64,000 nt of DNA from Rhabdobacter roseus (GTDB lineage Bacteria > Bacteroidota > Bacteroidia > Cytophagales > Spirosomataceae), in NCBI RefSeq assembly GCF_014202275.1, contig NZ_JACHGF010000003.1, positions 620,001 through 684,000 on the forward strand, in the 5' to 3' direction. Position numbers and translations under genes: made by a program. Each line of letters starts with the position of its first letter. Position 1 is the stretch's first letter. Shown piece by piece: positions 1-64,000 of this stretch. The notes beneath the pieces were generated by a model. The model worked only from the letters and a program-made list of their open reading frames with translations. It was not told the DNA's origin and made no database searches.

Positions 1-339
1 GCTCCGGGCGGGCGCTTCGTGGCGCACACGCAGCAACTGGCCGAAAGCGTGTTCCCGCACTTTCAGGAGCGGAGCTGGATGCCCGTGGGCGAGGACATAC
101 AGTACTTGTCGCAGAACGAGTACCTGCCGCTGGAGGGCTACATCGAATCGCATCTCACCTACGTGCGCGGTGCCGAACGAACCACCCGCACCATTCGGCA
201 GTACGTGTTCACGCTGGCGGAGCTCACGGCCATGCTCAAGCAGGCTGGGCTCACCGTCCTCGAAACCTTCAGCAGCCTTGAAGGCGATGCCTTCACCCTG
301 GGCGATGAGCAGCTTTATTTATTGGCCATCAAAGAGTAA
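1..339 (+). CDS. C-terminal part of a class I SAM-dependent methyltransferase (5' truncated)
   Basis: The frame is open to the left edge, so only the last 112 residues are present. The first visible residues, APGGRFVAHT, resemble the strand after motif III of class I methyltransferases (typically LkPGGrfv). The rest has the alternating strand/helix pattern of the C-terminal half of that fold and ends in LYLLAIKE, as expected for the last strand. The substrate cannot be told from this part. Nothing downstream on the same strand follows for 5 kb, so it probably ends its transcription unit. Confidence 0.6.
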   Translation, partial: APGGRFVAHTQQLAESVFPHFQERSWMPVGEDIQYLSQNEYLPLEGYIESHLTYVRGAERTTRTIRQYVFTLAELTAMLKQAGLTVLETFSSLEGDAFTLGDEQLYLLAIKE

Positions 340-503
340 GAAGTTCTTTAAGCTGCAACATTGTCTTTCCGGCTGCAACCCCATCGGCCTTGAGGTTTTG
401 TAGCAAGAATATTCTAAGAAGCTGATCCGTGCCGCTTGTTAGGACTCGGCGGGGCTGCTCCCTTCGAGGGGCCCGCGGCAGCGGCAATCGTATTGTTTAT
501 TGC

Positions 504-1418
504 TTAATTAAACGATTGTCGGTATTGTAAAGGAGTCAGCTTGGTCTTGTTCTTGAACAACCGGCTGAACGATTGGGGAAAATCAAAACCCAGTCGGAAG
601 CCAATTTCACTAATAGTTAAATCCGTTTGCGTGAGGAGTTCTTTGGCCTTTTCGATGACGTAGCGATGAATGTGCTGCTGGGTGTTTTGACCCGTGTACG
701 TTTTCAGAAGGTCGCTTAAATAGCTATCCGAGTAATTCAGCTTTTCGGCCAGATAGGAGACTGAAGGTAACCCCTTGCTTAGGGCCTTATCATGGGAAAA
801 GTAATCGGATAAGACGGCTTCCAACCGGATCAGTACATCATGGCTAATGGGCTTTCGGGTCATAAACTGCCGACCGTAAAATCGCTGGGCATAACTCAAC
901 AGCAGGTCAAGATGAGCCATCAGCACCGCTTCGGAATACAGATCAATCCGGGCGTTAAGTTCATCACGAAGCATCGTCATCACCGAAATCATCATCGTTT
1001 CTTCCTGATCGGACAAGTGAAGTGCCTCATGAACGGTATAGTCGAAAAACCCATACTGCTTGATTCGCTGGCCGAGCGGGTGCCCTCGGATGAAGTCGGG
1101 ATGAAACACCACACACCAGCCGCTTGGTTTGTGGTCGTCGGTAATATTGCTCGTTACTTGGCCGGGTGCAGTGCCAAACAGGACGCCTTCGTCGAAATCA
1201 CAGTAGCCCTGTCCGTAGCGTACTTTACCCGTTACATTGCGTTTGAGCGAGATGCAAAACAGGTCAAGCACAAGCGTTTGCGGGCGGGTGTCGGCTCGCG
1301 TATGATCCATGTCATCGAAATTGAACACGCTGATCAAGGGATGCACCGGTTTGGGTAATCCAAGGATCCGGTGTTGTTCCGAAATGGAAGGGATCAGATA
1401 AGGTGATGACTTTTTCAT
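504..1418 (-). CDS. AraC-family transcriptional regulator
   Basis: A 304-residue protein with a variable N-terminal ligand/dimerisation half (about 1-190) and a C-terminal AraC/XylS double helix-turn-helix (about 200-304). The second helix-turn-helix carries the family signature: DLTISEIGFRLGFDFPQSFS followed by RLFKNKTKLTPLQYR. It lies 50 bp downstream of the aldo/keto reductase gene in the same direction, so the two are probably co-transcribed and the regulator may control the reductase. The N-terminal half resembles the regulators found beside oxidoreductases in Bacteroidota. The inducer is unknown. Confidence 0.9.
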   Translation of the reverse strand: MKKSSPYLIPSISEQHRILGLPKPVHPLISVFNFDDMDHTRADTRPQTLVLDLFCISLKRNVTGKVRYGQGYCDFDEGVLFGTAPGQVTSNITDDHKPSGWCVVFHPDFIRGHPLGQRIKQYGFFDYTVHEALHLSDQEETMMISVMTMLRDELNARIDLYSEAVLMAHLDLLLSYAQRFYGRQFMTRKPISHDVLIRLEAVLSDYFSHDKALSKGLPSVSYLAEKLNYSDSYLSDLLKTYTGQNTQQHIHRYVIEKAKELLTQTDLTISEIGFRLGFDFPQSFSRLFKNKTKLTPLQYRQSFN

Positions 1419-1468
1419 ATATTGAAACTAAATAGCAGTCAGGATTTAAGCCCTGACTGCATACGTGG

Positions 1469-2470
1469 TTACTGATCGATGGCTTGCATGCCCGCCTGAT
1501 CATACCGATCACCCGTCAGGGTTCCTAGCGGGATAATCGCTTCCAGACGTGCCAAGTCTTCCTCAGTAAGCCGGATTTGGGTAGCCCCGATGTTTTCTTC
1601 CAGGTATTTCCGACGTTTGGTGCCGGGGATCGGCACCACGCCTTTCGCCAGCACCCAGGCCAGGGCCAGTTGTGACGTGGTGACCTGCTTGTTAACCGCC
1701 ATGGTCTGAATCTCGGCAAGCAGTTCCAGGTTCTTATAAAACTGCTCACCCTGAAAGCGGGGTATAGAACGCCTGAAATCAGCGGCGTCCAGATCGTCCG
1801 GACTTTTTAATTCGCCCGTAATAAAGCCGCGGCCAAGGGGTGAATAGGCCACAAAGCCAATGCCTAGGTCATCGAGTGTCTGCAAAATACCGGCTTCTTC
1901 CGCGCTGCGTTCGAAAAGCGAATATTCGGTTTGGACAGCCGTAAGGGGATGGATCGCATGGGCCCGCCTGATTGTCTCGGAAGACACTTCTGACAAGCCA
2001 ATGTAACGGACCTTCCCTTCCTTGACTAACTCGGACATCGCTTCCACGGTTTCTTCAATGGGGATTGTCGGATCCAGGCGATGCAGATAATACAGATCCA
2101 TGTAGTCCGTGCCCAAGTTTTTTAACGATCGTTCGGCGGCTTTCCTGACATAGGCCTTGTCGGCTCGGAATTGCCAGGTTATCTGACCGGCATCATCAAT
2201 TTCCCAACCAAATTTGGTGGCAATAAGGTAGTCGTCCCGTCGGCCTTTGATCGCTCTGGCGATCAATTGTTCGTTGATCAAGGGCCCGTATAGATCCGCC
2301 GTATCCAGAAAGTTACCCCCCAATTCGCGGGAGCGATGAATCGTTGCAATAGCCTCCGCTTCGTCCGCTTTCCCATAAATATCCATGTGAGCCATCGCTG
2401 TCATACCCATGCAGCCCAGACCAAGTGCAGGTACCACGAGTCCCTGGCTCCCTAATTTTACCTGTTTCAT
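1469..2470 (-). CDS. Aldo/keto reductase
   Basis: A 333-residue NADPH-dependent aldo/keto reductase of the AKR13/YajO-like type. The catalytic tetrad is visible: Asp56 in FLDTADLYG, Tyr61, Lys86 in IATKFGW and His130 in DLYYLHRLDP. The C-terminal VVPIPGTKRRKYLEENIGA is the 2'-phosphate-binding segment of the cofactor site. The length is normal for soluble AKRs. It would reduce aldehydes or ketones in the cytoplasm, with no substrate evidence here. A TACTTTTG box lies 26 bp before the start codon. The AraC regulator follows 50 bp downstream on the same strand. Confidence 0.92.
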   Translation of the reverse strand: MKQVKLGSQGLVVPALGLGCMGMTAMAHMDIYGKADEAEAIATIHRSRELGGNFLDTADLYGPLINEQLIARAIKGRRDDYLIATKFGWEIDDAGQITWQFRADKAYVRKAAERSLKNLGTDYMDLYYLHRLDPTIPIEETVEAMSELVKEGKVRYIGLSEVSSETIRRAHAIHPLTAVQTEYSLFERSAEEAGILQTLDDLGIGFVAYSPLGRGFITGELKSPDDLDAADFRRSIPRFQGEQFYKNLELLAEIQTMAVNKQVTTSQLALAWVLAKGVVPIPGTKRRKYLEENIGATQIRLTEEDLARLEAIIPLGTLTGDRYDQAGMQAIDQ

Positions 2471-2495
2471 ACGATAATTGTTTTGGTTGACCCTG

Positions 2496-2503
2496 CAAAA
2501 GTA
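2496..2503 (-). promoter_or_regulatory. Candidate -7 box of the aldo/keto reductase promoter
   Basis: On the minus strand this reads TACTTTTG, a match to the Bacteroidota sigma-A -7 consensus TAnnTTTG, 26 bp upstream of the reductase ATG. No clear -33 TTTG is seen at the right distance, so the call rests on one half-site. Confidence 0.4.
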
Positions 2504-2681
2504 GGGAAGCGCTGCGGGTGCCGATTAACCGTTTTCGGGAGGATTGTATCCGAATTCAGGATACCAGACCTTTAGGGGGCACTCAGAGAGAAACGGCCGT
2601 TGACTACATCGGTAGCTTGTTAGTATAAAATCAAGGATTACGCGACGATATTGTTGTACGAGAAGTAGGGAATTTTCTTCC

Positions 2682-5078
2682 TTACTGCGCCCGTTGTTTC
2701 TCGGATGCACCCACATCTTTGTTCCGGTAGCCGGATTGTTTCAATCGGCCCATCTGATACGATATCGAAAACCGAACGTAGTGGGTATTGTACTTTCTGC
2801 CGTACAGGATGTCGGTTGTACCTAGCCGGTACGCTCCGGCGGCCCGTACCTGGTGAAAAAGATCGTTGACTTCAAGATTGCAGGTTAATGCATCTTTGAG
2901 AAACTTCTTCTCAAGGCTAAAATTCACCGAAGACTGTGCTTCCCGTAAATAAATGCCATCTTGTTTTTCGCTTTGGTACCATGCCATTGCGTACAGCGTG
3001 ATCCATTTACCTACGTTAAAGCGGTTCTGAGAATAGAGGTAATAGTAAGGCTGGTTAGCCCTTCTGGCAAAAATCCCCGTATCGTCGATGACATTGTTGT
3101 AGCTCATGCTCGCCGTGTTGGTCGAGTTCCACCACCTTGTGCTGACCGTTTTGCTGATCGAAGCAAAGTAGGCATCTTCTTTACGGATATTGGAGAGTCG
3201 CAGAATATACACGCGCGGGTCATCCTCCGCCTGAAAGGCACCGCCGCTGATCAGATTCAGGGTATGGTTGTAGCCGGTTTTTATACTCCAGCTATGTAGG
3301 GCAGCACCAAGCTCGAAAGCGTGCACTTGGGCGGGTTGAAGGCTGGGGTTCCCCTGAATGGACGTGAAGCTGTCCTGATAAATAACAAATGGGTTGAGCG
3401 ATTGGTAGGAAGGGCGGTTGATGCGGGAGGAATAGGTAAAGTAGGCGTTCACACTCTCGGAAAATTTCGCGGTCAGCGAAGCATTGGGAAAGACATTACC
3501 ATACCGATCGGTGAGGGCGGCCTCCTCTTCCATACGGGTCAGCAACGTATAGTTGGTCCATTCTGCCCGCATGCCTAAGCTATAGTCCCATCCTTTTCTG
3601 ATGCGGCCCCGAAAATTAACGTATCCGGCAGGTACTCGCTCGGTGTAGTCAAAATCGCTTGATAGCTGGTCGTCCTTTGTTGCCGTTCCGTTTTTGTCGA
3701 TATTCAGGAAAGTGGTAAACGAGTAATTGTTTACGTAAGCCAGCTTGCCGCCCGCTTCCAGGGTGCCCCCCCTTTTTAAAGCCTTCGTGTAATCGGCCTG
3801 GATGCTCAGGATACGGATGTTGCCTTCTCCCACGTTGTTGATTAACGTGGTATTCTTCGTATTTGCCACGGTTGCCGACTGGCGGATGTCGTTGTTGAAA
3901 TCGTGCCGGTATGACGCGTACTGCCCCCCAACGAACAGGTTTGCCCCCAACGTATCGATAGTCCAGACGTAGTTGGCATTGAGGGTGTTGTCCAACGACA
4001 ACTCATCCCAGGCCAACGTGCTCGTGTAAAGCCCGGTTTCGTGGTCGATGATGGTATTGGCGCTCAGTTGGTCGCCACCCAGTTTTTCGTAAGCCCCGGT
4101 GTACTGAAGAGATAAGTAACTGTTTCGGTTCCGGTCGTATTGAAGGCCCAGGCCATAGTTGGAGTAGTTGTCGTACTTGTATCGCCAGTCGGTGGTGAGC
4201 TCGGAGCTAAAAAGATCGTGCGGCGCGTTTCGGACCCGGGTCGTTGTTAATATCATACGGTCGTTACCTACCTGCAAACCATAATTGCCGTTTACCGACC
4301 AGGCTCCCTTGGTATAGCTGAGGTCGGTATTGGTTCGGTTATCATACCCGGCAAACGTACTGTACGAATAGTAGTTTTTAAGCACAGCCTGAACACCCTC
4401 GTTTTCATTACGCCTGGTAATGATGTTGATGACCGCCTGGCCCTGGGCGTCGTAGCGAGGGCCGGGATTGCTAATGATTTCGATCCTGACCACCTGGGTG
4501 GGCGAAAGGGTGGACAGCTGGTCGTTCGACACCCGGACTCCGTTTATAAAAAGGATGGCGGCCCCCTTGCCGAAAATACCGATCTGGCCCTCGGCATCGT
4601 ACACCACACCGGGAGACCGGCTCAGTATCTCATCAACCGACGTACTGGTGGCAAGGGGGGTGTTTTCGATATTTATTTCAATCGATCCATCGCTTCTTCC
4701 CCGTACCAGGGGTGCCTTGGCCATCACGACCACTTCGTTCAATGCGTTGGCTGCCGCCCGCAGTACGATATTCCCTGCATCCACCTGGGTACTGTCTTCG
4801 TACAGAAGGGTTAAGTAGGTATCCTGAAATCCAAGGGAAGTAATTTTTAGAAGTACTTGTTGCTGATTTAACCCGGAGAGTTCAAAGTGGCCTTCCAGAA
4901 AAGAGGTTCCCTTGATAAGGCTGGAATCTTGGGGATTGATGATGATCGCGTTACCCAAAACGGCTTCTCCCCCCGTATCGATAACATAGCCCTTTACGGA
5001 GGTAATGGTTTGGGCGTTAGAACAGAGGCTGCAAGCGAAGAGGCAGGCAGCGAGGAAGATGGTCAGACGGCTTGTCAT
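2682..5078 (-). CDS. TonB-dependent-receptor-like outer-membrane beta-barrel protein
   Basis: 798 residues. A signal peptide (about 1-22, ending CSNAQ) is followed by a carboxypeptidase-regulatory-like beta-sandwich (about 28-112) with the usual GYVIDTGGEAVLGNAIII start. A plug domain (about 125-225, LSRSPGVVYDAEGQIGIFGK and NPGPRYDAQGQAVINIITRR) comes next, then a large C-terminal barrel rich in Tyr/Asn strands. This is the 'outer membrane beta-barrel family protein' type common in Bacteroidota, shorter than SusC and without a SusD partner. It is transcribed away from the sensor kinase/regulator pair at 5.3-7.1 kb, which may control it. The substrate is unknown. Confidence 0.85.
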   Translation of the reverse strand: MTSRLTIFLAACLFACSLCSNAQTITSVKGYVIDTGGEAVLGNAIIINPQDSSLIKGTSFLEGHFELSGLNQQQVLLKITSLGFQDTYLTLLYEDSTQVDAGNIVLRAAANALNEVVVMAKAPLVRGRSDGSIEINIENTPLATSTSVDEILSRSPGVVYDAEGQIGIFGKGAAILFINGVRVSNDQLSTLSPTQVVRIEIISNPGPRYDAQGQAVINIITRRNENEGVQAVLKNYYSYSTFAGYDNRTNTDLSYTKGAWSVNGNYGLQVGNDRMILTTTRVRNAPHDLFSSELTTDWRYKYDNYSNYGLGLQYDRNRNSYLSLQYTGAYEKLGGDQLSANTIIDHETGLYTSTLAWDELSLDNTLNANYVWTIDTLGANLFVGGQYASYRHDFNNDIRQSATVANTKNTTLINNVGEGNIRILSIQADYTKALKRGGTLEAGGKLAYVNNYSFTTFLNIDKNGTATKDDQLSSDFDYTERVPAGYVNFRGRIRKGWDYSLGMRAEWTNYTLLTRMEEEAALTDRYGNVFPNASLTAKFSESVNAYFTYSSRINRPSYQSLNPFVIYQDSFTSIQGNPSLQPAQVHAFELGAALHSWSIKTGYNHTLNLISGGAFQAEDDPRVYILRLSNIRKEDAYFASISKTVSTRWWNSTNTASMSYNNVIDDTGIFARRANQPYYYLYSQNRFNVGKWITLYAMAWYQSEKQDGIYLREAQSSVNFSLEKKFLKDALTCNLEVNDLFHQVRAAGAYRLGTTDILYGRKYNTHYVRFSISYQMGRLKQSGYRNKDVGASEKQRAQ

Positions 5079-5254
5079 AGGACTTGTGTAAACGGCGAAT
5101 AATCAGTACGACCGCAAAAGAACCCATGAAAGTCTTCGCGCAAGCGAAAAGTAGATCAATCGCCACTTTGGGCAGCCAGCGGAGGTTTGAGCGGGGAAAG
5201 AGGGTTTTCATCCACGCAAATGGCCTGTCTGACACCTTGCATGGTTCCATTGAC

Positions 5255-5262
5255 TACTTTTG
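5255..5262 (+). promoter_or_regulatory. Candidate -7 box for the sensor kinase operon
   Basis: TACTTTTG matches the Bacteroidota TAnnTTTG box and lies 40 bp upstream of the chosen kinase start at 5303. A TTG lies 15 bp upstream, slightly closer than the usual -33 spacing. It supports the 5303 start over the longer frame that opens at 5084, which would place the promoter inside the coding sequence. Confidence 0.4.
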
Positions 5263-5302
5263 TTTAGTACCGTCTTATTTGTCGTTACCTTGCTACATCG
5301 CA

Positions 5303-6376
5303 ATGAACCACCTAGTAAGCTTATACCATCGATGGGACACCCCTTTACTCAGGAACCTGGTTTTCTGGGCGGTGATCTATTTATTTCACCTCATTACGAC
5401 CAACCAGGCGTTTTACAGCAACGCTACGCATCTGGTGGGGGCCATGTCCCTCATCACGTTGCTCCAAATCGGAGTCGCCTACACCACACTCTACGGACTG
5501 ATTCCCTATTTTCTGAACAAAAAGCGTTTTTTGGTCTTTGCCATTTTGCTGATCGTACTACTATGCTTTGCGGCGGCTGGCTACCACGCGGCCAATTACT
5601 ACTACTTTGAACCCACTTACCCTCAATCCTACGCAACACGTTTTGAGGCATTTGGCTACCAATCCATGTTCGAACGGATTACCGATATTCCCCTCACCGC
5701 CAGCAAAACCATTTTTTTATTCTCACCTACCGTTCTGCTGCTGCTCTTTCAGTTTTACCGTGACCAGCAGCGCCTTTCGGAAATCAACGAGCAGAAAAAG
5801 ACGGCCGAACTCACTGCCTTGAAGCACCAGCTAAATCCTCATTGTCTATTCAATACGCTGAATAACGTGTATGCTCTGGCTGTCAAAAAATCAGATAAAA
5901 CGCCCGAGGTTATCAGTAAATTATCGGATATCTTAGACTATGTCTTGTACCGGTGTAACGAAGATTACGTACCACTGGGGAAGGAAGTAGAGCTGATCGA
6001 AAACTACCTAACCTTGGAGAAAATACGCTACGGAAAGCGGGTTGCTATTACATTTAATCCATCTTATGGACAGGATGTTCGGATCGCCCCTTTGTTACTA
6101 TTGACTTTTGTAGAAAATGCCTTCAAGCATGGCGTCAGCCAGGAGATCAACCAGGCACGTATTGACATCAAGTTACATGCGCATAAAAACACCATTGCCT
6201 TTTCTATCAACAATACCATCCCGGCCGACGCAGCCCAGGATCGCGAAGCAAAACCGGCAATTGGCCTGATCAATGTCAGAAAGCAACTGGAACTGTTATA
6301 TCCCAACGCGCATCAACTGCAATTGGACGAGGCGATGGATGCCTATAGGGTTACTCTAGAACTGAAAACACCATGA
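5303..6376 (+). CDS. LytS-like sensor histidine kinase
   Basis: 357 residues from the chosen ATG; the longer open frame from 5084 lacks domain character and overlaps the divergent gene's leader. Four hydrophobic segments (about 10-150) precede a His_kinase domain with LKHQLNPHCLFNTLNN (phospho-acceptor His near 179) and an HATPase domain with PLLLLTFVENAFKHGV as the N-box. The usual motif is LNPHFLFN, so the Phe after His is Cys here. It overlaps the following LytTR regulator gene by 4 bp (ATGA), and the two form a standard Bacteroidota LytS/LytTR pair. The signal is unknown; the divergent outer-membrane receptor is a plausible target. Confidence 0.9.
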   Translation: MNHLVSLYHRWDTPLLRNLVFWAVIYLFHLITTNQAFYSNATHLVGAMSLITLLQIGVAYTTLYGLIPYFLNKKRFLVFAILLIVLLCFAAAGYHAANYYYFEPTYPQSYATRFEAFGYQSMFERITDIPLTASKTIFLFSPTVLLLLFQFYRDQQRLSEINEQKKTAELTALKHQLNPHCLFNTLNNVYALAVKKSDKTPEVISKLSDILDYVLYRCNEDYVPLGKEVELIENYLTLEKIRYGKRVAITFNPSYGQDVRIAPLLLLTFVENAFKHGVSQEINQARIDIKLHAHKNTIAFSINNTIPADAAQDREAKPAIGLINVRKQLELLYPNAHQLQLDEAMDAYRVTLELKTP

Positions 6377-7068
6377 CCTACACCTGCCTGATTGTCGATG
6401 ACGAAGAACTCGCCCGCGAGTTGATTGCCACCCATTTGAATAAGCTGGCGGAATTCGAAGTCGTAGACACTTGTGCTAATGCCCTGGAAGCCAGAAAAGT
6501 TTTACAGCAGACACCCGTGGATCTGCTTTTTTTAGACATCGAAATGCCCTTGATGAAGGGGACCGATTTTTTCAAGAACCTGCATCACAAACCCAGCGTT
6601 ATTTTCACTACGGCGTACCGGGACTACGCGCTCGACGGGTTCAATTTGAACGCCGTAGATTACCTACTGAAACCGATTACCTTCGAGCGCTTGTTTCAGG
6701 CCACCGAAAAATTCCTGAGTCAGCAACCCGACATACTTCCTGATTTTCCCAGAGGACATAAGAAAGAATATATTTTCATTCCAAAGAACCGAAAACAGGT
6801 AAAATTATTACTGGACTCCATTTTGTTTATTGAAAGCTTCAAAGACTATATCACCATTCATACGCTCGAAGAAAAGCACTCTATTAAATACAGCATCTCT
6901 TCCTTTCAGAAATTGCTAGACGATCGTTTTCTCCGTATTCACCGATCCTACATCGTTCATGTACATAAAGTCACGGCCTATACGAAGCAGGACGTAGAAA
7001 TTGAAAAACATGAAATCCCAATTGGTGAGCAATACCGCTCATTGGTGCAACAATACTTTGAGCATTGA
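6373..7068 (+). CDS. LytTR-family response regulator
   Basis: 231 residues. Receiver domain (about 1-120) with the acidic pocket (IVDDEE), phospho-acceptor Asp55 in LLFLDIEMP, the Thr in FTTAYRDYAL and Lys in DYLLKP. A LytTR DNA-binding domain (about 135-228) follows, with IFIPKNRKQVKLLLDSILFI and the typical FLRIHRSYIVH. It is translationally coupled to the kinase gene by an ATGA overlap. It probably binds direct-repeat operators near its own operon or the divergent receptor gene. Confidence 0.93.
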   Translation: MTYTCLIVDDEELARELIATHLNKLAEFEVVDTCANALEARKVLQQTPVDLLFLDIEMPLMKGTDFFKNLHHKPSVIFTTAYRDYALDGFNLNAVDYLLKPITFERLFQATEKFLSQQPDILPDFPRGHKKEYIFIPKNRKQVKLLLDSILFIESFKDYITIHTLEEKHSIKYSISSFQKLLDDRFLRIHRSYIVHVHKVTAYTKQDVEIEKHEIPIGEQYRSLVQQYFEH

Positions 7069-7238
7069 ATGCCAGTCAACGATTAATACCTCATAGTCCT
7101 GCGTGAAGGGCAAGGGACTCATCGCCCCTCTCTTTCACGCACTTAAATAATGAAACAACGCAAAGTGTAATGTACTTTCCCCAAAAGTACCCCCATGCCC
7201 CGAGCCCTCTGCCCCTTGCTAAAAGTACCCTCTGCCAC

Positions 7239-7745
7239 TCAGTGGGGTAGTTTGGGGCGAAGGTACCCGTAGGTCCAGGTACCCAGGATGGCGCTGAGCA
7301 GCGTCACGACCACGGCCAGGTACCCGCTGCCGATCTGGGCGAAGAGCGGACCCGGACAAGCCCCCGTGATGGCCCACCCCAGCCCGAAAAGTACCCCACC
7401 GTAGATTTGTCCGCGGTTGAAGGTCTTGGGCGTCAGATGAACGGACTCGCCGCTCAGGGTTTTGATGTTGAATTTCTTGATCAAAAAGATGGAGAGCATG
7501 CCTACCGCCACCGCCGAGCCAATGACTCCGTACATGTGGAAGGAATCCAGACGAAACATTTCCTGAATCCGAAACCAGGAGATGATCTCGGCTTTAACAA
7601 ACACAATCCCGAAAAGTACCCCCACGAGAAGGTACTTGAGGTTCGCCACCGGTCCTTCCGGCTGCGCCTGCTCGTTAGGAGCGTCACAAACAAATTCTTC
7701 CGCCAGGGTCGCGTTTAGCTCCAGGTCTTTTTCAATTTTATTCAT
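7239..7745 (-). CDS. YeeE/YedE-type half transporter (DUF6691-like), thiosulfate/sulfur uptake
   Basis: 168 residues with about four hydrophobic segments after a hydrophilic N terminus (about 1-35). GLGWAITGACPGPLFAQIGSG carries the conserved Cys-Pro-Gly-Pro motif of YeeE/YedE (TsuA-type) thiosulfate channels, whose cysteines relay the substrate through the pore. Full-length TsuA has two such halves in one chain. Here the halves are separate genes, this one being the CPGP half and the 7898-8473 gene the other. It is the last gene of a leftward sulfur cluster with the persulfide-dioxygenase-like gene. Confidence 0.82.
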   Translation of the reverse strand: MNKIEKDLELNATLAEEFVCDAPNEQAQPEGPVANLKYLLVGVLFGIVFVKAEIISWFRIQEMFRLDSFHMYGVIGSAVAVGMLSIFLIKKFNIKTLSGESVHLTPKTFNRGQIYGGVLFGLGWAITGACPGPLFAQIGSGYLAVVVTLLSAILGTWTYGYLRPKLPH

Positions 7746-7773
7746 AGCGTTCAGAGATTTTATAGGTACTTTT

Positions 7774-7808
7774 AAAAGTCCCCCTCTACTGAAAGAAAGG
7801 GGACTTTT
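7774..7808. repeat. REP-like hairpin, copy 1
   Basis: Ten-base arms AAAAGTCCCC (7774-7783) and GGGGACTTTT (7799-7808) form a hairpin. The sequence resembles copy 2 at 7870-7896 (both contain GTCCCCCTCTACT). Two related copies in one 150-bp spacer suggest a dispersed chromosomal repeat that may also terminate or stabilise the transcript between the two transporter genes. Confidence 0.6.
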
Positions 7809-7869
7809 AGGAGAAGGGACCGTGCGTTGAAGTTCAGGACCGTCCCAAAAAGCGCACTAACTAAGCAAG

Positions 7870-7896
7870 TCCCCCTCTACTAAAAGGAGAGGGGGA
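7870..7896. repeat. REP-like hairpin, copy 2
   Basis: Nine-base arms TCCCCCTCT and AGAGGGGGA enclose a nine-base loop. It shares AAGTCCCCCTCTACT with copy 1 about 95 bp away. It lies just past the stop codon of the 7898-8473 gene. Confidence 0.6.
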
Positions 7897-7897
7897 T

Positions 7898-8473
7898 TTA
7901 GGGGGCGAGGTTCAGCAGCCACGGCAACAGCACATGGGTACCTACAAAGCCGCCCACCATGAAGCAAATCGTGGCCACCAGCGACGGCCACTGGAGGTTG
8001 GAGAGCCCCATGATGGCGTGGCCCGAAGTACAGCCCCCGGCGTAGCGGGTTCCAAACCCCACCAAAAAGCCCCCCAGCACGAAGAAGATCAGCCCCGTAG
8101 GAGTGAAGATATTCTCCACGGTGAAAATATCGGCGGGCATAAGGCCCGAAAAATCACGGATGCCCAAGGCCGATAATTCGGCGCGGGTACTTTCGGCTAC
8201 CACCAGGTCGGCGGGGTTAGCCAGGAAGTACGTAGCGATGAATCCGCCGAGCAGGATACCCAGCACGAAGAACAGATTCCAGACTTCCTTCCGCCAGTTG
8301 TACGTAAAGAACGGAATATCGGCCGGGAAACAAGCTGCGCAGATATGCCGCAGCGACGACGAAATCCCGAAGGATTTGTTACCCAGCAGCAACAGCGCGG
8401 GCACCGTAAGGCCAATGAGCGGCCCGGCCACGTACCAGGGCCAGGGCTCGCGGATCAGTTCGAGTAAATTCAT
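7898..8473 (-). CDS. YeeE/YedE-type half transporter, second half
   Basis: 191 residues, about five membrane segments. [20 protein letters not shown] is the conserved GGCTSGH cysteine motif of the YeeE/YedE (TsuA) family, complementary to the CPGP motif of the neighbouring half gene at 7239. The N-terminal [20 protein letters not shown] is typical of the longer subunit. It lies 34 bp downstream of the MBL/rhodanese gene, in the same direction, which implies import of thiosulfate or a similar sulfur anion to a cytoplasmic sulfur-oxidising or sulfur-transfer step. Confidence 0.85.
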
Positions 8474-8507
8474 GCTTGATCAATGGGTGTTTGTTAATCC
8501 AACTTAC

Positions 8508-9926
8508 TCAACTTTTCTGAAGGGTGGTGGGGCACACAAAGTTCGTACGGGGTACTTCGGTTTGAGCAATAGCCCCAAAGCCACCCGCCACGTCCACGAT
8601 TTGCTCAAAGCCGCGCGCTTTCAGAATGGAGGCGGCGATCATGGAGCGGTACCCACCGGCGCAGTGCAGGTACAAAGTACCCCTGCGGGAGTATTCGGCC
8701 ATCTGCTCACTGATGAAATCGAGCGGTAGGTTTATCGCCCCCTCGACGTGTTCGGCTTCAAACTCACCCGGCTTGCGCACGTCTACGACCACGCCGTCCA
8801 GGCCCGTCTGGTACTTTTGGGCAAACGTCGACGCCGAAATCGACGGCAGTGAATCGACCTCCTTGCCCGCCTGCTGCCAGGCTTCGAAGCCACCCGCCAG
8901 GTACCCCAGCGTGAAGTCGTAGCCCACGCGCGCCAACCGCGTAATCACCTCCTCCTCGCGCCCCGGCTCCGTAACGAGCAGCAGCGGCTGCTCCAGGTCA
9001 GGTACCAGCGCCCCTACCCAGGGCGCAAAGCTCCCGTCGATGCCAATATTGATGGAGTTGGGAATGAAGCCCTGGGCAAAATCGCGCGCGGCGCGCGTAT
9101 CCAACACGAGTGCGCCCGTTTCGTTGGCGCCCGCTTCAAATTCCTCCGGGCTCAGCGCCTGCGCTCCGCGCTCAAGTACCTCGTCGAAACTATCGTAGCC
9201 TTCCTTGTTGAGCCGGACGTTCTGCGGGAAGTACTTCGGCGGAGCCAGCAGGCCGTCGGTCACTTCCCGGATGAAGTCCTCCTTGGTGAGTCCGGCCCGC
9301 AGGGCGTAGTTGAATTTCTTCTGGTTGCCCAGCGTGTCGGAGGTTTCCTTACTCATGTTTTTGCCACAGGCCGAGCCCGCGCCGTGCGCCGGGTACACGA
9401 TCAGGTCGTCGGGCAAGGTCATGATTTTATTGCGCAGCGAGTCGTACAGGTACCCGGCCAGGTCGTTCATGGTCAGGTCGGTCTTTTGGGCCAGGTCGGG
9501 CCGGCCCACGTCGCCGATGAAGAGCGTATCGCCGCTGAAGAGCGCCGTCGGCTTGCCGTTTTCGTCCAGCAGCAAGTAGCATGTACTTTCCAGGGTATGG
9601 CCGGGCGTATGCAGTGCCCGGATCGTGACTTCACCAACCCGAAATTCCTCACCGTCGTGCGCGATATGAGCCGCAAAACCCGTTTGGGCGTTAGGGCCGT
9701 ACACGATGGTCGCGCCGGTTTTCTGGGCCAGGTCCAGGTGACCCGACACGAAGTCGGCGTGGAAGTGGGTCTCAAAGACGTACTTGATCGTGGCCCCGTC
9801 CTTTTCGGCGCGTTTGAGGTAGGGCGTTACTTCACGCAGCGGGTCGATCACCGCCGCTTCTCCGGCCGACTCAATGAAATACGCACCCTGCGCCAGGCAT
9901 CCGGTATAAATTTGTTCAATCTTCAT
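8508..9926 (-). CDS. MBL-fold persulfide dioxygenase-like protein with two rhodanese domains
   Basis: 472 residues. An N-terminal metallo-beta-lactamase fold (about 1-240) has [11 protein letters not shown] (His54, His56, Asp58, His63), GHTLEST and [16 protein letters not shown], the metal-site pattern of the ETHE1-like persulfide dioxygenases. Two rhodanese domains follow (about 260-365 and 375-465). The second keeps an active-site Cys in LHCAGGYRS; the first has [11 protein letters not shown] at the same place and no Cys, so it is probably structural. The protein should oxidise glutathione-type persulfide to sulfite and move sulfane sulfur. It is first in the leftward operon with the two half transporters. 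Confidence 0.9.
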
Positions 9927-10092
9927 AAGTAGAGAATAAGGTACTTCTTCGGTACAAACCTACGGGAAGCATAACAACACTTTTGTAACGAACGTCACAC
10001 AAAGCAATTTTTTTTCCCGGTAACATTCCCTTCATCCTGGCTTAATACAAGAGCGGTTACTTTGTGCGTCGTTATTCTCAACCCACTGCCCC

Positions 10093-11352
10093 GTGTCCCG
10101 ATTCTTTCCTTTTTACTGGCTGGTAGCCGCCCTGTTGCTGGGGTCGCTCCCCAGCTCAGCCCAGGTACCCAGCTACGTGCTGCTAGAAGGTACCTCCGTA
10201 GTGCAAACCAAAAACTACTACCTGCTCACGCTTTTTCAGCAGGTGGATGAGGTAAAACGGCTGCTGGAAAAGGACGCCGAGCTGGCCGAAATGGCCCGCG
10301 CGAAACGAACCCAACTGAGCCGCTCCCTCACCGAATGCGAAAAAACGCACACCTGCTTCACGGAGCGCATGAAACTCAGCGAGGCGGAAATCAGCCGCGT
10401 CAGCGATCGGCTCAAGCAGCTCTACCAGCCCCAAAACGCCCTGGGAAAGCTGGTGGCGCAGCATCTGGTGCCATCGGGTACGTACATTCTATTCGGCAAG
10501 GTACCTTCCGCCGAGCTGCTGGTGAAGGCTTGGGAGCAAGACGCCCGCGGCCTCAACTACGCCCTGGGCGTGTACGCCGAAGGCCAAAAACCCCACTACC
10601 CCAACATCGACTCCATCAGCTACCTCCCGCGCGGCCGCCGGTACTTTGACCTCGTGTATACCGCCACCGAAGCCATTGCCGACGAAAGCCAAAAGGCGAC
10701 GCTCTTCTTCGAGCCCACGCTCAACGCCGCGCTGCGTTTTCTGGAAATCAACCACCGTTCCGAAGCCGCCGACTTCGAGCCCATGACGGCCACGGTAAAC
10801 AAAGCCGCCTACGACCGCCTGAAAAGTACCTCCTGGGACAAGTACCCCTACTCGCTCATTCTGGTGCCGGGCTCCGGACCCAGCGAGCCGCAGGTAGCGC
10901 TGAGCGGCATTGGCTTGCTCCGTTGCCGCACGGCCGCGCTGAGGTACTTTGAGGGAATGGCGCCTTTCATCATGGTGTCGGGCGGGCGGGTACATCCCTA
11001 CCAGACGCCCTACTCCGAAGCCTACGAAATGAAAAAGTACCTCGTCGAAACGATGAAAGTACCCGAGAGCGCCATCCTGATGGAACCCCACGCCCGACAC
11101 ACCACCACCAACCTTCGCAACTGCGCCCGGCTGATCTACCGCTACGGCCTGCCGTTCGACAAGCCCTACCTCATTTCTACGTCCAAGTCGCAAAGTTTTT
11201 ATATTTCAAGCTCCACGTTCGAAGAACGCTGCCAAAAGGAACTACTCCACCTACCCTACCGGCCGGGCAAGCGCCTCTCCAACACCGAAACCGAGTACTA
11301 CCCCGTACTGGGCGCCCTGCACAGTAATCCGTTCGAGCCTCTGGACCCCTAA
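10093..11352 (+). CDS. YdcF/SanA-like (DUF218) family protein with N-terminal extension
   Basis: 419 residues. A hydrophobic signal sequence (about 1-22, ending SSAQ) precedes a 230-residue helical region of unknown function. A DUF218 domain (about 250-390) follows, with SLILVPGSGP, MVSGGRVHPYQTPYSEA and ILMEPHARHTTTN, the conserved GG.., E and T..N positions of the family. DUF218 proteins act in envelope biogenesis (ElyC, SanA), but the exact reaction is unsettled. It is followed after 18 bp by the 290-residue secreted protein, so the two are likely an operon. Confidence 0.8.
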   Translation: MSRFFPFYWLVAALLLGSLPSSAQVPSYVLLEGTSVVQTKNYYLLTLFQQVDEVKRLLEKDAELAEMARAKRTQLSRSLTECEKTHTCFTERMKLSEAEISRVSDRLKQLYQPQNALGKLVAQHLVPSGTYILFGKVPSAELLVKAWEQDARGLNYALGVYAEGQKPHYPNIDSISYLPRGRRYFDLVYTATEAIADESQKATLFFEPTLNAALRFLEINHRSEAADFEPMTATVNKAAYDRLKSTSWDKYPYSLILVPGSGPSEPQVALSGIGLLRCRTAALRYFEGMAPFIMVSGGRVHPYQTPYSEAYEMKKYLVETMKVPESAILMEPHARHTTTNLRNCARLIYRYGLPFDKPYLISTSKSQSFYISSSTFEERCQKELLHLPYRPGKRLSNTETEYYPVLGALHSNPFEPLDP

Positions 11353-11370
11353 ACTACCCGCATCATCGCC

Positions 11371-12243
11371 ATGTTTGCCAAATCAACCGCCGTCCTGCTT
11401 CTTTCACTAAGTACCCTGGCGCTTACTACCTTCGTGCCCGCCGTGCAGCTTCAGCGCTCGGTCACCATCGACTCGCTCGGGGCCTGCCAGGGGGTGGCCT
11501 ACCTCAACAAGCGGGTGTACCTCTACGGCGACCGCGAGGTGGGTATGATCCGGGAATACCGCCCGCAGGGCGACAGCCTGGCCTACACGCGGCGGGAGGT
11601 CAAGCTCACCATCGACGGGCAGGACGTGATCAACCACCCCACCGGCCTGGCCTACCACCCCGGCCAGCCTACTTTCATCGGCAACAGCATCCGGCTCAAC
11701 CCGGAAGGTACCCTGTGGAAAGCGGTGATTTACGCCGTAGACTGGGAAGGGCTGTTGAAAATGGGTACGTTGGACGGCAACCTGCGGCAAACCATCGACG
11801 ACGACGCCTGCATCCAGGGTACCCGGCCCGAATACGTGCAGTACCGGGGCAAGCCTTACGTCGCCACGGCCGACTACGGCAACCGCGCCAACGAAGTGCG
11901 GCTCTACGACCCGGAGGCACTCCGCCAGGCCAAGCGTACGAGCGAAAAAGGGGTACTTTTCAAGAAATTCAGCTGCGGAGCCTGGGTCCAAAACCTTCAT
12001 TGGATTCCCGAAAAGAACATCCTGGTGCTGATCCAGAACCAGATCGAAGGCCGCCGCTGGCGCTTCACCTACCTGGACTTTCCGAAGTCCGTCGAGACGG
12101 GCCAGGCGGTGGTGCTCCAGATCGTAGACCTGGCCCCCACCGACGAACTGGAGGGCTTCGCGCTGGTAGGTACCTCAGAACGAGGGATTGCCGTATCATC
12201 GGCCCGAAGAAACAACGTGCACTTCACTAAACACTCCTGGTAA
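11371..12243 (+). CDS. Secreted protein of unknown function, possible beta-propeller
   Basis: 290 residues with a signal peptide (about 1-24). Repeated strand-rich blocks (GVAYLNKRVYLYGDREVGMI, GLAYHPGQPTFIG, YRGKPYVATADYGNRANEVR, WIPEKNILVLIQ) are spaced about 50 residues apart, as in SMP-30/NHL-type propellers, though no catalytic motif can be named. It lies 18 bp after the DUF218 gene and probably shares its transcript. I do not recognise a specific family. Confidence 0.55.
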   Translation: MFAKSTAVLLLSLSTLALTTFVPAVQLQRSVTIDSLGACQGVAYLNKRVYLYGDREVGMIREYRPQGDSLAYTRREVKLTIDGQDVINHPTGLAYHPGQPTFIGNSIRLNPEGTLWKAVIYAVDWEGLLKMGTLDGNLRQTIDDDACIQGTRPEYVQYRGKPYVATADYGNRANEVRLYDPEALRQAKRTSEKGVLFKKFSCGAWVQNLHWIPEKNILVLIQNQIEGRRWRFTYLDFPKSVETGQAVVLQIVDLAPTDELEGFALVGTSERGIAVSSARRNNVHFTKHSW

Positions 12244-12358
12244 AGTACCAAAACAAAACAACCCTTTTACTGGCATTCAAAAGTACCCCTTCCCGCCCCT
12301 TTACCCATTGATAATGGTTCGTTAACATTTGGTTACTTTTTGCTTAATACCACTCAGG

Positions 12359-12366
12359 TACCTTTG
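12359..12366 (+). promoter_or_regulatory. Candidate -7 box for the susC/susD-like operon
   Basis: TACCTTTG fits TAnnTTTG, with TTTG at 12339-12342, 16 bp upstream, serving as a possible -33 element. It lies about 150 bp before the SusC start, leaving a long leader, which is common for Bacteroidota polysaccharide-utilisation operons. Confidence 0.45.
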
Positions 12367-12512
12367 AGGTTTCATTTTCAAAAATAACCCGAGAAGTATG
12401 AAGGGTACTACTTGGTTAATTCCGGGCGCTTTGGCGTCCCTTTAACGGAAGACGAACCCTCCATTCCTCTTTTATTTATTATCCAAAAAATACAACTAAT
12501 CAATCGCTTCCC

Positions 12513-15500
12513 ATGAAAGGTAATTTTACCAAAATCCGGGCACTGATGGTACCGCTCCTGGTCGTACTACTTGGTGCCGCCACGCAAGCCCTGGGTACCG
12601 CCAGGGGTACTTTTGAGACGCTGCGCCAAATCACGGGTACCGTCACCGACGAGAGCAACCAGCCCCTGCCGGGTGTGAGTATCATCGAAAAAAATACCCG
12701 CAAAGGTACCGTCACCGACCAGAACGGGCGCTACGCGCTGGAAGTGGCCGAGGGCAGCGTACTGACGTTTTCGTTCATTGGGTTCATCACACAGGAAATC
12801 TCCGTGACCACCCAAAGTACCCTGAACGTGCAGCTCAAAGAAAACGTCAGTATGCTCGAAGAGGTGGTGGCCGTAGGGTACCAAACCATGCGAAAAAGCG
12901 ACCTGACGGGGGCCATTTCCAGCGTGAAAGCCAAGGAACTAAACCTCACCGCCCCGACCGTAGGCCAAAGCCTGGTGGGAAAAGTAGCCGGGGTGCAGAT
13001 CGCGCAGGTGAGCGGCGCACCCTACGTGGGGACCAAGATCCGGGTGCGGGGTGTGGGCTCCATCAACGCCAGCTCCGATCCACTGTACGTGATCGACGGC
13101 TACCCGGCGGGTAACGACGTGTTCATCAACCCCAACGACATTGAGTCCATCGACATTCTGAAAGACGCCGCCTCGGCGGCCATCTACGGCTCGCGCGCGG
13201 CCGGTGGCGTGGTGCTGATCACGACCAAGCGTGGCAAAGAAGGCAAAGGCCGCCTGGAATACGACTACATGTTTGGGGTACATCAGCTCAGCAAAAAAGT
13301 AGATCTGATGAACGCCGAGGAATTTGCGCAGCTGGTCATCGACGCCCGCAACGGTACCTACCGCGACCTGGTCGTGAACGCCGGTAAGCCCTGGAACGAC
13401 GCCATGTACTCCCACGACAACCCCACCCGCATCGCCAACGTAGGCAACGCCTCTGCGGTAAGCATCCCGACCTACCTCTACGACTTCCCCACCCAAACGA
13501 TGATCAAGCCCCAGTACGACACCGACTGGCAGGATGCGCTCTACCGCAATGCGCCCGTACACCGGCACAACCTGGCTTTTTCGGGAGGTACCCAGGACGT
13601 ACGCTACGCCCTGAGCGGCGGTTTTCAGAACCAGGAAGGGATTATCCTGAGTACGGGCCAGCGGCGCATCAACTTCCGCGGCAACGTCGATGCCAACATC
13701 AATAAGAAACTGCGCGTGGGCGTGAACCTGGCCCTTACGTCGTCGGACAACCGCGAGGTACAGGAAGGCCGCTTCAACCAGGGGCCCATCCTGGGCGCGC
13801 TGGTGTACATGCCGTTCTTCCGGGCCTACAACGAAGACGGTACTTTGGCCAAGTACGAGGCGGCTTCGCAGCAGGCGGCTTACGGCTTCCAGAGCATCGA
13901 AAACCCCGTAGCCCTGGCTACCGAGACGAAGATCACGCGCAAAGGCCTGCGGGGTACTTACAACGGCCATGCTACCTACGAAATCCTGCCCGGTCTGGCG
14001 GCGAAAGTTAACCTGGGTATGCAGACCTACAACGAAAAGTACGAATACTACCTACCCACCAGCCTGAGCAGCGGGGCCAACCCGCCCGGTTCGCCCCAGG
14101 CCATTGCTGCCGCCCGCGCCACGGCCCAGACCCTCGCGCAGCAGGACCAACTGGCGGAGTTTACCTTGAACTACCGAAAACAACTGGGCAAGCACAGCGC
14201 CGACCTGCTGGCGGGTTACACCGCCCAGCAAACCACCAGCGACGTCATCAGCGTGTCGGCGCAGGGGTTCCAGAACGACCGCATTCCCGAAATTACGGGC
14301 AAAGGGGCCGATCCGGCGCACTTTTTCATGAACTCGGGTACGGGTAAATCGACCCACACGCTGCTGTCTTACCTGGCGCGCGCCGTGTACCAGTACGATA
14401 ACCGCTACTTCCTCACGGGTTCCTTCCGGACCGACGGCTCCTCGCGCTTCGGTCCGCTCAACCGCTGGGGGTACTTTCCGTCGGTGTCGGCGGGGTGGAA
14501 TATTTCCAATGAATCCTTCTACGCTGGTTTGCTCGGCACAGCCTCGACCATGAAGCTGCGCGCCAGCTGGGGTTTGAGCGGCAATAACAACATCGGGAAC
14601 TACAACCACGAGCAGGTGATGGCCAACCCCGGCGGGGTCGTTTTTGGAACCAACACCATTGCTACGGCCATGTGGTCGGGCAACCTCCGGGACCAGAACC
14701 TGGGCTGGGAGTCCACCTCGCAGTACAACGTGGGCCTGGATCTGGGTCTTTTCAACGACCGCTTGCAGGTGATTTCTAACTTCTACCTCAGTAACTCCTT
14801 CAACCTGCTTTTCAACCAGTCGATCTCGGCCGTGTCGGGTGCTTCGACCATGCTGACTAACCTGCGCGACTCCAAGGTGCAGAACAAGGGCTTCGACCTG
14901 CAACTTGACGGCCGGGTGATTTCCTCGCGCGACTTCAACCTGAACCTAAGCGGAAATTTCAGCCTCAACCGCAACAAGGTACTTGACATGGGTGGGGCCA
15001 GTACCATCCGCTCCACCGGCGCGGAGCGCTCCTACGTAACGCACGTCACGCAGACGGGCCAGCCCATCGGGATGTTCTACGGCTTCAAGGTGATGGGCAT
15101 GGTGCGGGAGTCGGATCTGGCCAACATCGCCCTCGACAACGAAAACTTCAACGCCGCCACGCAGTCTTTCCCCGCGGGCTACGTGCTGAAAGGCCCGGCG
15201 CGCTCGGCGGCGTCGAGCAATCCGCTCAAACCCGGTGACCTGTACTTTGAGGACGTCAACGGCGACGGTATTGTCAACGACGAAGACAAGCGCGTGATCG
15301 GCAACCCGCACCCCAAGTTTACCTACGGACTGTCTTTGACCATGAGCTACAAGAACTTTGATTTCAGCGCCGCCTTCAACGGCTCCTACGGCAACCAGGT
15401 ACTTGACGGACAGGATTACTACATCTACAACCTGGAAGGCTCCGGCAACCAGTATTCCAAGGTCAACGAGCGCTACCGCTCCGAAGCCGAGCCCGGCAAC

Positions 15501-15818
15501 GGCTGGGTGTACCGCGCCGCCCGCGGAGGTACCCAAAGCAACAGCACCCGCCTCTCGACTTTCTACCTGCAAGATGGTTCGTTCTTCCGCTGCACCAACC
15601 TCACGCTGGGCTATACGCTGCCCGGCGGCCTGCGGGCCCTGGGCCTGAGCAACCTGCGCCTCTACGCCAGCGTGGACAACGCCTTTACCTTCAGCAAGTA
15701 CCTGGGCTACAACCCCGAGGTGGATTACAACAACGGCGCGAACCTCACGCCCGGCGTCGACTACGGCAAGTACCCACTGGTGCGCGGCTTCAATCTGGGA
15801 GCCAAAGTGGTTTTCTGA
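12513..15818 (+). CDS. SusC/RagA-family TonB-linked outer-membrane transporter
   Basis: 1101 residues. Signal peptide (about 1-28), carboxypeptidase-regulatory-like domain (about 40-115, ITGTVTDESNQPLPGVSIIE), TonB plug with the SusC-type signature VAVGYQTMRKSDLTGAISSV and GAPYVGTKIRVRGVGSINAS, then a 22-strand barrel to the C-terminal FNLGAKVVF. It takes up oligomers bound by the SusD lipoprotein, powered by TonB. The susD-like gene follows after 43 bp. No glycoside hydrolase, sulfatase or anti-sigma/ECF pair is adjacent, so the substrate is open. The gene is unusually rich in GGTACC sites, often as Gly-Thr codons. Confidence 0.96.
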   Translation: MKGNFTKIRALMVPLLVVLLGAATQALGTARGTFETLRQITGTVTDESNQPLPGVSIIEKNTRKGTVTDQNGRYALEVAEGSVLTFSFIGFITQEISVTTQSTLNVQLKENVSMLEEVVAVGYQTMRKSDLTGAISSVKAKELNLTAPTVGQSLVGKVAGVQIAQVSGAPYVGTKIRVRGVGSINASSDPLYVIDGYPAGNDVFINPNDIESIDILKDAASAAIYGSRAAGGVVLITTKRGKEGKGRLEYDYMFGVHQLSKKVDLMNAEEFAQLVIDARNGTYRDLVVNAGKPWNDAMYSHDNPTRIANVGNASAVSIPTYLYDFPTQTMIKPQYDTDWQDALYRNAPVHRHNLAFSGGTQDVRYALSGGFQNQEGIILSTGQRRINFRGNVDANINKKLRVGVNLALTSSDNREVQEGRFNQGPILGALVYMPFFRAYNEDGTLAKYEAASQQAAYGFQSIENPVALATETKITRKGLRGTYNGHATYEILPGLAAKVNLGMQTYNEKYEYYLPTSLSSGANPPGSPQAIAAARATAQTLAQQDQLAEFTLNYRKQLGKHSADLLAGYTAQQTTSDVISVSAQGFQNDRIPEITGKGADPAHFFMNSGTGKSTHTLLSYLARAVYQYDNRYFLTGSFRTDGSSRFGPLNRWGYFPSVSAGWNISNESFYAGLLGTASTMKLRASWGLSGNNNIGNYNHEQVMANPGGVVFGTNTIATAMWSGNLRDQNLGWESTSQYNVGLDLGLFNDRLQVISNFYLSNSFNLLFNQSISAVSGASTMLTNLRDSKVQNKGFDLQLDGRVISSRDFNLNLSGNFSLNRNKVLDMGGASTIRSTGAERSYVTHVTQTGQPIGMFYGFKVMGMVRESDLANIALDNENFNAATQSFPAGYVLKGPARSAASSNPLKPGDLYFEDVNGDGIVNDEDKRVIGNPHPKFTYGLSLTMSYKNFDFSAAFNGSYGNQVLDGQDYYIYNLEGSGNQYSKVNERYRSEAEPGNGWVYRAARGGTQSNSTRLSTFYLQDGSFFRCTNLTLGYTLPGGLRALGLSNLRLYASVDNAFTFSKYLGYNPEVDYNNGANLTPGVDYGKYPLVRGFNLGAKVVF

Positions 15819-15861
15819 TAAGTACCTGACTAAGTATTCAAGATCTTTATATAAAGTAAAA

Positions 15862-17394
15862 ATGAAAACGAAATTGATAAAGGTAGTTTCCGTGGTAGCT
15901 CTGCTGGCGCTGAGCGCGTGCAGCAGCGACTTCCTGGAGCAGTACGATCCGAACGCGATCTCGACGTCCCAGTTTTTCAAAACCGAAAACGACGTACTGC
16001 TCGCCCTGAATGGCGCTTATCAGTCGCTACGGAGCTCCAACACCATCGGCGAAAACAGCGCCCTCTTTACCGACGAGCGCTCCGACGACGCCGGCCGCAA
16101 CGACAACCAGTCCAACGCCGGGGAGCCCTTCCAGTTCAACGATTTTTCGCTGCTGCCCAGCAACACCTACCTGCGCAGCCACTGGCTGGCTATGTACGAG
16201 TCCATTACGCGCTGCAACGCCGTTTTGTCTAATATTGATAATATCCCGTTTAGCAATCCCGAAACCAAGGCGCAGTACGCCGCCGAGGCCAAATTCATCC
16301 GGGCGCTGATCTACTTTCACCTGGTGCGCAAGTGGGGCGATGTACCCCTGGTAACTACCCAGCTCCGTACCGCCGACGAAGTAACGGCCAACACCTTCCG
16401 CGAAAAACAGGAGGTGGTGTACCAGCAAATCGTGGCGGATCTGAAGGAGGTAGCCAGCAGCCCGCTGCCCAACCGCCAAACCGGTGCCAACGTGGGGCGG
16501 GTGTCTAAAACCGCCGGGAACGCCCTGCTGGGCCAGGTGTACCTTACCATGGCCACCACCCTCGATGCCGCCAACCGCACCAACTACCTCAACGAAGCCA
16601 AAAACTACCTCACCGCCGCCTACGGGATGCGTACCTTCGGCAGCCTGAAGGAAATCCCCTACGCCGATGTCTTCGATGTAGCCAAGAAGGCCACCAACCA
16701 GGAGGTGATTTTTCAGATCGTGAACCGCCAGGGCGACGTCAACTACTCTTCATCCATTGCCGCCAACCAGCAGGCCAAGGGCGAGACCATCAACTCCCTC
16801 AAACCCGGTACGGGCGTGGGCGCGCGGGTTTCGCTGGATCTGGTGAAGGAGTACGAAGCGGGCGATTTGCGCAAGACCTTTTCGGTGAAGTACGCCGAAG
16901 ATCCCGCCGTGAAAGATTGGTTCATCACCAAGTTTCGGGACGTGAGCGCGGCGGCCGGTACCAACGGCTTCGGCGGCAACGACTGGATTCTACTCCGTTT
17001 TGCCGACGTCATCCTGATGCTGGCCGAGGTACACATGTACCTGGGCGAGGAAACCAAGGCCATCGAGTACCTGGATATGGTGCGGGAGCGCGCTCAGCTG
17101 CCCAAATACGCCGTGGCCATCACCGACCTAACCTACCGCAGCAAGTACCCCAGCCTGAAGCTGGCGATTTTGCACGAGCGGCGGGTGGAGCTGGCCTTTG
17201 AGCGCCACCGCTGGTACGACCTGCTCCGGTTCTTCAACACCGACGAGTTGGTGAGCTACTTCCGGGCCAAAAACCAGGCCGACTACGGTACCGCCCGCCT
17301 GGCCAACTTCACCCGTAAAGACCGCTACTACCCCATTCCGTTCGACGAAAACAAGCTCGACCCCGCGCGCATGTACCAGAACGACGGCTACTAA
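15862..17394 (+). CDS. SusD/RagB-family nutrient-binding outer-membrane lipoprotein
   Basis: 510 residues. The lipoprotein signal MKTKLIKVVSVVALLALSAC has the lipobox Cys at residue 20. SusD-like TPR helices span about 60-330 (AEAKFIRALIYFHLVRKWGDVPL), and the RagB C-terminal domain includes LAILHERRVELAFERHRWYDLLRF and the terminal YYPIPFDENKLDP. It caps the barrel of the preceding SusC-like transporter and selects the substrate. A strong terminator at 17457-17488 closes the operon. Confidence 0.96.
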   Translation: MKTKLIKVVSVVALLALSACSSDFLEQYDPNAISTSQFFKTENDVLLALNGAYQSLRSSNTIGENSALFTDERSDDAGRNDNQSNAGEPFQFNDFSLLPSNTYLRSHWLAMYESITRCNAVLSNIDNIPFSNPETKAQYAAEAKFIRALIYFHLVRKWGDVPLVTTQLRTADEVTANTFREKQEVVYQQIVADLKEVASSPLPNRQTGANVGRVSKTAGNALLGQVYLTMATTLDAANRTNYLNEAKNYLTAAYGMRTFGSLKEIPYADVFDVAKKATNQEVIFQIVNRQGDVNYSSSIAANQQAKGETINSLKPGTGVGARVSLDLVKEYEAGDLRKTFSVKYAEDPAVKDWFITKFRDVSAAAGTNGFGGNDWILLRFADVILMLAEVHMYLGEETKAIEYLDMVRERAQLPKYAVAITDLTYRSKYPSLKLAILHERRVELAFERHRWYDLLRFFNTDELVSYFRAKNQADYGTARLANFTRKDRYYPIPFDENKLDPARMYQNDGY

Positions 17395-17456
17395 CACCGG
17401 GGCTCATCTACCTTTTTTTACTCCACTTTATTGACATCGTATTGCTCTTTTATGGA

Positions 17457-17488
17457 AATCGGCGGGGAAGTTCCCCGCCGATTTTTTA
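17457..17488 (+). terminator. Rho-independent terminator of the susC/susD-like operon
   Basis: Thirteen-base arms AATCGGCGGGGAA (17457-17469) and TTCCCCGCCGATT (17471-17483) meet almost directly and are followed by a T run. It lies 62 bp after the SusD stop and also faces the convergent MATE gene. Confidence 0.88.
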
Positions 17489-17514
17489 TTTATGGTGCTT
17501 ACAAAAGGGGTACT

Positions 17515-18900
17515 TTATACCTTCACCAGCTTCCAGCGGCCGCGCCGGAAAACCAGGATGGCCAGAATGGCCAGAATGGATTCTCCAATGGGTACCGACG
17601 CAAATACCCCCACGGGCCCCCACTCCAGCACCAATGCCAGTAGGTAAGCGACGGGGATCTCGATCAGCCAGAAACAAATCAGGTTGAGGTAGATCGGCGT
17701 ACGCGTATCACCGGCACCGTTAATGGCCTGGACCACCACCATGCCGTAGGCGTAGAAGCCGTACCCCAGGCAAAGTACCCTAAGGGCCATAACCCCCGTA
17801 TCCACTACGGCCGGAAGCGGACTGAACCAGGCGATGATCGTCTCGGCCATGGTGAAGAAAAGTACCGCCAGCGTAACCAGGAACACCATGTTGTAGAGGG
17901 CTGCTCGCCATACTGAGGTCTCGGCGCGGTCGGGCTGCTGGGCGCCCAGGTTTTGGCCTACCAGGGTAGCGGCGGCGTTGGCCATGCCCCAGGCGGGTAG
18001 CAGCGTGAAAATGATCACCCGGATGGCAATGGTGTAGCCCGCCACCACGTCGCTGCCAAACTCCGCCAGGATGCGCGTCAGGAAAATCCAGCTGGCCGAG
18101 GCAATCAAAAACTGCCCCGTACCACCCGCTCCGATGCTGATGATGTTTCGGATCACGTCCCAGGCCGGCCTAAAGTCGGGCCACTGGATGGTGACGGCTT
18201 TCTTGTTGGCAAAGAGGTAGTAGAGCTGGTAGCCCACGCCCACGGTGCGCCCCAGCGTAGTAGCCACGGCCGCCCCCGTGACGCCCATTTCGGGAAAGAC
18301 GCTCAATCCAAAAATAAAAAGCGGGTCCAGGACGATGTTCAGGCCGTTGGCGATCCAGAGTGAGCGCATCGCCGCCGACGCCGCCCCGGCCCCCCGAAGT
18401 GCCCCGCTCAGCGAGTACAGCAGCACAATCACCGGACTACTCAGAAATAGGATGCGGGCGTAGGTGGTACCTTCTTCGATCACCCGCTGGTCGGCGCCCA
18501 TCAGGCGCAGCACGTGCCCGGCACCCAAGGTACCTGCCAGCGCCATGACCAGCGATATCGCCAGCGAAATTAGGATCACCTGCCCAATGGCCCGCCCCGC
18601 CTCCTCGGGGTTGCCCTCGCCCACGCGCCGGGCTACTACCGCCGTGGCAGCCGTGCTAAGGCCTATGGCCACGGAATACACCAGCGTGATCACCGACTCG
18701 GTGAGGCCTACGGTAGCTACGGCTTCGGTACTGACTTTGGAAACAAAAAAGACGTCTACCACCGCAAAGAGCGACTCCATGACCATCTCCAGGATCATGG
18801 GAACGGAAAGAAGAAAAATAGCGCGATTGATGCTGCCCTGGGTATAGGTTTGCTCCGAGCCATCCAAGGACATACGAAGCAGCTTAAGCCACTTTTTCAT
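17515..18900 (-). CDS. MATE-family multidrug/solute efflux transporter
   Basis: 461 residues with twelve predicted membrane helices in two six-helix halves, as in NorM/DinF-like MATE exporters. MatE-typical features are SVPMILEMVMESLFAVVDVF in helix 1, TAATAVVARRVGEG after helix 2 and the homologous AAATLVGQNLGAQQPDRAE in the second half. It exports cationic compounds using Na+ or H+. It stands alone, convergent with the SusD gene and divergent from hflX. Confidence 0.93.
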   Translation of the reverse strand: MKKWLKLLRMSLDGSEQTYTQGSINRAIFLLSVPMILEMVMESLFAVVDVFFVSKVSTEAVATVGLTESVITLVYSVAIGLSTAATAVVARRVGEGNPEEAGRAIGQVILISLAISLVMALAGTLGAGHVLRLMGADQRVIEEGTTYARILFLSSPVIVLLYSLSGALRGAGAASAAMRSLWIANGLNIVLDPLFIFGLSVFPEMGVTGAAVATTLGRTVGVGYQLYYLFANKKAVTIQWPDFRPAWDVIRNIISIGAGGTGQFLIASASWIFLTRILAEFGSDVVAGYTIAIRVIIFTLLPAWGMANAAATLVGQNLGAQQPDRAETSVWRAALYNMVFLVTLAVLFFTMAETIIAWFSPLPAVVDTGVMALRVLCLGYGFYAYGMVVVQAINGAGDTRTPIYLNLICFWLIEIPVAYLLALVLEWGPVGVFASVPIGESILAILAILVFRRGRWKLVKV

Positions 18901-19240
18901 GATAAAAAAGAGAAATTACGTAGAAAGAAAAGGAAGACGGGTCCGGTACGTTTTGGGTAACGGAGCAGGGACCAACGTGGGAAGGCCGTTTAAGGCCGAG
19001 AGGCTTTATTAAGCCAGAGCGAGCACAAACATGGGCGTAGAAATTTTGACAAAACTAAAAAACTCCTCGTATATTCTGCGAAGGTTCCGTTTTTTTTCTC
19101 AAAAAAATTCAATGTGAACTCCCTTTTCGAAAATTTCCCCTGAACTTTTACGCCCCTGTTTCGGTTAAAAATCTACCCTTTTCCGGGTAGCAGGCACCTG
19201 CCCAAGGTACCTGTAATTTTAGTACCGATTCCGACACCGC
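18901..19240. other. 340-bp intergenic region between the MATE gene and hflX
   Basis: An AT-rich divergent promoter region with no open frame of note. It contains a perfect six-base hairpin CTACCC/GGGTAG (19173-19190) and, closer to hflX, GGTACCTGTAATTTTAG, whose TAATTTTA is one base off the TAnnTTTG box. No RNA gene is recognised. Confidence 0.4.
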
Positions 19241-20500
19241 ATGATCGATAAATCAAAAATGAATTCCACCGCCAAGCAGCAGGAGACTGCCGTGCTGGTG
19301 GCCGTAAGTACCCAGCGGCAAACCGCCGAAAAAACGCAGGAGTACCTTGACGAGCTGGCTTTTCTGGCCAGTACGCTGGGTGTAAAAACGCTCCATACTT
19401 TTACCCAAAAACTCGAATGCCCCGACCTACGAACCTACGTAGGCAAAGGGCGGCTGGAGGATATAAAAGCCTTTGTGACGGACAATCCCGTGGACATGAT
19501 CATCTTTGACGATGACCTTTCGCCCTCGCAGGTACGGAATCTGGAAGGTACTTTTAAAGAGGAAGAAATAAAAGTACTGGATCGTAGCCTCCTGATCCTG
19601 AACATCTTTGCCATGCGCGCCCAAACGGCCCAGGCCAAAACCCAGGTGGAGCTGGCGCAGTACCAGTACATGTACCCGCGCCTGACCCGCATGTGGACGC
19701 ACTTGAGCCGCATCAAGGCGGGCGTGGGGATGCGCGGACCGGGGGAGAAAGAGCTCGAAACCGACCGCCGGATTGTGCAGGATCGGATGAGCCTTCTGAA
19801 AGACAAGCTCGAGAAATTCGACAAGCAGAGCATTACCCGCCGCAAGGAGCGCAACCGGCTCGTGCGCGTAGCGCTGGTGGGCTATACCAACGTAGGTAAA
19901 TCCACGCTGATGCGCCGCCTGGCCAAGGCGGACGTCTTTGCCGAAAATAAGCTCTTTGCCACCGTAGACTCTACCGTGCGCAAGGTGACCGTCGAGAACA
20001 TCCCGTTCCTGCTTACCGACACGGTCGGGTTTATTCGTAAACTACCTACTACGCTCATTGAGTCGTTTAAATCCACGCTCGACGAGGTGCGCGAGGCCGA
20101 CATCCTGCTGCACGTGGTGGATATTTCGCACCCTTCGTTTGAGGAGCACATCGAGGTAGTCAATACCACGTTGCAGGAAATCGGGGCCGCCGACAAGCCC
20201 GTCATTTTGGTATTTAACAAAATAGATTTGTACCAGCAAGCCGCCGAGGCGGGTCTGTGGGACGAAGAAACGGAGCCCGCACAGCCTGTGGACGTACTTC
20301 CCACCGAAACGCTCATCGAGCAGCTCAAACGCAGCTACATTGCCCAGAAAGCCGACCACGTGGTGTTTATCTCGGCTGAGCAAAAGGAAAACCTCAACGA
20401 CCTGCGGGACCATCTGGCCGAGCTTGTGAAGGACAAACACTTCCGGATCTACCCCAACTGGGAGAACATCCAGCTCACCGATCTCGACTGGGACGCGTAG
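19241..20500 (+). CDS. hflX: GTPase HflX
   Basis: 419 residues. HflX N-terminal domain (about 20-110) with TYVGKGRLEDIKAFV, the middle linker helices (VELAQYQYMYPRLTRMW, then GMRGPGEKELETDRR), and the GTPase domain with G1 GYTNVGKST (about 214-222), G3 DTVGFIRKLP (about 260) and G4 FNKIDLY (about 325). HflX binds the ribosome and splits stalled 70S particles under stress. A second ATG lies six codons in, so the start could be 19259. A terminator follows at 20537. Confidence 0.96.
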   Translation: MIDKSKMNSTAKQQETAVLVAVSTQRQTAEKTQEYLDELAFLASTLGVKTLHTFTQKLECPDLRTYVGKGRLEDIKAFVTDNPVDMIIFDDDLSPSQVRNLEGTFKEEEIKVLDRSLLILNIFAMRAQTAQAKTQVELAQYQYMYPRLTRMWTHLSRIKAGVGMRGPGEKELETDRRIVQDRMSLLKDKLEKFDKQSITRRKERNRLVRVALVGYTNVGKSTLMRRLAKADVFAENKLFATVDSTVRKVTVENIPFLLTDTVGFIRKLPTTLIESFKSTLDEVREADILLHVVDISHPSFEEHIEVVNTTLQEIGAADKPVILVFNKIDLYQQAAEAGLWDEETEPAQPVDVLPTETLIEQLKRSYIAQKADHVVFISAEQKENLNDLRDHLAELVKDKHFRIYPNWENIQLTDLDWDA

Positions 20501-20536
20501 GGATTTGGTAGAAAAAGGAAAATTGTAGAAATTCGC

Positions 20537-20579
20537 ACACCTTTCGGTTGGTCTTCGGCCCCGGAAGGTGTCTTTTTTA
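20537..20579 (+). terminator. Rho-independent terminator after hflX
   Basis: Eleven-base arms ACACCTTTCGG and CCGGAAGGTGT (one G-U pair) followed by TCTTTTTT, 37 bp past the hflX stop. Confidence 0.85.
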
Positions 20580-20623
20580 TAATTAGGTACCTTGACAGGT
20601 ACTTTCTCCACCACCTTCACCAC

Positions 20624-20695
20624 GACCCCGTAGTTCAACGGATAGAATAGAAGTTTCCTAAACTTTAGATATGGGTTCGATTCCCGTCGGGGTCA
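20624..20695 (+). tRNA. tRNA-Arg, anticodon CCT; prophage integration target
   Basis: A complete cloverleaf: acceptor GACCCCG/CGGGGTC, anticodon stem GAAGT/ACTTT around loop TTCCTAA (anticodon CCT, decoding AGG), T arm ATGGG-TTCGATT-CCCGT, discriminator A, CCA not encoded. It is immediately followed by a tyrosine recombinase gene and the prophage, which marks its 3' half as the probable attachment core. Confidence 0.93.
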
Positions 20696-20829
20696 CAAAA
20701 TTGACATCAGTTGATACAAATTGCTACAAAAAGGGCTAGTAGAGGCCCTTTTTGGTCGTTTCGGAGCTGTATCCATATCAGAATATAGCAAGATATACAA
20801 CAAAATGTTTCAGGGATGTTTCAGGGGAA

Positions 20830-22041
20830 ATGACATTTGAGCTCGAGCTAGATAACTATAAACGGAAGGATGGTACCCACAACATCCAGATCCGGATCAC
20901 GGAGAACCGGCGGCTCCGGCGCGTGTCGACGGGCTTCGCCTTACTGCCCCACCAGTGGAACCCGGAAAAAAAACAAGTCCGGAAGTCCCACCCCCACGCT
21001 GCCCAGATAAATGCGGCGCTAAAATCGAAGATGCTCGAAATAGAGCAAACCCAGCTGAGCGCCCAGCTACGAAGTACCCGGATCTCGTCCGGAGACATGC
21101 AAAAAAAGTTGCGGGGCGTGTCGCTTACCGAAAATTTTTTCGAGTTCGCCGACCGCCGGATCGCGCGCCTGAAAAGCCCGTCCACCCGGAAGGCCCAGAC
21201 CTCCGTCGTCGATAAGCTCGAAACCTATTGCAGCAAGCGGGCGCTCTACTTCGAAGACATTACCTACGACTTCATCCTGGACTACCAAAAGTACCTTCGG
21301 AGCCTGGGCAACAGCACCAATACCGTACACGCCAACATGAAAACCATCAAGGCCATCTACAACGAGGCCCTGAACGCCGGGATGTTTCGCGCGGACAACA
21401 ACCCCTGGCGGGTAGTGAAGCTTAAGAAAGCGATTTCGAAGCGGGCCAAGCTGAACGAGGAGCAGATCCTGGCGCTGGATACCATGGAAGGCCTGAGCGG
21501 GAACATGCTGCACGCCCGGAATTTCTTCATGCTGGCTTTTTTCCTGCAAGGGATGCGGGCCAGCGACCTGCTCCAGCTCCGCTGGACCAACATCCGGAAC
21601 GGCCGCTGTGAGTACCGGGCATCGAAGACGGAAAAAACCCGATCGAAAAAAATAGTAGCCCGGGCGCAGGAAATCCTGGAGCACTACCAGCCCATGAAGC
21701 GGGGAGCCGATGACTATATTTTTCCATTTCTGAAAAAATACAAGCCCAAGGACTATACCGAAGATCGCTGGCGGGAGGTGCTCGACGCCAAGATCTCGAT
21801 CGTGAACAACAACCTGAAGAAGGTAGCCGCCCGGCTAGGGCTCCCTTCGATCAGTACTCACGTGGCCCGGCATAGCTTCGCGGACATTGCCCTCCGGAGG
21901 TCGGGCGGGAACCTCAATGCCGTGTCCGGTGCCCTGGATCACTCCAGCCCCAGCGTCACCATCAACTACATCAACGCCGCCTCCAAAGCCGAAAACGACG
22001 ACCTGGTGGACGTCGTTTTCAGGGTACCGGAGAAGGAGTAA
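20830..22041 (+). CDS. Tyrosine-type site-specific recombinase (prophage integrase)
   Basis: 403 residues from the ATG at 20830; the longer open frame from 20752 begins too near the tRNA and has no domain support. An Arm/SAM-like N-terminal region (about 95-200) precedes the catalytic domain with Arg243 in GMRASDLLQLRW, the His-x-x-Arg box at 344-347 (HVARHSF), His371 in LDHSSP and the nucleophile Tyr380 in TINYINA. It lies 135 bp from the tRNA-Arg and reads away from it, the usual place for the enzyme that integrates the phage there. Confidence 0.93.
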   Translation: MTFELELDNYKRKDGTHNIQIRITENRRLRRVSTGFALLPHQWNPEKKQVRKSHPHAAQINAALKSKMLEIEQTQLSAQLRSTRISSGDMQKKLRGVSLTENFFEFADRRIARLKSPSTRKAQTSVVDKLETYCSKRALYFEDITYDFILDYQKYLRSLGNSTNTVHANMKTIKAIYNEALNAGMFRADNNPWRVVKLKKAISKRAKLNEEQILALDTMEGLSGNMLHARNFFMLAFFLQGMRASDLLQLRWTNIRNGRCEYRASKTEKTRSKKIVARAQEILEHYQPMKRGADDYIFPFLKKYKPKDYTEDRWREVLDAKISIVNNNLKKVAARLGLPSISTHVARHSFADIALRRSGGNLNAVSGALDHSSPSVTINYINAASKAENDDLVDVVFRVPEKE

Positions 22042-22044
22042 CTG

Positions 22045-22269
22045 TTATTTCAGGAGGTTTTTGGGCAGGGGTAAATTCCCGCCGTCGATCCATTCGGTAT
22101 CTTCATCGGCCCAATATTCCTCCAAGCGCTTCTTGAAAAAATCAAGATTATCTACTTTTTCGTTGGCGCAGTTGAGCTCAGGGATCTGCTCTCCGTCCTG
22201 ATCCAGCACCATGAAGCCCCGCAGTCCCCAAGGATTCGTAATTATTTTTTTAACGCGTTGAAATTTCAT
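22045..22269 (-). CDS. Hypothetical prophage protein (74 aa)
   Basis: Begins MKFQRVKKIITNPWGLRGF; an upstream in-frame ATG at 22293 would overlap the preceding gene by 17 bp. The sequence is acidic in the second half (EEYWADEDTEWIDGG) and has no signal or membrane segment. It converges on the integrase gene with a 3-bp gap. No family recognised. Confidence 0.5.
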   Translation of the reverse strand: MKFQRVKKIITNPWGLRGFMVLDQDGEQIPELNCANEKVDNLDFFKKRLEEYWADEDTEWIDGGNLPLPKNLLK

Positions 22270-22276
22270 ATTTTTC

Positions 22277-22456
22277 TTATTCAATAGTTCCAAAAAGATG
22301 TTCGTATAGTTTCACTACACCAGCAATAATTTTCCGCTTACCATTGAGCGTAGCGTTGAAGCTCTGTACTGACGAGTAGCCAAACCACCCGGCTATATCC
22401 TTATCAATGAGCTTGTGCTTCGCCTTGATGATCTTGTATTTCTGCTCGTCAGTCAT
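22277..22456 (-). CDS. Small protein with possible helix-turn-helix
   Basis: 59 residues from MTDEQKYKI; an ATG 11 codons upstream is possible. The run KDIAGWFGYSSVQSFN then LNGKRKI looks like the turn and recognition helix of a Cro/phage-type DNA-binding protein. It lies immediately downstream of the second recombinase gene. If it binds DNA, it could act as an excision or lysogeny regulator, but this is inference from a short sequence. Confidence 0.45.
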   Translation of the reverse strand: MTDEQKYKIIKAKHKLIDKDIAGWFGYSSVQSFNATLNGKRKIIAGVVKLYEHLFGTIE

Positions 22457-22490
22457 GTCAGGAATGTTAGTTAGAGCAAATATATACAAG

Positions 22491-23438
22491 TTATTGGAAG
22501 AACGGGTGATCGACCAATGACAGGGCTGACTCCAGACTATCAGCCCGAATGTAGGTCTGGAAGGATTGCTCGGTGGTATGGCCCGTGATTTTCCGAATTT
22601 TCATGCTGGGCACACCCGCCAGAAACGCATTAGTGGCGAAGCTACGCCGGGCGGTATGGGAGCTTACCAGCTCGTACTTGGGTCGTACCACGGCGTGTTT
22701 TTTCCCTCCTTTCGTGTAGCGCTCCACCACCTCCGTCGTCAGCCCAGCCTGCTTACAGATTTCCTTGATAAACCGGTTATAGAGCTGGATCGACATCATT
22801 CCCCCAAAGTCCCAGTTGCGCCGTTCCAGGATCTCCAGCATTATTTTCGAGATGGGTATCACCACGTCCTGGTCCGTTTTTTGGGTTGTTATTCGGAAAA
22901 AGAGCCGATCCTGTACCTGGATGACATAGAGCCGGGGTTCTTTCAGCAACCGACGCATGTCCGAAAAGCGTAGCCCGCAGTGGCATTGCAGCACGAAGGC
23001 ATCCCGGATTCGGGTTCGACCCCAATTGTACCTGCTTTGGAGGAGTTTGTGTATTTCCTCCGGACCAACGAATACTTTGGTCGTGAGCTCATTGCTCAAT
23101 TTGAAATCGTCGGCCGGGAAGAAAATGCGTTCGGCTTTGCAGTGCTTCCGCTGAAAGGTCTTCAGCTTACCCAGCGTACTGGAAATGGTGTTTTTTCGGA
23201 GATCCAGAAATATTAAGTAGTCCCGGAAGCCTTCATACCAGGTTTCGTCCATCTCGTCCGGATAGACCACCTTGTCACCGATGAACCTGACAGCATGGTT
23301 GTAGATCGTCTCGTAGGAGCCAATGGAGCGCGGCGAAAGCAGGTCCCCATGGATCGACTTCACGATACCGGTTTTCATGCCGATCAGCCGTTCCTGGTAG
23401 AAGTCCAGGAACGGGCGATTATTATTTTCGGAGGCCAT
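22491..23438 (-). CDS. Second tyrosine-type site-specific recombinase
   Basis: 315 residues from ATG 23438, which overlaps the stop of the exonuclease gene by one base (TAATG). The phage_int_SAM_5-type N-terminal domain (about 10-110) is followed by a catalytic domain with Arg157 (CGLRFSDM), His261-x-x-Arg264 (SHTARRSF), His287 (GHTTEQ) and the nucleophile Tyr296 (YIRA). It is complete and oriented against the forward integrase 450 bp away. It may act in excision, in inversion of a prophage segment, or be a leftover from an older element. Confidence 0.9.
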   Translation of the reverse strand: MASENNNRPFLDFYQERLIGMKTGIVKSIHGDLLSPRSIGSYETIYNHAVRFIGDKVVYPDEMDETWYEGFRDYLIFLDLRKNTISSTLGKLKTFQRKHCKAERIFFPADDFKLSNELTTKVFVGPEEIHKLLQSRYNWGRTRIRDAFVLQCHCGLRFSDMRRLLKEPRLYVIQVQDRLFFRITTQKTDQDVVIPISKIMLEILERRNWDFGGMMSIQLYNRFIKEICKQAGLTTEVVERYTKGGKKHAVVRPKYELVSSHTARRSFATNAFLAGVPSMKIRKITGHTTEQSFQTYIRADSLESALSLVDHPFFQ

Positions 23439-23992
23439 TAGATTACTACCGTCTCCGGGTCGGCGGTATCGTTGAGCTCCAGGAACCGCCACACGGCCAG
23501 CGTGGCCAGGGCGTCGGCCAGGGCTCCGTGAGGGGTACCTATCCATTCGTACCTAACGTGCTCCGCTGCCAGTATCAGCTTGTGCCGTTTCCATTCACCT
23601 GGGCGCTTCGGATCTGGTACACCCATATACTCAGAAAAGCGATTCATGCAGCAGATTACCTCACTACCTTCCAGGGACGAAATGGGTAAGAATCGCGTAT
23701 CGAAATCGGCTCCGTACATCACTACCCTTTGGCCTTGCAGTAGAACTTCCAACACCGGCGTAAGGTCTGCCATTGTAGGGAAGGTACCTTGAAAAATGAA
23801 TTCTGGGGTAATGCCGTTCGTTTCCATCGCTTTGGGCCATTCGGTATGGCGTTCAGGGCGGATGTAGGTATCCAGGATTACTTGGCCGTCCTGGTCGACG
23901 ATCGCGATCGAGAGCGCTTCGTCTTCAGGCGTAACCCCGGTGGTTTCGGTGTCGAGCACCAGGTACTTCGTTTTTTTATCTATCTTTGCCAT
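23438..23992 (-). CDS. DnaQ-like 3'-5' exonuclease (DEDD family)
   Basis: 184 residues starting MAKIDKKTKYLVLDTETTGV. Motif I DTETTG supplies the first Asp/Glu pair, YGADFDTRFL is motif II, and HGALADALATLAVW near the C terminus is motif III with the catalytic His/Asp. It resembles stand-alone RNase T/DnaQ-like nucleases of prophages and probably trims DNA ends during phage replication or recombination. It is coupled to the second recombinase by a TAATG overlap. Confidence 0.85.
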   Translation of the reverse strand: MAKIDKKTKYLVLDTETTGVTPEDEALSIAIVDQDGQVILDTYIRPERHTEWPKAMETNGITPEFIFQGTFPTMADLTPVLEVLLQGQRVVMYGADFDTRFLPISSLEGSEVICCMNRFSEYMGVPDPKRPGEWKRHKLILAAEHVRYEWIGTPHGALADALATLAVWRFLELNDTADPETVVI

Positions 23993-24007
23993 TGATTGTA
24001 AATTTAA

Positions 24008-24018
24008 GAGGTTTATGA
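24008..24018 (-). promoter_or_regulatory. Repeated leader element (GAGGTTTATGA on the + strand)
   Basis: Lies 16 bp before the exonuclease start. The wider leader TGATTGTAA...AATTT...GAGGTTTATG is shared with the next gene's leader at 24684-24710. Confidence 0.4.
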
Positions 24019-24027
24019 TCAACTTTT

Positions 24028-24056
24028 GCCCCGGGTCGCCCGCCAGCGCCCGGGGC
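24028..24056. terminator. GC-rich hairpin between early genes
   Basis: Arms GCCCCGGG and CCCGGGGC with a 13-base loop. The T run lies on the + strand side (TTTTTGG), so it would stop forward transcription; on the minus strand it forms a hairpin in the exonuclease leader. Confidence 0.55.
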
Positions 24057-24063
24057 TTTTTGG

Positions 24064-24684
24064 TTACTTCGTTAGTTCTTCAAGGCTAATTGCCCCCATC
24101 ATATACTTCATCACATCCATTTTTTTGGAGGCCTCGGTAGCATCCGCAAAATTGATGAGCTCGCCGTTTCTTACTACATAGAAGTAGCGGTACTCGTTTT
24201 TCCAGCTGCCGCCCTCGCGGGCCTCCAGGATCTCTCCCTCCTTCGCCGTAAAGGTACCTGCTACCTGTACAGCGCCTTTTTTTCCATAGCTCATGGGCAG
24301 GCCAATAAATTCCCGATCCAGCTTATTATCCGCAATTCCCACAATACGGGCAATGTATGGCTTACCGTGCTTACGGGTGTCGCACACGCCACTATCCCAG
24401 CTCAAGGTGTAAGTAGGAGTATTGGGTACTTCGGGAGCAGGATCTTCACTGGCCGGGCGTGAGCCAATTTCTGCATCGATGGCTTTGCGGAGCGAAAGCA
24501 AGTCGGTAACACTGAGCTCGGATATTTTTGACAAGTCAATGTTCAGTTTTTTTACGGCCGCTTTGGCCTGGGCCCATACGGCCCGAAGAGCTTCGGAGAG
24601 CGTTTGGCCGGCCTGGCGTACGAGCGCCCAGGCATCGTTCATGATTTGGGAAAGGTTGTAAGCGGAAGTGGTTACGGTTAACAT
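24064..24684 (-). CDS. Hypothetical prophage protein (206 aa)
   Basis: The N terminus YNLSQIMNDAWALVRQAGQTLSEALRAVWAQAK carries a short motif (S-x-IM-x-x-AW ... T-x-SEALR-x-AW) that recurs at the start of many small proteins on Bacteroidota mobile elements; I cannot assign it a function. The rest (about 85-206) is strand-rich and basic-acidic mixed, without a signal peptide. The leader shares sequence with the exonuclease leader, suggesting common regulation. Confidence 0.6.
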   Translation of the reverse strand: MLTVTTSAYNLSQIMNDAWALVRQAGQTLSEALRAVWAQAKAAVKKLNIDLSKISELSVTDLLSLRKAIDAEIGSRPASEDPAPEVPNTPTYTLSWDSGVCDTRKHGKPYIARIVGIADNKLDREFIGLPMSYGKKGAVQVAGTFTAKEGEILEAREGGSWKNEYRYFYVVRNGELINFADATEASKKMDVMKYMMGAISLEELTK

Positions 24685-24699
24685 GATTGTAAGAAATTT

Positions 24700-24710
24700 G
24701 AGGTTTATGG
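24700..24710 (-). promoter_or_regulatory. Repeated leader element (GAGGTTTATGG on the + strand)
   Basis: Lies 16 bp before the start at 24684, the same distance as the copy before the exonuclease gene. Related to the GATGTTTATGG copies at 58.7 and 62.4 kb. Confidence 0.4.
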
Positions 24711-24813
24711 TCCGGCCCGCCAGCCGGGTTGATCAACCGATCAACAGTACAAATGTATATGCTATAACTAATATATGCAAGCTATGGCAAATATTTTTTT
24801 CAATAAAATAAAA

Positions 24814-24844
24814 AAACCCCCGCCAGCAAAGCCAGCGGGGGTTT
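24814..24844 (-). terminator. Rho-independent terminator after the 24869-25165 gene
   Basis: Ten-base arms AAACCCCCGC and GCGGGGGTTT; on the minus strand it is followed by TTTTTTTATTTTATTG. It separates the structural transcript from the recombinase/exonuclease genes. Confidence 0.85.
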
Positions 24845-24868
24845 GACACTATTTGTCAATTAAACATA

Positions 24869-25165
24869 TCAGGTCGCTTTCGCGGCCCCAACATGATACT
24901 CTTTCGCTCTTACCATGCGAATATTGTTCAGGTCTTCTATCACCATTGTATCTTCGGCCGGGATCACGCCTCGCTTGATCCAGTTACTTACCGTCTCAGT
25001 GTTTTTGATGCCGAAGCGCTTGCAGTACTCTTTGATCGTTACCCATTCGGTAAGGTCTACCACTTCGCCCTGAGCGATCAGGTACTTCTGAGCCTCTTTA
25101 ATGGTACTATCAGCCTGGCTCATCAGGTTCAGGATTTCGGTCCTTAATTCTTCTTTCGTTTTCAT
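24869..25165 (-). CDS. Small DNA-binding-like protein (98 aa)
   Basis: Begins MKTKEELRTEILNLMSQADS, a coiled helix, followed by EWVTIKEYCKRFGIKNTETVSNWIKRGVIP, which looks like an excisionase/MerR-type winged helix-turn-helix (sensing 'W-I-x-R-G-x-I-P' at the recognition wing). It sits between the tape measure and the recombinase block and could be an excisionase or regulator. A TTG two codons upstream is also possible. Confidence 0.65.
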   Translation of the reverse strand: MKTKEELRTEILNLMSQADSTIKEAQKYLIAQGEVVDLTEWVTIKEYCKRFGIKNTETVSNWIKRGVIPAEDTMVIEDLNNIRMVRAKEYHVGAAKAT

Positions 25166-25184
25166 AAGCAATGATTGGGTTAGG

Positions 25185-25206
25185 GGGGAGGGCCGAAGCC
25201 CTCCCC
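25185..25206. terminator. Hairpin with CGAA/TTCG loop before a phage start codon
   Basis: Nine-base arms GGGGAGGGC and GCCCTCCCC around a four-base loop. The T run (ATTTTTT) lies on the + strand side. On the minus strand it sits 20 bp before the start at 25165. Confidence 0.6.
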
Positions 25207-25211
25207 ATTTT

Positions 25212-25367
25212 TTAATCTTTCTTTTCTTCTAATCGTTGGATCAGTTTTGTGAGGGTACTGATCTGGTCCAGGATCTGGTTAATTTCTTCCTCCGTCAGTA
25301 CCTCCGACTGATCCCGCAGGGACTGCCTAAGGGCGGCTCTCAGCATTTTGAGTTGAAATAAATTCAT
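25212..25367 (-). CDS. Hypothetical small helical protein (51 aa)
   Basis: Starts MNLFQLKMLRAALRQ and is predicted entirely helical and charged (EEEINQILDQISTLTKLIQRLEEKKD). A longer frame opening at 25424 would start inside the 17-base palindrome. It follows the tape-measure gene and precedes the small DNA-binding-like gene. No family recognised. Confidence 0.45.
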   Translation of the reverse strand: MNLFQLKMLRAALRQSLRDQSEVLTEEEINQILDQISTLTKLIQRLEEKKD

Positions 25368-25397
25368 CTTTCTGATATGTTTAATTGACTCCATAAA

Positions 25398-25432
25398 GAT
25401 AGCGCTTGTTATGTTACATAACAAGCGCTATC
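25398..25432. promoter_or_regulatory. Perfect 17-bp inverted repeat downstream of the tape measure gene
   Basis: Arms GATAGCGCTTGTTATGT (25398-25414) and ACATAACAAGCGCTATC (25416-25432) around one base. On the + strand it is followed by AACGTTTTTTTTG, so it fits a terminator in that direction; on the minus strand it lacks a T run, leaving an operator as the alternative. Confidence 0.6.
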
Positions 25433-25454
25433 AACGTTTTTTTTGAAAAAAAAA

Positions 25455-28400
25455 CTACATCGCCGTCTCCTGCCTGATATGATTCAGGTACGCCTGGGTT
25501 TCTTCCACCGTCCGGTAGTTCAGCTGCGTACTGATAGCCCCCGACAGCATGGCCATCCGGAGCGAGCGGGTTTCTTCGATGTGCATCATCATCAGGCTCT
25601 CGAGGGCGGCGGTGGAGGTACCACCTTCGGTACCGGCTGCGCCCTGGGCCACGGCTTGGCTGGGCTTGGTGCCGCTGAGCCGCCACTGCTCCATCTGGGC
25701 CACGGTGGCCGCCATTACGGGGTCCTTGAGCATGTCGTTCGGGATGACGTACTCCTGCTTGTACTTCTCGCCCGCGATGTAGCTGCGGCCGCCCAGGTCG
25801 AAGAGCGTAGGCCGGTTCACGTAGCCCGCGGGCTGGGTCGAAACGTGCAGGCTGGCCATGTCGGTGTAGCCACCTTTCTCCCGGCCCGGCATGAAAGACT
25901 GGATCGTCTGCCCGGCAATGGTACCTATGCTAATACCAGCGCGTATCTTGGCCGCTACCACCAGGGGCGTCGATATAGCCTGGCCGCCGGGTATAGCCGC
26001 GTAGGCCAGCTTGATGGCCGCGATCTCCCGTTGGGTCTTCACGATGATATCCGAGATGGCCATGGCCTTCTCGAACACAAAAAGCCCCTTGTGAATGGCG
26101 CTCGACTCCTTGAAGAACCCTTTCAGCGTCGATACGCCTTCCGTCAGGGCTTCCCGCTTGGCGTCGGCCAGCTCAAACTCCGCCGCCTGCATTTCCTGCG
26201 CAAATTGTACAGCCGCATCCCGGCGCATTTTGGCGCGCTCAATGTCTTTTTCGGCAATCTGCTGCTCCAGGTCGCTGGTGTCCTCGCCGTAGGCCTGCCG
26301 GAGCAGGAAGAGCGAAATCAGGTACCCTTCTTCGGCATCGAGCTTAGCCTGGTGCGCGTCCGGCCCCAGCAGCTCGCCGCTTAGCTCCTGCTTGCCTATT
26401 TCGGTGGTCTTTTCGCCGTAGGCTGCCTTCAGCAGAGCTTCGTCGGCTTTTTGCTGCTCTTCCAGCTCCTTATCGCGCTTGGCTTGCTCCTCCTTCGCTT
26501 TTTTTTCTTTCTCCTGAGCCGCTTTCTCCTGAGCATGGACCTGCTGCTTGTCGTACTGCTCTTCGGCTTTTTCGTAGTACTTGTGCCGGATGTTCACCAG
26601 GGCGTCGGCCTCCATCTGGTTGATCTTCGCGATCTCGTCACTATGCCCTTTCGCTTCGTCGCGCAGCTTGGCGTACTTGTTCCGGGCTATCTGGAGCTCC
26701 CGTTCCAAACCGTCGAGCTGGTCGGCCTCCAGCTGCCGCTGGGCATCCAGCTGGCGTTGCCTGCGCTGGTCGGCTTTCTTATCGTCGTCATCATCGCCGC
26801 TCCCTGGTGTGTAGGTGGTTGACGTAGTATCGTCCCCCGGTACTTTCGGCTGCTTGTTGTTGCCGGAGGTAGGCTTTTCTGAGGGTAGTTCATAGCCGCG
26901 TCGTTTGCGCCGGTCTACCATTTCCAGGTCGTGGAGCTCCCCCTGCTGGGCCTTGATCTGTGCCTGGATCTGGGCTTGCTCGTTCCGCATGCTCTGGCGC
27001 TCGGCGTCGGTTAGGTTGCGCTTTCCCCGCTGCCCCATGCCCAGGTCTACATCCTCGTAGCCCCGGTTGAGCACGTTTTGCAGGTGCGCGGCCCGGCCTC
27101 CCAGCATCTGCGTTTCGGTTCGCAGCGTTTCGATCCGGCTCTGGCGCATGGTCTCCAGCAGCTTTTTCTGCTCTTCGGTATACAGCCTTACCTTTTCCTT
27201 ATTAATGTCCAGCGCCCGGCCGTAGGCATCGAACTCCGTAACGGCCGCGGGCACCAGGTCCGCGATGGCGTCCAGGACCTTATTAAGTTCCTCCTGCTCT
27301 TCTTTCGTTAGGGTAGTTTTGGCCTTCAGCTCGTCGAAGCGCTTCAGCAACGGGGGTAGCTTGCTTTCGGCCCGGGCTACCTTATCCATTTGCGCGCTCA
27401 GCTGTTCCAGCTGTTCGCCGGTACCGGAGATCATGCCCGTAACCTTCCCGAAGGATTCTACCAGAGCCATTCCTACCAACGCAATCGACTCCAGGAAGCT
27501 ATCGGCTTTTTTCTTCAGCTTGTCGATAACCGCCGCCGCGTTGTTATTTTTTTTCTCGAATTCGCCCAGGACGCTGTTGCTCTCCCCGATCGCTTTCGTG
27601 GCCAGCCCTACCTGATCCGCCAGCATTTCACCGTTGGCGCCGATCTTCATCATCACCTCACTAGCCCCGGAGCCTTCCAGCTTCAGGTCGGAGAGGATCT
27701 TGGCAAACGTGGTAGCCTGGGCGCCGCTCGTCTTCGCCCCCTGAGCCACCTTCACAAAAGCCCCAAAAAGATCGGTATTCAGCAGCTGTTCAAACTCCTT
27801 CGTCGACATCCCGGCTACCTTGGCAAAGCCCTCGACGTCGTTGAGCATTTTTTGCAAGATGGTGTTCACGGCGGTGGATCCGCGCTCGGCCGTCACGTTC
27901 AGGTTTTCGAGCGTGGCAGAAAGCCCCAGTACCTGGCCAGACGTGAATCCGAGCGGAATGGCCACCCCACCGATCCGGCTGCCGAAGTCGGCCAGGCCTT
28001 TCCCACTGGCCGCGCCGGAGGCCTCGAGTACGTTCATGGCGTTCCCGATGTGCAGCAGGTCTTCGCCGATATTGTCGCTTTTTATATCGGAGAAGATATT
28101 CCGCATCTTTAGCACGCTTTCGCTCAGGTCTTCCACGCTGTCGAACTGGTCGCCCAGGGCCACGTTGAGCTTGTCGGCGCTATCCACAAAGCCCTGCATC
28201 TCTTCCTTGGCCACGCCGAAGCGCCCGCCCGACTCCGCCATTTTGCGCAGATCCTCGTTCAGCGTGCGGGTGTCGATCTTGCCCAGCTCACTATTCAGCT
28301 CCTTTACCTCCTGCTTTGACATGTCGGCGGCCTTGGCCACGTCGGCGAACGAATCGCTCACGGCGTATACCTTATCCTTCACCAGGCTACCCAGCTGCAT

Positions 28401-28973
28401 GAGCTGATCCGTCAGGTACGTCACGGCCGTACCACCCAGGAAACCCACGAAGACATCCTTCCAACCTGCCTTCAAGTTTTTCCCGGCCGCAGTAAGGTCG
28501 TTCACGCGGGTTTTGCTGCTGTGCAGCTCCTCGTTGACGGTCTTCACCTGCCGGGCTTTTTCGGCGTAAGCCTTGGCGAAGTCGGCGTCGCTCTGGCCTT
28601 CTGCCTGCTTGAGGTTATGGAGCTCTTTGGTGAGTTGCTTGGCGGCATTCTCCATGTCCTTCATGCTCACCTGGGCTTTTTTGCCGTCCACGATCAGCTG
28701 TACCGTCGACTTCGCCAGGGCGCTCTGGGCGCTCGTCACTTCCTTGATCCGCTCGGCCTCGTGGTGGTAGGCCACGCCTACCTTTTCTACCTCCTGCGCC
28801 TTTTTGGCGTAGGCCTTGGCAAAGTCGGCGTCGCTCTGGCCTTCAGCCTGCTTCATGTTGCGCAGCTCCTTCCGGACCTGCTGAAGGGCGGTACCCAGTT
28901 CCTTCAGGGAGGCCTTGCCCGCTTCGCCATCGATGACGAGCTGTACGACCGATTTTTGGGGTGTGTTTCCCAT
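25455..28973 (-). CDS. Phage tail tape measure protein
   Basis: 1172 residues. Two N-terminal tandem repeats (about 9-62 and 90-143) share LKQAEGQSDADFAKAYA. A TP901/phiC31-like tape-measure core (about 150-470) has DVFVGFLGGTAVTYLTDQ and repeated ADMSKQEVKELN, MRNIFSDI, IGNAMNVLEASGAASGKGLA and LGFTSGQVLGLSATLENL segments. A long coiled coil follows (about 500-900, including KEKKAKEEQAKRDKELEEQQ) and then a hydrophobic pore-like region (AMAISDIIVKTQREIAAIKL). It sets tail length and passes DNA into the host. It is the last structural gene of the leftward unit, which is unusual. Confidence 0.93.
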   Translation of the reverse strand: MGNTPQKSVVQLVIDGEAGKASLKELGTALQQVRKELRNMKQAEGQSDADFAKAYAKKAQEVEKVGVAYHHEAERIKEVTSAQSALAKSTVQLIVDGKKAQVSMKDMENAAKQLTKELHNLKQAEGQSDADFAKAYAEKARQVKTVNEELHSSKTRVNDLTAAGKNLKAGWKDVFVGFLGGTAVTYLTDQLMQLGSLVKDKVYAVSDSFADVAKAADMSKQEVKELNSELGKIDTRTLNEDLRKMAESGGRFGVAKEEMQGFVDSADKLNVALGDQFDSVEDLSESVLKMRNIFSDIKSDNIGEDLLHIGNAMNVLEASGAASGKGLADFGSRIGGVAIPLGFTSGQVLGLSATLENLNVTAERGSTAVNTILQKMLNDVEGFAKVAGMSTKEFEQLLNTDLFGAFVKVAQGAKTSGAQATTFAKILSDLKLEGSGASEVMMKIGANGEMLADQVGLATKAIGESNSVLGEFEKKNNNAAAVIDKLKKKADSFLESIALVGMALVESFGKVTGMISGTGEQLEQLSAQMDKVARAESKLPPLLKRFDELKAKTTLTKEEQEELNKVLDAIADLVPAAVTEFDAYGRALDINKEKVRLYTEEQKKLLETMRQSRIETLRTETQMLGGRAAHLQNVLNRGYEDVDLGMGQRGKRNLTDAERQSMRNEQAQIQAQIKAQQGELHDLEMVDRRKRRGYELPSEKPTSGNNKQPKVPGDDTTSTTYTPGSGDDDDDKKADQRRQRQLDAQRQLEADQLDGLERELQIARNKYAKLRDEAKGHSDEIAKINQMEADALVNIRHKYYEKAEEQYDKQQVHAQEKAAQEKEKKAKEEQAKRDKELEEQQKADEALLKAAYGEKTTEIGKQELSGELLGPDAHQAKLDAEEGYLISLFLLRQAYGEDTSDLEQQIAEKDIERAKMRRDAAVQFAQEMQAAEFELADAKREALTEGVSTLKGFFKESSAIHKGLFVFEKAMAISDIIVKTQREIAAIKLAYAAIPGGQAISTPLVVAAKIRAGISIGTIAGQTIQSFMPGREKGGYTDMASLHVSTQPAGYVNRPTLFDLGGRSYIAGEKYKQEYVIPNDMLKDPVMAATVAQMEQWRLSGTKPSQAVAQGAAGTEGGTSTAALESLMMMHIEETRSLRMAMLSGAISTQLNYRTVEETQAYLNHIRQETAM

Positions 28974-28978
28974 GGTAA

Positions 28979-29506
28979 TTAGAATTCAAGGGGGATTTGT
29001 CCGGAGGGTAGATTCTGCGCCAGGTTTTCCTGCACGGCGCGGGCCACGTCGCGCGCGGCCACTTCGGCCAGGCGGTGGCGCTCGCGGCCCCACACCTGGC
29101 TAAACCAGGGCTTCGGCCTGCGGGTGATCCTGCCGGGGCTGCGGCCGTCGGTGAGCGCCCGGCCGGTCTGGCGCTCAATGAGCGTGATGCCCCGCCCTAC
29201 ACCCATGTCCGCAAAGCGGCCGTAGAAGTTGAACCGGATCTCGCCCGTCACCTTGCCGGTACCCTTCGTGATCCGGGATTTGAAAGATTCGTACAGATCG
29301 CCCTCATGCCGGACATCCAGCTGCCAAATGCTCTTTTGGTATTTCTCCGTAGAGAATTTCACAAAATCGCGCATGGTACCTTCCAGTACCTGGTCCAGCA
29401 CCATTTCCGGTAGTTGGTTATTGGGGAGGTCGGGAATCACACGCTCCGTGCTGCCCAGCGCCTTGGAGCGCTTGGCGCGGCTGAGTACCCCTTTCGTTAT
29501 GGCCAT
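28979..29506 (-). CDS. Phage structural protein, HK97-gp10-like or minor tail candidate
   Basis: 175 residues, basic, located 5 bp upstream of the tape measure gene. The central RFNFYGRFADMGVGRGITLI and RRPKPWFSQVWGRERHRLAE are reminiscent of gp10/Mu gpG-type head-tail proteins ('RF.DMG.. G'), but I cannot prove the family. It begins directly after a terminator-like hairpin with T7, so it likely opens a new translation unit with the tape measure. Confidence 0.55.
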   Translation of the reverse strand: MAITKGVLSRAKRSKALGSTERVIPDLPNNQLPEMVLDQVLEGTMRDFVKFSTEKYQKSIWQLDVRHEGDLYESFKSRITKGTGKVTGEIRFNFYGRFADMGVGRGITLIERQTGRALTDGRSPGRITRRPKPWFSQVWGRERHRLAEVAARDVARAVQENLAQNLPSGQIPLEF

Positions 29507-29517
29507 AGTAAAAAAAT

Positions 29518-29546
29518 GATCAGGCTGCGAGATACACAGCCTGATC
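29518..29546 (-). terminator. Hairpin with T run directly before a phage start codon
   Basis: Ten-base arms GATCAGGCTG and CAGCCTGATC; on the minus strand followed by ATTTTTTTACT and the ATG at 29506. It also closes the region next to the forward DUF4468-like gene. Confidence 0.75.
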
Positions 29547-29554
29547 TGGATAGT

Positions 29555-29567
29555 GAAGGAAAGATGC
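29555..29567 (-). repeat. Copy of the intergenic repeat GAAGGAAAGTTGC (one mismatch)
   Basis: GAAGGAAAGATGC, eight bases from the hairpin at 29518-29546. Shares ATAGTGAAGGAAAG with the copy at 54538. Confidence 0.6.
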
Positions 29568-29636
29568 AGGGGTAAATAGGCGTAGGCAGGTACTTTACTT
29601 AAGGTTTCGAATCAACTACACCTATTTATCCAAAAC

Positions 29637-30176
29637 ATGAAAAAGCTTTTCTTCTGCCTATGTATCCTGGTCAGCGCCCCTCTGTTGGCCCAGGAGCCGG
29701 TCACCTACCAGGAAGTAGTTACCGCTGAAAAACTAACCCAGGCCCAGATCCTGGAAAAGGCCAACCAGTGGGCCGTCAAGGCCTTCAAGGATTACCAGAA
29801 AACCATCCAGTACCGCGACACGTCGCAAGTAGTGCTCAACGGCGCGCTCAGCCATGTTACTACGGTTGGGTCCGGACTCACCGCGGCGGTGGTACCCCGC
29901 AACTACACCTACCAACTTACGGTAGAAGCCAAGCCCGGCCGGTACCGGCTCTCGATTAATAACATCACGGTTTCGACCCCGCAGGCGGGCCTGACGGCCG
30001 CCCTGCCTACCCGCCAGGCCGTACTCGACGCCCATAACGCGACGGGCGGCGGCAAACGGATGAAGGAGAACCTGATCAAGAGCACCAACGACGAGTACGA
30101 CTACCTGGACGCGTACTTCAAGGGGGTACTTTCTTCCATTCAGAAGCACGTCGCCGACAGCAAGGACGACTGGTAA
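29637..30176 (+). CDS. Secreted DUF4468-like protein (lysogenic-conversion cargo)
   Basis: 179 residues with a clear signal peptide (MKKLFFCLCILVSAPLLAQ, cleavage after AQ). The mature part has the DUF4468-like layout: helix AQILEKANQWAVKAFKDYQK, a Ser/Thr strand region with VVPRNYTYQLTVEAKPGRYRLSI, and a C-terminal helix. DUF4468 proteins are periplasmic or surface proteins of unknown function in Bacteroidota. It is forward inside the leftward prophage and bounded by hairpins on both sides, so it is probably expressed from its own promoter in the lysogen. Confidence 0.8.
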   Translation: MKKLFFCLCILVSAPLLAQEPVTYQEVVTAEKLTQAQILEKANQWAVKAFKDYQKTIQYRDTSQVVLNGALSHVTTVGSGLTAAVVPRNYTYQLTVEAKPGRYRLSINNITVSTPQAGLTAALPTRQAVLDAHNATGGGKRMKENLIKSTNDEYDYLDAYFKGVLSSIQKHVADSKDDW

Positions 30177-30222
30177 GCCCGCTACCGCGGAATTATATTT
30201 GGCACCGGCACCAGGTACCAGC

Positions 30223-30248
30223 TCCCAAAACAAAATTAAGTTTTGGGA
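30223..30248. terminator. Bidirectional terminator between convergent genes
   Basis: Nine-base arms TCCCAAAAC and GTTTTGGGA with an eight-base AT loop, 47 bp past the DUF4468-like stop and 7 bp before the end of the opposing 30255-32252 gene. Confidence 0.7.
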
Positions 30249-30254
30249 ACTGAT

Positions 30255-32252
30255 CTACAAGGCCACATAGCCCGCGCCCGGCAGCAGCAGGTAGTCCAGG
30301 GTCGTGATCACGTCCCCGTTGGCATCCTCGGTATGGTCTTCGTAGCGGATGGCCACGCGCGGGCGGCGGTACTCGTGGCCCGATACCTGCGCCGTGATGG
30401 TGGCCATGGAGGTAGATCCACCCCAGGGCGACAGGATCCCGGACGTTTCTTCGTAGGTCACCGGCAGGTTCGACGGGTTGGCGGGGAGCGTCTTGCCCGC
30501 GTCAGCCCAGACCCGGATCACCACGTCGGCGTAGGTAATGTCCGCGGCCGCGCTGTTGATGTACTCGTAGTTTTCCAGTAGCAGCTCTACGTAGAATTCC
30601 TCCGTGCTCGGCCGGTTGGGTACCGCATCCGGAGGGAGCAGTACCAGCAAGGAAGCCTTGACCGGGATCTGCCCCCGCCAACCTGGTAGCGATACGTTCA
30701 GGCGCTGCACCAGGTACCTGGTCAGCACGCTGTTTTCACCCCGGATCAGCTGGGGCTCGTACATCCGGAGCGCCCGCAGCTGCCGGAGCGGCAGCAGCAG
30801 CTCGTACCGGATCTGCCGGGCGTTGGCCTGGAAAAAATAGTACGGCAGCGTGAGCTTGCGGTACACGCTGTCGTTCTGCTCCGGATCCAGGCTCCAGTCC
30901 CCTATTTTTTCCTGGAAATAATTCCGGCTTATGCTCGTGCCCAGGGGGTACTGCTGGTTGTCGGCCGCGCGGTGGAAGCCGCGGTAGCTCAGGAGCCGCA
31001 GCCCAAACTCATTCTTGTGCTTGTAGCCGGTGCTGAAGTAGTCGCTCAGCCCGCGGTAGATGCCCGAGTTCAGATTGCCCTTCATGCGCGCGCTGGGCAC
31101 GTACCAGTTTACGTTGTTGCCCTCGCTGTTGGGCACGCGCTGCATGGCCAGGGTACCTATGCTGCACTTCACTTCTTTCTGCGCCTGCTTGATCTTCGTT
31201 GTGACGGGGTTGGTGTCCTTGTAGATTTCGTCCAGGTTATCCTGGTACGAAAGTACCGAGTACCCCTTCTCGTCGGGGATCTCGTTGTCGTAGCCTTTCA
31301 GCACGAAGGGAGACAGGTCCTGGGCGGGGGCGCGCTGGATGGTATCCAGCAGCTCGAAGCGCGCTTCCAGGGTACCGGAGTCGAAGTAGATCCCCACGCC
31401 CAGGTCGTCTCGCAGGGCTTTCAAAAAATCCGTAATGGGCAAGTAAGGCACGTGCAGGCCCAGGTTGATCCGCACCCCACCGGGGGGCGGCGTCCGGATG
31501 GCGCTGTCGATGGTCTGGGTATTGTCTACCGTCCAGGTACGTACCTCCGGGTGTTGCAGGAAGGTACCTACCGCCCGGTACCCAAACAGCGCACAGACGC
31601 GCTCAATGACGTACGTAAGGTACAGGTAAGGCACCACGTGAAAGCCGCGCGGATATACGCCGAACACGGAGCCCGTCGTGAAGTCGGTGACGAAATCCTG
31701 GCCATTCCAGGCGTTCAGGTACTGGCTGTAGTAGTAGAACTGCACGTCGGGGGCTTCGCTTTGCTTCGGGGCAAAGAGCGGGCTGTAGACCGGAAAAAAC
31801 GTAACGGGGAAAGTACCCGGCGCGGCCTGGGCAATGGCCTTCATGCGCGCGCGGATGTCCGTGGCGTTGTTGCACAGCCAGAAGCGCTCCGTGAACGCCT
31901 CGTGCAGGTACCGGCCCTTCACCCGGCTGGCCAGCTCGCCGGAGTCGATCTTGAGGTACCCGCTGGCTCCGTCGCGCTGGACGCGGTAGCTGAGCGTGCA
32001 GCGGCTGAGCGGCATCCCGTTCAGGGCCACGGCCACCTTCACGTCGCGCGGGCGGGTTTCGGGCAGGTACGAGTACCCTAGGAAGCGCTTGTTGTTATCC
32101 GACAACGGAAAGCTCACGGGATAACTAAAGGTACCCGGCAGCTCCTCGCCACTACCCAGCAGCCAGTTGTTGTACTCGATTTCGACGGCCGTATCCGGGT
32201 CGAGATCGAGGAGCAGGTTGGCTTCGTTGCGGATTTCTAGCATACTATTCAA
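30255..32252 (-). CDS. Large phage virion protein, tail/baseplate candidate
   Basis: 665 residues, overlapping the fibre gene by 8 bp. The N terminus VEIEYNNWLLGSGEELPGTF resembles a strand-rich module seen in large tail proteins of Bacteroidota phages. Mixed alpha/beta, without membrane segments. Its place between fibre and tape-measure genes suggests a tail-tip or baseplate role, which is inference. No catalytic motif recognised. Confidence 0.5.
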   Translation of the reverse strand: MNSMLEIRNEANLLLDLDPDTAVEIEYNNWLLGSGEELPGTFSYPVSFPLSDNNKRFLGYSYLPETRPRDVKVAVALNGMPLSRCTLSYRVQRDGASGYLKIDSGELASRVKGRYLHEAFTERFWLCNNATDIRARMKAIAQAAPGTFPVTFFPVYSPLFAPKQSEAPDVQFYYYSQYLNAWNGQDFVTDFTTGSVFGVYPRGFHVVPYLYLTYVIERVCALFGYRAVGTFLQHPEVRTWTVDNTQTIDSAIRTPPPGGVRINLGLHVPYLPITDFLKALRDDLGVGIYFDSGTLEARFELLDTIQRAPAQDLSPFVLKGYDNEIPDEKGYSVLSYQDNLDEIYKDTNPVTTKIKQAQKEVKCSIGTLAMQRVPNSEGNNVNWYVPSARMKGNLNSGIYRGLSDYFSTGYKHKNEFGLRLLSYRGFHRAADNQQYPLGTSISRNYFQEKIGDWSLDPEQNDSVYRKLTLPYYFFQANARQIRYELLLPLRQLRALRMYEPQLIRGENSVLTRYLVQRLNVSLPGWRGQIPVKASLLVLLPPDAVPNRPSTEEFYVELLLENYEYINSAAADITYADVVIRVWADAGKTLPANPSNLPVTYEETSGILSPWGGSTSMATITAQVSGHEYRRPRVAIRYEDHTEDANGDVITTLDYLLLPGAGYVAL

Positions 32253-35200
32253 TTTTCAAGCTCACATCCGCCAGCTCATAATCAGCATCATCGCGCATTA
32301 TGGAAAAGGTGAAGGTCGTATCCCCGGCCGCCAAATCGAACTCAAAAACCGCCTCCGTCCAGTGCAACCCAATCAGCTCCCGGAAGGTGGCATTGTTGGT
32401 GCCCTTCACGATATGCAGCCTCACGTTGGCGTTGTCGTAGGTGTCCAGCGTAATGGGCGCACTACCCGGAAAAGGTTGGTTGTAGTCGAAGATCGGCGGG
32501 TTCCGGCGCGCAATCACCTTCAGCTGCGCCTTCCGTTTGTAGGCGGCGGCGGAGAAGGTAACCGTCTGCGAGGGGTAGTTGCCCGCGCTGACGGGCACCA
32601 CCTGGGTAATCCCCGTGGGCCGGGCCCCGTCGGTCGGCACGAAGGGTGCCAGCGCCCCGGTCACGGTCCAGCCGGTGGTACCTGCGTTGAAATTGCGGGT
32701 AGTGAGCAGCTCCGACGTCCGCAGCTCCTGGGGCAGGGGTCGGGCGTAGTAGTCCTTGCCTTCCACGCCCGTAAACTCCAGGTAGGGAGCCGCTAAGTTG
32801 AACCCACCCACCTGGTGCAGCAGTACCGATACCTTGTCATACTCCAGGTAGTCCTGCAAATTGGTCAGGGTCACAAAGCCTGCCTGGTTGGCCACGGCGT
32901 CCCACTGGTTCAAGATCCGGTTGAACAGGTAGACCGTAGCGGTGGTGCTACCCACAAAGAGCCGCAGCTTCTTTGTAGTCGCCGCCGTGGCGTTGATCAC
33001 GAACTCAAGCAGGGCGTAGTCCGGCATGGCTAGCGTGCTGCCCAGCATCAGGTCCAGGTACTCGCCCACGGTCTGGATGCGCCCGGTGGGCAACGCATAC
33101 CAGGTCGGTAGGGCATCGTAGTAGTTCTGCTTGTCGGTGGCAATGGCCCGTTGGGTAACCAGGATCTCCTTGAACTTCCTGGCCCGCTCCACGGGGTCTG
33201 TGTACCGCAGATCAGCCACCGTGGCCACGGCCACCGCGTCACGCTTGCGGTATATCTTGATACCCCATTTGGGTCTGGGAAGGGATTTTAGGTAGGGCAA
33301 CAAATTAGCCCAAAACAACGTGCAGGTGCGAGGGCCGGGGTGCGACCCTTCCCAGAACGGCGCGTAGTCACTCCCCCGCAGGTAGCGCGTTTTCTCGTAG
33401 ACATCCGCAAAGATAGCCCCCTCCTGAGCCGCCACCTGGCTGAGCACGGCCTGCACCAGCGCGCCCCCGTTGGCCCCGTTGATGTTGTGGTACTCCGTAC
33501 AAATCACCGGACGGTAGCCCAGGGCTTTCACGGCCGCCATTACCTTTTTCAGGTTCACCACGTAGTTGTTGAGCTGATCGGTGCTATTGATCACGCCCTT
33601 ATTGTTATCGTTGGTGAAGCTGATCAGGAAGGCGTACCCGCCTCCCGTAAAGGATTTAATGCCCACACCTTTGTAGGTAGGATCGTTATTCTTAATCCGC
33701 GTCAGGATGAAATCATAATCATCGCCGGACTTGGCGTAGTTCTCCACGTTCCAGTCCGAGTACATCGACAGCACGGCCAGGTAGCTTTTGCCCACCAGGG
33801 TGGAGTAGCTCTCCGAGTAGGAGTCCCCGATCACCAGTACCCGCTCCACGTCCATCAGACCGATCCGCCGCCCGGCGTCGGGTAGCGTAGCCTGCGGCTG
33901 CGACAGCTCAAAGGTTTTGATTTTTGTTAGAATGTTTCTTTCCGGATAGAACGGTACGTAATCGGTAGCCGCGTTGCCCGCTTCGAACTGGAAGCTATCC
34001 AGATTCAGGGCGCTGATCGAGATCCGCACAAAAGCTACCCCGGCCGGAATGGTAACCGCCTTGGTCCAGGCATCATAACCTCCCGCCACGAATACCTTAC
34101 TGGCATTGTAGAAGGCTATGTGGCGCATACCATCGCCTAACCCCGAAGAGCCTGCTTGTACGATAGCTCCTTTCCCGTAGTAGCTGCCTGGGGCTACGGG
34201 AAGGTAATCTGAATAAGCATATTGGGCATTGGATGTTACAGTTCCGGTGCCCCCGTGAATAAAAAAACCAATAGTCGCGGCGCTCTGATCGAAAAGATTC
34301 TTCGAAGCCGGAACTGTCTCATGGATTAGGTCGCCATCACCCAGCTTGGCGCTCCAGGCTGTCTTTTCTGCGTCGGTCACCAGGCGGTGAGTCGTGTCCT
34401 GCTTCACAGCTTCCGCAGGCACCAAGGTACTTCCCAGCGTTTTCTGGCTGTAGGGTACGTAGCTGCTGGCCGCATTGCCCGCCTCGAACTGGAAGGTATC
34501 CGCATTGCCAACCGTGATCGAAATGCGCACAAAGGCTACCCCTTCGGGCACCATAACCGTCTTGGTCCAGGCATCGTAGCCCCCCGAAACGAACACCTTG
34601 CTGGCGTTGTAGAAGGCCACGTGGCGCATCCCATCGCCCACGCCAGTAGCGCCAGGGTGGAAAATGACACCCTTACCGTAGTAGTTGCCGGGCGTGACGG
34701 GAATGTAATCCGAATAGGCGTACGAAGCCCCGGCCGTCACCACGCCGGTACCTCCGTGGATAAAATTCCCGCTGGCCGACAGCGTAGCCTGGTTGAACAG
34801 GTTCTTGGAGGCCAGGAAGCGCTCTTCCAGGGAGGCAATTTTTCCAGACGAGTCATCGCTGGCGGGGGTGTGAACCCACTTGGTTCCGTTCCAGGTGAAT
34901 TCGTCGCCGACCTTGGCAGCAATGCTACCGCCGGTGATGGTCGTCGTGCCCGGTACCGAAACCTTATAGAAATCACCCGCGGCCTTGGTAATGGTGCTTA
35001 GGTTCGGCGTATTGGTGCCCGCGTTGTACTCATCCTTGAAAACGCGCGCCTGGGTACTTACCGCCAGTGCCTGCTGGTAGATAGCCAGCGTTTCGCTCTT
35101 TGCCTGCTGAGTCGCCACCTTATCACCTGCCACCACTTCCTTATCCTGCGAAACCTGGACAGCCAGGGTATTCGCCTCCGTAATCTTCTGCTCTACCAGG

Positions 35201-35694
35201 ACTTTCGCGTCCAGGGCCTGCTGGGCGTAGGTACCGGCCTGAGCGGCCGCGGCCGTGGAGCCCAGCGTGCCCAGGTCTACGATGCCAAGCGTGGCAATGA
35301 GCTCCTGGCTGGCGGTCACGAAATTGAGCGTAATATCCTGGGGGTCTATCATCCCGAAAGTCCCGCCCTTGGATACGTACCAGCTCAAAGTACCCCGGCA
35401 AAGAGTCCGCTCCACGCCCCCGGCTAGGATCTGCACCAGGGTGAGTTGATACTCACCGGCAGAGAGGGTACTTTTGTCTGGCCCCGTAAGGGCAAAAACC
35501 ACGCGGGAGTTGGTGATCACGCCGGTTTTTTCCAGCGCTTGCACGCCGGAGGCCCGAAACCGCAGCTTGTATACGTTGCCCGCAATGTTGTCGGCCTGGC
35601 CGTCCCGAAAAAAATTATACGCCACCTGGCAGTCGTCGGACTTGATCCGCTCAAAATTGGCTTCAGGTAGCTTAGGGGTACTCGTAAGTGCCAT
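32245..35694 (-). CDS. Phage tail fibre/adhesin with SGNH hydrolase domain
   Basis: 1149 residues. N-terminal virion-attachment region (about 1-290) with alternating coiled-coil helices, then two homologous strand-rich modules (about 296-425 and 464-585; each has GYDAWTK and FVRISI). An SGNH/GDSL hydrolase domain (about 610-800) has Ser in VLVIGDSYSES (about 623) and His in WEGSHPGPR (about 783). C-terminal modules (about 800-1149) are strand-rich. SGNH domains in tail fibres de-acetylate surface glycans, so the protein probably binds and modifies the host envelope. Confidence 0.8.
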   Translation of the reverse strand: MALTSTPKLPEANFERIKSDDCQVAYNFFRDGQADNIAGNVYKLRFRASGVQALEKTGVITNSRVVFALTGPDKSTLSAGEYQLTLVQILAGGVERTLCRGTLSWYVSKGGTFGMIDPQDITLNFVTASQELIATLGIVDLGTLGSTAAAAQAGTYAQQALDAKVLVEQKITEANTLAVQVSQDKEVVAGDKVATQQAKSETLAIYQQALAVSTQARVFKDEYNAGTNTPNLSTITKAAGDFYKVSVPGTTTITGGSIAAKVGDEFTWNGTKWVHTPASDDSSGKIASLEERFLASKNLFNQATLSASGNFIHGGTGVVTAGASYAYSDYIPVTPGNYYGKGVIFHPGATGVGDGMRHVAFYNASKVFVSGGYDAWTKTVMVPEGVAFVRISITVGNADTFQFEAGNAASSYVPYSQKTLGSTLVPAEAVKQDTTHRLVTDAEKTAWSAKLGDGDLIHETVPASKNLFDQSAATIGFFIHGGTGTVTSNAQYAYSDYLPVAPGSYYGKGAIVQAGSSGLGDGMRHIAFYNASKVFVAGGYDAWTKAVTIPAGVAFVRISISALNLDSFQFEAGNAATDYVPFYPERNILTKIKTFELSQPQATLPDAGRRIGLMDVERVLVIGDSYSESYSTLVGKSYLAVLSMYSDWNVENYAKSGDDYDFILTRIKNNDPTYKGVGIKSFTGGGYAFLISFTNDNNKGVINSTDQLNNYVVNLKKVMAAVKALGYRPVICTEYHNINGANGGALVQAVLSQVAAQEGAIFADVYEKTRYLRGSDYAPFWEGSHPGPRTCTLFWANLLPYLKSLPRPKWGIKIYRKRDAVAVATVADLRYTDPVERARKFKEILVTQRAIATDKQNYYDALPTWYALPTGRIQTVGEYLDLMLGSTLAMPDYALLEFVINATAATTKKLRLFVGSTTATVYLFNRILNQWDAVANQAGFVTLTNLQDYLEYDKVSVLLHQVGGFNLAAPYLEFTGVEGKDYYARPLPQELRTSELLTTRNFNAGTTGWTVTGALAPFVPTDGARPTGITQVVPVSAGNYPSQTVTFSAAAYKRKAQLKVIARRNPPIFDYNQPFPGSAPITLDTYDNANVRLHIVKGTNNATFRELIGLHWTEAVFEFDLAAGDTTFTFSIMRDDADYELADVSLKIE

Positions 35695-35703
35695 AGTAGG
35701 AGG

Positions 35704-36237
35704 TTAGATTTCGAAGTGAGGGCTGTCGATGAAGCGTTCGTCTTTCGTATTCCAGTTGCGGTTCCAATCCGCTCCCCAGGTTATTTTGGGGTCGAATTCG
35801 CGCAGGATCTTAGCGACCTGTAGGAAGAGCCGCGGCGTCCAGTCCAGGTCGCGCTTAGTGCCTTTTTTCACGAAAGCCACGTCGATGGCCTCGCTAGGCG
35901 TGCGCTCGTGCTTGGAGCGGCCGGGGGGGGAGTTTGTTACCTTACGCCAGGCTTCTTCCGCATCAATAGGAGCTAGTCCCGCTTTATCCCGGAGCTCATT
36001 AATTACGCTCAGGCTTTCGCGCCCCTGGGCGTAGTACGCCCGTTGCTCGATCGCCGAGCGGTATACCTGGCTCAGGAAGGGTACCGGGTCGTCCGGGTGC
36101 CGTTGGGCCCATACCCGTAGAAGATGCTCCCAAGCCAGCTGAAGGCGCTTGTGCGCCCGGCGGATGTCGCGGTTGGAGAGTAGCACCGGCGCGGCCGGAG
36201 CCTGCACCGGATCCAGAAAAATATCCTGTATATTCAT
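35704..36237 (-). CDS. Endolysin, M15-type peptidase (VanY/L-alanyl-D-Glu-like)
   Basis: 177 residues. The zinc triad is visible as His110 in RSKHERTPSEAIDV, Asp119 in the same stretch and His174 in DSPHFEI at the extreme C terminus. The H-x(6)-x-D ... H pattern and the size match Peptidase_M15_4 endolysins. It cleaves peptidoglycan cross-links at the end of infection. No signal peptide, so it needs a holin; the adjacent 36239 gene is the candidate. Confidence 0.87.
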   Translation of the reverse strand: MNIQDIFLDPVQAPAAPVLLSNRDIRRAHKRLQLAWEHLLRVWAQRHPDDPVPFLSQVYRSAIEQRAYYAQGRESLSVINELRDKAGLAPIDAEEAWRKVTNSPPGRSKHERTPSEAIDVAFVKKGTKRDLDWTPRLFLQVAKILREFDPKITWGADWNRNWNTKDERFIDSPHFEI

Positions 36238-36238
36238 G

Positions 36239-36580
36239 TTAGGTGGTTGCTTTTTGGGGGATTGGTTTACGCTTCGTCGATTCGTACTTTTCCAAGCGGG
36301 AAGAGAGTTCAGTCACTTCCTCCTGTAGTTGCTGGTTGTGCGTTTCCAGCTCCTTGATCCGGCGCTCGTATTTGTTCTCGAGTGCCTCGATACGGGCGTT
36401 CTGGCGCTCGATGTGCGCGTTCTGGGCTTCAATGGTTTTTTCCCAGAATGCTACGTCGTGGTTGCGGTTATCGCGCATCCGCTTACCTCGCTCCGAGATC
36501 CAACCCACCAGGCCGGTAATCGTGCCGCCAAGCCCGAAAATTCTATCCCAGTTGTCAATAAGGAAATCAAGGAAGGTCAT
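36239..36580 (-). CDS. Holin candidate with coiled-coil tail
   Basis: 113 residues. A single short hydrophobic segment (about 13-30, DRIFGLGGTITGLVGWISER) is followed by a long coiled coil (about 45-100). The position directly beside the endolysin, the size and one membrane segment fit a holin (or an inner-membrane spanin-like protein). No family can be claimed from sequence alone. Confidence 0.55.
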   Translation of the reverse strand: MTFLDFLIDNWDRIFGLGGTITGLVGWISERGKRMRDNRNHDVAFWEKTIEAQNAHIERQNARIEALENKYERRIKELETHNQQLQEEVTELSSRLEKYESTKRKPIPQKATT

Positions 36581-36594
36581 TGCAGAAATAATTA

Positions 36595-36613
36595 GGGCGG
36601 CAAGTTGCCGCCC
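36595..36613 (-). terminator. Hairpin before the holin candidate start
   Basis: Nine-base arms GGGCGGCAA and TTGCCGCCC; on the minus strand followed by TAATTATTTCTGCAATG, the ATG being the start at 36580. Confidence 0.6.
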
Positions 36614-36627
36614 CGTGCTCAGATTGT

Positions 36628-36640
36628 GAAGGAAAGTTGC
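36628..36640 (-). repeat. Copy of the intergenic repeat GAAGGAAAGTTGC
   Basis: Exact 13-mer, 15 bases from the hairpin at 36595-36613, in the spacer between the spanin-like and holin-candidate genes. Confidence 0.65.
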
Positions 36641-36650
36641 CAGTGCCAGG

Positions 36651-37088
36651 CTAGCGCTTCCGGATGAGCAGCGCCCAGACCACGATCAGGAAGCCCACCC
36701 CCAGCAGCAGTAGGAAAAGGGCGAACAGCGCCAGCGCGATCTGGATCAGGGTACTGTAGTCTTTCTCCACCGCCCGCTCCACCGTGGCCACCGTTTTCTC
36801 TTCCTGCTTCGCCTGGCTGCGCTCACCCTGGTCCCGGATCACTTCCCGGATCAGCACCGGCTGGCCAGGTACTTTCGTTTCCAGCACGTGGATCTGCGGG
36901 GGGTGGTAGATGGGGCTGTCCAGCCGCACCGGGTACGGCTGGTACTCCCGGATGATTTCCCGGTTCCATTTTTCGGCGCTCTGCTCACTGCGGACGGCCG
37001 TGCTGTCGGCCTGGCTCAGCGAGCGCTGGATGGATCGGCAGGAGCTCAGCGCCGTGCAGATCAGAAGTAGGATTAGAAGCTGTTTCAT
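36651..37088 (-). CDS. Unimolecular spanin-like lipoprotein
   Basis: 145 residues. The N terminus MKQLLILLLICTALSSC is a lipoprotein signal with lipobox LSSC (Cys17). A periplasmic stretch with coiled-coil character (about 20-110, rich in Q/E/R) follows, and a C-terminal membrane helix (about 113-142) ends in LIRKR. Outer-membrane lipid anchor plus inner-membrane helix in one chain is the defining architecture of unimolecular spanins such as T1 gp11, which fuse the outer and inner membranes in the last step of lysis. It lies two genes from the endolysin. Confidence 0.75.
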   Translation of the reverse strand: MKQLLILLLICTALSSCRSIQRSLSQADSTAVRSEQSAEKWNREIIREYQPYPVRLDSPIYHPPQIHVLETKVPGQPVLIREVIRDQGERSQAKQEEKTVATVERAVEKDYSTLIQIALALFALFLLLLGVGFLIVVWALLIRKR

Positions 37089-38521
37089 TACAAGTTAATT
37101 AAGACCATATGTGCTCCACACCCGCAGACTGTTCCCGTGTAAGTAATACCGTTATTGGTAGGGTGCCGAAACTCAATTGTTTTGGGCGTGTTACCGTTCC
37201 GCACATTGAATACCAGGACGCTCATCAGGTTGTCCTTGATACGTGCTCTCACCGTCCAGGTGCCATCGTAGTAGGCATTCAGGATGTCGCTACCGTCAGC
37301 CTGCTTATTCACCCAGGTACCGTTGTTAATCCGGTAGTCACAGTAGTAATCTGTACCACCTACTGTTTGTCCGCCCGTTTCAACCCAGGCCCTCAGGCCG
37401 AAGTGGGGTACATCGGCCGCATAGGAAGGCATGATGTAGTTGGGGCTGCCCGAGTAGTACGGATAGGGTGCGGTTGACGTTCCGTTGCCCGGATACCAAC
37501 GATCCTTGCCAGGGGCCCACTCGGAGATGTCCCCTATTCGCTTTTTGTCATCGCTGCTGCTAGCCCAAAAACCCCACTGAATCGAAATCACGCCATACTC
37601 ATGGGCCAGGATGGGAATGAGCATTTGGATCGCAGGGTCAAGCGGACATTTGTCGCTACGCTCGAAGCGGCCTTCCGGCGTGTAGACGTTATGGGCATAA
37701 CCAGGCAACCATTCGTGTACGTCGAACCAGAAAAGCCCCGCAAATTTCCCGAGCCGCTCGGCCATGTGCATCTGGTGAATAGCCCCGTAGATATAACTGG
37801 CCACGGGATCGACACCACGAAGATTGATGTACAGGTCCATGACGATCAGGTTCGTAAGCCCAAGCGAGTTACCTGGCTTGTACACCGTATTGGGCATATT
37901 GGCCGGGTCGGTGGAATAGAGCGCTTTTTTGTTCGCTCTCGCCCCCAAGGTAATGTTGTAGGCATTGTCGTTGGCATTGCCCCAGCGCGCAAAGTAGTTG
38001 TGTGCCACCAGGTGCTGCCTGCCCGTCTGTAGCTTTCTGGCGTCATATCGCGGCATAAGGGTACTATAAAAGCCCGTCCACATCGACGACGTCTCGGGTA
38101 CGTAGTCTTCGCCCTCCATCGTTTCCCCGACCCACACGTCGTGGCGAATGGAGATACTGGATCCTCGGTCGGCGGCTTGCTGGTAACTAGGGATACCATT
38201 GGGCCACCAGGGGCCATCTGTCACATTGGGATTCGCCTCGGGAAACAACTCCCGTATCCGGGGTACATCGTTGTACTCGTTGTCGGGGTTAGCGGCGCGG
38301 AACGCCGCCCGTTCGTTCTCGGGCATCCATCGTTCAGCCCAGTGTGTCACGCCCTTTTGCAGGATGTGCGCCACCGACCACTTGCTTAGGTTCGGCGTCA
38401 TGATGTGCGCGTGCCCGGCAGGTAGCGTAATATTGGGGCTTATGTCGGCCCACTCCGAAACTTGCGTTTGTGGCGCATTCCAGTCGGGCGGAACAAGCTC
38501 TACGAAAGATATACTAGGCAT
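37088..38521 (-). CDS. Phage protein of unknown function (477 aa), glycosidase-like features
   Basis: The middle of the protein (about 200-350) has FWFDVHEWLPGY and LIPILAHEYGVISIQWGFW, with alternating hydrophobic strands and Trp/Asp-rich loops that recall TIM-barrel glycoside hydrolases; no catalytic acid pair can be fixed. The C-terminal 100 residues are strand-rich. It sits between the adhesin block and the lysis cassette and overlaps the spanin-like gene by one base (TAATG). It could be a virion-bound glycan hydrolase or receptor binder. Confidence 0.5.
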   Translation of the reverse strand: MPSISFVELVPPDWNAPQTQVSEWADISPNITLPAGHAHIMTPNLSKWSVAHILQKGVTHWAERWMPENERAAFRAANPDNEYNDVPRIRELFPEANPNVTDGPWWPNGIPSYQQAADRGSSISIRHDVWVGETMEGEDYVPETSSMWTGFYSTLMPRYDARKLQTGRQHLVAHNYFARWGNANDNAYNITLGARANKKALYSTDPANMPNTVYKPGNSLGLTNLIVMDLYINLRGVDPVASYIYGAIHQMHMAERLGKFAGLFWFDVHEWLPGYAHNVYTPEGRFERSDKCPLDPAIQMLIPILAHEYGVISIQWGFWASSSDDKKRIGDISEWAPGKDRWYPGNGTSTAPYPYYSGSPNYIMPSYAADVPHFGLRAWVETGGQTVGGTDYYCDYRINNGTWVNKQADGSDILNAYYDGTWTVRARIKDNLMSVLVFNVRNGNTPKTIEFRHPTNNGITYTGTVCGCGAHMVLINL

Positions 38522-38702
38522 CCTGCTGATGATTTAAGGGTTTTTCGATCAAAAGCCCTCGCCCCGGCCGCAGATGATACTTCTGGTTGAGCTCAGCGCT
38601 TTTCGCCATAAGCGCCTCCATGGATAGCTTGGCATCCAACTCGACTACTTCCAAGAGCTCGTTTCTGAACGAGTCCCAAAACAGATACGTGATCATTTTC
38701 AT
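38514..38702 (-). CDS. Hypothetical small phage protein (62 aa)
   Basis: Starts MKMITYLFWDSFRNELLEVV and overlaps the next gene by 8 bp. Mixed helix/strand, no membrane segment or signal peptide. It could assist the 1390-residue protein upstream, as small chaperones do for tail adhesins. No family recognised. Confidence 0.45.
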   Translation of the reverse strand: MKMITYLFWDSFRNELLEVVELDAKLSMEALMAKSAELNQKYHLRPGRGLLIEKPLNHQQDA

Positions 38703-38720
38703 GCTGGTGGTTACTGGTGG

Positions 38721-41700
38721 TTAATTGAAAAAGAATACAGATACTCCGCCTACGTCGGCATAGTTGAAAAACTGGAAGTTGACCGGCCCGGAGCCCTCGG
38801 TACCGTCGCCGATACCTGACGCCCCGATGTTCACACCCATTTTCATCACGCTGCCCGGATTGTTGCTGTTCCAGGGGTAGTTAATAAGCCTGCTTTGTTG
38901 CTTCACGAACTCGTTGCCAATCCGGTACCACCACTCCTTTCCGCCCTGCGGCTGTGAGGTGTTATTGTCCGTTAGCAACCACGCGCCCGGAGCACCGGTA
39001 ATAGTAAGGTCAAGTACATCGGGGCGGCCTTGCGAGGCTACCCGCGGCTGAATACTCACGAACGAAAAGTCGGCCTGCTTGGTAGTGACCAATGTAGCTC
39101 CCTGATACGCCCTGAAGGTTACGCGCCAGCGGGTTGAGCTCCGATCTACGCTCCGGGGAGCATTGGGGCCATTGAGGATGGTCCGGTTATTTAATTCGCC
39201 CCCTAAGAACGAGGTGAAAAATCCGTATTCTCCTTGTACCGTTCCGGGGTATTGGTACGTGGTGGATTGGATGCTAATCATGCAAGGCTCCCACTGCCCA
39301 TTCAGAAATTCTTCTAATTGCACCGTAGCCAGGTTGGCCGTGATGGCCCCGAAGTCGCAAAATACATCCCAATCGACGGGCAAGGGGTAGGCCCCGCCCG
39401 ACGTGGGTACGCTGGGTACTTTCACGATAGCATTGGCCCCGAATCCGGACGTAATGTAGATGCCACTTTGCGGAGCCGCCGCCACCGTGAACGAAGCAGA
39501 CGATACAATGGACGTACAGCTCTTGCCCTTAACGTCCAGGATATAATTGCCTGGCTGGATCGTGCCGAAGCTCAGCCCCACACCACCGCCCTGGGTAGGC
39601 ACCAGCTCGGTACCCTCCCGGATGATGTTATTCCCCTGCTTGATGGCCCAGTCGATCCGGGTAGCACTGCTGGGGCTAAGCGTGAAGCCCAGGCCTGTGG
39701 CGTTGGCGTAATCAATGCTCTGGATCACCGGCCGTATTCCGCAGGCCTGCACCTGGTCCGTTTTGAGCGAAAAGGAGATCGAGGGTTGAGCCACGACGTC
39801 GCCCGTTTTGAAGGCTTTCGGCTCGAATACATATTCGCCAGGCAGGCGGCCGTTGGAGTGGTTACCCGGACCAAATACCCAGTGCGTATCGCCGAAGGTA
39901 TTCTCCGGTCCCCACTGGTCTATTCCATTGGGTCCGGTAAGCTTGGAGCTCACCTGGTCGAAGGTACCTCCCGACAACTTCATCTGGATATTGAACTTCG
40001 GGAGCCAGTCGAATTCCGCTCCGTTGGAAATGGGCCCCTTATCAACGGGCGTACTACCCGACATATCGAAGAGCCGGGCCGTAATGTTGACGGCGTTGTC
40101 CGTCAGGGTGAATGCAATGGAAGGCTGAGCCACCACCTGGTCGTCTACGTAGGCGCGGGGCTGAATTATGTAGGCACCCTGGGGCTGGCTGTTGGAGTGC
40201 CCGCCCGGTCCGAAAATCCAGTGCTGAGAGCTCCCTACCATGGCACCACCAGGTACGGCGTTTTCGCCATTGGGAATACCCCACTGAAAGGTATCTTCCG
40301 GCCCCTCGATGGCCTGCCCAACCTTGTTGTGCTGGCCCGTGACCTTGAAGAGAATGTTGAATTTGGGTAGCCACTTCAGGCTTATCCCGGCCGTGATGTT
40401 ACCCACGAAAACCGGGCTGCCGGTGGCCATGTCGTAGAGCTCCGCCGCGATCGTCACTTCCGGGCTGACCGGCTTATCGGTGACGTCGACGCTGAAAATA
40501 ACGTGCTGCTCGAGGCCGTCCTGGTCCGTTACGAGCAAGATGAGCTCAGTCGGCCCGGTTTCGGTTGGTGTGCCGGTAATGGTTGCCTGAAGCGCCTCAA
40601 AAGCCGCTTCAGCCCAGGCGGGCCCCTTGATCAATGCCTTGATATACATTTCTTCGTTCGTATGATGCGAAATCTGCTGATTGGCCAGGTTGATGATTCG
40701 GGAGAAGGGCTGTCCGGTCGTGAAAAAGAGGGTTGGCTGGTCAGGGAAGCGGGGGGGGCGCAAGTCTTCGCCTCCCAGCTCCACCCAAGGGCTGTCTTCG
40801 CCCGCCTCGTTAATGGTGCGGGCGTACACGCCGCCGCCTTCGGCCTGCACCAGGTCAGCACCCATCCGGCCCCCGGCCGCACCGCCCAGGGTACGCTGGA
40901 GTACCACGCGCCCTTCGATGGGCCAACCCTGCTCTAGGGTGCCGTTGGGCGAAAAGTAGAAGCCCGAAGGTACCTGGTAGTCCAGGGGCATGTTGCTCAG
41001 GTTCTTGGCGAAGTTGGCGGAGCTCATCCACTCCGGCAGCTCGTCGGCCTTGAAGACCTGGAGTTCGTTCCCGATCAGAGGGATCACGTCCCCGGCCAGG
41101 CTACCCAGGGTGCCATTGCCGCGCAGGTACTGCCCCAGCGAGCCCGCGGGTAGCTTCTCCTGCTTCTTTTTCAGCTCTTCGAATATGGCTCCCGAGCGCA
41201 CGATATTAGGGCTGCCCTCGGTAGGTTCGCTATCGAACTGAGGGGAACCGTCCTCGTTGAAACCCTGCTGCGGCGGTACCTGGATCAGGATCGGGTCGCC
41301 GGTGACGCCCTGAAAGCCCGGAGGCGGCAGGTACTCTTCGGCCTCCGTGGCGTCGCGGTCTTCCGACCAGGTATCGTCTTCGTACTGGTAGGTGTATTCA
41401 AAGAGCGCCGCGAAGTAGTTGTCGCCGTCCTGGCCTTCCTTCACGCTGCTGTTCACCAGGCTGATGGGCAGCGCTTTTCCGGCCGTGAGCCGGTACTTGT
41501 AGCGCGCCTGGTAGAAGTCCCGGAAGGCGATTATTTCGCGCCGGGTACGGTAGCCGGTGGCGGCGTCGAACCGTTGCCGGCCGGAGATATTCCAGTCGCT
41601 GTAGGTACCGTCGGTCAGGAGGTAATCCGGGCTCAGGAAGCGTACGGCGGTACGCTTGGTCAGCTGGAGCTCTGAGCTCTGCTTGCCCCAGGTCGTCACC

Positions 41701-42893
41701 ACGTCCATGGCTCCCAGGGAGTTCAGGAAGGCAAAGTACCGGCGGTACGGCCGGTACGACACGTCCAGCAGGAAGGCATACTTGCGGCTCACCGCCGTAG
41801 CGCCACTGAAAAACTGTACCGTGTACTGCTTCACGTTTTGCGTCGTCAGCAGCGTATGCAGGCTCAGCTGCGCGAAGCCCACCGCGGCCGTTACCTTGCC
41901 GTAGCGCGGGCATTCGCCGTGCGAAAGTACCTTCACCTCGGTTTCGCCGGAGCCTACTACCTGCGCCCGGATGCGTACGCTCAGCGCGTCGATGTCGTCC
42001 CGTACGTTCAGGAAGGTCAGGTACTGGGGTTCATCCGGGAACACCGTCCGGGTTTCGGGCCCATAGCGGAGCGCGAAGTCTTTATCGGGCTGGCCACCGC
42101 TTACTTTTTCCAGTACCGTGGCGGCCGCGCCGTCTTTGTAGGGCGTGCCGCCCAGGGTGACGTGCTTGGGCTGCGCGCTCTGGATCTTGCCGATCTGGAA
42201 GGGATCACCCCAGGCTTCGGCGTAGCGGATGTAGTACCGGCGGATTGATTTCGTGTTGGTCTGGGTACTCATGCCCGCCCAGACCGGCAGATCCGGAGCC
42301 AGCTGCGGATGCAGCAGCTCCGACAGGTTCCACTGCGCCCCGCCCGACTCGTCGGTGTCCAGGGCTTCCGACAGGATCTGCTCGAAGCCGCTCCCGTCTA
42401 CCTTCTCCATCCAGCATTCTACGTGGATCCGGAAGTTCGTCCGCACCACTTTTTCTATGCCCTGGCGCATGGTTACCAGGTGCGCGCCGGGGGGATCCTG
42501 CAACAGGAACTCGTACGCCCGGCCTACCTGGCGCGCCCCAAAACGGATGTAGTTGTAGATGCCAATGGCCTGGTAGCTCACTTCGAAATCCCGCGACAGG
42601 TAGTAGTTTTCCGCGAAATACTCCACGATCGACTGCACGTAAGCCGCCGAGCCATCCCCGGCCGGAAACTCAAAGCCCTGGTTGGTGACGGTAGTCACGG
42701 CCTGCATCCGCACCTCCAGGCCATTCCAGCGGAGCGCGATCACGGTACCGGCCACCAGCGGCCCCTGTACCATCACGTTGTTGATGGCCGTTTGGCCCGG
42801 ATTCACCACCCGGGCGTCCGATTGCAACTCGTACAGGATCTTATTCAGGGAAAAGCTTAGTTCGTCCGGTTCGCGGACAATCGTAATGGCCAT
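38721..42893 (-). CDS. Giant phage tail/adhesin protein with He_PIG and tandem modules
   Basis: 1390 residues. An N-terminal virion region (about 1-510) is mixed alpha/beta; a fibre-like middle (about 560-700) includes SGFYFSPNGTLEQGWPIEGR. A putative Ig (He_PIG) domain spans about 712-808 (QPFSRIINLANQQI ... DQDGLEQHVIFSVDV). Two homologous modules (about 812-931 and 932-1044) follow, each with WLPKFNI, HWxFGPGxHSN and VVAQPSIxF. The C-terminal part (about 1050-1390) is strand-rich. Such modular chains sit on the tail tip and bind the cell surface. Ends 18 bp before the small 38514 gene. Confidence 0.7.
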   Translation of the reverse strand: MAITIVREPDELSFSLNKILYELQSDARVVNPGQTAINNVMVQGPLVAGTVIALRWNGLEVRMQAVTTVTNQGFEFPAGDGSAAYVQSIVEYFAENYYLSRDFEVSYQAIGIYNYIRFGARQVGRAYEFLLQDPPGAHLVTMRQGIEKVVRTNFRIHVECWMEKVDGSGFEQILSEALDTDESGGAQWNLSELLHPQLAPDLPVWAGMSTQTNTKSIRRYYIRYAEAWGDPFQIGKIQSAQPKHVTLGGTPYKDGAAATVLEKVSGGQPDKDFALRYGPETRTVFPDEPQYLTFLNVRDDIDALSVRIRAQVVGSGETEVKVLSHGECPRYGKVTAAVGFAQLSLHTLLTTQNVKQYTVQFFSGATAVSRKYAFLLDVSYRPYRRYFAFLNSLGAMDVVTTWGKQSSELQLTKRTAVRFLSPDYLLTDGTYSDWNISGRQRFDAATGYRTRREIIAFRDFYQARYKYRLTAGKALPISLVNSSVKEGQDGDNYFAALFEYTYQYEDDTWSEDRDATEAEEYLPPPGFQGVTGDPILIQVPPQQGFNEDGSPQFDSEPTEGSPNIVRSGAIFEELKKKQEKLPAGSLGQYLRGNGTLGSLAGDVIPLIGNELQVFKADELPEWMSSANFAKNLSNMPLDYQVPSGFYFSPNGTLEQGWPIEGRVVLQRTLGGAAGGRMGADLVQAEGGGVYARTINEAGEDSPWVELGGEDLRPPRFPDQPTLFFTTGQPFSRIINLANQQISHHTNEEMYIKALIKGPAWAEAAFEALQATITGTPTETGPTELILLVTDQDGLEQHVIFSVDVTDKPVSPEVTIAAELYDMATGSPVFVGNITAGISLKWLPKFNILFKVTGQHNKVGQAIEGPEDTFQWGIPNGENAVPGGAMVGSSQHWIFGPGGHSNSQPQGAYIIQPRAYVDDQVVAQPSIAFTLTDNAVNITARLFDMSGSTPVDKGPISNGAEFDWLPKFNIQMKLSGGTFDQVSSKLTGPNGIDQWGPENTFGDTHWVFGPGNHSNGRLPGEYVFEPKAFKTGDVVAQPSISFSLKTDQVQACGIRPVIQSIDYANATGLGFTLSPSSATRIDWAIKQGNNIIREGTELVPTQGGGVGLSFGTIQPGNYILDVKGKSCTSIVSSASFTVAAAPQSGIYITSGFGANAIVKVPSVPTSGGAYPLPVDWDVFCDFGAITANLATVQLEEFLNGQWEPCMISIQSTTYQYPGTVQGEYGFFTSFLGGELNNRTILNGPNAPRSVDRSSTRWRVTFRAYQGATLVTTKQADFSFVSIQPRVASQGRPDVLDLTITGAPGAWLLTDNNTSQPQGGKEWWYRIGNEFVKQQSRLINYPWNSNNPGSVMKMGVNIGASGIGDGTEGSGPVNFQFFNYADVGGVSVFFFN

Positions 42894-42943
42894 ACTACCT
42901 TTCAGGTTAATGGATCGAAGGTAGGTGCATCACCAGGCGAAAG

Positions 42944-42956
42944 GAAGGAAAGTTGC
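42944..42956 (-). repeat. Copy of the intergenic repeat GAAGGAAAGTTGC
   Basis: Exact 13-mer whose last base overlaps the stop codon of the 42956 gene. A weak hairpin (CTACCTT/AAGGTAG) follows and abuts the ATG at 42893. Confidence 0.65.
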
Positions 42957-43471
42957 TAGGCGAAATCGCCCATCCCAAACGAAATATCGTCCGGTACCAG
43001 CCACTCAAATTCGACGCACCAGCCCGTAAATTCATTCAAAATCAGCGGCGCGGGGTACTGCTTAATATTGCCCAGCTGGATGGCGTTCGCCAGCAGCAGG
43101 GTACTTTCTTCGTTGTACATGGCCCGGCTGTCGCGCTTCATCCGGTTGACGAGCTTGCGGGCTATCGTCTTGGTTTTGTGGCGCACGTCCCGGACTGACA
43201 GTGCGTTGGCAGACTGCACCTTGTCCAGCACCGTGAAGCCGCCCACCAGGCTAACCTTTTGCCCGGTACCGGAGCCGTCGGTATCGAGCTCTTCTACCTC
43301 GAGTACCAGCGCCGGTACCCGCAAATTGGAGCGCAGGGCGGCGTTTAGCTCGCTCAGGCTGCCCAGCTCATGGTTCACCCAAAAGCGCGGCTTGGCCTCG
43401 GTATGGCCCAGGTCCGCCAGTTTTTCGGCCAGCCCGCGGAAGTAGGTTTCGTATAGGTTTCCGGAGTACAT
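42956..43471 (-). CDS. Phage structural protein (171 aa), head-tail connector candidate
   Basis: Contains KVSLVGGFTVLDKVQSANAL and KTKTIARKLVNRMKRDSRAM in the middle. Size and position after the portal and DUF6712-like genes suggest a tail terminator or connector, but I cannot match it to a named family. Starts by a one-base overlap (TAATG) with the previous gene. Confidence 0.45.
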   Translation of the reverse strand: MYSGNLYETYFRGLAEKLADLGHTEAKPRFWVNHELGSLSELNAALRSNLRVPALVLEVEELDTDGSGTGQKVSLVGGFTVLDKVQSANALSVRDVRHKTKTIARKLVNRMKRDSRAMYNEESTLLLANAIQLGNIKQYPAPLILNEFTGWCVEFEWLVPDDISFGMGDFA

Positions 43472-44307
43472 TACTTGCGGTATTTTTCTTCCAGTTCCTT
43501 ATTCTGCCGGATCCGGTTATCCAGCATTTTCAGCACCACGTACAGGTTTTCGTGTTCCAGCGCCCGGAAGCGGTTCGGGTCCTCGTTGGCCATCGACAGC
43601 GCCGCATCCAGCCAGGGCGTCGCGTTCGGCGCTTCCGGTACCGCCAGGTCGTCCGGCTTTTTTTTCTGGAATACGTGCGGAAAGACCTGCATCAGGTGCG
43701 GGATCATGCCCTGGTAGTTCCAGGCAATAGTCTCGCACAGCGCGCGGTACTCCGGCTTCCGGAAGCGCACGGCATCCGGCTCTACCCGCGACTCGTCGAA
43801 GGGCCTGCGGGCATCCTGACGGCTGTACGGCCAGATCGATTTCCCCGGCCGGTAGAGCAGCGCGCAGAGCTTCGCCAGGTCACGCTTCAGGTAGGTTTCG
43901 GCCAGCATGAATTCGCCAAACGTCAGGTTGGCCAGCTGGTGGGCCGGTGCCCATTGCACCCGCTTATCCACCGTGATTCGTTGCAGGATCCAGAAGCTGG
44001 GCGGCGCTTCGGTATACACCCAGTTGCAGGTATTCAGCAGCTCTTCGCCAAGCAGGGTCAGCGTGGCGGGCTCGCCATCTTCGGCCTGGTACCGGTGGCG
44101 TTTTTTTTCGTCGAAAAAAATCGAAATCACATCGCCTGGGATCCCGTACAGCAGGCACGGAATGGCCAGGCGGTAATGCGCCTGCTGCTGCCCGGCGCTC
44201 AGCAACCCTCGCAGGGGCAGGAGCATCTTTTCGGGTACTTCCGCGTAGCAGGATGGCCCCCTAAAAACGCGCTCTTTTTCGCCAATAAGTAGCTTAATTT
44301 CTCTCAT
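43471..44307 (-). CDS. Phage protein of unknown function (278 aa)
   Basis: Hydrophilic and mostly helical in the second half (IMRQNKELEEKYRK-type end). GEFMLAETYLKRDLAKLCALLYRPGK is the most distinctive stretch; it recalls tail assembly chaperone-like proteins but no family is certain. Located between DUF6712-like and 42956 genes; the start is 2 bp after the stop of the DUF6712-like gene. Confidence 0.45.
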   Translation of the reverse strand: MREIKLLIGEKERVFRGPSCYAEVPEKMLLPLRGLLSAGQQQAHYRLAIPCLLYGIPGDVISIFFDEKKRHRYQAEDGEPATLTLLGEELLNTCNWVYTEAPPSFWILQRITVDKRVQWAPAHQLANLTFGEFMLAETYLKRDLAKLCALLYRPGKSIWPYSRQDARRPFDESRVEPDAVRFRKPEYRALCETIAWNYQGMIPHLMQVFPHVFQKKKPDDLAVPEAPNATPWLDAALSMANEDPNRFRALEHENLYVVLKMLDNRIRQNKELEEKYRK

Positions 44308-44308
44308 C

Positions 44309-45274
44309 TTAGAACATCGTTAAGCCGCCAATGGATAGAAAATCCGGCTCGAAGCGCCCGCCGCCTGGGTTGTTGATTTCGGCCAGCAGGGTACTTACTT
44401 CGTCCCAGTAGAAGTCTGCCCGGGCCTGGGCTTCGGCCGCGGCCGCCAGGCGGTCCTTTTCCGAAGGTACCTTGTAGAACTTCGTGTTGTTGGTCCCCGA
44501 AATGGTGGTGCCATACACCCGCAGGCCACCGGCGTCCAGCTGGATCGCCTGCTGGAGCCGGATCACGTTCGCCACCGCCTGGAATACGACTGCCTTGCAG
44601 GCTACCCGGCGCAGGTCGTCGTATTCGTCGGCCAGGTTAGCCGCAGCCTTGATGGTAGCGTACTTGTCGCGGCCAATGAGGGGCTTCAGCCGGTCATCTT
44701 CCACGTTCAGCAGCTCCGGCAGCAGCGAGTTAAACGTCATGCGGCTACCGCCAATCGGGTAGATGTCCGACAGCTGCCCCGCCTTCCGCACCAGGCCGCG
44801 CAGCGAGCGCGTGTACTGCTCCGAGTTGGCGAATTCCGGGAAAGCCGTCAGCTGCGGCGCAGCTTCCAGCCAGGTAAGCAGGCGCTCCAGGGCGTCGAAG
44901 CCTTTCTGGATAAGCGACTCCACCAGGCGCAGGACCTGGTGATCATAAGCCGCCGTCAGGTTCTCGCTTTTCCCGATCGTGCTAATGCCCGAGTCCGTCA
45001 CCTTCACTTCACCCTCCGGCACGTACATGGCCAGGCCAAAGCGCGCCACCACCAGGCGCATCCGCTGGAACAGTACCTGCTCCGGCTCCGACATTTCGGT
45101 ATTAGCCGCCTGGTACTTGGTCAGGATCCGGTCGTAGAGCTCCTCACTCAGGTACGGGATCAGGATCGACTCCGCGGCTTCCAGCAGCGAGGGCTTTAGG
45201 TTTTCGAAGGTTACGTTCACGCCTACCGGCACGAATTCGCGCAGCTCCTCGGTCGAGCAGAAAAGTATTTTCAT
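44309..45274 (-). CDS. DUF6712-like phage protein (321 aa)
   Basis: The N terminus FENLKPSLLEAAESILIPYLSEEL and the helical body fit the DUF6712 type found beside portal genes of Bacteroidota phages. Family assignment is from remembered layout and not confirmed by a search. It overlaps the portal gene by 4 bp and is probably part of the connector. Confidence 0.5.
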   Translation of the reverse strand: MKILFCSTEELREFVPVGVNVTFENLKPSLLEAAESILIPYLSEELYDRILTKYQAANTEMSEPEQVLFQRMRLVVARFGLAMYVPEGEVKVTDSGISTIGKSENLTAAYDHQVLRLVESLIQKGFDALERLLTWLEAAPQLTAFPEFANSEQYTRSLRGLVRKAGQLSDIYPIGGSRMTFNSLLPELLNVEDDRLKPLIGRDKYATIKAAANLADEYDDLRRVACKAVVFQAVANVIRLQQAIQLDAGGLRVYGTTISGTNNTKFYKVPSEKDRLAAAAEAQARADFYWDEVSTLLAEINNPGGGRFEPDFLSIGGLTMF

Positions 45275-46617
45275 TGGGCAGTTTGTTTGGCACCGTAGCC
45301 GGTGTCGGTGGTCGTTAGAATAGAGTCTCGAGTCAGTATTTTGAGGCCGGGGTAGCGCTGCTCCCAGCCGTTGTAGCGGGCTATCCAGGCCAGGGGCTCC
45401 AGGAGGAACTTCCGGATGGGCTGGAGACGGAATTTTTCAATCAGGTAGGCTTCGCGCTTGTCAGATCCACCGCTACGAGCGCCCATTTTCTCGCCCCCGG
45501 CAAAGCCGAAAACGGTCGGATCCGCGCCCAGGGCGTAGGCTATCTGGGCGTTACCTTCCAGCACGTCGGCCAGGTACTTGCCGTCCTTGGTGAGGTCGTT
45601 AAGGGGCGTGATCGTTACCAGGTTGCGGTATCCCTTAATGCCCTGCATGTCGTAGATTTTTTCGGTGATGATGGAGCTCCCGGCCTTCTCAATATCCGTG
45701 AGTGCCTTTAGCATCCCGTCCAGCCATTTTTTCTTAAGGCTGAGCTGCTCCTCCGGGCTGGCTTCATCCCAGGCGGCTTCCCCGAAGTACTGTGGCCAGT
45801 ACTCGTTGTCGATCTCGAAGTGGTACTTGAGCGACATCCCATTTTTCATGAAGTACTTCTTAAGGCTCGGTACAGATTGCACAATGTCCAGCCAGCCTGA
45901 TAAAATAATTGCGACATGAAAAGGTAATTGGTAGAAGACTTTCCCGGCCGTAGGGATGTTGATCGGGTAGATGTAGTTGGTTTTCGTGTCGGCCCGTACC
46001 TGGTCAATCGAGCCCCAAGCGTAGGGATCGATGGCCGGTAGTGTAATCGTCGTATCCGGGCTGTTATTGGGCCAATCCGCGGAGATCAGCACCTTTTCGC
46101 ACTTGCCTTTTTTCTGCTTGCTCCACCGGCAAAAAGCCGCCTCCTGATGCACGAAACCGACTATTTTGGTCCGGTCCTCGTTGGGGATGAGTTCGACCCA
46201 GGCGTTGAAAAACCACAGCAGGTCGTTGGCCAGCTCGTACAGCGCGCGGTTTACCTGAAAATCGTCCAGGAAAGCCGTGATCTCGGGGTCATCAACCCAC
46301 TCGAATACGTCGTTCCCGCGCTCATCGACGCCCACGCGGCGCATGGCCACCAGCCCCCCGCCAATCAGCTCCGAAGTACGATCCCCCAGCAGCCGCGGGA
46401 TCAGCGTATTTTTCGAGTACTGGTCGATGATCTGCTGCGGGAAGTCGTTCCCTTCTCCCCAAAACTCCACTTCGTCCGTCGAGCCGTAGGTCGTATTCTC
46501 GGTGCGGGGCATGGTCGGGTTCGCCGCCGGTCGCCCGCTGGTGAACATCACACCATGCGCCGCAGAATGCGCCACGAGCAGGCTATTACTATCAACGAGG
46601 TATTCAATCTGGCTCAT
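45271..46617 (-). CDS. Phage portal protein
   Basis: 448 residues, normal for small portals. The stem region has DLLWFFNAWVELIPNEDRTKIVGF, then AWGSIDQVRADTKTNYIYPI and the portal-like crown/stem YLADVLEGNAQIAYALGADPTVFGFAGGEKMGARSGGSDKREAYL. It forms the dodecameric ring through which DNA is packaged, docking the terminase. Its gene order position after the terminase and small 46614 gene supports the assignment. Confidence 0.78.
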   Translation of the reverse strand: MSQIEYLVDSNSLLVAHSAAHGVMFTSGRPAANPTMPRTENTTYGSTDEVEFWGEGNDFPQQIIDQYSKNTLIPRLLGDRTSELIGGGLVAMRRVGVDERGNDVFEWVDDPEITAFLDDFQVNRALYELANDLLWFFNAWVELIPNEDRTKIVGFVHQEAAFCRWSKQKKGKCEKVLISADWPNNSPDTTITLPAIDPYAWGSIDQVRADTKTNYIYPINIPTAGKVFYQLPFHVAIILSGWLDIVQSVPSLKKYFMKNGMSLKYHFEIDNEYWPQYFGEAAWDEASPEEQLSLKKKWLDGMLKALTDIEKAGSSIITEKIYDMQGIKGYRNLVTITPLNDLTKDGKYLADVLEGNAQIAYALGADPTVFGFAGGEKMGARSGGSDKREAYLIEKFRLQPIRKFLLEPLAWIARYNGWEQRYPGLKILTRDSILTTTDTGYGAKQTAQ

Positions 46618-46895
46618 GAAACAGGATGATCATTGAAGAAAAGGATATTGTCGAAGTGCACCGGCTGTACATCATGGGTGCCGAAGGGTACCAGGTTGAT
46701 CACGCGCTGTGCCACACTTCCGGAGCGCTTCCCGCCCTGGCTGAGCGTGGCTTTCATGACCCGGTACTGGCCACCGGTACGCCGCCGCCGGTCGGCCGTC
46801 AGGAAGCCCACCACAAACGGCACGCCCTCGCCGGAGGCCTTCGTCTCCCTCATGGCTTCCAGCATGTCTTTGGCTTTGATGTACGGCTTATTCAT
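46614..46895 (-). CDS. Hypothetical phage protein (93 aa)
   Basis: Hydrophilic, with GFLTADRRRRTGGQYRVMKA in the middle. It overlaps the portal start by 4 bp and is therefore likely translated with it. A short hairpin (GGGTG/CACCC) lies directly before its ATG. No family recognised. Confidence 0.5.
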   Translation of the reverse strand: MNKPYIKAKDMLEAMRETKASGEGVPFVVGFLTADRRRRTGGQYRVMKATLSQGGKRSGSVAQRVINLVPFGTHDVQPVHFDNILFFNDHPVS

Positions 46896-46927
46896 GGGTG
46901 CAAGCTACACCCAGCGGCAAGCGAAGG

Positions 46928-46940
46928 AAAGGAAAGTTGC
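46928..46940 (-). repeat. Copy of the intergenic repeat, variant AAAGGAAAGTTGC
   Basis: One mismatch in the 13-mer, exact in the core GGAAAGTTGC (46931-46940). It lies upstream of the hairpin abutting the start at 46895. Confidence 0.6.
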
Positions 46941-46968
46941 AAGGCTGGCCAGGTACCTTCTTTTTTCG

Positions 46969-46976
46969 TAGATTTG
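46969..46976 (+). promoter_or_regulatory. Candidate -7 box for the forward cargo unit
   Basis: TAGATTTG matches TAnnTTTG and lies 20 bp upstream of the ATG at 46997. No -33 element at the right spacing. It gives the forward genes a plausible promoter of their own. Confidence 0.4.
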
Positions 46977-46996
46977 GGAGAACTCAAATTTTTGGA

Positions 46997-47422
46997 ATGT
47001 TTGAATCACAAAACCAAAAGCTTCTGATGGCCCCCCGAAAACAATCTCCAAGCTCGCTCAATCCCGAATCAGCCCAGGTGACAGAAAATGACGCAACGGG
47101 CAGCGAAACCGATTTTATGAATTTCTGGGAACGCTTTTTCGAGCAAATTCCAGCCGTTTCGCCATCCGACTCGCGCATCTTACCCGCTCTTGGTCCGGTT
47201 GATTATGGACCCGTTAATCGCTGGGGTCAAATGGCATGGAAGCCAATGGACCAACGTAAGTACCTAATCGAAGGCGCTCAGCGCGCCCTGGGCCAAAAGG
47301 CATGGAAGCCAATGGACCAACCTGCCCAGTCAGGAGGCCTTCAAATTGATTATATAACATTTGATGAGTGTAAGGAATTTTTTAATGACGACACAGGAAG
47401 CCTTCCGTCAGCTGGTGAATAA
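46997..47422 (+). CDS. Forward-strand cargo protein with an internal repeat (141 aa)
   Basis: Starts MFESQNQKLLMAPRKQSPSS; a longer frame opens at 46898 but the promoter box lies inside it. No membrane or signal segment. A repeat of AWKPMDQ occurs twice, encoded by a 23-bp direct repeat (47233-47255, 47299-47321). The DNA between the copies holds a 35-bp sequence also found at 57827-57861. It reads against the flanking phage operon, and the next cargo gene begins inside its 3' end. Function unknown. Confidence 0.6.
   Translation: MFESQNQKLLMAPRKQSPSSLNPESAQVTENDATGSETDFMNFWERFFEQIPAVSPSDSRILPALGPVDYGPVNRWGQMAWKPMDQRKYLIEGAQRALGQKAWKPMDQPAQSGGLQIDYITFDECKEFFNDDTGSLPSAGE
47233..47255 (+). repeat. 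23-bp direct repeat, copy 1
   Basis: GGCATGGAAGCCAATGGACC followed by AAC; identical to 47299-47321, spaced 66 bp start to start (22 codons). Confidence 0.9.
47256..47290. repeat. 35-bp sequence shared with 57827-57861
   Basis: 33 of 35 bases match the second locus in the same orientation. Here it is forward coding; at 57.8 kb it is the reverse strand of a phage gene. Confidence 0.85.
47299..47321 (+). repeat. 23-bp direct repeat, copy 2
   Basis: Identical to 47233-47255; the two copies bracket the 35-bp shared segment like a short target duplication. Confidence 0.9.
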
Positions 47423-47585
47423 CCCCTATCTCTGGAAAAAAACCAGCCTAACCAGCGCCAGCCGCCGCAGCTACAAGCACCGCCTGGACAAAGACGAGTG
47501 GCCCAGCCTGGACAAGATGGAAAAGCTCCTGGAGAGCGCTGGATCCTTCACCGTGGTACAAGAAAAAAAGTGGGCGCTGAAGTGA
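47385..47585 (+). CDS. Forward-strand small cargo protein (66 aa)
   Basis: Starts MTTQEAFRQLVNNPYLWKKT, 38 bp inside the end of the preceding gene and in another frame, so the two are coupled. The sequence VNNPYLWKKTSLTSASRRSYKHRL then ESAGSFTVVQEKKWALK suggests a small DNA-binding or toxin/antitoxin-like protein, but no family can be named. Followed by a 260-bp gap and a terminator. Confidence 0.6.
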   Translation: MTTQEAFRQLVNNPYLWKKTSLTSASRRSYKHRLDKDEWPSLDKMEKLLESAGSFTVVQEKKWALK

Positions 47586-47737
47586 AAAATTGCAGCGTTA
47601 CAGATTTGCAACGCATAAACTGCCCTTTTTACACTACTAGCACAACTCAACTTACTTACTCGCAGCCATTTGGCCCCCGGCAAATTTCCAAAAAAGGTAC
47701 TTTGTCTCTCTCGACACCCCACCGTGCACTGTCGCCA

Positions 47738-47751
47738 ACTGCAATTGCAGT
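47738..47751. promoter_or_regulatory. Perfect 14-bp palindrome
   Basis: ACTGCAATTGCAGT in the spacer between the forward cargo unit and the terminase. Could be an operator; nothing else supports that. Confidence 0.35.
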
Positions 47752-47791
47752 AGGGGCCTGGGGGGCGATATATGATTGAGCTAATACAAAA

Positions 47792-47823
47792 ATTGCACTA
47801 TCCCAGGTCTGAGATAGTGCAAT
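47792..47823. terminator. Bidirectional terminator between cargo genes and terminase
   Basis: Eleven-base arms ATTGCACTATC and GATAGTGCAAT with a ten-base loop, in a 260-bp gap with no other gene. It separates the convergent cargo unit and terminase gene. Confidence 0.75.
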
Positions 47824-47844
47824 AGGTAAGAGGCCTGTGCCTGG

Positions 47845-49581
47845 CTACGATGACGTTACTACTGCCACCCCACTGAGCTTGCGCACCTGGTTGGTAGTCA
47901 CGCCCCAGAGCAGGGTGTCAGCTGCATCCGAGTAGTGCGTGGTGGTACGTTGGTCGAGCTCCGGATTGCGTTCATCTGCTTTGTTCTTCTCGTACTCACC
48001 GTTCTTGGTTCCGGCTTTCACCTTGGCACCACGCATACTCTCCAGCAGGTAGTTGCAATTGTTGCGATTGAATCGAACCGCCCGTATCTTCGCATGTTTG
48101 CCCTGGAGCAGATCGCCCCACATCTCGTACCGGCTCTTCGGTGCTGGGGTCCTGCCCAGGTAGATCTTCTTCACCTTCCAGCCCCGCTTAGATACCAAGG
48201 CGATCCACTCATCGGCATAGTTGAACTCCGAGATGGCATTGCCCTGGAGCGCCGTATGGTCGTAGTAGTAATACACGATGTTGTTCGTGCGCCGGTGGGG
48301 TTCGTAGTAATCACACCAACGTTTGGCCAGGTCTTTGAGGCGCTGGGGTTGCAGCACGTCCATCCCGCTGATCACGTCGAAGCGCTGGAAGCCCTTCAGC
48401 TGGCCAGTGGCCACGTTGTTGATGTGCGCTCCGTAGTCCAGGGCCGTATGCAGGGGTAGCCCCGGATCCAGATCCGCGTCCTTCCGGCAATCGTCGGCCG
48501 TCGTGCCAAACTCCAGCTTATCCAAGTGGCCATAATCGTAGGCATCGTACAGGTGCCGGTCGTTCAGGTGCGGATAGAAGTCTTCTTCCCCCGCACCCGG
48601 GCGCATGTTCAGGATGGCCGTCCGGTAGATGAACTTCGGCAGGCGCTCCTTCATGGCCAGGATGTTCTTGCGCCCAAAGCCTTCCACGTTCTCCCAGGTA
48701 CTGGCTTCGGAGAAGTAGGTCGTGTTGGCCCGGATCTCATCCCAGTACTTCTGGTACTGCCGGATCTGGTTAAAGATCGCCGCTTTCTTCCGCCCCTCGT
48801 ACACCAGGTACTTTTGCCAGAGCTTGAAGATCTCGACCTGGATGCCCTTCAGCAGCTCCACGCGCTCCGGCTTCATCTTATCTTCCATTTCCAGGATCCA
48901 CATGGCGCTCTTCCAGGTCGGCATGTCCGTACAGAATAGCATCGAGTGAAATTCCGGAATACCGCCGAAATACTGATCATCGCCCCGGTTGGTCATCAGC
49001 AGCTCATTGTCCAGCGCTTTCTTGTCCAGAAATTTCGCTTCGTCCCCGGCGATCCAGTGTACCGTTTTCCCGTTGGCGGAGCCCGGCCGGTCCTGGCTCA
49101 CCAGGCTGGCCACGGCTCCGTTCCGGAAAAAGATACAGTGCTCCGGCGTCAAGGGTCCCACGATCGGCTGGGGTACGTTCAGGCTTTTGGGCGGTGTCTT
49201 CCGGATCCAGAAGTCCCGGTCGCGCTTCCAGCCCATGGCTTCCCAGCCCTTCACCACCGGCGGCAGGGTACGTTCCAGCAATTGCAGGTAGGTCGCGCCC
49301 ACAAAGCAGCCGTGCCCCTGCGGCATCACTTCCACGTTCCGCTTCGTCCTGGGCGAAATCAAGCCTTCCGACTTGCCGGTACCGCGGCCCCAAACGGCGT
49401 ACTCCACGTTGGCCCCTACCATCATGCTCCGCAGCTGGGGCTTGTTGTAGTGCATGTGGGTCACCTGCACGTCGGCCGGTAGATCTTCCGGATTCCAGTT
49501 CAGGTTGGCCATGGCCAGCGCGGCCTCCCGGTCGTTCAGCAGCAACTCATCCAGGTCCAACGAGGCAACTACGTTACTCAT
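47845..49581 (-). CDS. Terminase large subunit
   Basis: 578 residues. Walker A is WGRGTGKS (64-71) and Walker B is VHWIAGDEA (174-182). The C-terminal nuclease has Asp382 in LDYGAH, then YYYYDHTALQGNA (about 435) and YSDAADTLLWG (about 556), the metal-binding acids. It packages DNA into the procapsid. The start overlaps the small-subunit-like gene by 8 bp. Terminase lies downstream of the capsid genes here instead of upstream. Confidence 0.93.
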   Translation of the reverse strand: MSNVVASLDLDELLLNDREAALAMANLNWNPEDLPADVQVTHMHYNKPQLRSMMVGANVEYAVWGRGTGKSEGLISPRTKRNVEVMPQGHGCFVGATYLQLLERTLPPVVKGWEAMGWKRDRDFWIRKTPPKSLNVPQPIVGPLTPEHCIFFRNGAVASLVSQDRPGSANGKTVHWIAGDEAKFLDKKALDNELLMTNRGDDQYFGGIPEFHSMLFCTDMPTWKSAMWILEMEDKMKPERVELLKGIQVEIFKLWQKYLVYEGRKKAAIFNQIRQYQKYWDEIRANTTYFSEASTWENVEGFGRKNILAMKERLPKFIYRTAILNMRPGAGEEDFYPHLNDRHLYDAYDYGHLDKLEFGTTADDCRKDADLDPGLPLHTALDYGAHINNVATGQLKGFQRFDVISGMDVLQPQRLKDLAKRWCDYYEPHRRTNNIVYYYYDHTALQGNAISEFNYADEWIALVSKRGWKVKKIYLGRTPAPKSRYEMWGDLLQGKHAKIRAVRFNRNNCNYLLESMRGAKVKAGTKNGEYEKNKADERNPELDQRTTTHYSDAADTLLWGVTTNQVRKLSGVAVVTSS

Positions 49582-50152
49582 CTTTCACGTCCTCCCAGGC
49601 GTCAAATTGGTCCTCAAACAGCTTCTCCTGCTCCCGCTTGTCCTTCGCAATCATCGACTCGATCTTCTTGTCCAGATCCGGGATCTCCACCGCGCCCACC
49701 AGCGTCGGGTTGTAGTTGATCACGTTAATATTGACCATACTAACACCATTGTCGCCTGGGTCTTCAGGCAGCATTGAAATGAGGTTCTTGTGCTCTCTTT
49801 GGACCGTTTTCTCGTCGCCAATTGCCCGGCAGGTATTAATGTTCTCCTTGATGGAGTGCAATAGCAGCGCCCGCTCAAATCTCCAGTCTATCGGGTTGGC
49901 GTATACGTACAGCTGCTTGCACAGGTCCACTTCCTTGCGGGCCATCATGGCCGTGATCCCGTATTTTTTTGCAACTCGCCTTGCCAACTCCGCTTCCGAC
50001 TCGAACTTGAAATCCTTCGAAAAGTAAAGCTGGCTGATGTGCTCGATGCGCTCCATCTTTTCCTTCAGGCGCGGCTCCAGGCTGTCCAGGGCGTTTTCGT
50101 TCGCCGCCTTCACCAGCACGTCCAGATCCCTATCGCGTTTCGCTAGTATCAT
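49574..50152 (-). CDS. Terminase small subunit candidate
   Basis: 192 residues. A helical N-terminal part with ELARRVAKKYGITAMMARKEVD reads like the helix-turn-helix of a small terminase. Position directly upstream of the large subunit with an 8-bp overlap supports it. No motif is decisive. It overlaps the 50130 gene by 23 bp. Confidence 0.6.
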   Translation of the reverse strand: MILAKRDRDLDVLVKAANENALDSLEPRLKEKMERIEHISQLYFSKDFKFESEAELARRVAKKYGITAMMARKEVDLCKQLYVYANPIDWRFERALLLHSIKENINTCRAIGDEKTVQREHKNLISMLPEDPGDNGVSMVNINVINYNPTLVGAVEIPDLDKKIESMIAKDKREQEKLFEDQFDAWEDVKDE

Positions 50153-50735
50153 TTTCTGTCAATTTCTTGATTAGTGCCTCTTTCTCGAATAGCTCAGCCT
50201 GCCAGAGCCGTATTTTTTCCGGCGTTCCGCCCCGGCTGGGCGTCAGGTAGGTACGCAGGGTATTCCGGCGCTTCACCAGGTCGGCCACGCTCTGCACGGC
50301 CGCTTCGGAGGTTTCGGGCAGGTACCCATGCGTTTCCCAGAACTTCACCCGGCCGTACACGTCATCCAGCTCCTGGCGCAGGCCGTAGGCCAGCCGGTGC
50401 GCCATTTCCTTCAGCTCGTCGCCCTGGGTAGTACCCTGGCTGATCAGCGTGCGCGCGCGCTCCTTCAGGGCGCTGCGCTCATCCATCAGTGCAGCGCCGC
50501 GGGCCTTCAGTGTCCGGATCTCGTCGGTTTCTTCCACCACCGGTTTGGCCGCTTCCCGCTCCCGGGCTTCGTCCAGGATCCTGGCCAGCTCCTCGGTAAG
50601 CTTGCGCTTGTTGTAGCCGTCGCTGGAGCCCGCAAAGAGCCGTTTTAGCACGGCGTTGCTGCCGTGCGCCTGGTAGAGCTCCACGCCGGTCCAGTACACC
50701 GGCTCGGCCAGCCAGGCTTCTATTTCCTGTATCAT
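50130..50735 (-). CDS. Hypothetical phage protein (201 aa)
   Basis: Mostly helical with coiled-coil stretches (EIRTLKARGAALMDERSALKER, KEALIKKLTEND). It opens the packaging unit after a 14-base-pair hairpin at 50749. Could be a terminase-associated or DNA-binding protein. No family recognised. Confidence 0.5.
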   Translation of the reverse strand: MIQEIEAWLAEPVYWTGVELYQAHGSNAVLKRLFAGSSDGYNKRKLTEELARILDEAREREAAKPVVEETDEIRTLKARGAALMDERSALKERARTLISQGTTQGDELKEMAHRLAYGLRQELDDVYGRVKFWETHGYLPETSEAAVQSVADLVKRRNTLRTYLTPSRGGTPEKIRLWQAELFEKEALIKKLTENDTSETR

Positions 50736-50748
50736 GTGCGTGCGTGGG

Positions 50749-50791
50749 GTACAAGAAAGGCCAGGTGCAACGCTCCCGGCCTTTCTTGTAC
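50749..50791. terminator. 14-bp hairpin between structural and packaging genes
   Basis: Arms GTACAAGAAAGGCC (50749-50762) and GGCCTTTCTTGTAC (50778-50791) with a 15-base loop. No T run on either side. On the minus strand it precedes the start at 50735 by 13 bp. Confidence 0.6.
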
Positions 50792-50818
50792 AAACCCATT
50801 CTTTAACCTATGAAAAAA

Positions 50819-51010
50819 CTACCCATTATTCCATCGTATGTAAGGACAAATGTCCTTGCGCGCCCTGAGCCAGGCTTCCAGCTCTGGCGTGATCCGGGCC
50901 AGGTCTACCTCGCGCCCATCGATCACCACCGGCATCCGGTCGGATTTCCTAAGCCCCACGATCTCGTAGGGCTTAGGCGTTGGCTCGGCGGCTTTCTTTT
51001 TCTTGGCCAT
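50819..51010 (-). CDS. Hypothetical small phage protein (63 aa)
   Basis: Lysine-rich start MAKKKKAAEPTPKPYEIVGL and a short structured end. It lies directly after the 51012 gene (1-bp gap). Likely a minor virion or scaffold-related protein. No family recognised. Confidence 0.45.
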   Translation of the reverse strand: MAKKKKAAEPTPKPYEIVGLRKSDRMPVVIDGREVDLARITPELEAWLRARKDICPYIRWNNG

Positions 51011-51011
51011 G

Positions 51012-51560
51012 TTACTCTTCGGCGGCTGGAGTCAGCGGGATTGCCGCGTCGTACAGCAGTTTGAAGGGCATGTACGCCTGGATGTTCACGCCGTAGCCCG
51101 ATCCGTCGCCGGTCACGGTTTCCGAGTCGTGTAGGGCGTGCATCGTAGCCGGAAAATCCTCCAAACCTACCTGCGCCAGCTTCCCGTCGGCGCGCTTCGC
51201 CAGGATGATGAACCGGTCGCCCTGGGCTTCGTTGGCAAAGTAGTTTTGCTCCGGCGAGTCACCTGGCATATAGCTGGTAGCGTTCACGTTGAAGCCAGTG
51301 GCGTCCCGGCCGCCCAGTTTTTCGTACTTGAGTTGCCCCTTCTCAATGCTCACGTACATTTTGTGAAACATCTTCCCGACCTTCATCACGTGGGGCGTCT
51401 TGATCACGTACTTGTCTACAGCGTTGGCTGGGTTGGCTTCCGGAGTCCCGAAGGTCTCGATGTCGTTTACCGACGCGAAGTACAGTACCTGCGCCAGGCC
51501 GGGCATTAGGTTGGGCCCCGTCCCGAAAGGGGGCTGCATAATACCTGCGTATTCGCTCAT
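51012..51560 (-). CDS. Phage structural protein (182 aa), tail tube candidate
   Basis: Beta-rich with MFHKMYVSIEKGQLKYEKLG and SYMPGDSPEQNYFANEAQGD. Size and closeness to the capsid genes would fit a major tail protein or head decoration protein. No named family can be asserted. Confidence 0.45.
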   Translation of the reverse strand: MSEYAGIMQPPFGTGPNLMPGLAQVLYFASVNDIETFGTPEANPANAVDKYVIKTPHVMKVGKMFHKMYVSIEKGQLKYEKLGGRDATGFNVNATSYMPGDSPEQNYFANEAQGDRFIILAKRADGKLAQVGLEDFPATMHALHDSETVTGDGSGYGVNIQAYMPFKLLYDAAIPLTPAAEE

Positions 51561-51606
51561 GTGTGTATAGCGTTAAGTGTTAATGACTAATTTTCCCTGG
51601 CAGGGC

Positions 51607-51945
51607 CTACTTCGATTTCTTCAGCAGTACGCCCGATCCCCGCTTCACCAGCTCAGCGGCCAGCTTGTCGTCCTTCACCACGTCCAGCGCGGTGTACTGG
51701 TTACCTTTGTACCGGAAGGTCGGGATCACCACCTCGTAGGTATCCTTGCCTACCTTCACCGTAGGTACTCCGGAGGCCGTCAGGATCTCGTCGGCCGCTT
51801 TGGCCAGCTCTGCCTTCAGCTCCTGGATGATGGCTTCGCTCGTGCTGATCTCTTCGTCCGCTTTCAGCACCTGCTGCACCAGCTCCTCTTTCGAGAGCTT
51901 CTCCAGCTCTTCCTTCGTCAGGAATCTATTCGTTTCTTTTGACAT
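51607..51945 (-). CDS. Small phage protein with coiled coil (112 aa)
   Basis: Helical N terminus (EELEKLSKEELVQQVLKADEE), then a strand-rich end with VGKDTYEVVIPTFRYKGN. Next to the major capsid gene; could be a head decoration or head-completion protein. No family recognised. Confidence 0.45.
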   Translation of the reverse strand: MSKETNRFLTKEELEKLSKEELVQQVLKADEEISTSEAIIQELKAELAKAADEILTASGVPTVKVGKDTYEVVIPTFRYKGNQYTALDVVKDDKLAAELVKRGSGVLLKKSK

Positions 51946-51962
51946 GATTTTGTAGCAATAGC

Positions 51963-51989
51963 GCCCCCGATCCGTGGCCGGCCGGGGGC
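51963..51989 (-). terminator. Hairpin before the 51945 start codon
   Basis: Seven-base arms GCCCCCG and CGGGGGC; on the minus strand followed by CGCTATTGCTAC and then the ATG. Same layout as other start-proximal hairpins in the prophage. Confidence 0.5.
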
Positions 51990-52004
51990 TAGTGGGAACA
52001 ATGA

Positions 52005-53096
52005 TTAAGCGACGTCGTTCACGCCCATGTACCGCAGATCCTGGATCTGGTAGCAGGTGATCACCTTCATGATCGTCTTCGTGTGTTGAAGGCCCTCAAT
52101 GAAGCGAGAGAAGGGGTTCGCACCAGGTAGCTGGTTGGTACCCATCACCAGGTTTTTGTCGATCGTCCAGATCACCCGCCCGCTTCCGTGCAGCCAGCTC
52201 ACCGGCTTGATCTTACCCCGGCCGTGCGAGTCGATGATCTCGTTTTTGTAGCGATCGATATCCGCTTCGGTGTAGAAGCCCCCCGCATTTTTCAACGAGC
52301 GAAGCTTGGCCACGCGCAGGTCGTACTTGGCGTGCGACATCAGGAACGTCACCCCACCCGGTGCATTTTTCACCAGCTCCGGAATGTCTGCCCACATTTC
52401 GCCGTCGATCTGGTCGAGTGAATCGGCTTGCGTGATCGCCCCTGTGCTGGATACGTTCGTCAGCTTGTTAGCCGTGATTTCTTCCGCGATCAGGGTACCT
52501 AAGCCCTTGGCCAGGCACTTGGCGTTGATGTTCTTCCACTTGCCAGGGTGGCTGATCGGCGTCTCACCCGCCTGGGTAGTAGCCGTGGCCTCGAAGTACT
52601 CTTTGCCCTCGCTGGTGGTGTAGCGTACCTTGTTGCCCGCGGTGTATACCGTAGCCGGGTTGAAGGCCGCTACCCCAGCCGCGCTGATGCCCATGTAGGC
52701 GTTGTTGTTGATCTCGGCGGCTACTTTCTTGCCGTGCTCGGCCCAGAAGTAGGCCGCGAAGCTGGCGGGCAGGTCTACCGCTTTTTCGCTCAGCACTTCG
52801 CTGATGAACGTGTCCCGAAGCTCTTCGGGGTAGATCTTCAGCAGCTTCATCGCGATCTCGGGTTCGAGTTTTCGCGAGTTGAAGGTACCGTTCCCCTTGT
52901 TGGTGTCTTCCACCGTGTAGTCCAGAGGGCGCATCCCTTCGGCGGCGTCGAAGCCCCACAGGTTGCGGGGAGCCGTTACGTTGCGCATCAGGTACAGGTC
53001 GTTCGCAATGTCGAGCCCGTTCATGATCTCCCGGATGATCTTCTGGTAGTACATACCGGCGTACCCGGCAATGGCTTGAATGTCTGTAAGTGCCAT
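52005..53096 (-). CDS. Major capsid protein
   Basis: 363 residues, a usual HK97-fold size. The N-terminal arm MALTDIQAIAGYAGMYYQKI, the E-loop and A-domain region with WGFDAAEGMRPLDYTVEDTN, and ISEVLSEKAVDLPASFAAYF in the spine-helix region support this by layout. It lies directly downstream of the protease-scaffold fusion, the normal partner order (protease, then capsid). No specific family is claimed beyond this context. Confidence 0.7.
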   Translation of the reverse strand: MALTDIQAIAGYAGMYYQKIIREIMNGLDIANDLYLMRNVTAPRNLWGFDAAEGMRPLDYTVEDTNKGNGTFNSRKLEPEIAMKLLKIYPEELRDTFISEVLSEKAVDLPASFAAYFWAEHGKKVAAEINNNAYMGISAAGVAAFNPATVYTAGNKVRYTTSEGKEYFEATATTQAGETPISHPGKWKNINAKCLAKGLGTLIAEEITANKLTNVSSTGAITQADSLDQIDGEMWADIPELVKNAPGGVTFLMSHAKYDLRVAKLRSLKNAGGFYTEADIDRYKNEIIDSHGRGKIKPVSWLHGSGRVIWTIDKNLVMGTNQLPGANPFSRFIEGLQHTKTIMKVITCYQIQDLRYMGVNDVA

Positions 53097-53157
53097 TATT
53101 AATTAGAAAAAAAGTGTGTGTTAATAGTTAAAACCGCCTATTCAGGGGTACTTCCGG

Positions 53158-54480
53158 CTACTTGGTTTTCAGGCCAGCTATCAGCTCGTCCGTCTCACTG
53201 GTAAAGTCCGTTACACCCGCCGGTACTTCCACCGGAGCCGGTACCGTTTCCTGGGCCACCACCGGCGCGGTAGGCGCAGCGGCGGGCTTGTCTTTCAGCC
53301 GGGCCGTCAGGTTGGCGTTTTCCTGGCGCAGGGTAGCCAGCTCAGTAGCGTTGGCTTCCAGGGCTGCCAGGCGGGCTTCCAGCGTTTCGGCTGGGGTTTC
53401 GGCGGTTGCCGCAGGCGCAGGGGTTCCAGTAGCAGCTTCCGGCGTAGTCGCTTCGGCTTCTACTTCGGGTGACTCTTCTTGATAGCTAGTCAAGAAGCTC
53501 ATTAAGGCCTTTCTAAGAGACATATCTGTTTCTTCGTTTTGATTGGAAAGTTGAGTTGTGTTACTAATGGTACTTTTGCCTTTCGGCATTTTTTCGAGAG
53601 AGAGGAGGGCTTCATTCAGGGGGCCTATGCCGTCGATCAGGCCCAGCTTAAGCGCCTGCACGGCGCTATAAGTAGCGCCTTTGAAGGGGTCCCCGGCCGA
53701 CAGATTCAGTCGGTCACCCCGGTACTTTTTTACGCTGGTGATTAATTCTCCAGCCGCCTGGTCCAGCATGTCCTCGTACAGCGAGGTATCGTTGTTGGTC
53801 CGCAGGCGGCGGTAGGCCAAGTTCTTTTCGGAGCTCAGGCGGCTGTAGATTTCCCACACCTTCGCGCTGGACTCCTGGATCCGGGCACCGTAGTCGCTCA
53901 GGGTGATCATCGCCCCGATGCTCCCCACCAGGTCCACCGGCGTGTTTACGTGGATCTGATCGGCCGCGCTGGCAATGAGGTATGCCGCGGATGCCGCCAT
54001 TCCGGCGTCGACGTACGCAAGAGTAGGCTTCTGCATACGGGCAATCCGCTCGGCCAGCATGAAGCTGGCGTTAGCCTGGCCACCGGGGGAGTCGATGAGT
54101 AGCGCCACCTGGCTGACGTTGGGCGCGCTATCAGCTGCTTCCACCCAGCGCAGGTACGTCTCGACGCCATGGTTGCATATACCGTCGTACTTGGTAATGG
54201 CTCCACGAATCGGTACGACAGCGGTACTACCGGCAGGTACGCCTCCGAACAGTCCGGTTCCAGATCCGCCCGCTCCCACGGTAGCCAGATCAACAGCAGC
54301 AAGCTGCTCGTCCAAAAAATAACATACAGGTTTCTCATACTCCTGAGCGTTGGTTTTAGGTTTTTCAAGCTTACCCTCCAGCAGTTCCATCACCCAGGGA
54401 AACATCATTTCGGCATAGGCCGCATCCACGAACCAGGGTTCGAGGAGCAACGACGTCAACAATTGATAATTCCTGAGCAT
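53158..54480 (-). CDS. Prohead protease (S49/ClpP-like) fused to scaffold
   Basis: 440 residues from ATG 54480; an earlier GTG frame start would lie inside the terminator hairpin. An S49 serine-protease domain (about 85-290) has SPGG oxyanion region (VALLIDSPGGQANASF), Ser164 in DAGMAASAAYL and a catalytic Lys near 219 (SSEKNLAYRR). A scaffold-like tail (about 320-440) is Ala/Pro/Glu-rich with a coiled coil (LEARLAALEANATELATLRQ). An in-frame ATG at 53523 (Met320, MSLRKAL) could give the scaffold alone, as lambda C/Nu3 does. Confidence 0.87.
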   Translation of the reverse strand: MLRNYQLLTSLLLEPWFVDAAYAEMMFPWVMELLEGKLEKPKTNAQEYEKPVCYFLDEQLAAVDLATVGAGGSGTGLFGGVPAGSTAVVPIRGAITKYDGICNHGVETYLRWVEAADSAPNVSQVALLIDSPGGQANASFMLAERIARMQKPTLAYVDAGMAASAAYLIASAADQIHVNTPVDLVGSIGAMITLSDYGARIQESSAKVWEIYSRLSSEKNLAYRRLRTNNDTSLYEDMLDQAAGELITSVKKYRGDRLNLSAGDPFKGATYSAVQALKLGLIDGIGPLNEALLSLEKMPKGKSTISNTTQLSNQNEETDMSLRKALMSFLTSYQEESPEVEAEATTPEAATGTPAPAATAETPAETLEARLAALEANATELATLRQENANLTARLKDKPAAAPTAPVVAQETVPAPVEVPAGVTDFTSETDELIAGLKTK

Positions 54481-54487
54481 AAAAAAA

Positions 54488-54527
54488 GGCGAGTGCTTAA
54501 TGTCGGCTACAACATTACGCACTCGCC
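54488..54527 (-). terminator. Strong terminator upstream of the protease gene
   Basis: Sixteen-base arms with one mismatch (GGCGAGTGCTTAATGT, ACATTACGCACTCGCC), followed on the minus strand by TTTTTTT and, directly, the ATG at 54480. It separates the protease-capsid unit from the upstream gene pair. Confidence 0.87.
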
Positions 54528-54537
54528 AAAAAATAGT

Positions 54538-54550
54538 GAAGGAAAGTTGC
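54538..54550 (-). repeat. Copy of the intergenic repeat GAAGGAAAGTTGC
   Basis: Exact 13-mer, 11 bases from the terminator hairpin at 54488-54527. Confidence 0.65.
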
Positions 54551-54558
54551 TAGGGTAC

Positions 54559-55038
54559 CTACCAGAAGTACAGCGCGCTCCCTATGGCCATCTCGCCCGC
54601 GAAGGCCATCCGCGTGCCCCTACGCCCGCCCATTTCCGCCTCGATCACGCTATCGTAGTCCAGCTCCAGGCCGCTGTCCCTGGAGCCTATCACGCGCGTC
54701 CGGTCCTGGGTGTCGGTGATCCGGCACAGCAGGCGCTCCCAGTCCGTCAGGCCCAGGAAGCGCCGCAGCTCCTCGGAGTCGCCGGGGTAGAAGCCTTCCA
54801 CCCGGAAGCTATGCAGCCGCCCCTGCACGGTGTTTTTCATCGACTCCTGAAAGCCCGCCGTTTGGTCCGTCAGGTACAGCCGCACCCACTGGGCCGTCGT
54901 GGCCAGGCCAATGGTTCCGCTCAGGATGCCGTTTCGGCTACCGGGCCAGCGCGTCACGTACCGGCAGGGCAGCAGCTCTATCCGCGGGATCGCGGCCGCG
55001 TTCTGGCCGTCGCCCCGGTTCAGGCTTTCTAAGATCAT
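54559..55038 (-). CDS. Phage protein of unknown function (159 aa)
   Basis: Mixed secondary structure with RIELLPCRYVTRWPGSRNGI and ESMKNTVQGRLHSFRVEGFY. Overlaps the 55035 gene by 4 bp. It sits upstream of the head genes and may be a head-tail or tail protein. No family recognised. Confidence 0.45.
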   Translation of the reverse strand: MILESLNRGDGQNAAAIPRIELLPCRYVTRWPGSRNGILSGTIGLATTAQWVRLYLTDQTAGFQESMKNTVQGRLHSFRVEGFYPGDSEELRRFLGLTDWERLLCRITDTQDRTRVIGSRDSGLELDYDSVIEAEMGGRRGTRMAFAGEMAIGSALYFW

Positions 55039-55559
55039 AGCGTCGTGGTCTTCTCGGTTTCAGCGCCCAGCACCGGGTAGCTAGCTTTCTTGTGGTTTCG
55101 GTAGGTCCGTACCACACGCTCCGCCCAGTCCGGGTCACCTAAGTTAAGTAGCTCGTTCCATTTTTCCACCACCTTGGTCGGCGACGGCAGCCCCAGCTGG
55201 GCCAGCTCGATGTAGATGTCTACCCGCAGGTGTGCTTCCGCTTTCTGCGAAAATACAATGCTCTCGAAGTCGCTCAGGAGGCCGTAGCGGCGGGTATGGT
55301 GGTAGTAGTCTACCTGGATCGGCAGGTCGCCATCCAGCTTCGTTGTCATGAGGTCGCGGGCACCGTACTGTACCAGTACTTTCGGGGCCTGCACCATCAC
55401 CCAGAGGTCTTGCGCCAGCGGGTCCGTGGGGACGTCCAGTCCTAGCGCCATCAGGCCCCCGCCCAAGCGGTACCGCATATACGCGCCCGCCACCCTGGTG
55501 AGGGAGATTGTCCGTAGAAATTCCGTTGAGTTGTGCAATGGAGGAAGGTTATCCGCCAA
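55035..55559 (-). CDS. Phage protein of unknown function (174 aa)
   Basis: Starts MADNLPPLHNSTEFLRTISL. Strand-rich with DLWVMVQAPKVLVQYGARDL and a charged helical end. It is the first gene of the late block as read on the minus strand, coupled to the 54559 gene. No family recognised. Confidence 0.45.
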   Translation of the reverse strand: MADNLPPLHNSTEFLRTISLTRVAGAYMRYRLGGGLMALGLDVPTDPLAQDLWVMVQAPKVLVQYGARDLMTTKLDGDLPIQVDYYHHTRRYGLLSDFESIVFSQKAEAHLRVDIYIELAQLGLPSPTKVVEKWNELLNLGDPDWAERVVRTYRNHKKASYPVLGAETEKTTTL

Positions 55560-55645
55560 TGTACAATTTTTCCCTAATTTTAGTTTCTACGTTCGCTAAA
55601 ATACCTGTAAAAAATTTTGATTCGTGACCAAAATCAGCTACGAGA

Positions 55646-56023
55646 TCACACAAAAAGTGAAGCAAGCCAGCCCAGAAGTAAGAATAACGCTAGTTTTTGC
55701 AAGGAGTATCGTATCCTGTGCCTGTATTCAGCCACCGTTATTCTTTTGTTCCCCTTCTTAAGGCTAGGAATCTCACCTCGGAAAAGTGCCAAAAATATCC
55801 CTACCCCAAATCCCTGCCCTACTGTGATCGGCTCTACCCCATACGTAGGCACGATAATCCACTTCCAAAGCTGGTAGATCAGGAAGCCATTGATCTGCAA
55901 CCCTATGCTTACCTGGCATATAGCAATCACCAGTTCACTCACATTCCCCCATAGTTCCGCTCTGGATTTTTCGTACTCAGCGATTTCCCTTTCCAGCTCC
56001 TGATTTTTTTCCGTTGCTTCCAT
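55646..56023 (-). CDS. Small membrane protein (125 aa)
   Basis: A coiled helix at the N terminus (about 1-30) is followed by hydrophobic segments at about 30-60, 70-85 (VGQGFGVGIFLALF) and 108-125 (LALFLLLGWLASLFV). It may be a phage membrane protein acting in superinfection exclusion or lysis control; the sequence cannot settle it. The leader carries a diverged copy of the repeated leader element. Confidence 0.55.
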   Translation of the reverse strand: MEATEKNQELEREIAEYEKSRAELWGNVSELVIAICQVSIGLQINGFLIYQLWKWIIVPTYGVEPITVGQGFGVGIFLALFRGEIPSLKKGNKRITVAEYRHRIRYSLQKLALFLLLGWLASLFV

Positions 56024-56063
56024 TCATTATTCACCGTTAAAATAGTACTTTTACTCCCGCTCA

Positions 56064-56074
56064 GATGTCGATGG
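56064..56074 (-). promoter_or_regulatory. Repeated leader element, diverged (GATGTCGATGG)
   Basis: Shares GCTCAGATGT with the copies at 58.7 and 62.4 kb; two bases differ in the core. It lies 40 bp before the membrane-protein start. Confidence 0.35.
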
Positions 56075-56091
56075 AAACATTGGTATCCGGA

Positions 56092-56119
56092 AAGCGCCCC
56101 GCCGTCAGGTGGGGCGTTT
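56092..56119. terminator. Terminator-like hairpin between early genes
   Basis: Arms AAGCGCCCC and GGGGCGTTT (one G-U pair) with a ten-base loop; T-rich on the + side (TTTCTGTTT). Confidence 0.6.
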
Positions 56120-56133
56120 CTGTTTAGGGCAAG

Positions 56134-56376
56134 CTACTGCAAGCCTAGCACTACGTAGCCGGGCTCAATGCCGTACTGGCCACCGGGCAGAATGTACCTG
56201 ACGATTCGCCGGGCTATGTTTCCGGTGAATTTCCCGGTTTCCCGGCAGTGCTCCTTCAGGATAAGGTAATCATGTACTTTGAAGTCACGATCATTGAGCC
56301 GAACCTCAAAATTCTTGACCCCCGTTTCCAGGTCCGGAAACAAGTCTTTATCAACTTTAAGGATATGCGTCTTCAT
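56134..56376 (-). CDS. DUF3850/ASCH-like small protein
   Basis: 80 residues. HILKVDKDLFPDLETGVKNF and EVRLNDRDFKVHDYLILKEH match the ASCH/DUF3850 fold, in which a strand pair and the N-D-R-x-F-x-V loop form a nucleic-acid-binding surface. The family occurs in phages and is thought to bind RNA. Location in the early region agrees with a regulatory role. The C-terminal GQYGIEPGYVVLGLQ completes the beta barrel. Confidence 0.78.
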   Translation of the reverse strand: MKTHILKVDKDLFPDLETGVKNFEVRLNDRDFKVHDYLILKEHCRETGKFTGNIARRIVRYILPGGQYGIEPGYVVLGLQ

Positions 56377-56452
56377 GTAAGAAAATTAACTTATAACTGA
56401 ACTGCCAAATAATATTCCGAAAACCGCGCGCCTGGTCAGCTGCTATTCAGAA

Positions 56453-56656
56453 TTATCTTCGGTGGTAATATGCACCAGGTGGGGTATCCTGGCGCTCTTC
56501 CAGGAGCGGGAACACCAGCCGCTCTACCTTCTCGATCTGCTCCAGGGTGAGAGGAACGGTAGTATGCCCCAGTGCCTGTTTCTTCAGCTCGATCATGAGC
56601 TCATTAAAGGCACTCGCCGCTTCGGGGTGCTTGTAGTAGGTTTGTCTTCTACTCAT
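56453..56656 (-). CDS. Hypothetical early phage protein (67 aa)
   Basis: Starts MSRRQTYYKHPEAASAFNEL; a longer frame from 56719 has no support. Helical and charged (MIELKKQALGHTTVPLTLEQ, EKVERLVFPLLEERQ). No family recognised. Confidence 0.45.
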   Translation of the reverse strand: MSRRQTYYKHPEAASAFNELMIELKKQALGHTTVPLTLEQIEKVERLVFPLLEERQDTPPGAYYHRR

Positions 56657-56727
56657 AAAATTTAAATTTTGACAGTAGTAAATTCTGTTACCATGGCAAG
56701 GACCTGGTCGCCTAACCAAATTTTATT

Positions 56728-57114
56728 TCAAAACAAGCTAATCTGCTGTCCGGTACCGGAGCTCCGAAACTCTATTTCCTGGCCAGTCATCACCAGCTGG
56801 CGCTTGCCGTGGTCCACGATCTGGCCAGCGTAGCCGCGTTCCCGACGTCCAAAGTCCACTTCGCAGCGGTGGTCTTTCTGCCGTAGTGGCATTAAGGTAC
56901 CTTCGTATTGGCTCAGCTCCACTACCTCATGCCCCCACAAACGAGCCCAGCCCTGGTGGGGAGGCTCACTAATGGCGCTGTGTACCACGTACTCCTTGGA
57001 ATGTAAGAACACGGTACCTCTCACACGCTCGTACTGCGAAATCTCACTGGATGAAAGTACCTTGCTCAGCTCCTGGTACTTCGGCTCATCGACGTAGAAG
57101 ATGGTCTTTTTCAT
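56728..57114 (-). CDS. Hypothetical early phage protein (128 aa)
   Basis: Strand-rich, basic end (RRERGYAGQIVDHGKRQLVM). Overlaps the 57111 gene by 4 bp (ATGA), so both are probably translated together. No family recognised. Confidence 0.5.
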   Translation of the reverse strand: MKKTIFYVDEPKYQELSKVLSSSEISQYERVRGTVFLHSKEYVVHSAISEPPHQGWARLWGHEVVELSQYEGTLMPLRQKDHRCEVDFGRRERGYAGQIVDHGKRQLVMTGQEIEFRSSGTGQQISLF

Positions 57115-57494
57115 GGCTGATCTGGGACATAAAGTACCTCCGGGATTACATACACTACCTTCGACACGCCGCCCGGCAAGAAAGCAGGCTCAGGCTCCAG
57201 CTGCTTCAGGGCTTCGTCGATGCATTTCAGCTCAGTGGTGTATCGCTCGTGGATATTTTCCAGGCTCGTTAGCGGCAGGTACTGTAGGTTTTCCTCATAA
57301 GACCTGCTACTACATATCTCCACTATGTTGGGCTTCGGAGGTACTCCAGATCGGCGCTCAGCCAGGGCGGCCTCCAGGGGGGCCATGTAGGGTAGCCGTT
57401 TGGCCCGCAGTTGCTGGAGCTTGCCCACATCCCAGAAGTACTTCAATAGCATCTGAATGAAGTACATTCGATGGTAGTAATCGGACTTTTCCAT
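57111..57494 (-). CDS. Hypothetical early phage protein (127 aa)
   Basis: Helical N terminus (YHRMYFIQMLLKYFWDVGKL) and helical end (TTELKCIDEALKQLE). Coupled to the next gene by ATGA and 6 bp after the previous one. No family recognised. Confidence 0.5.
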   Translation of the reverse strand: MEKSDYYHRMYFIQMLLKYFWDVGKLQQLRAKRLPYMAPLEAALAERRSGVPPKPNIVEICSSRSYEENLQYLPLTSLENIHERYTTELKCIDEALKQLEPEPAFLPGGVSKVVYVIPEVLYVPDQP

Positions 57495-57500
57495 AGCTCC

Positions 57501-57752
57501 TTAGTTATCCGTACCTGGCCGGGCGTGTTTGTGGCACTTGGCGGCTTCTTGTAGCAACAAGACTGTATGCTCCCTGCACAAGCTTGATAGCACGTGCAAT
57601 TCGAGCGCATGAATACCCTCGTAAGTTGCTGGCTTCAGTGTAATCATGATGTAATCTCCGCCTGAATCCAGGTGCTCCTGGATGGCCTTCTGGCTATCTT
57701 CTCTAGTGCGCGATTTAGCCGCGCCAACGATGGTTTTGAATGGATCTTGCAT
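57501..57752 (-). CDS. Hypothetical early phage protein (83 aa)
   Basis: Mixed helix/strand, charged; contains YIMITLKPATYEGIHALELH. Part of the compact early operon. No family recognised. Confidence 0.45.
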   Translation of the reverse strand: MQDPFKTIVGAAKSRTREDSQKAIQEHLDSGGDYIMITLKPATYEGIHALELHVLSSLCREHTVLLLQEAAKCHKHARPGTDN

Positions 57753-57777
57753 AGGTACTTTGGGGGTTTGAAAGTGG

Positions 57778-58164
57778 TTACGAGAAAATTTCGGGTTCGC
57801 GCGGGTCCGGCTTCAGGCCGCGCTGGGTAAGTACCCAATCGAAGGCGCTCAGCGCGGCCTGCATCAGGATGCTGATCGGCTCCTGTTGCCAGCGCCGGTG
57901 GAGAAGGCGTACTATGCTGATCGGGATCGTGTACACCATCAGGCTGGCTTTCTTGCGCTGCTCGTGGCGCACCGCCTGGCTGAGCAGCTTGCCCGAGCGG
58001 TAGTACTCCGCCAGTACGATGAGCTCGTCGTGCACGTTGGGCCCGTCTACCTTGCTGGCCTTCTCCTGGATGTACAGAAACACCGCGTTGGCCTCGTAGT
58101 AGGTCAGCTTCAGTTTGGCGGGCTCCAGGTTTTTGGCGGGGGTTGCAAAGCGCTGCTGTAGCAT
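57778..58164 (-). CDS. Hypothetical early phage protein (128 aa)
   Basis: All-helical appearance (MVYTIPISIVRLLHRRWQQE). Its 3' part contains, on the opposite strand, the 35-bp sequence shared with the forward cargo gene at 47.3 kb (57827-57861). Could be a small regulator or host-targeting protein; nothing specific seen. Confidence 0.5.
   Translation of the reverse strand: MLQQRFATPAKNLEPAKLKLTYYEANAVFLYIQEKASKVDGPNVHDELIVLAEYYRSGKLLSQAVRHEQRKKASLMVYTIPISIVRLLHRRWQQEPISILMQAALSAFDWVLTQRGLKPDPREPEIFS
57827..57861. repeat. 35-bp sequence shared with 47256-47290
   Basis: 33/35 identity with the 47.3 kb locus, both on the + strand as read. Here it is the complement of codons for QAALSAFDWVLTQ within the 57778-58164 gene. 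Confidence 0.85.
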
Positions 58165-58167
58165 AGC

Positions 58168-58509
58168 TTACCAGGTAAAAGGTTTTTCGATTTGCCAGCA
58201 TCCATTTTCGTACTGGTAGATCTTGTTGTCGGCCCGGGCGTCCTTGGTCATCCGGGTGTCGAAGATCGCCGCGCTATGTACCCGGCCCTTGAAGTACTGC
58301 TCCATGATCCGGAACATTTCGTTGATGGCGTCATTGATGTTCCGGATTCGGGGCTGGGCCCATTCGTTACTCCACTTGCTCCACTGGTTCCCGTCGTGAA
58401 ATTTCACCACCATGTAGCAGCTGGCCATGCTTTTTTGCTTCGCCTTCTGCTCCTCGGTGAGGGGCTTGCGGTTGGAGGTCTGCTGACCTACGAATCTACG
58501 ATGCTTCAT
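58168..58509 (-). CDS. Hypothetical early phage protein (113 aa)
   Basis: Contains MASCYMVVKFHDGNQWSKWS and MFRIMEQYFKGRVHSAAIFD. Overlaps the 58506 gene (ATGA). May be a small single-strand DNA/RNA binder, but this is a guess; no family recognised. Confidence 0.5.
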   Translation of the reverse strand: MKHRRFVGQQTSNRKPLTEEQKAKQKSMASCYMVVKFHDGNQWSKWSNEWAQPRIRNINDAINEMFRIMEQYFKGRVHSAAIFDTRMTKDARADNKIYQYENGCWQIEKPFTW

Positions 58510-58715
58510 TGTGCAGCACCCCCTTTCTGCACCAGGCGGCGCAAGGCCAGGTACCCGGCTCCACCCACCAGTACTATAGGCGCAGCGGCCAGGGTTACGA
58601 TCGTGGCCACCACCAGGGCGATGAGCCAGATCAGCCCCAGGACGGCCTGGAAGAATCGGTAGGAAGGTCGGTAAACAGGCAAAAAAAGAAATTGGGTTTG
58701 TGGTTCCATTTGCAT
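58506..58715 (-). CDS. Small membrane protein (69 aa)
   Basis: Two adjacent hydrophobic stretches (FQAVLGLIWLIALVVATIVT, then PIVLVGGAGYLAL) form one or two membrane helices, with basic residues after them. The start at 58715 (MQMEP) could shift to 58709. The leader contains an exact copy of the repeated leader element 10 bp upstream. Confidence 0.55.
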   Translation of the reverse strand: MQMEPQTQFLFLPVYRPSYRFFQAVLGLIWLIALVVATIVTLAAAPIVLVGGAGYLALRRLVQKGGAAQ

Positions 58716-58724
58716 TGTTGCTCA

Positions 58725-58735
58725 GATGTTTATGG
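58725..58735 (-). promoter_or_regulatory. Repeated leader element (GATGTTTATGG)
   Basis: Part of the 17-mer GCTCAGATGTTTATGGA (58720-58736), identical at 62387-62403. It lies 10 bp before the start at 58715. Confidence 0.55.
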
Positions 58736-58784
58736 ATGGTTGGAATAAAAAATGAAAAAATTAGTTATAAAAAACGCTTAAAAA

Positions 58785-60245
58785 TTAACTGCTGTAGTAC
58801 CCTTCGCCGTCGCCCTGCATGTAGTCTTCCACGTACACGATCGTGGCCGGGCTTACTTCACCGGCCGCACGCCGGGCGCGCTTCGCGGCCTGGAAGCTGG
58901 GGGGCTTGAATCCGGTGCTGTAGCGGTCCTGGTACATCCGGTTAAACCGATCCTTGTACTGGGTACCCAGCCCCGCAAAAATGGCGTCGTAGTACAGGTA
59001 CAGGCCTATCTCGGTTTTGCCCGCTACCTCTTTGCGCGGCGGCTGGCCGGTGCGGAGCTTCAGGAAGTCGCGCCGGGCGGTTACCAGCAGGCGGTCGCAG
59101 CGCTTTTGGTGGGCGTAGTCATCCCGGCGCTTCTTGAGCTCTATCTTGTCTTTCTTCACCCAGGCCTCAATGCCGATGAATCCGCGGTGGTTTTCCCGAT
59201 CAAAGTACCCTTTCCCGGCCTTGTGCACGGCGTAGGGATCGGGTCGGTAGGCGTCGGGGTGGTTTTCGTAGTAGCGCCCGGCCTTGTCGAGCTTGCCGAG
59301 CTGGTATACCTGTACGTTAAGCCATTCGGCGTCGGTCAGGGGGTCGGTGAAGTTGTTGTACACGCCGGTCATGATCGCCGCCAGGGCTTTTTCCTGCTGC
59401 TGGGCGCTGAACTCCCGGCCGGGGTAGATCACCCGCCAGGCGTAGATCCAGAACTCCACCAGCATCTTGAGGTGCTTTTGGGGCAGGCCCTTCGGGCTTT
59501 GCGGCATTGGCCCCTGCGCGGCCCGCTGCGGGGCCATCGCCGCCCGCCGCGGCGCCGCGCCCCCCCCAGCTTGATCTTCTCTCCGTCCGGAAACCACCGG
59601 GGCTTCTAGGGGTAGGGCGGGCGTTTCTGCTCGACCCCTCTGTCCCTGACTGTTCTCTCCGTGCCCCACAAACATATCCGCTTTCGTAGTTTCTCCTTTT
59701 TCTATTATCTCTCTGTGAGTACTCTTAAGCGGAAAATCTTTCGGGTTTTGCCCCTCAAAAAGGCCATGGGGGGCGGCTTCGAGCGGGCGGGCGGGTGCTT
59801 CCGGCTCCGGCCCGAACAAAAATTTTGGGCTTATCCACACCTCAAAATCCTGCCGTGTGCCGTGAAACTTCGTCCGGATGAACCCCAGCTCCCGCAGGCG
59901 CTTCAGGTGGTTCCTGACCGTCCTATCGGTGCAGCGGCAGTAGGGAGCCAGGCGTACGTTGTTGGTGCGCAGGCTGGGCGGGCTCTCCTGGGTGTAGGCA
60001 CCGGCGGGCATAATGGAGGCCGTGCGGTTGTAGCTCCGCACGTACTCCGTCACCAGGGCGTGGTACGTGGTGCTGATGGCCTCCGGGATCAGCCCTACCC
60101 TCCGGTGTACCACCTGCACCACGGGCTCACCGTCGGGCGTGTGGGTGGTACGGGTCACGGGCTGCGTGGGGCAGCTGCGGTTGTGCGCATCGATGGCCTG
60201 GAAGGCCCGCCGTACTACCTCCGAAATCTCAATTCGTGGCAGCAT
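58785..60245 (-). CDS. Putative phage replication initiator with winged helix
   Basis: 486 residues. An N-terminal winged helix (about 70-145) has APYCRCTDRTVRNHLKRLRE then LGFIRTKFHGTRQDFEVWIS. A low-complexity linker (about 150-260) precedes a second domain with KMLVEFWIYAWRVIYPGREF, LTDAEWLNVQVYQLGKLDKA and RDDYAHQKRCDRLLVTARRD. The layout recalls DnaD/replication-protein-like phage initiators that recruit a helicase loader. Supported by position and winged helix only; a helicase or primase is not seen in this window. Confidence 0.6.
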   Translation of the reverse strand: MLPRIEISEVVRRAFQAIDAHNRSCPTQPVTRTTHTPDGEPVVQVVHRRVGLIPEAISTTYHALVTEYVRSYNRTASIMPAGAYTQESPPSLRTNNVRLAPYCRCTDRTVRNHLKRLRELGFIRTKFHGTRQDFEVWISPKFLFGPEPEAPARPLEAAPHGLFEGQNPKDFPLKSTHREIIEKGETTKADMFVGHGENSQGQRGRAETPALPLEAPVVSGRREDQAGGGAAPRRAAMAPQRAAQGPMPQSPKGLPQKHLKMLVEFWIYAWRVIYPGREFSAQQQEKALAAIMTGVYNNFTDPLTDAEWLNVQVYQLGKLDKAGRYYENHPDAYRPDPYAVHKAGKGYFDRENHRGFIGIEAWVKKDKIELKKRRDDYAHQKRCDRLLVTARRDFLKLRTGQPPRKEVAGKTEIGLYLYYDAIFAGLGTQYKDRFNRMYQDRYSTGFKPPSFQAAKRARRAAGEVSPATIVYVEDYMQGDGEGYYSS

Positions 60246-60684
60246 AAGGTCGTACGGTTAGGATCGATGTACGCCGGATGGCCTCGATCTCGTAAGGGAG
60301 CAGGAAACCTCTCAGGGCCATGCTGAGGGCATCGTAGGCATCGCGGACGCTGGAAGCATATACTAGAAAATTATTCGCCGTACGCTTCGTTTTGCCGGTG
60401 CGCTCGTCTACCGTCTGGTATGAGGCCTTGACCTGGTACCAGACGGTGTTCTCGTCGCCCATTACTACATCATCATCCAGGCCAAACACGTCCGTGAGCG
60501 GGAAGGGCGTCAGCGTTTTCACCTCAAAGCTCGTCTCCAGTTCTTCCGTCAGGAGCTCGATCAGGCGCGCTTCGGCCTCCGTGAAGCTCATGGCGTCGAT
60601 CAGGTGCGCCTCCCGGATTTGTTTCAGACGGCCGGTCTCGTCTTCTTTCATGTAGGCGATTTTGCCCAGATGCCAGGTAGCCAT
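60229..60684 (-). CDS. DUF4494-like protein
   Basis: 151 residues. IREAHLIDAMSFTEAEARLI and WYQVKASYQTVDERTGKTKR are typical for DUF4494 proteins of Bacteroidota mobile elements (function unknown). It overlaps the replication-like gene by 17 bp, so the two are co-expressed. Confidence 0.75.
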   Translation of the reverse strand: MATWHLGKIAYMKEDETGRLKQIREAHLIDAMSFTEAEARLIELLTEELETSFEVKTLTPFPLTDVFGLDDDVVMGDENTVWYQVKASYQTVDERTGKTKRTANNFLVYASSVRDAYDALSMALRGFLLPYEIEAIRRTSILTVRPYAATN

Positions 60685-60787
60685 TTTCGTAGGTTTTTAG
60701 TGGTTATTTGAAAGTACCTTCCCTTACCCGCGCCGGGCGTTACCCCAGCGCGGTTCGGGCACTCTAGTAGGCTTCTGCTCTACCCTG

Positions 60788-60881
60788 TAGTGGTGGCTGG
60801 CCTCGAACCAGCGCCTCCGGGCTGCTCCCCTCAATATTCTATGCAGCGCCGGCGAGCTTCCATAAGCTACTCCACACCACT
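60788..60881 (-). ncRNA. tRNA-like element lacking a normal anticodon arm
   Basis: Read on the minus strand from 60881: acceptor AGTGGTG pairs with CACCACT (discriminator A at 60788), D stem GAGT/GCTC with loop AGCTTATGGAA, T arm GCTGG-TTCGAGG-CCAGC. In place of a 17-base anticodon arm there is a long hairpin: CCGG-(C)-GCTGC ... GCAGC-CCGG around a 17-base loop ATAGAATATTGAGGGGA, 9 bp plus one bulge. CCA is not encoded. It sits in a 275-bp gap between phage genes. Normal tRNA folding around it (GCTC-G-CCGG ... CCGG-AGGC-GCTGG) is preserved, so it looks like a tRNA whose anticodon loop gained an insertion. Confidence 0.65.
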
Positions 60882-60958
60882 CCTGCCCCTGCGGACCGCC
60901 GCGCGGTCGTAAGGCATGGGGCCCCCTGCACTAAATCCACACCAAATCATGAACTTTC

Positions 60959-61204
60959 TTACAACTTGCTTTCAAGGAAGGCGCTGAGCGCCTTCTGCCG
61001 GTTTCGGATCATGAATCGCTCCTCCGGCCAATACTTCTGGTACCTTTCCAGCTGGTCGCGTTTGCGGGCTTCTTCGGCTCCGGTGCGCCAGAGCTCCAGT
61101 ACCTGGTCCCAGTACTCCAATGGCCTGGCAAGCTGCTCTAAGCGCTTGCACAAGTCTTCGGCCCAAGCCCTCGACTGGCCGATCGTTCCTTTTTCTGGCT
61201 TCAT
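60959..61204 (-). CDS. Hypothetical early phage protein (81 aa)
   Basis: Helical with Lys/Arg-rich end (KRDQLERYQKYWPEERFMIR). Last gene of a five-gene run coupled by ATGA overlaps (62382 to 60959). No family recognised. Confidence 0.5.
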   Translation of the reverse strand: MKPEKGTIGQSRAWAEDLCKRLEQLARPLEYWDQVLELWRTGAEEARKRDQLERYQKYWPEERFMIRNRQKALSAFLESKL

Positions 61205-61512
61205 AGTAGTTCATACTGTCCTAGGATTTTGTAGGCCTCATTGAGCGCTTCCAGCTGGTTTTTGGCCCGGAAGTCGGTCAGTTGGAGCTCGCCCTGGGCG
61301 TCGCGTACCCAAACGCGCCATTCGCCGCCCTCCAAGTAGAAAAAGGCCAGTCGTTGTTCCTCGGGCTTGGTCATGCCGTCGAGCTGGGGTACCATCCGCC
61401 ACCGGTGCAGCGTCATGTGCTGGGCCCGCACGGCCAGCTGCGTATGCCAGTCCTCCGGCTCCTGGCTCCCAGGGTACTCCTCAAAAAATAGGTGTAGGCG
61501 TTCGTGCGTCAT
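61201..61512 (-). CDS. Hypothetical early phage protein (103 aa)
   Basis: Contains WRMVPQLDGMTKPEEQRLAF and EWRVWVRDAQGELQLTDF. Strand-rich, soluble. Coupled on both sides by 4-bp overlaps. No family recognised. Confidence 0.5.
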   Translation of the reverse strand: MTHERLHLFFEEYPGSQEPEDWHTQLAVRAQHMTLHRWRMVPQLDGMTKPEEQRLAFFYLEGGEWRVWVRDAQGELQLTDFRAKNQLEALNEAYKILGQYELL

Positions 61513-61757
61513 TGTCCCTCACCTCCTTTCGTCAAAGCTTCCACATCGATCACAGTTTGGGGTACTTCACTCTCCCGCTGCGCTGCTGCCAGGTCAGCCG
61601 TCGCGATCACCTGCGCCACGGCAATGATTCGCTCTACTCTCTGCTCATGTACCCATGCTCCAAGCTTGCGGTGGTTTTGGTAGTCCTTCTCCCACACAGC
61701 AATCGCGGCTTTCAAATAGCGCTCACCCAGCTCAACCAGTCGTTCTTGCTCTGTCAT
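61509..61757 (-). CDS. Hypothetical early phage protein (82 aa)
   Basis: Mostly helical (MTEQERLVELGERYLKAAIA, IIAVAQVIATADLAAAQRES). Coupled on both sides. No family recognised. Confidence 0.5.
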   Translation of the reverse strand: MTEQERLVELGERYLKAAIAVWEKDYQNHRKLGAWVHEQRVERIIAVAQVIATADLAAAQRESEVPQTVIDVEALTKGGEGQ

Positions 61758-62188
61758 TGCTCACCTCCTTTCTTGGGCATGGCTAATGCCGAGTTGGTAA
61801 TCACCGGGTACCCCTTGTAGTTTTTTCCGTCGACAGTGTGCTTGGTAGCTACTTTCCCAATTATGAGCCTGTATGAGGCCACGTCGGTACCTCTGAGTTT
61901 CTCAGGTACCATCTTCAGGATATAATCCGCCAATACCACATGGCTGAAGATGAGCGATTTTTTCGAGCTGGTGCCACGAAGGAGAAAGCCCTCAGGTGCC
62001 TTCGGAAAAATGAACAGCTGCCCGTCGTCATCCTGCCCAAACGATACGCAGTCTCCAGAGCATACATCCAGGAGCTCCTTGGCAGCCCCAATGAGGGAAA
62101 TCATCCCCGTCGGCTTCACCGACAAGAGAGCACCTTCCGGCTCTTTCCGCGATACTTGCGGCAGGGTTCGTTTGTTCAGGAGTTTCAT
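61754..62188 (-). CDS. Hypothetical early phage protein (144 aa)
   Basis: Starts MKLLNKRTLPQVSRKEPEGA; a longer frame from 62269 overlaps the previous gene extensively. The middle SGDCVSFGQDDDGQLFIFPK and KYL-like strand pattern give an alpha/beta protein. The start is coupled to the stop of the 62185 gene (ATGA). No family recognised. Confidence 0.5.
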   Translation of the reverse strand: MKLLNKRTLPQVSRKEPEGALLSVKPTGMISLIGAAKELLDVCSGDCVSFGQDDDGQLFIFPKAPEGFLLRGTSSKKSLIFSHVVLADYILKMVPEKLRGTDVASYRLIIGKVATKHTVDGKNYKGYPVITNSALAMPKKGGEQ

Positions 62189-62382
62189 ACCACCAGCCGG
62201 TTCAAGATTCTCACAAGGGTACTCCGGTACTTCAGCATAGGCGTTGCTACGATTACGTTGTTCTCCCACCGGTAGCCACCGGTGGCCCCCAGCTCTACCA
62301 GGGCAGTTTTCAGGCGGGCGGCAGGGATGTACCCCACCTGCACGCCGTCCAGCCGGACGGCGCTCTTACTTGGCTTACTCAT
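62185..62382 (-). CDS. Hypothetical early phage protein (65 aa)
   Basis: Compact basic protein (SAVRLDGVQVGYIPAARLKT, VATPMLKYRSTLVRILNRLV). First gene of the coupled five-gene run; its leader carries an exact copy of the repeated element 10 bp upstream. No family recognised. Confidence 0.5.
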   Translation of the reverse strand: MSKPSKSAVRLDGVQVGYIPAARLKTALVELGATGGYRWENNVIVATPMLKYRSTLVRILNRLVV

Positions 62383-62391
62383 ACGTGCTCA

Positions 62392-62402
62392 GATGTTTAT
62401 GG
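62392..62402 (-). promoter_or_regulatory. Repeated leader element (GATGTTTATGG)
   Basis: Part of the 17-mer GCTCAGATGTTTATGGA (62387-62403), identical to 58720-58736. It lies 10 bp before the start at 62382. Confidence 0.55.
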
Positions 62403-62524
62403 AGCCACGGCTCCGGGGTTAAAAATGGGTTACGGCTCGGGTGGCCGCTCGGCCCGGGCGGTAACGTACCGGCCCAGGCTTAGCAGCAGCATGTATAGTG
62501 TAGTGTATAGTGAAAAAACGATGA

Positions 62525-62878
62525 TCATAAGGCGCGTTCGGCTAGGCGGGTGGTACGGCGGGCGGGGCGGTGGGCGGGCCGCACGGAGGGCTCCAGGTAG
62601 GCCTGCACCAGGAAGTGCTTCTCGAAGTCCTCGTCCAGGTACGAGGCCCGGTACTGGTTGCGGCCCTCGATTTTGAACTGCCGAAACTTCCCGGCATCCA
62701 CCCACTTCCGGAAGGTGTTCTTGCTCACGCCCAGGCGCTGCGCGGCCTGCTCTTCCGAGAGGTACACGCTGCCGTTCAGTAGCTCAAAAAGCGCCCGGTT
62801 GGTATCTACCACCTGGTGCATCAGCTCCACCTGGTCTTCGGGTAGGGACTGGAGTACGGTGAAGGTGTTTGTGTTCAT
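62525..62878 (-). CDS. Excisionase/MerR-like DNA-binding protein
   Basis: 117 residues. The run VYLSEEQAAQRLGVSKNTFR and KWVDAGKFRQFKIEGRNQYR is a classical helix-turn-helix with a wing, as in excisionases and phage regulators. The C-terminal tail is basic. It diverges from the forward 62959 gene, with an 80-bp spacer containing a short GGGCT/AGCCC inverted repeat that could be its operator. Confidence 0.72.
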   Translation of the reverse strand: MNTNTFTVLQSLPEDQVELMHQVVDTNRALFELLNGSVYLSEEQAAQRLGVSKNTFRKWVDAGKFRQFKIEGRNQYRASYLDEDFEKHFLVQAYLEPSVRPAHRPARRTTRLAERAL

Positions 62879-62958
62879 AGCGGCCTGTCAGATTTTACCG
62901 GGCTGTTGTGAGTGAAGCCCACTTTTCGTTCATTTACAATCAAAACTTTAAGTACTCC

Positions 62959-63504
62959 ATGTCAAACCAAGCCATTTCATCCCGCCTGGAATTTGCCTAC
63001 CGAAATAGACTGTGGGAGATTCTACCCCCTGATGGCCCTGAGTTAAAGTGCCTCATTTCGATTTGTGAAGCCAAAGGCAATCCCAAAGCCGCCCTCTCGG
63101 CTATCTTCAAAGGCGAAGATTTCAAAACCCCACTTGGACGAGAACTTTGGAACTATCTCAATCAGCTCGACGCCAGAGGCCTCATTCAGATTCGCCGCGG
63201 TGAAAAGCAACAGGTCAAGTACTTTGATTATCATCCCTTAGTAGCCCAGAAGCTCCAGGCGCTGTACCCCCACTTATTTACGAAACCTGTCTTTCCTCCC
63301 GTCACTGAGCTTGCCGTTTTGGAGCATTCGGTGGGTGAGCTTTTGTTTCAAAAACCCGCCGAGAAGCTTATCGCTGCTGGACTATTCAGGCCTGACCATC
63401 CTGTTTTTTTACTGGCTAGTGAAGGCTATCATTTCAAGCTAGTAGCCCTACCGGACGGCAGTCAGGTACTCAAAATAGCGCCCCTGGACACCCCACTGGA
63501 CTAG
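62959..63504 (+). CDS. Winged-helix-like protein on the forward strand (181 aa)
   Basis: Starts MSNQAISSRLEFAYRNRLWE; a frame opening at 62908 runs into the divergent promoter region. A MarR/ArsR-like winged helix is suggested in the first half (LWNYLNQLDARGLIQIRRGE, then QQVKYFDYHPLVAQKL), with a second strand/helix domain after it. As a forward gene opposite the excisionase-like gene, it may be a lysogeny or prophage-maintenance regulator, which is an inference. Confidence 0.55.
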   Translation: MSNQAISSRLEFAYRNRLWEILPPDGPELKCLISICEAKGNPKAALSAIFKGEDFKTPLGRELWNYLNQLDARGLIQIRRGEKQQVKYFDYHPLVAQKLQALYPHLFTKPVFPPVTELAVLEHSVGELLFQKPAEKLIAAGLFRPDHPVFLLASEGYHFKLVALPDGSQVLKIAPLDTPLD

Positions 63505-64000
63505 ATAACCCCCGGCCCGAACCGGATGAGCCGACTCTGCTCCCAGGGCCGCCCGATGCCTAGTGCTTGCAGGTCGAGCGTGCTGAAGTGAGCCAGTTTA
63601 TCAGGTTGCACCACCAGGAAGAACGGCATCCTGAGCAGCCTGCATAGCTCCAGGTAGTTGGGTGCTTGCTCCAGCAGGTCGGGGTGGAGCAGCCCCTTGG
63701 CGGCTAGTGAGGCATGAAGCACTTCCAGTACCTGCCTTTCTTCGGGCAGGAGCTGGGCGGGGTCAAACTCCGAGAGCTCCTGATTGAGCAGTACCGCAAA
63801 GGGGTACTTCCACTCACCTGTTTCCTTCTCGTACCGCGTGATGGTGTAGCCTTCTACGTCCAGCAGCTCGAAGCCCGCATCTACCAGGTCGGTGAGTACC
63901 TGGTACAGCGCCTCCGTGAGGTTGATCTGGCGGCAGAGCGGCGTTATAATCTTGCTCTCATGCGCGCTGGACTCCAGGTAGTCAAGGCATCTTTGTTGTT
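63501..64000 (-). CDS. Unknown protein, 5' end beyond the window
   Basis: The minus-strand frame is open to the right edge, so at least 165 residues are encoded, ending GRPWEQSRLIRFGPGVI. It includes SKIITPLCRQINLTEALYQV, LLDVEGYTITRYEKETGEWK and LCRLLRMPFFLVVQPDKLAH. Alpha/beta, soluble. Its stop overlaps the end of the forward 62959 gene by 4 bp. Could be a phage replication or recombination protein; nothing specific is seen. Confidence 0.6.
   Translation of the reverse strand, partial: QQRCLDYLESSAHESKIITPLCRQINLTEALYQVLTDLVDAGFELLDVEGYTITRYEKETGEWKYPFAVLLNQELSEFDPAQLLPEERQVLEVLHASLAAKGLLHPDLLEQAPNYLELCRLLRMPFFLVVQPDKLAHFSTLDLQALGIGRPWEQSRLIRFGPGVI

Follow-up and report, generated by a model that had tools for sequence, protein, structure and literature searches.

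We identified a tRNA-shaped element in the window (the whole stretch of 64,000 nt of Rhabdobacter roseus DNA that was analysed) which, judging from sequence comparison, is one of a fast-changing group of tRNA-shaped RNAs located just before the replication gene in related prophages. Rather than the remnant of a tRNA, it is probably a functional RNA signal. Among the roles raised in the original prediction (a decoy for anticodon nucleases or aminoacyl-tRNA synthetases, a processing signal or a degraded tRNA), a processing signal fits best. The tRNA resemblance, the position, the strand and the pairing of a hairpin in an adjoining conserved module are computational results. In minus-strand order, the features are:

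60959..61204, minus strand: short 81-aa ORF lying 77 nt upstream of the RNA
60788..60881, minus strand: tRNA-like element with an initiator-tRNA-like body and an expanded anticodon arm (from arm pairing, scanners and alignment to the host initiator tRNA)
60817..60852, minus strand: expanded anticodon arm, 36 nt against the usual 17 (from folding and alignment to the host initiator tRNA)
60717..60787, minus strand: conserved 3' module, consisting of CAGGGTAG, a small hairpin, a GC-rich hairpin with a GTAACG loop, then GTAA-GGG
60229..60684, minus strand: gene for a DUF4494 protein, the nearest gene on the 3' side of the RNA, after a spacer of 104 nt
58785..60245, minus strand: replication-initiation-like gene (Rep), with a weak match to phrog_270 (E 6.7e-4)

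The gene order at the element is 81-aa ORF, element, DUF4494 gene, Rep. A prophage location had been proposed and agrees with the surroundings, as a head maturation protease gene is present and a phage-integrase gene comes after a tRNA-Arg(CCT) gene, close to another integrase-family gene on the opposite strand (window 20624-22041, 22491-23546); this region is the probable attachment end of the prophage. Between the upstream ORF and the element, short recurring motifs, AGGGTTTA or GGTGTGGAT, were seen by eye (window ~60900-60940, minus strand; also at related loci), a possible promoter or signal. A repeat search near Rep returned only short two-copy families.

The tRNA-shaped element is real and lies on the minus strand, with its 5' end at 60881 and a discriminator A at 60788. 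Its acceptor stem (AGTGGTG/CACCACT) is paired at 7/7 positions and its T arm (GCTGG-TTCGAGG-CCAGC) at 5/5, and the D arm (GAGT-AGCTTATGGAA-GCTC) is intact with GG present in the loop; all three keep tRNA spacing, as had been predicted. The anticodon arm reads CCGG-C-GCTGC-17 nt loop-GCAGC-CCGG and folds as 4 bp, one bulge and 5 bp around a loop of 17 bases, reproducing the 9-bp stem with one bulge first described, and the flanks given there (CCGG and CCGG, then the variable loop AGGC) are found as well. The 5-bp stem and 7-nt loop of a canonical anticodon arm are absent, in keeping with the claim that the element cannot decode normally, while CAU, likely the ancestral anticodon, can still be read. 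Only one full copy is present in the host genome.

Where did this body come from? Among 32 host tRNA sequences from 30 loci (a search of the same genome with the Rfam tRNA model, RF00005, gave 38 matches, the window element not among them), the closest is the initiator tRNA-Met. It scores 46.2 over the whole body against 38.9 for the next-best host tRNA and 26.5 against 22.3 over the 3' half; the 5' half on its own gives no separation (19.1 against 19.0). The element has a GAG.-type D stem with A11 like the host initiator, and its T-arm stretch is almost identical. In this alignment CAU remains readable and about 17 nt are inserted after it, which bears out the earlier impression of an insertion placed in the loop. 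Initiator tRNAs typically have an unpaired 1-72 position. Unlike a bacterial initiator tRNA (tRNA-fMet), the element has an A1-U72 pair, besides the extra bases beside CAU. Elsewhere in the host genome, a tRNA cluster (G000 C2:355143-355793) includes two Lys genes along with several tRNA matches of low score, the lowest at 27.5 bits.

A strict scanner for acceptor, D and T arms matched the element and the ordinary tRNA-Arg in the window, and had no matches in 40 Markov sequences of 64 kb, in which its relaxed version had 20. The strict version of a scanner for acceptor and T arms alone gave none in 20 Markov sequences of 64 kb on both strands; relaxed and limited to elements of at least 50 nt, it gave 4 in 20 (2,560 kb, both strands counted). 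Folding energy on the minus strand departs only mildly from shuffles (z -1.71; 11/200 shuffles as good) and, since the opposite strand folds with z -2.93, is by itself weak evidence. ARAGORN did not call the window element. In the suggested check with a tRNA model, RF00005 at its gathering score did not match the element, and Rfam at E<=10 found no tRNA match in 351 bases around it. Over the window, no Rfam family matched the element or the module, and two chance-level matches belonged to unrelated families (E 4.8 and 9.6). ARAGORN called 20 of the 37 elements compared below, several as unknown or odd types, and in 15 related loci the tRNA family was the only Rfam family matched (8 times); the Rfam C4 family matched neither the window nor these 15 loci. 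Comparison of the element's DNA with a phage collection gave weak matches only (E 0.9 or worse) and was set aside, as was a search of viral contigs for the expanded-initiator-tRNA pattern, which returned 16 stretches that were, among the matches listed, mostly ordinary tRNA arrays. No description of such an element was found in the literature searched, which comprised titles and abstract openings with partial coverage.

Homologues of Rep are present in 27 of 222 genomes of the family and, at E<=1e-10, in 44 of 390 genomes of the order. Viral contigs added 27 loci, obtained with an alignment query where the single protein had found no relative, and genome contigs 18 (the sets overlap). Against the phage collection Rep matched nothing, and among plasmids it had just two short matches at 45%. 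The nearest Rep is 72% identical, and no prophage close enough to check this very lineage for broken arms was found. The cleanest test of position comes from 19 loci of 7.7-10 kb picked only for a Rep homologue. The zone within 1.3 kb upstream of Rep (24.7 kb) holds 20 elements with acceptor and T arms (at least 50 nt), all in sense orientation and distributed over 16 of the 19 loci; we found no antisense element upstream of Rep and none at all in the remaining 269.9 kb, both strands. Across 67 non-identical Rep loci (L075 and L097 are not part of them), the relaxed scanner, applied to upstream stretches of about 0.75 to 2.6 kb, detected 41 elements in 33 loci, all sense and none antisense, so that the relatives which the original prediction proposed to look for in other prophages do exist. 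Within the window's own family, 28/33 loci have a scanner match and 25/33 an element of at least 50 nt; by eye, L083, L094 and L100 have an element with a changed T stem or loop. The scanner found no tRNA-type element in the 21 loci of another family of the same order (f12, perhaps Hymenobacteraceae). Tandem elements are present (e.g. L078, L084, L089, L117), and a few predicted ORFs overlap some of the elements, which otherwise form sense-strand tRNA-like folds between genes. L124, about -150 to -90 from Rep, seemingly has another tRNA-like element downstream of a canonical initiator-type tRNA; it is of minimal form, encodes its CCA and weakly matches the module model described below.

The 37 elements compared further are the 41 scanner matches minus four shorter than 50 nt (L095, L096, L121 and L127 at -583). 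They are not independent (for example, one genome contributed L072, L098 and L119, and each of the pairs L080/L129 and L076/L168 consists of near copies) and possibly include chance matches (L166 at -189, L177, L178); for L074, L081 and L082 the length was assigned manually. The anticodon arm is canonical in four (L077, L127, L135, L179), always with CAU, and near-canonical in L085; the majority of the rest show a long hairpin, a shortened stem or loop, or no arm at all. Like the window, L087, L092 and L145 resemble an initiator or Met tRNA that has apparently retained CAU with extra bases beside it. Covariation of the extra hairpins of L087 and L092 was dropped from consideration, as their best folds differ. 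The 57-nt forms L117, L119 and L120, whose 5' ends are ambiguous, keep the acceptor and T arm and have no room for a D arm. A separate observation concerns L074/L122 (G183), about -181 from Rep, where an initiator-like body has a 4-bp stem, a 7-nt loop and the anticodon CUA (amber), called tRNA-Pyl(cta) by ARAGORN; an amber initiator, if that is what it is, would be striking.

The element also seems to behave like a cassette. One genome (G085) has the same 69-nt element, at 99-100% identity, in three prophage loci (C10, C28 and C42; L080, L099, L129), even though the Rep is ~28% identical to the window's at one of them and ~40% at another and the module classes differ. Conversely, two prophages of G074 have ~92% identical Rep and yet carry different elements at the corresponding site. 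Taken together, these sequences suggest that the element is exchanged between prophages as a unit. In G085 the identity seems to end near the ends of the element.

The 3' module and the tie to the replication gene go beyond what was first described. The class A module, with its GTAACG-like loop, directly follows the window copy and its closest relatives, and at least two other module classes are found behind other elements. In an alignment of 14 sequences (A2) the module starts at position 74 in all rows. Double changes occur in 12 of 15 predicted pairs, five of the 15 being the T stem that the scanner requires. The module hairpin played no part in choosing the rows, and 8 of its 10 pairs show double (compensatory) changes; 13 of 140 cells contain a gap or fail to pair. 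We built a model (R1) from the T arm and the module, the window copy included, and it scores 98.7 bits on the window (60702-60812). Among the candidates scored in the 222 family genomes (at most 16 per genome), 17 matches reach 50 bits, situated ~13 to 135 nt 5' of Rep except in the window (457) and G102 (469 nt), where an ORF lies between. This link is mostly built in, as 12 of the 17 are the model's own rows and 2 are copies or near copies; only 3 are new (G011:C42, G013:C656, G013:C442). The informative part is that no match of at least 50 bits away from Rep occurs among those candidates; the next scores are 38.2 bits (G001, at Rep), then about 35 bits and below.

How strictly the module is coupled to a tRNA shape can be seen by aligning copies on the module start. 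The acceptor is paired at 7/7 in 10/18 copies (shifted null 0.9% of 936) and the T stem is complete in 16/18 (null 1.2%), but 16 of the 18 were picked by the scanner (acceptor at least 6/7, T stem 5/5), which makes the T-stem count circular and the acceptor count largely so. An acceptor of at least 6/7 is a weak criterion alone (17/18 copies pass; null 25%); 10 of these 17 reach 7/7, against a null ratio of about 4% (0.9% over 24.9%). Two strong module copies that the scanner did not pick, L121 and L100, carry an altered T loop and are less well paired when the register is kept strict (T stem 1/5 and acceptor 6/7 in L121; T stem 4/5 and no acceptor in L100), which counts against a strict tRNA requirement. 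Outside the window's family, a similar module motif is present in 21 of 32 loci examined, in some right behind an ORF; together with the absence of scanner elements in f12, this indicates that the tRNA shape is not essential. By eye, L150-L161, L176-L182 and L185 (outside the window's family, many of them f12) have a CACAGGGYCTGC-like motif before Rep, often behind a cloverleaf-like fold that is not a tRNA, and at some loci the motif is followed by a hairpin and a U run. The 3'-module pattern was not found in the viral contigs. Terminator-like sites between element and Rep are not a general feature, since they occur in 14/67 loci in sense, about as often as in antisense (13/67; shuffled 6/67).

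Our preferred reading, which is tentative, is that a tRNA gene, here an initiator, was domesticated and now forms the 5' domain of a structured leader RNA in the replication operon, probably read by RNase P and RNase Z. The captured gene would have retained its acceptor, D and T arms, with the anticodon arm left free to change, and the resulting tRNA-shaped domain would adjoin the conserved 3' module and sit 5' of DUF4494 and Rep. RNase P and RNase Z would recognise this domain in the early transcript and cut it at both ends, leaving a replication mRNA headed by the conserved hairpins, which could shield it or regulate it. A cis role in such a leader is favoured by what has been retained of the tRNA, by its location and by its sense orientation; transcription, cleavage and any effect on Rep are inferred. 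Processing by RNase P and RNase Z would be the likeliest mode, because the retained acceptor and T arm are the parts that these enzymes read. On the other hand, encoded CCA blocks RNase Z. Cutting by this enzyme is therefore made less probable by the CCA encoded at positions 74-76 in at least 6/37 elements. According to passages of PMC11143913, the substrates of RNase P include mRNAs, tRNA-like viral ends and phage C4 RNA. The leader reading is further weakened by the similar numbers of sense and antisense terminator-like sites, which leave attenuation possible.

An anti-defence RNA, that is, a decoy or cleavage-resistant tRNA acting against host tRNA nucleases or tRNA-modifying toxins, with an anticodon arm that varies through an arms race, seems rather unlikely to us. 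The variable anticodon arms on a conserved body would suit it, as would the CAU-bearing initiator- or Met-like bodies in the window, L077, L085, L087, L092, L127, L135 and L145 and the recurrence of a near-identical element among one host's prophages that differ in Rep; precedents are the phage tRNAs that evade tRNA nucleases, described in passages of PMC10264068 and in the abstract of PMC11555353. A trans-acting decoy, however, need not sit only upstream of Rep nor abut a conserved module, and some copies (L117, L119, L120, L084) have no D arm or no anticodon-like loop. Such a role is possible above all for the copies that keep CAU, though a decoy leaves the position unexplained. Alternatively, the tRNA shape might be only a stable scaffold for other cis-regulation (an attenuator, a translation enhancer or a protein-binding leader). 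The covariation of the module hairpin, the module motif seen by eye behind other folds or directly behind an ORF outside the window's family, and the non-tRNA T loops of L100 and L121 all speak for this option. It is nonetheless unlikely: terminators are no commoner than on the opposite strand, and A2 shows no variation in TTCGA or in the G-C pair that closes it, although TTC[AG]A and this pair are themselves scanner conditions.

Antisense immunity and plain decay appear less probable still. The CI RNA of P4 and the C4 RNAs of P1 and P7 lie on the sense strand in the leader of a phage operon. An RNA of this kind would be processed by RNase P, pair with the leader and stop the replication operon, the variable arms giving immunity specificity. 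The position and strand of the element match those of CI and C4, the arms do vary, a passage of PMC11143913 lists C4 among the substrates of RNase P, and, outside the window's family, a hairpin plus a U run comes after several copies. Duplex energies to an element's own downstream flank lean below those to other flanks (mean rank 0.35, 35 elements; base composition uncontrolled), but upstream they lean the opposite way (0.63), and the window's own ranks, 0.53 and 0.56, amount to nothing. Watson-Crick runs to own flanks show no excess in 36 elements (-0.13 +- 0.18 upstream, +0.20 +- 0.21 downstream), nor do runs with G-U pairs (-0.19 +- 0.23 and -0.15 +- 0.24). With no excess of complementary runs between variable arms and own flanks, cis pairing as in P4 CI is not supported, and antisense immunity as a whole strikes us as improbable. 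Finally, a decaying phage tRNA gene without function is very unlikely. Canonical initiator-type tRNAs do occur upstream of Rep in L077, L127 and L135, and the window's arm could not decode normally. Yet decay should also break the acceptor and T stems, and the window copy is followed by a conserved module. The degraded tRNA of the original prediction thus finds no favour among the relatives, which keep acceptor and T arms in sense upstream of Rep while the anticodon arm varies. The random decay of arms envisaged there was not seen: the scanner demands both arms and broken copies escape it, and still 16 of the 19 loci have intact, sequence-divergent ones, only upstream of Rep.

Several known systems come close. 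Mitochondrial tRNAs punctuate transcripts, and t-elements are likewise read by tRNA-processing enzymes. The likeness consists of tRNA-shaped folds between genes on the sense strand, with tRNA-processing enzymes as putative readers and no need for an anticodon. In contrast, the elements described here belong to bacterial prophages, lie upstream of one replication gene and have a conserved 3' module, and their cleavage is predicted; tandem elements, which punctuation does not need, count against the leader reading. C4 RNA (Rfam RF01695, listed in PMC2864571) and CI share the sense-strand location in a phage operon leader, whereas our element has D and T arms of the tRNA type, no Rfam C4 match and no excess of complementary runs. 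The nuclease-evading tRNAs of PMC10264068 are also phage-encoded and changed in the anticodon arm; there, in the passages available, the changes are anticodon-loop mutations, and the words 'insertion', 'hairpin' and 'anticodon stem' are absent from the main text, whereas the elements upstream of Rep show insertions or short loops, or lack the arm altogether.

A broader proposal, which we put forward with considerable doubt, is that these elements form an undescribed class of phage leader RNA, in which captured tRNA genes placed before a conserved module at the replication gene have lost decoding and become exchangeable cassettes, with the variable arm giving specificity (in immunity, against nucleases or in the control of processing). 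If true, phages would convert tRNA genes into control elements of replication operons, which could explain some 'odd' phage tRNAs overlooked or mislabelled by annotation tools, and Bacteroidota prophages would hold a concrete, testable RNA family.
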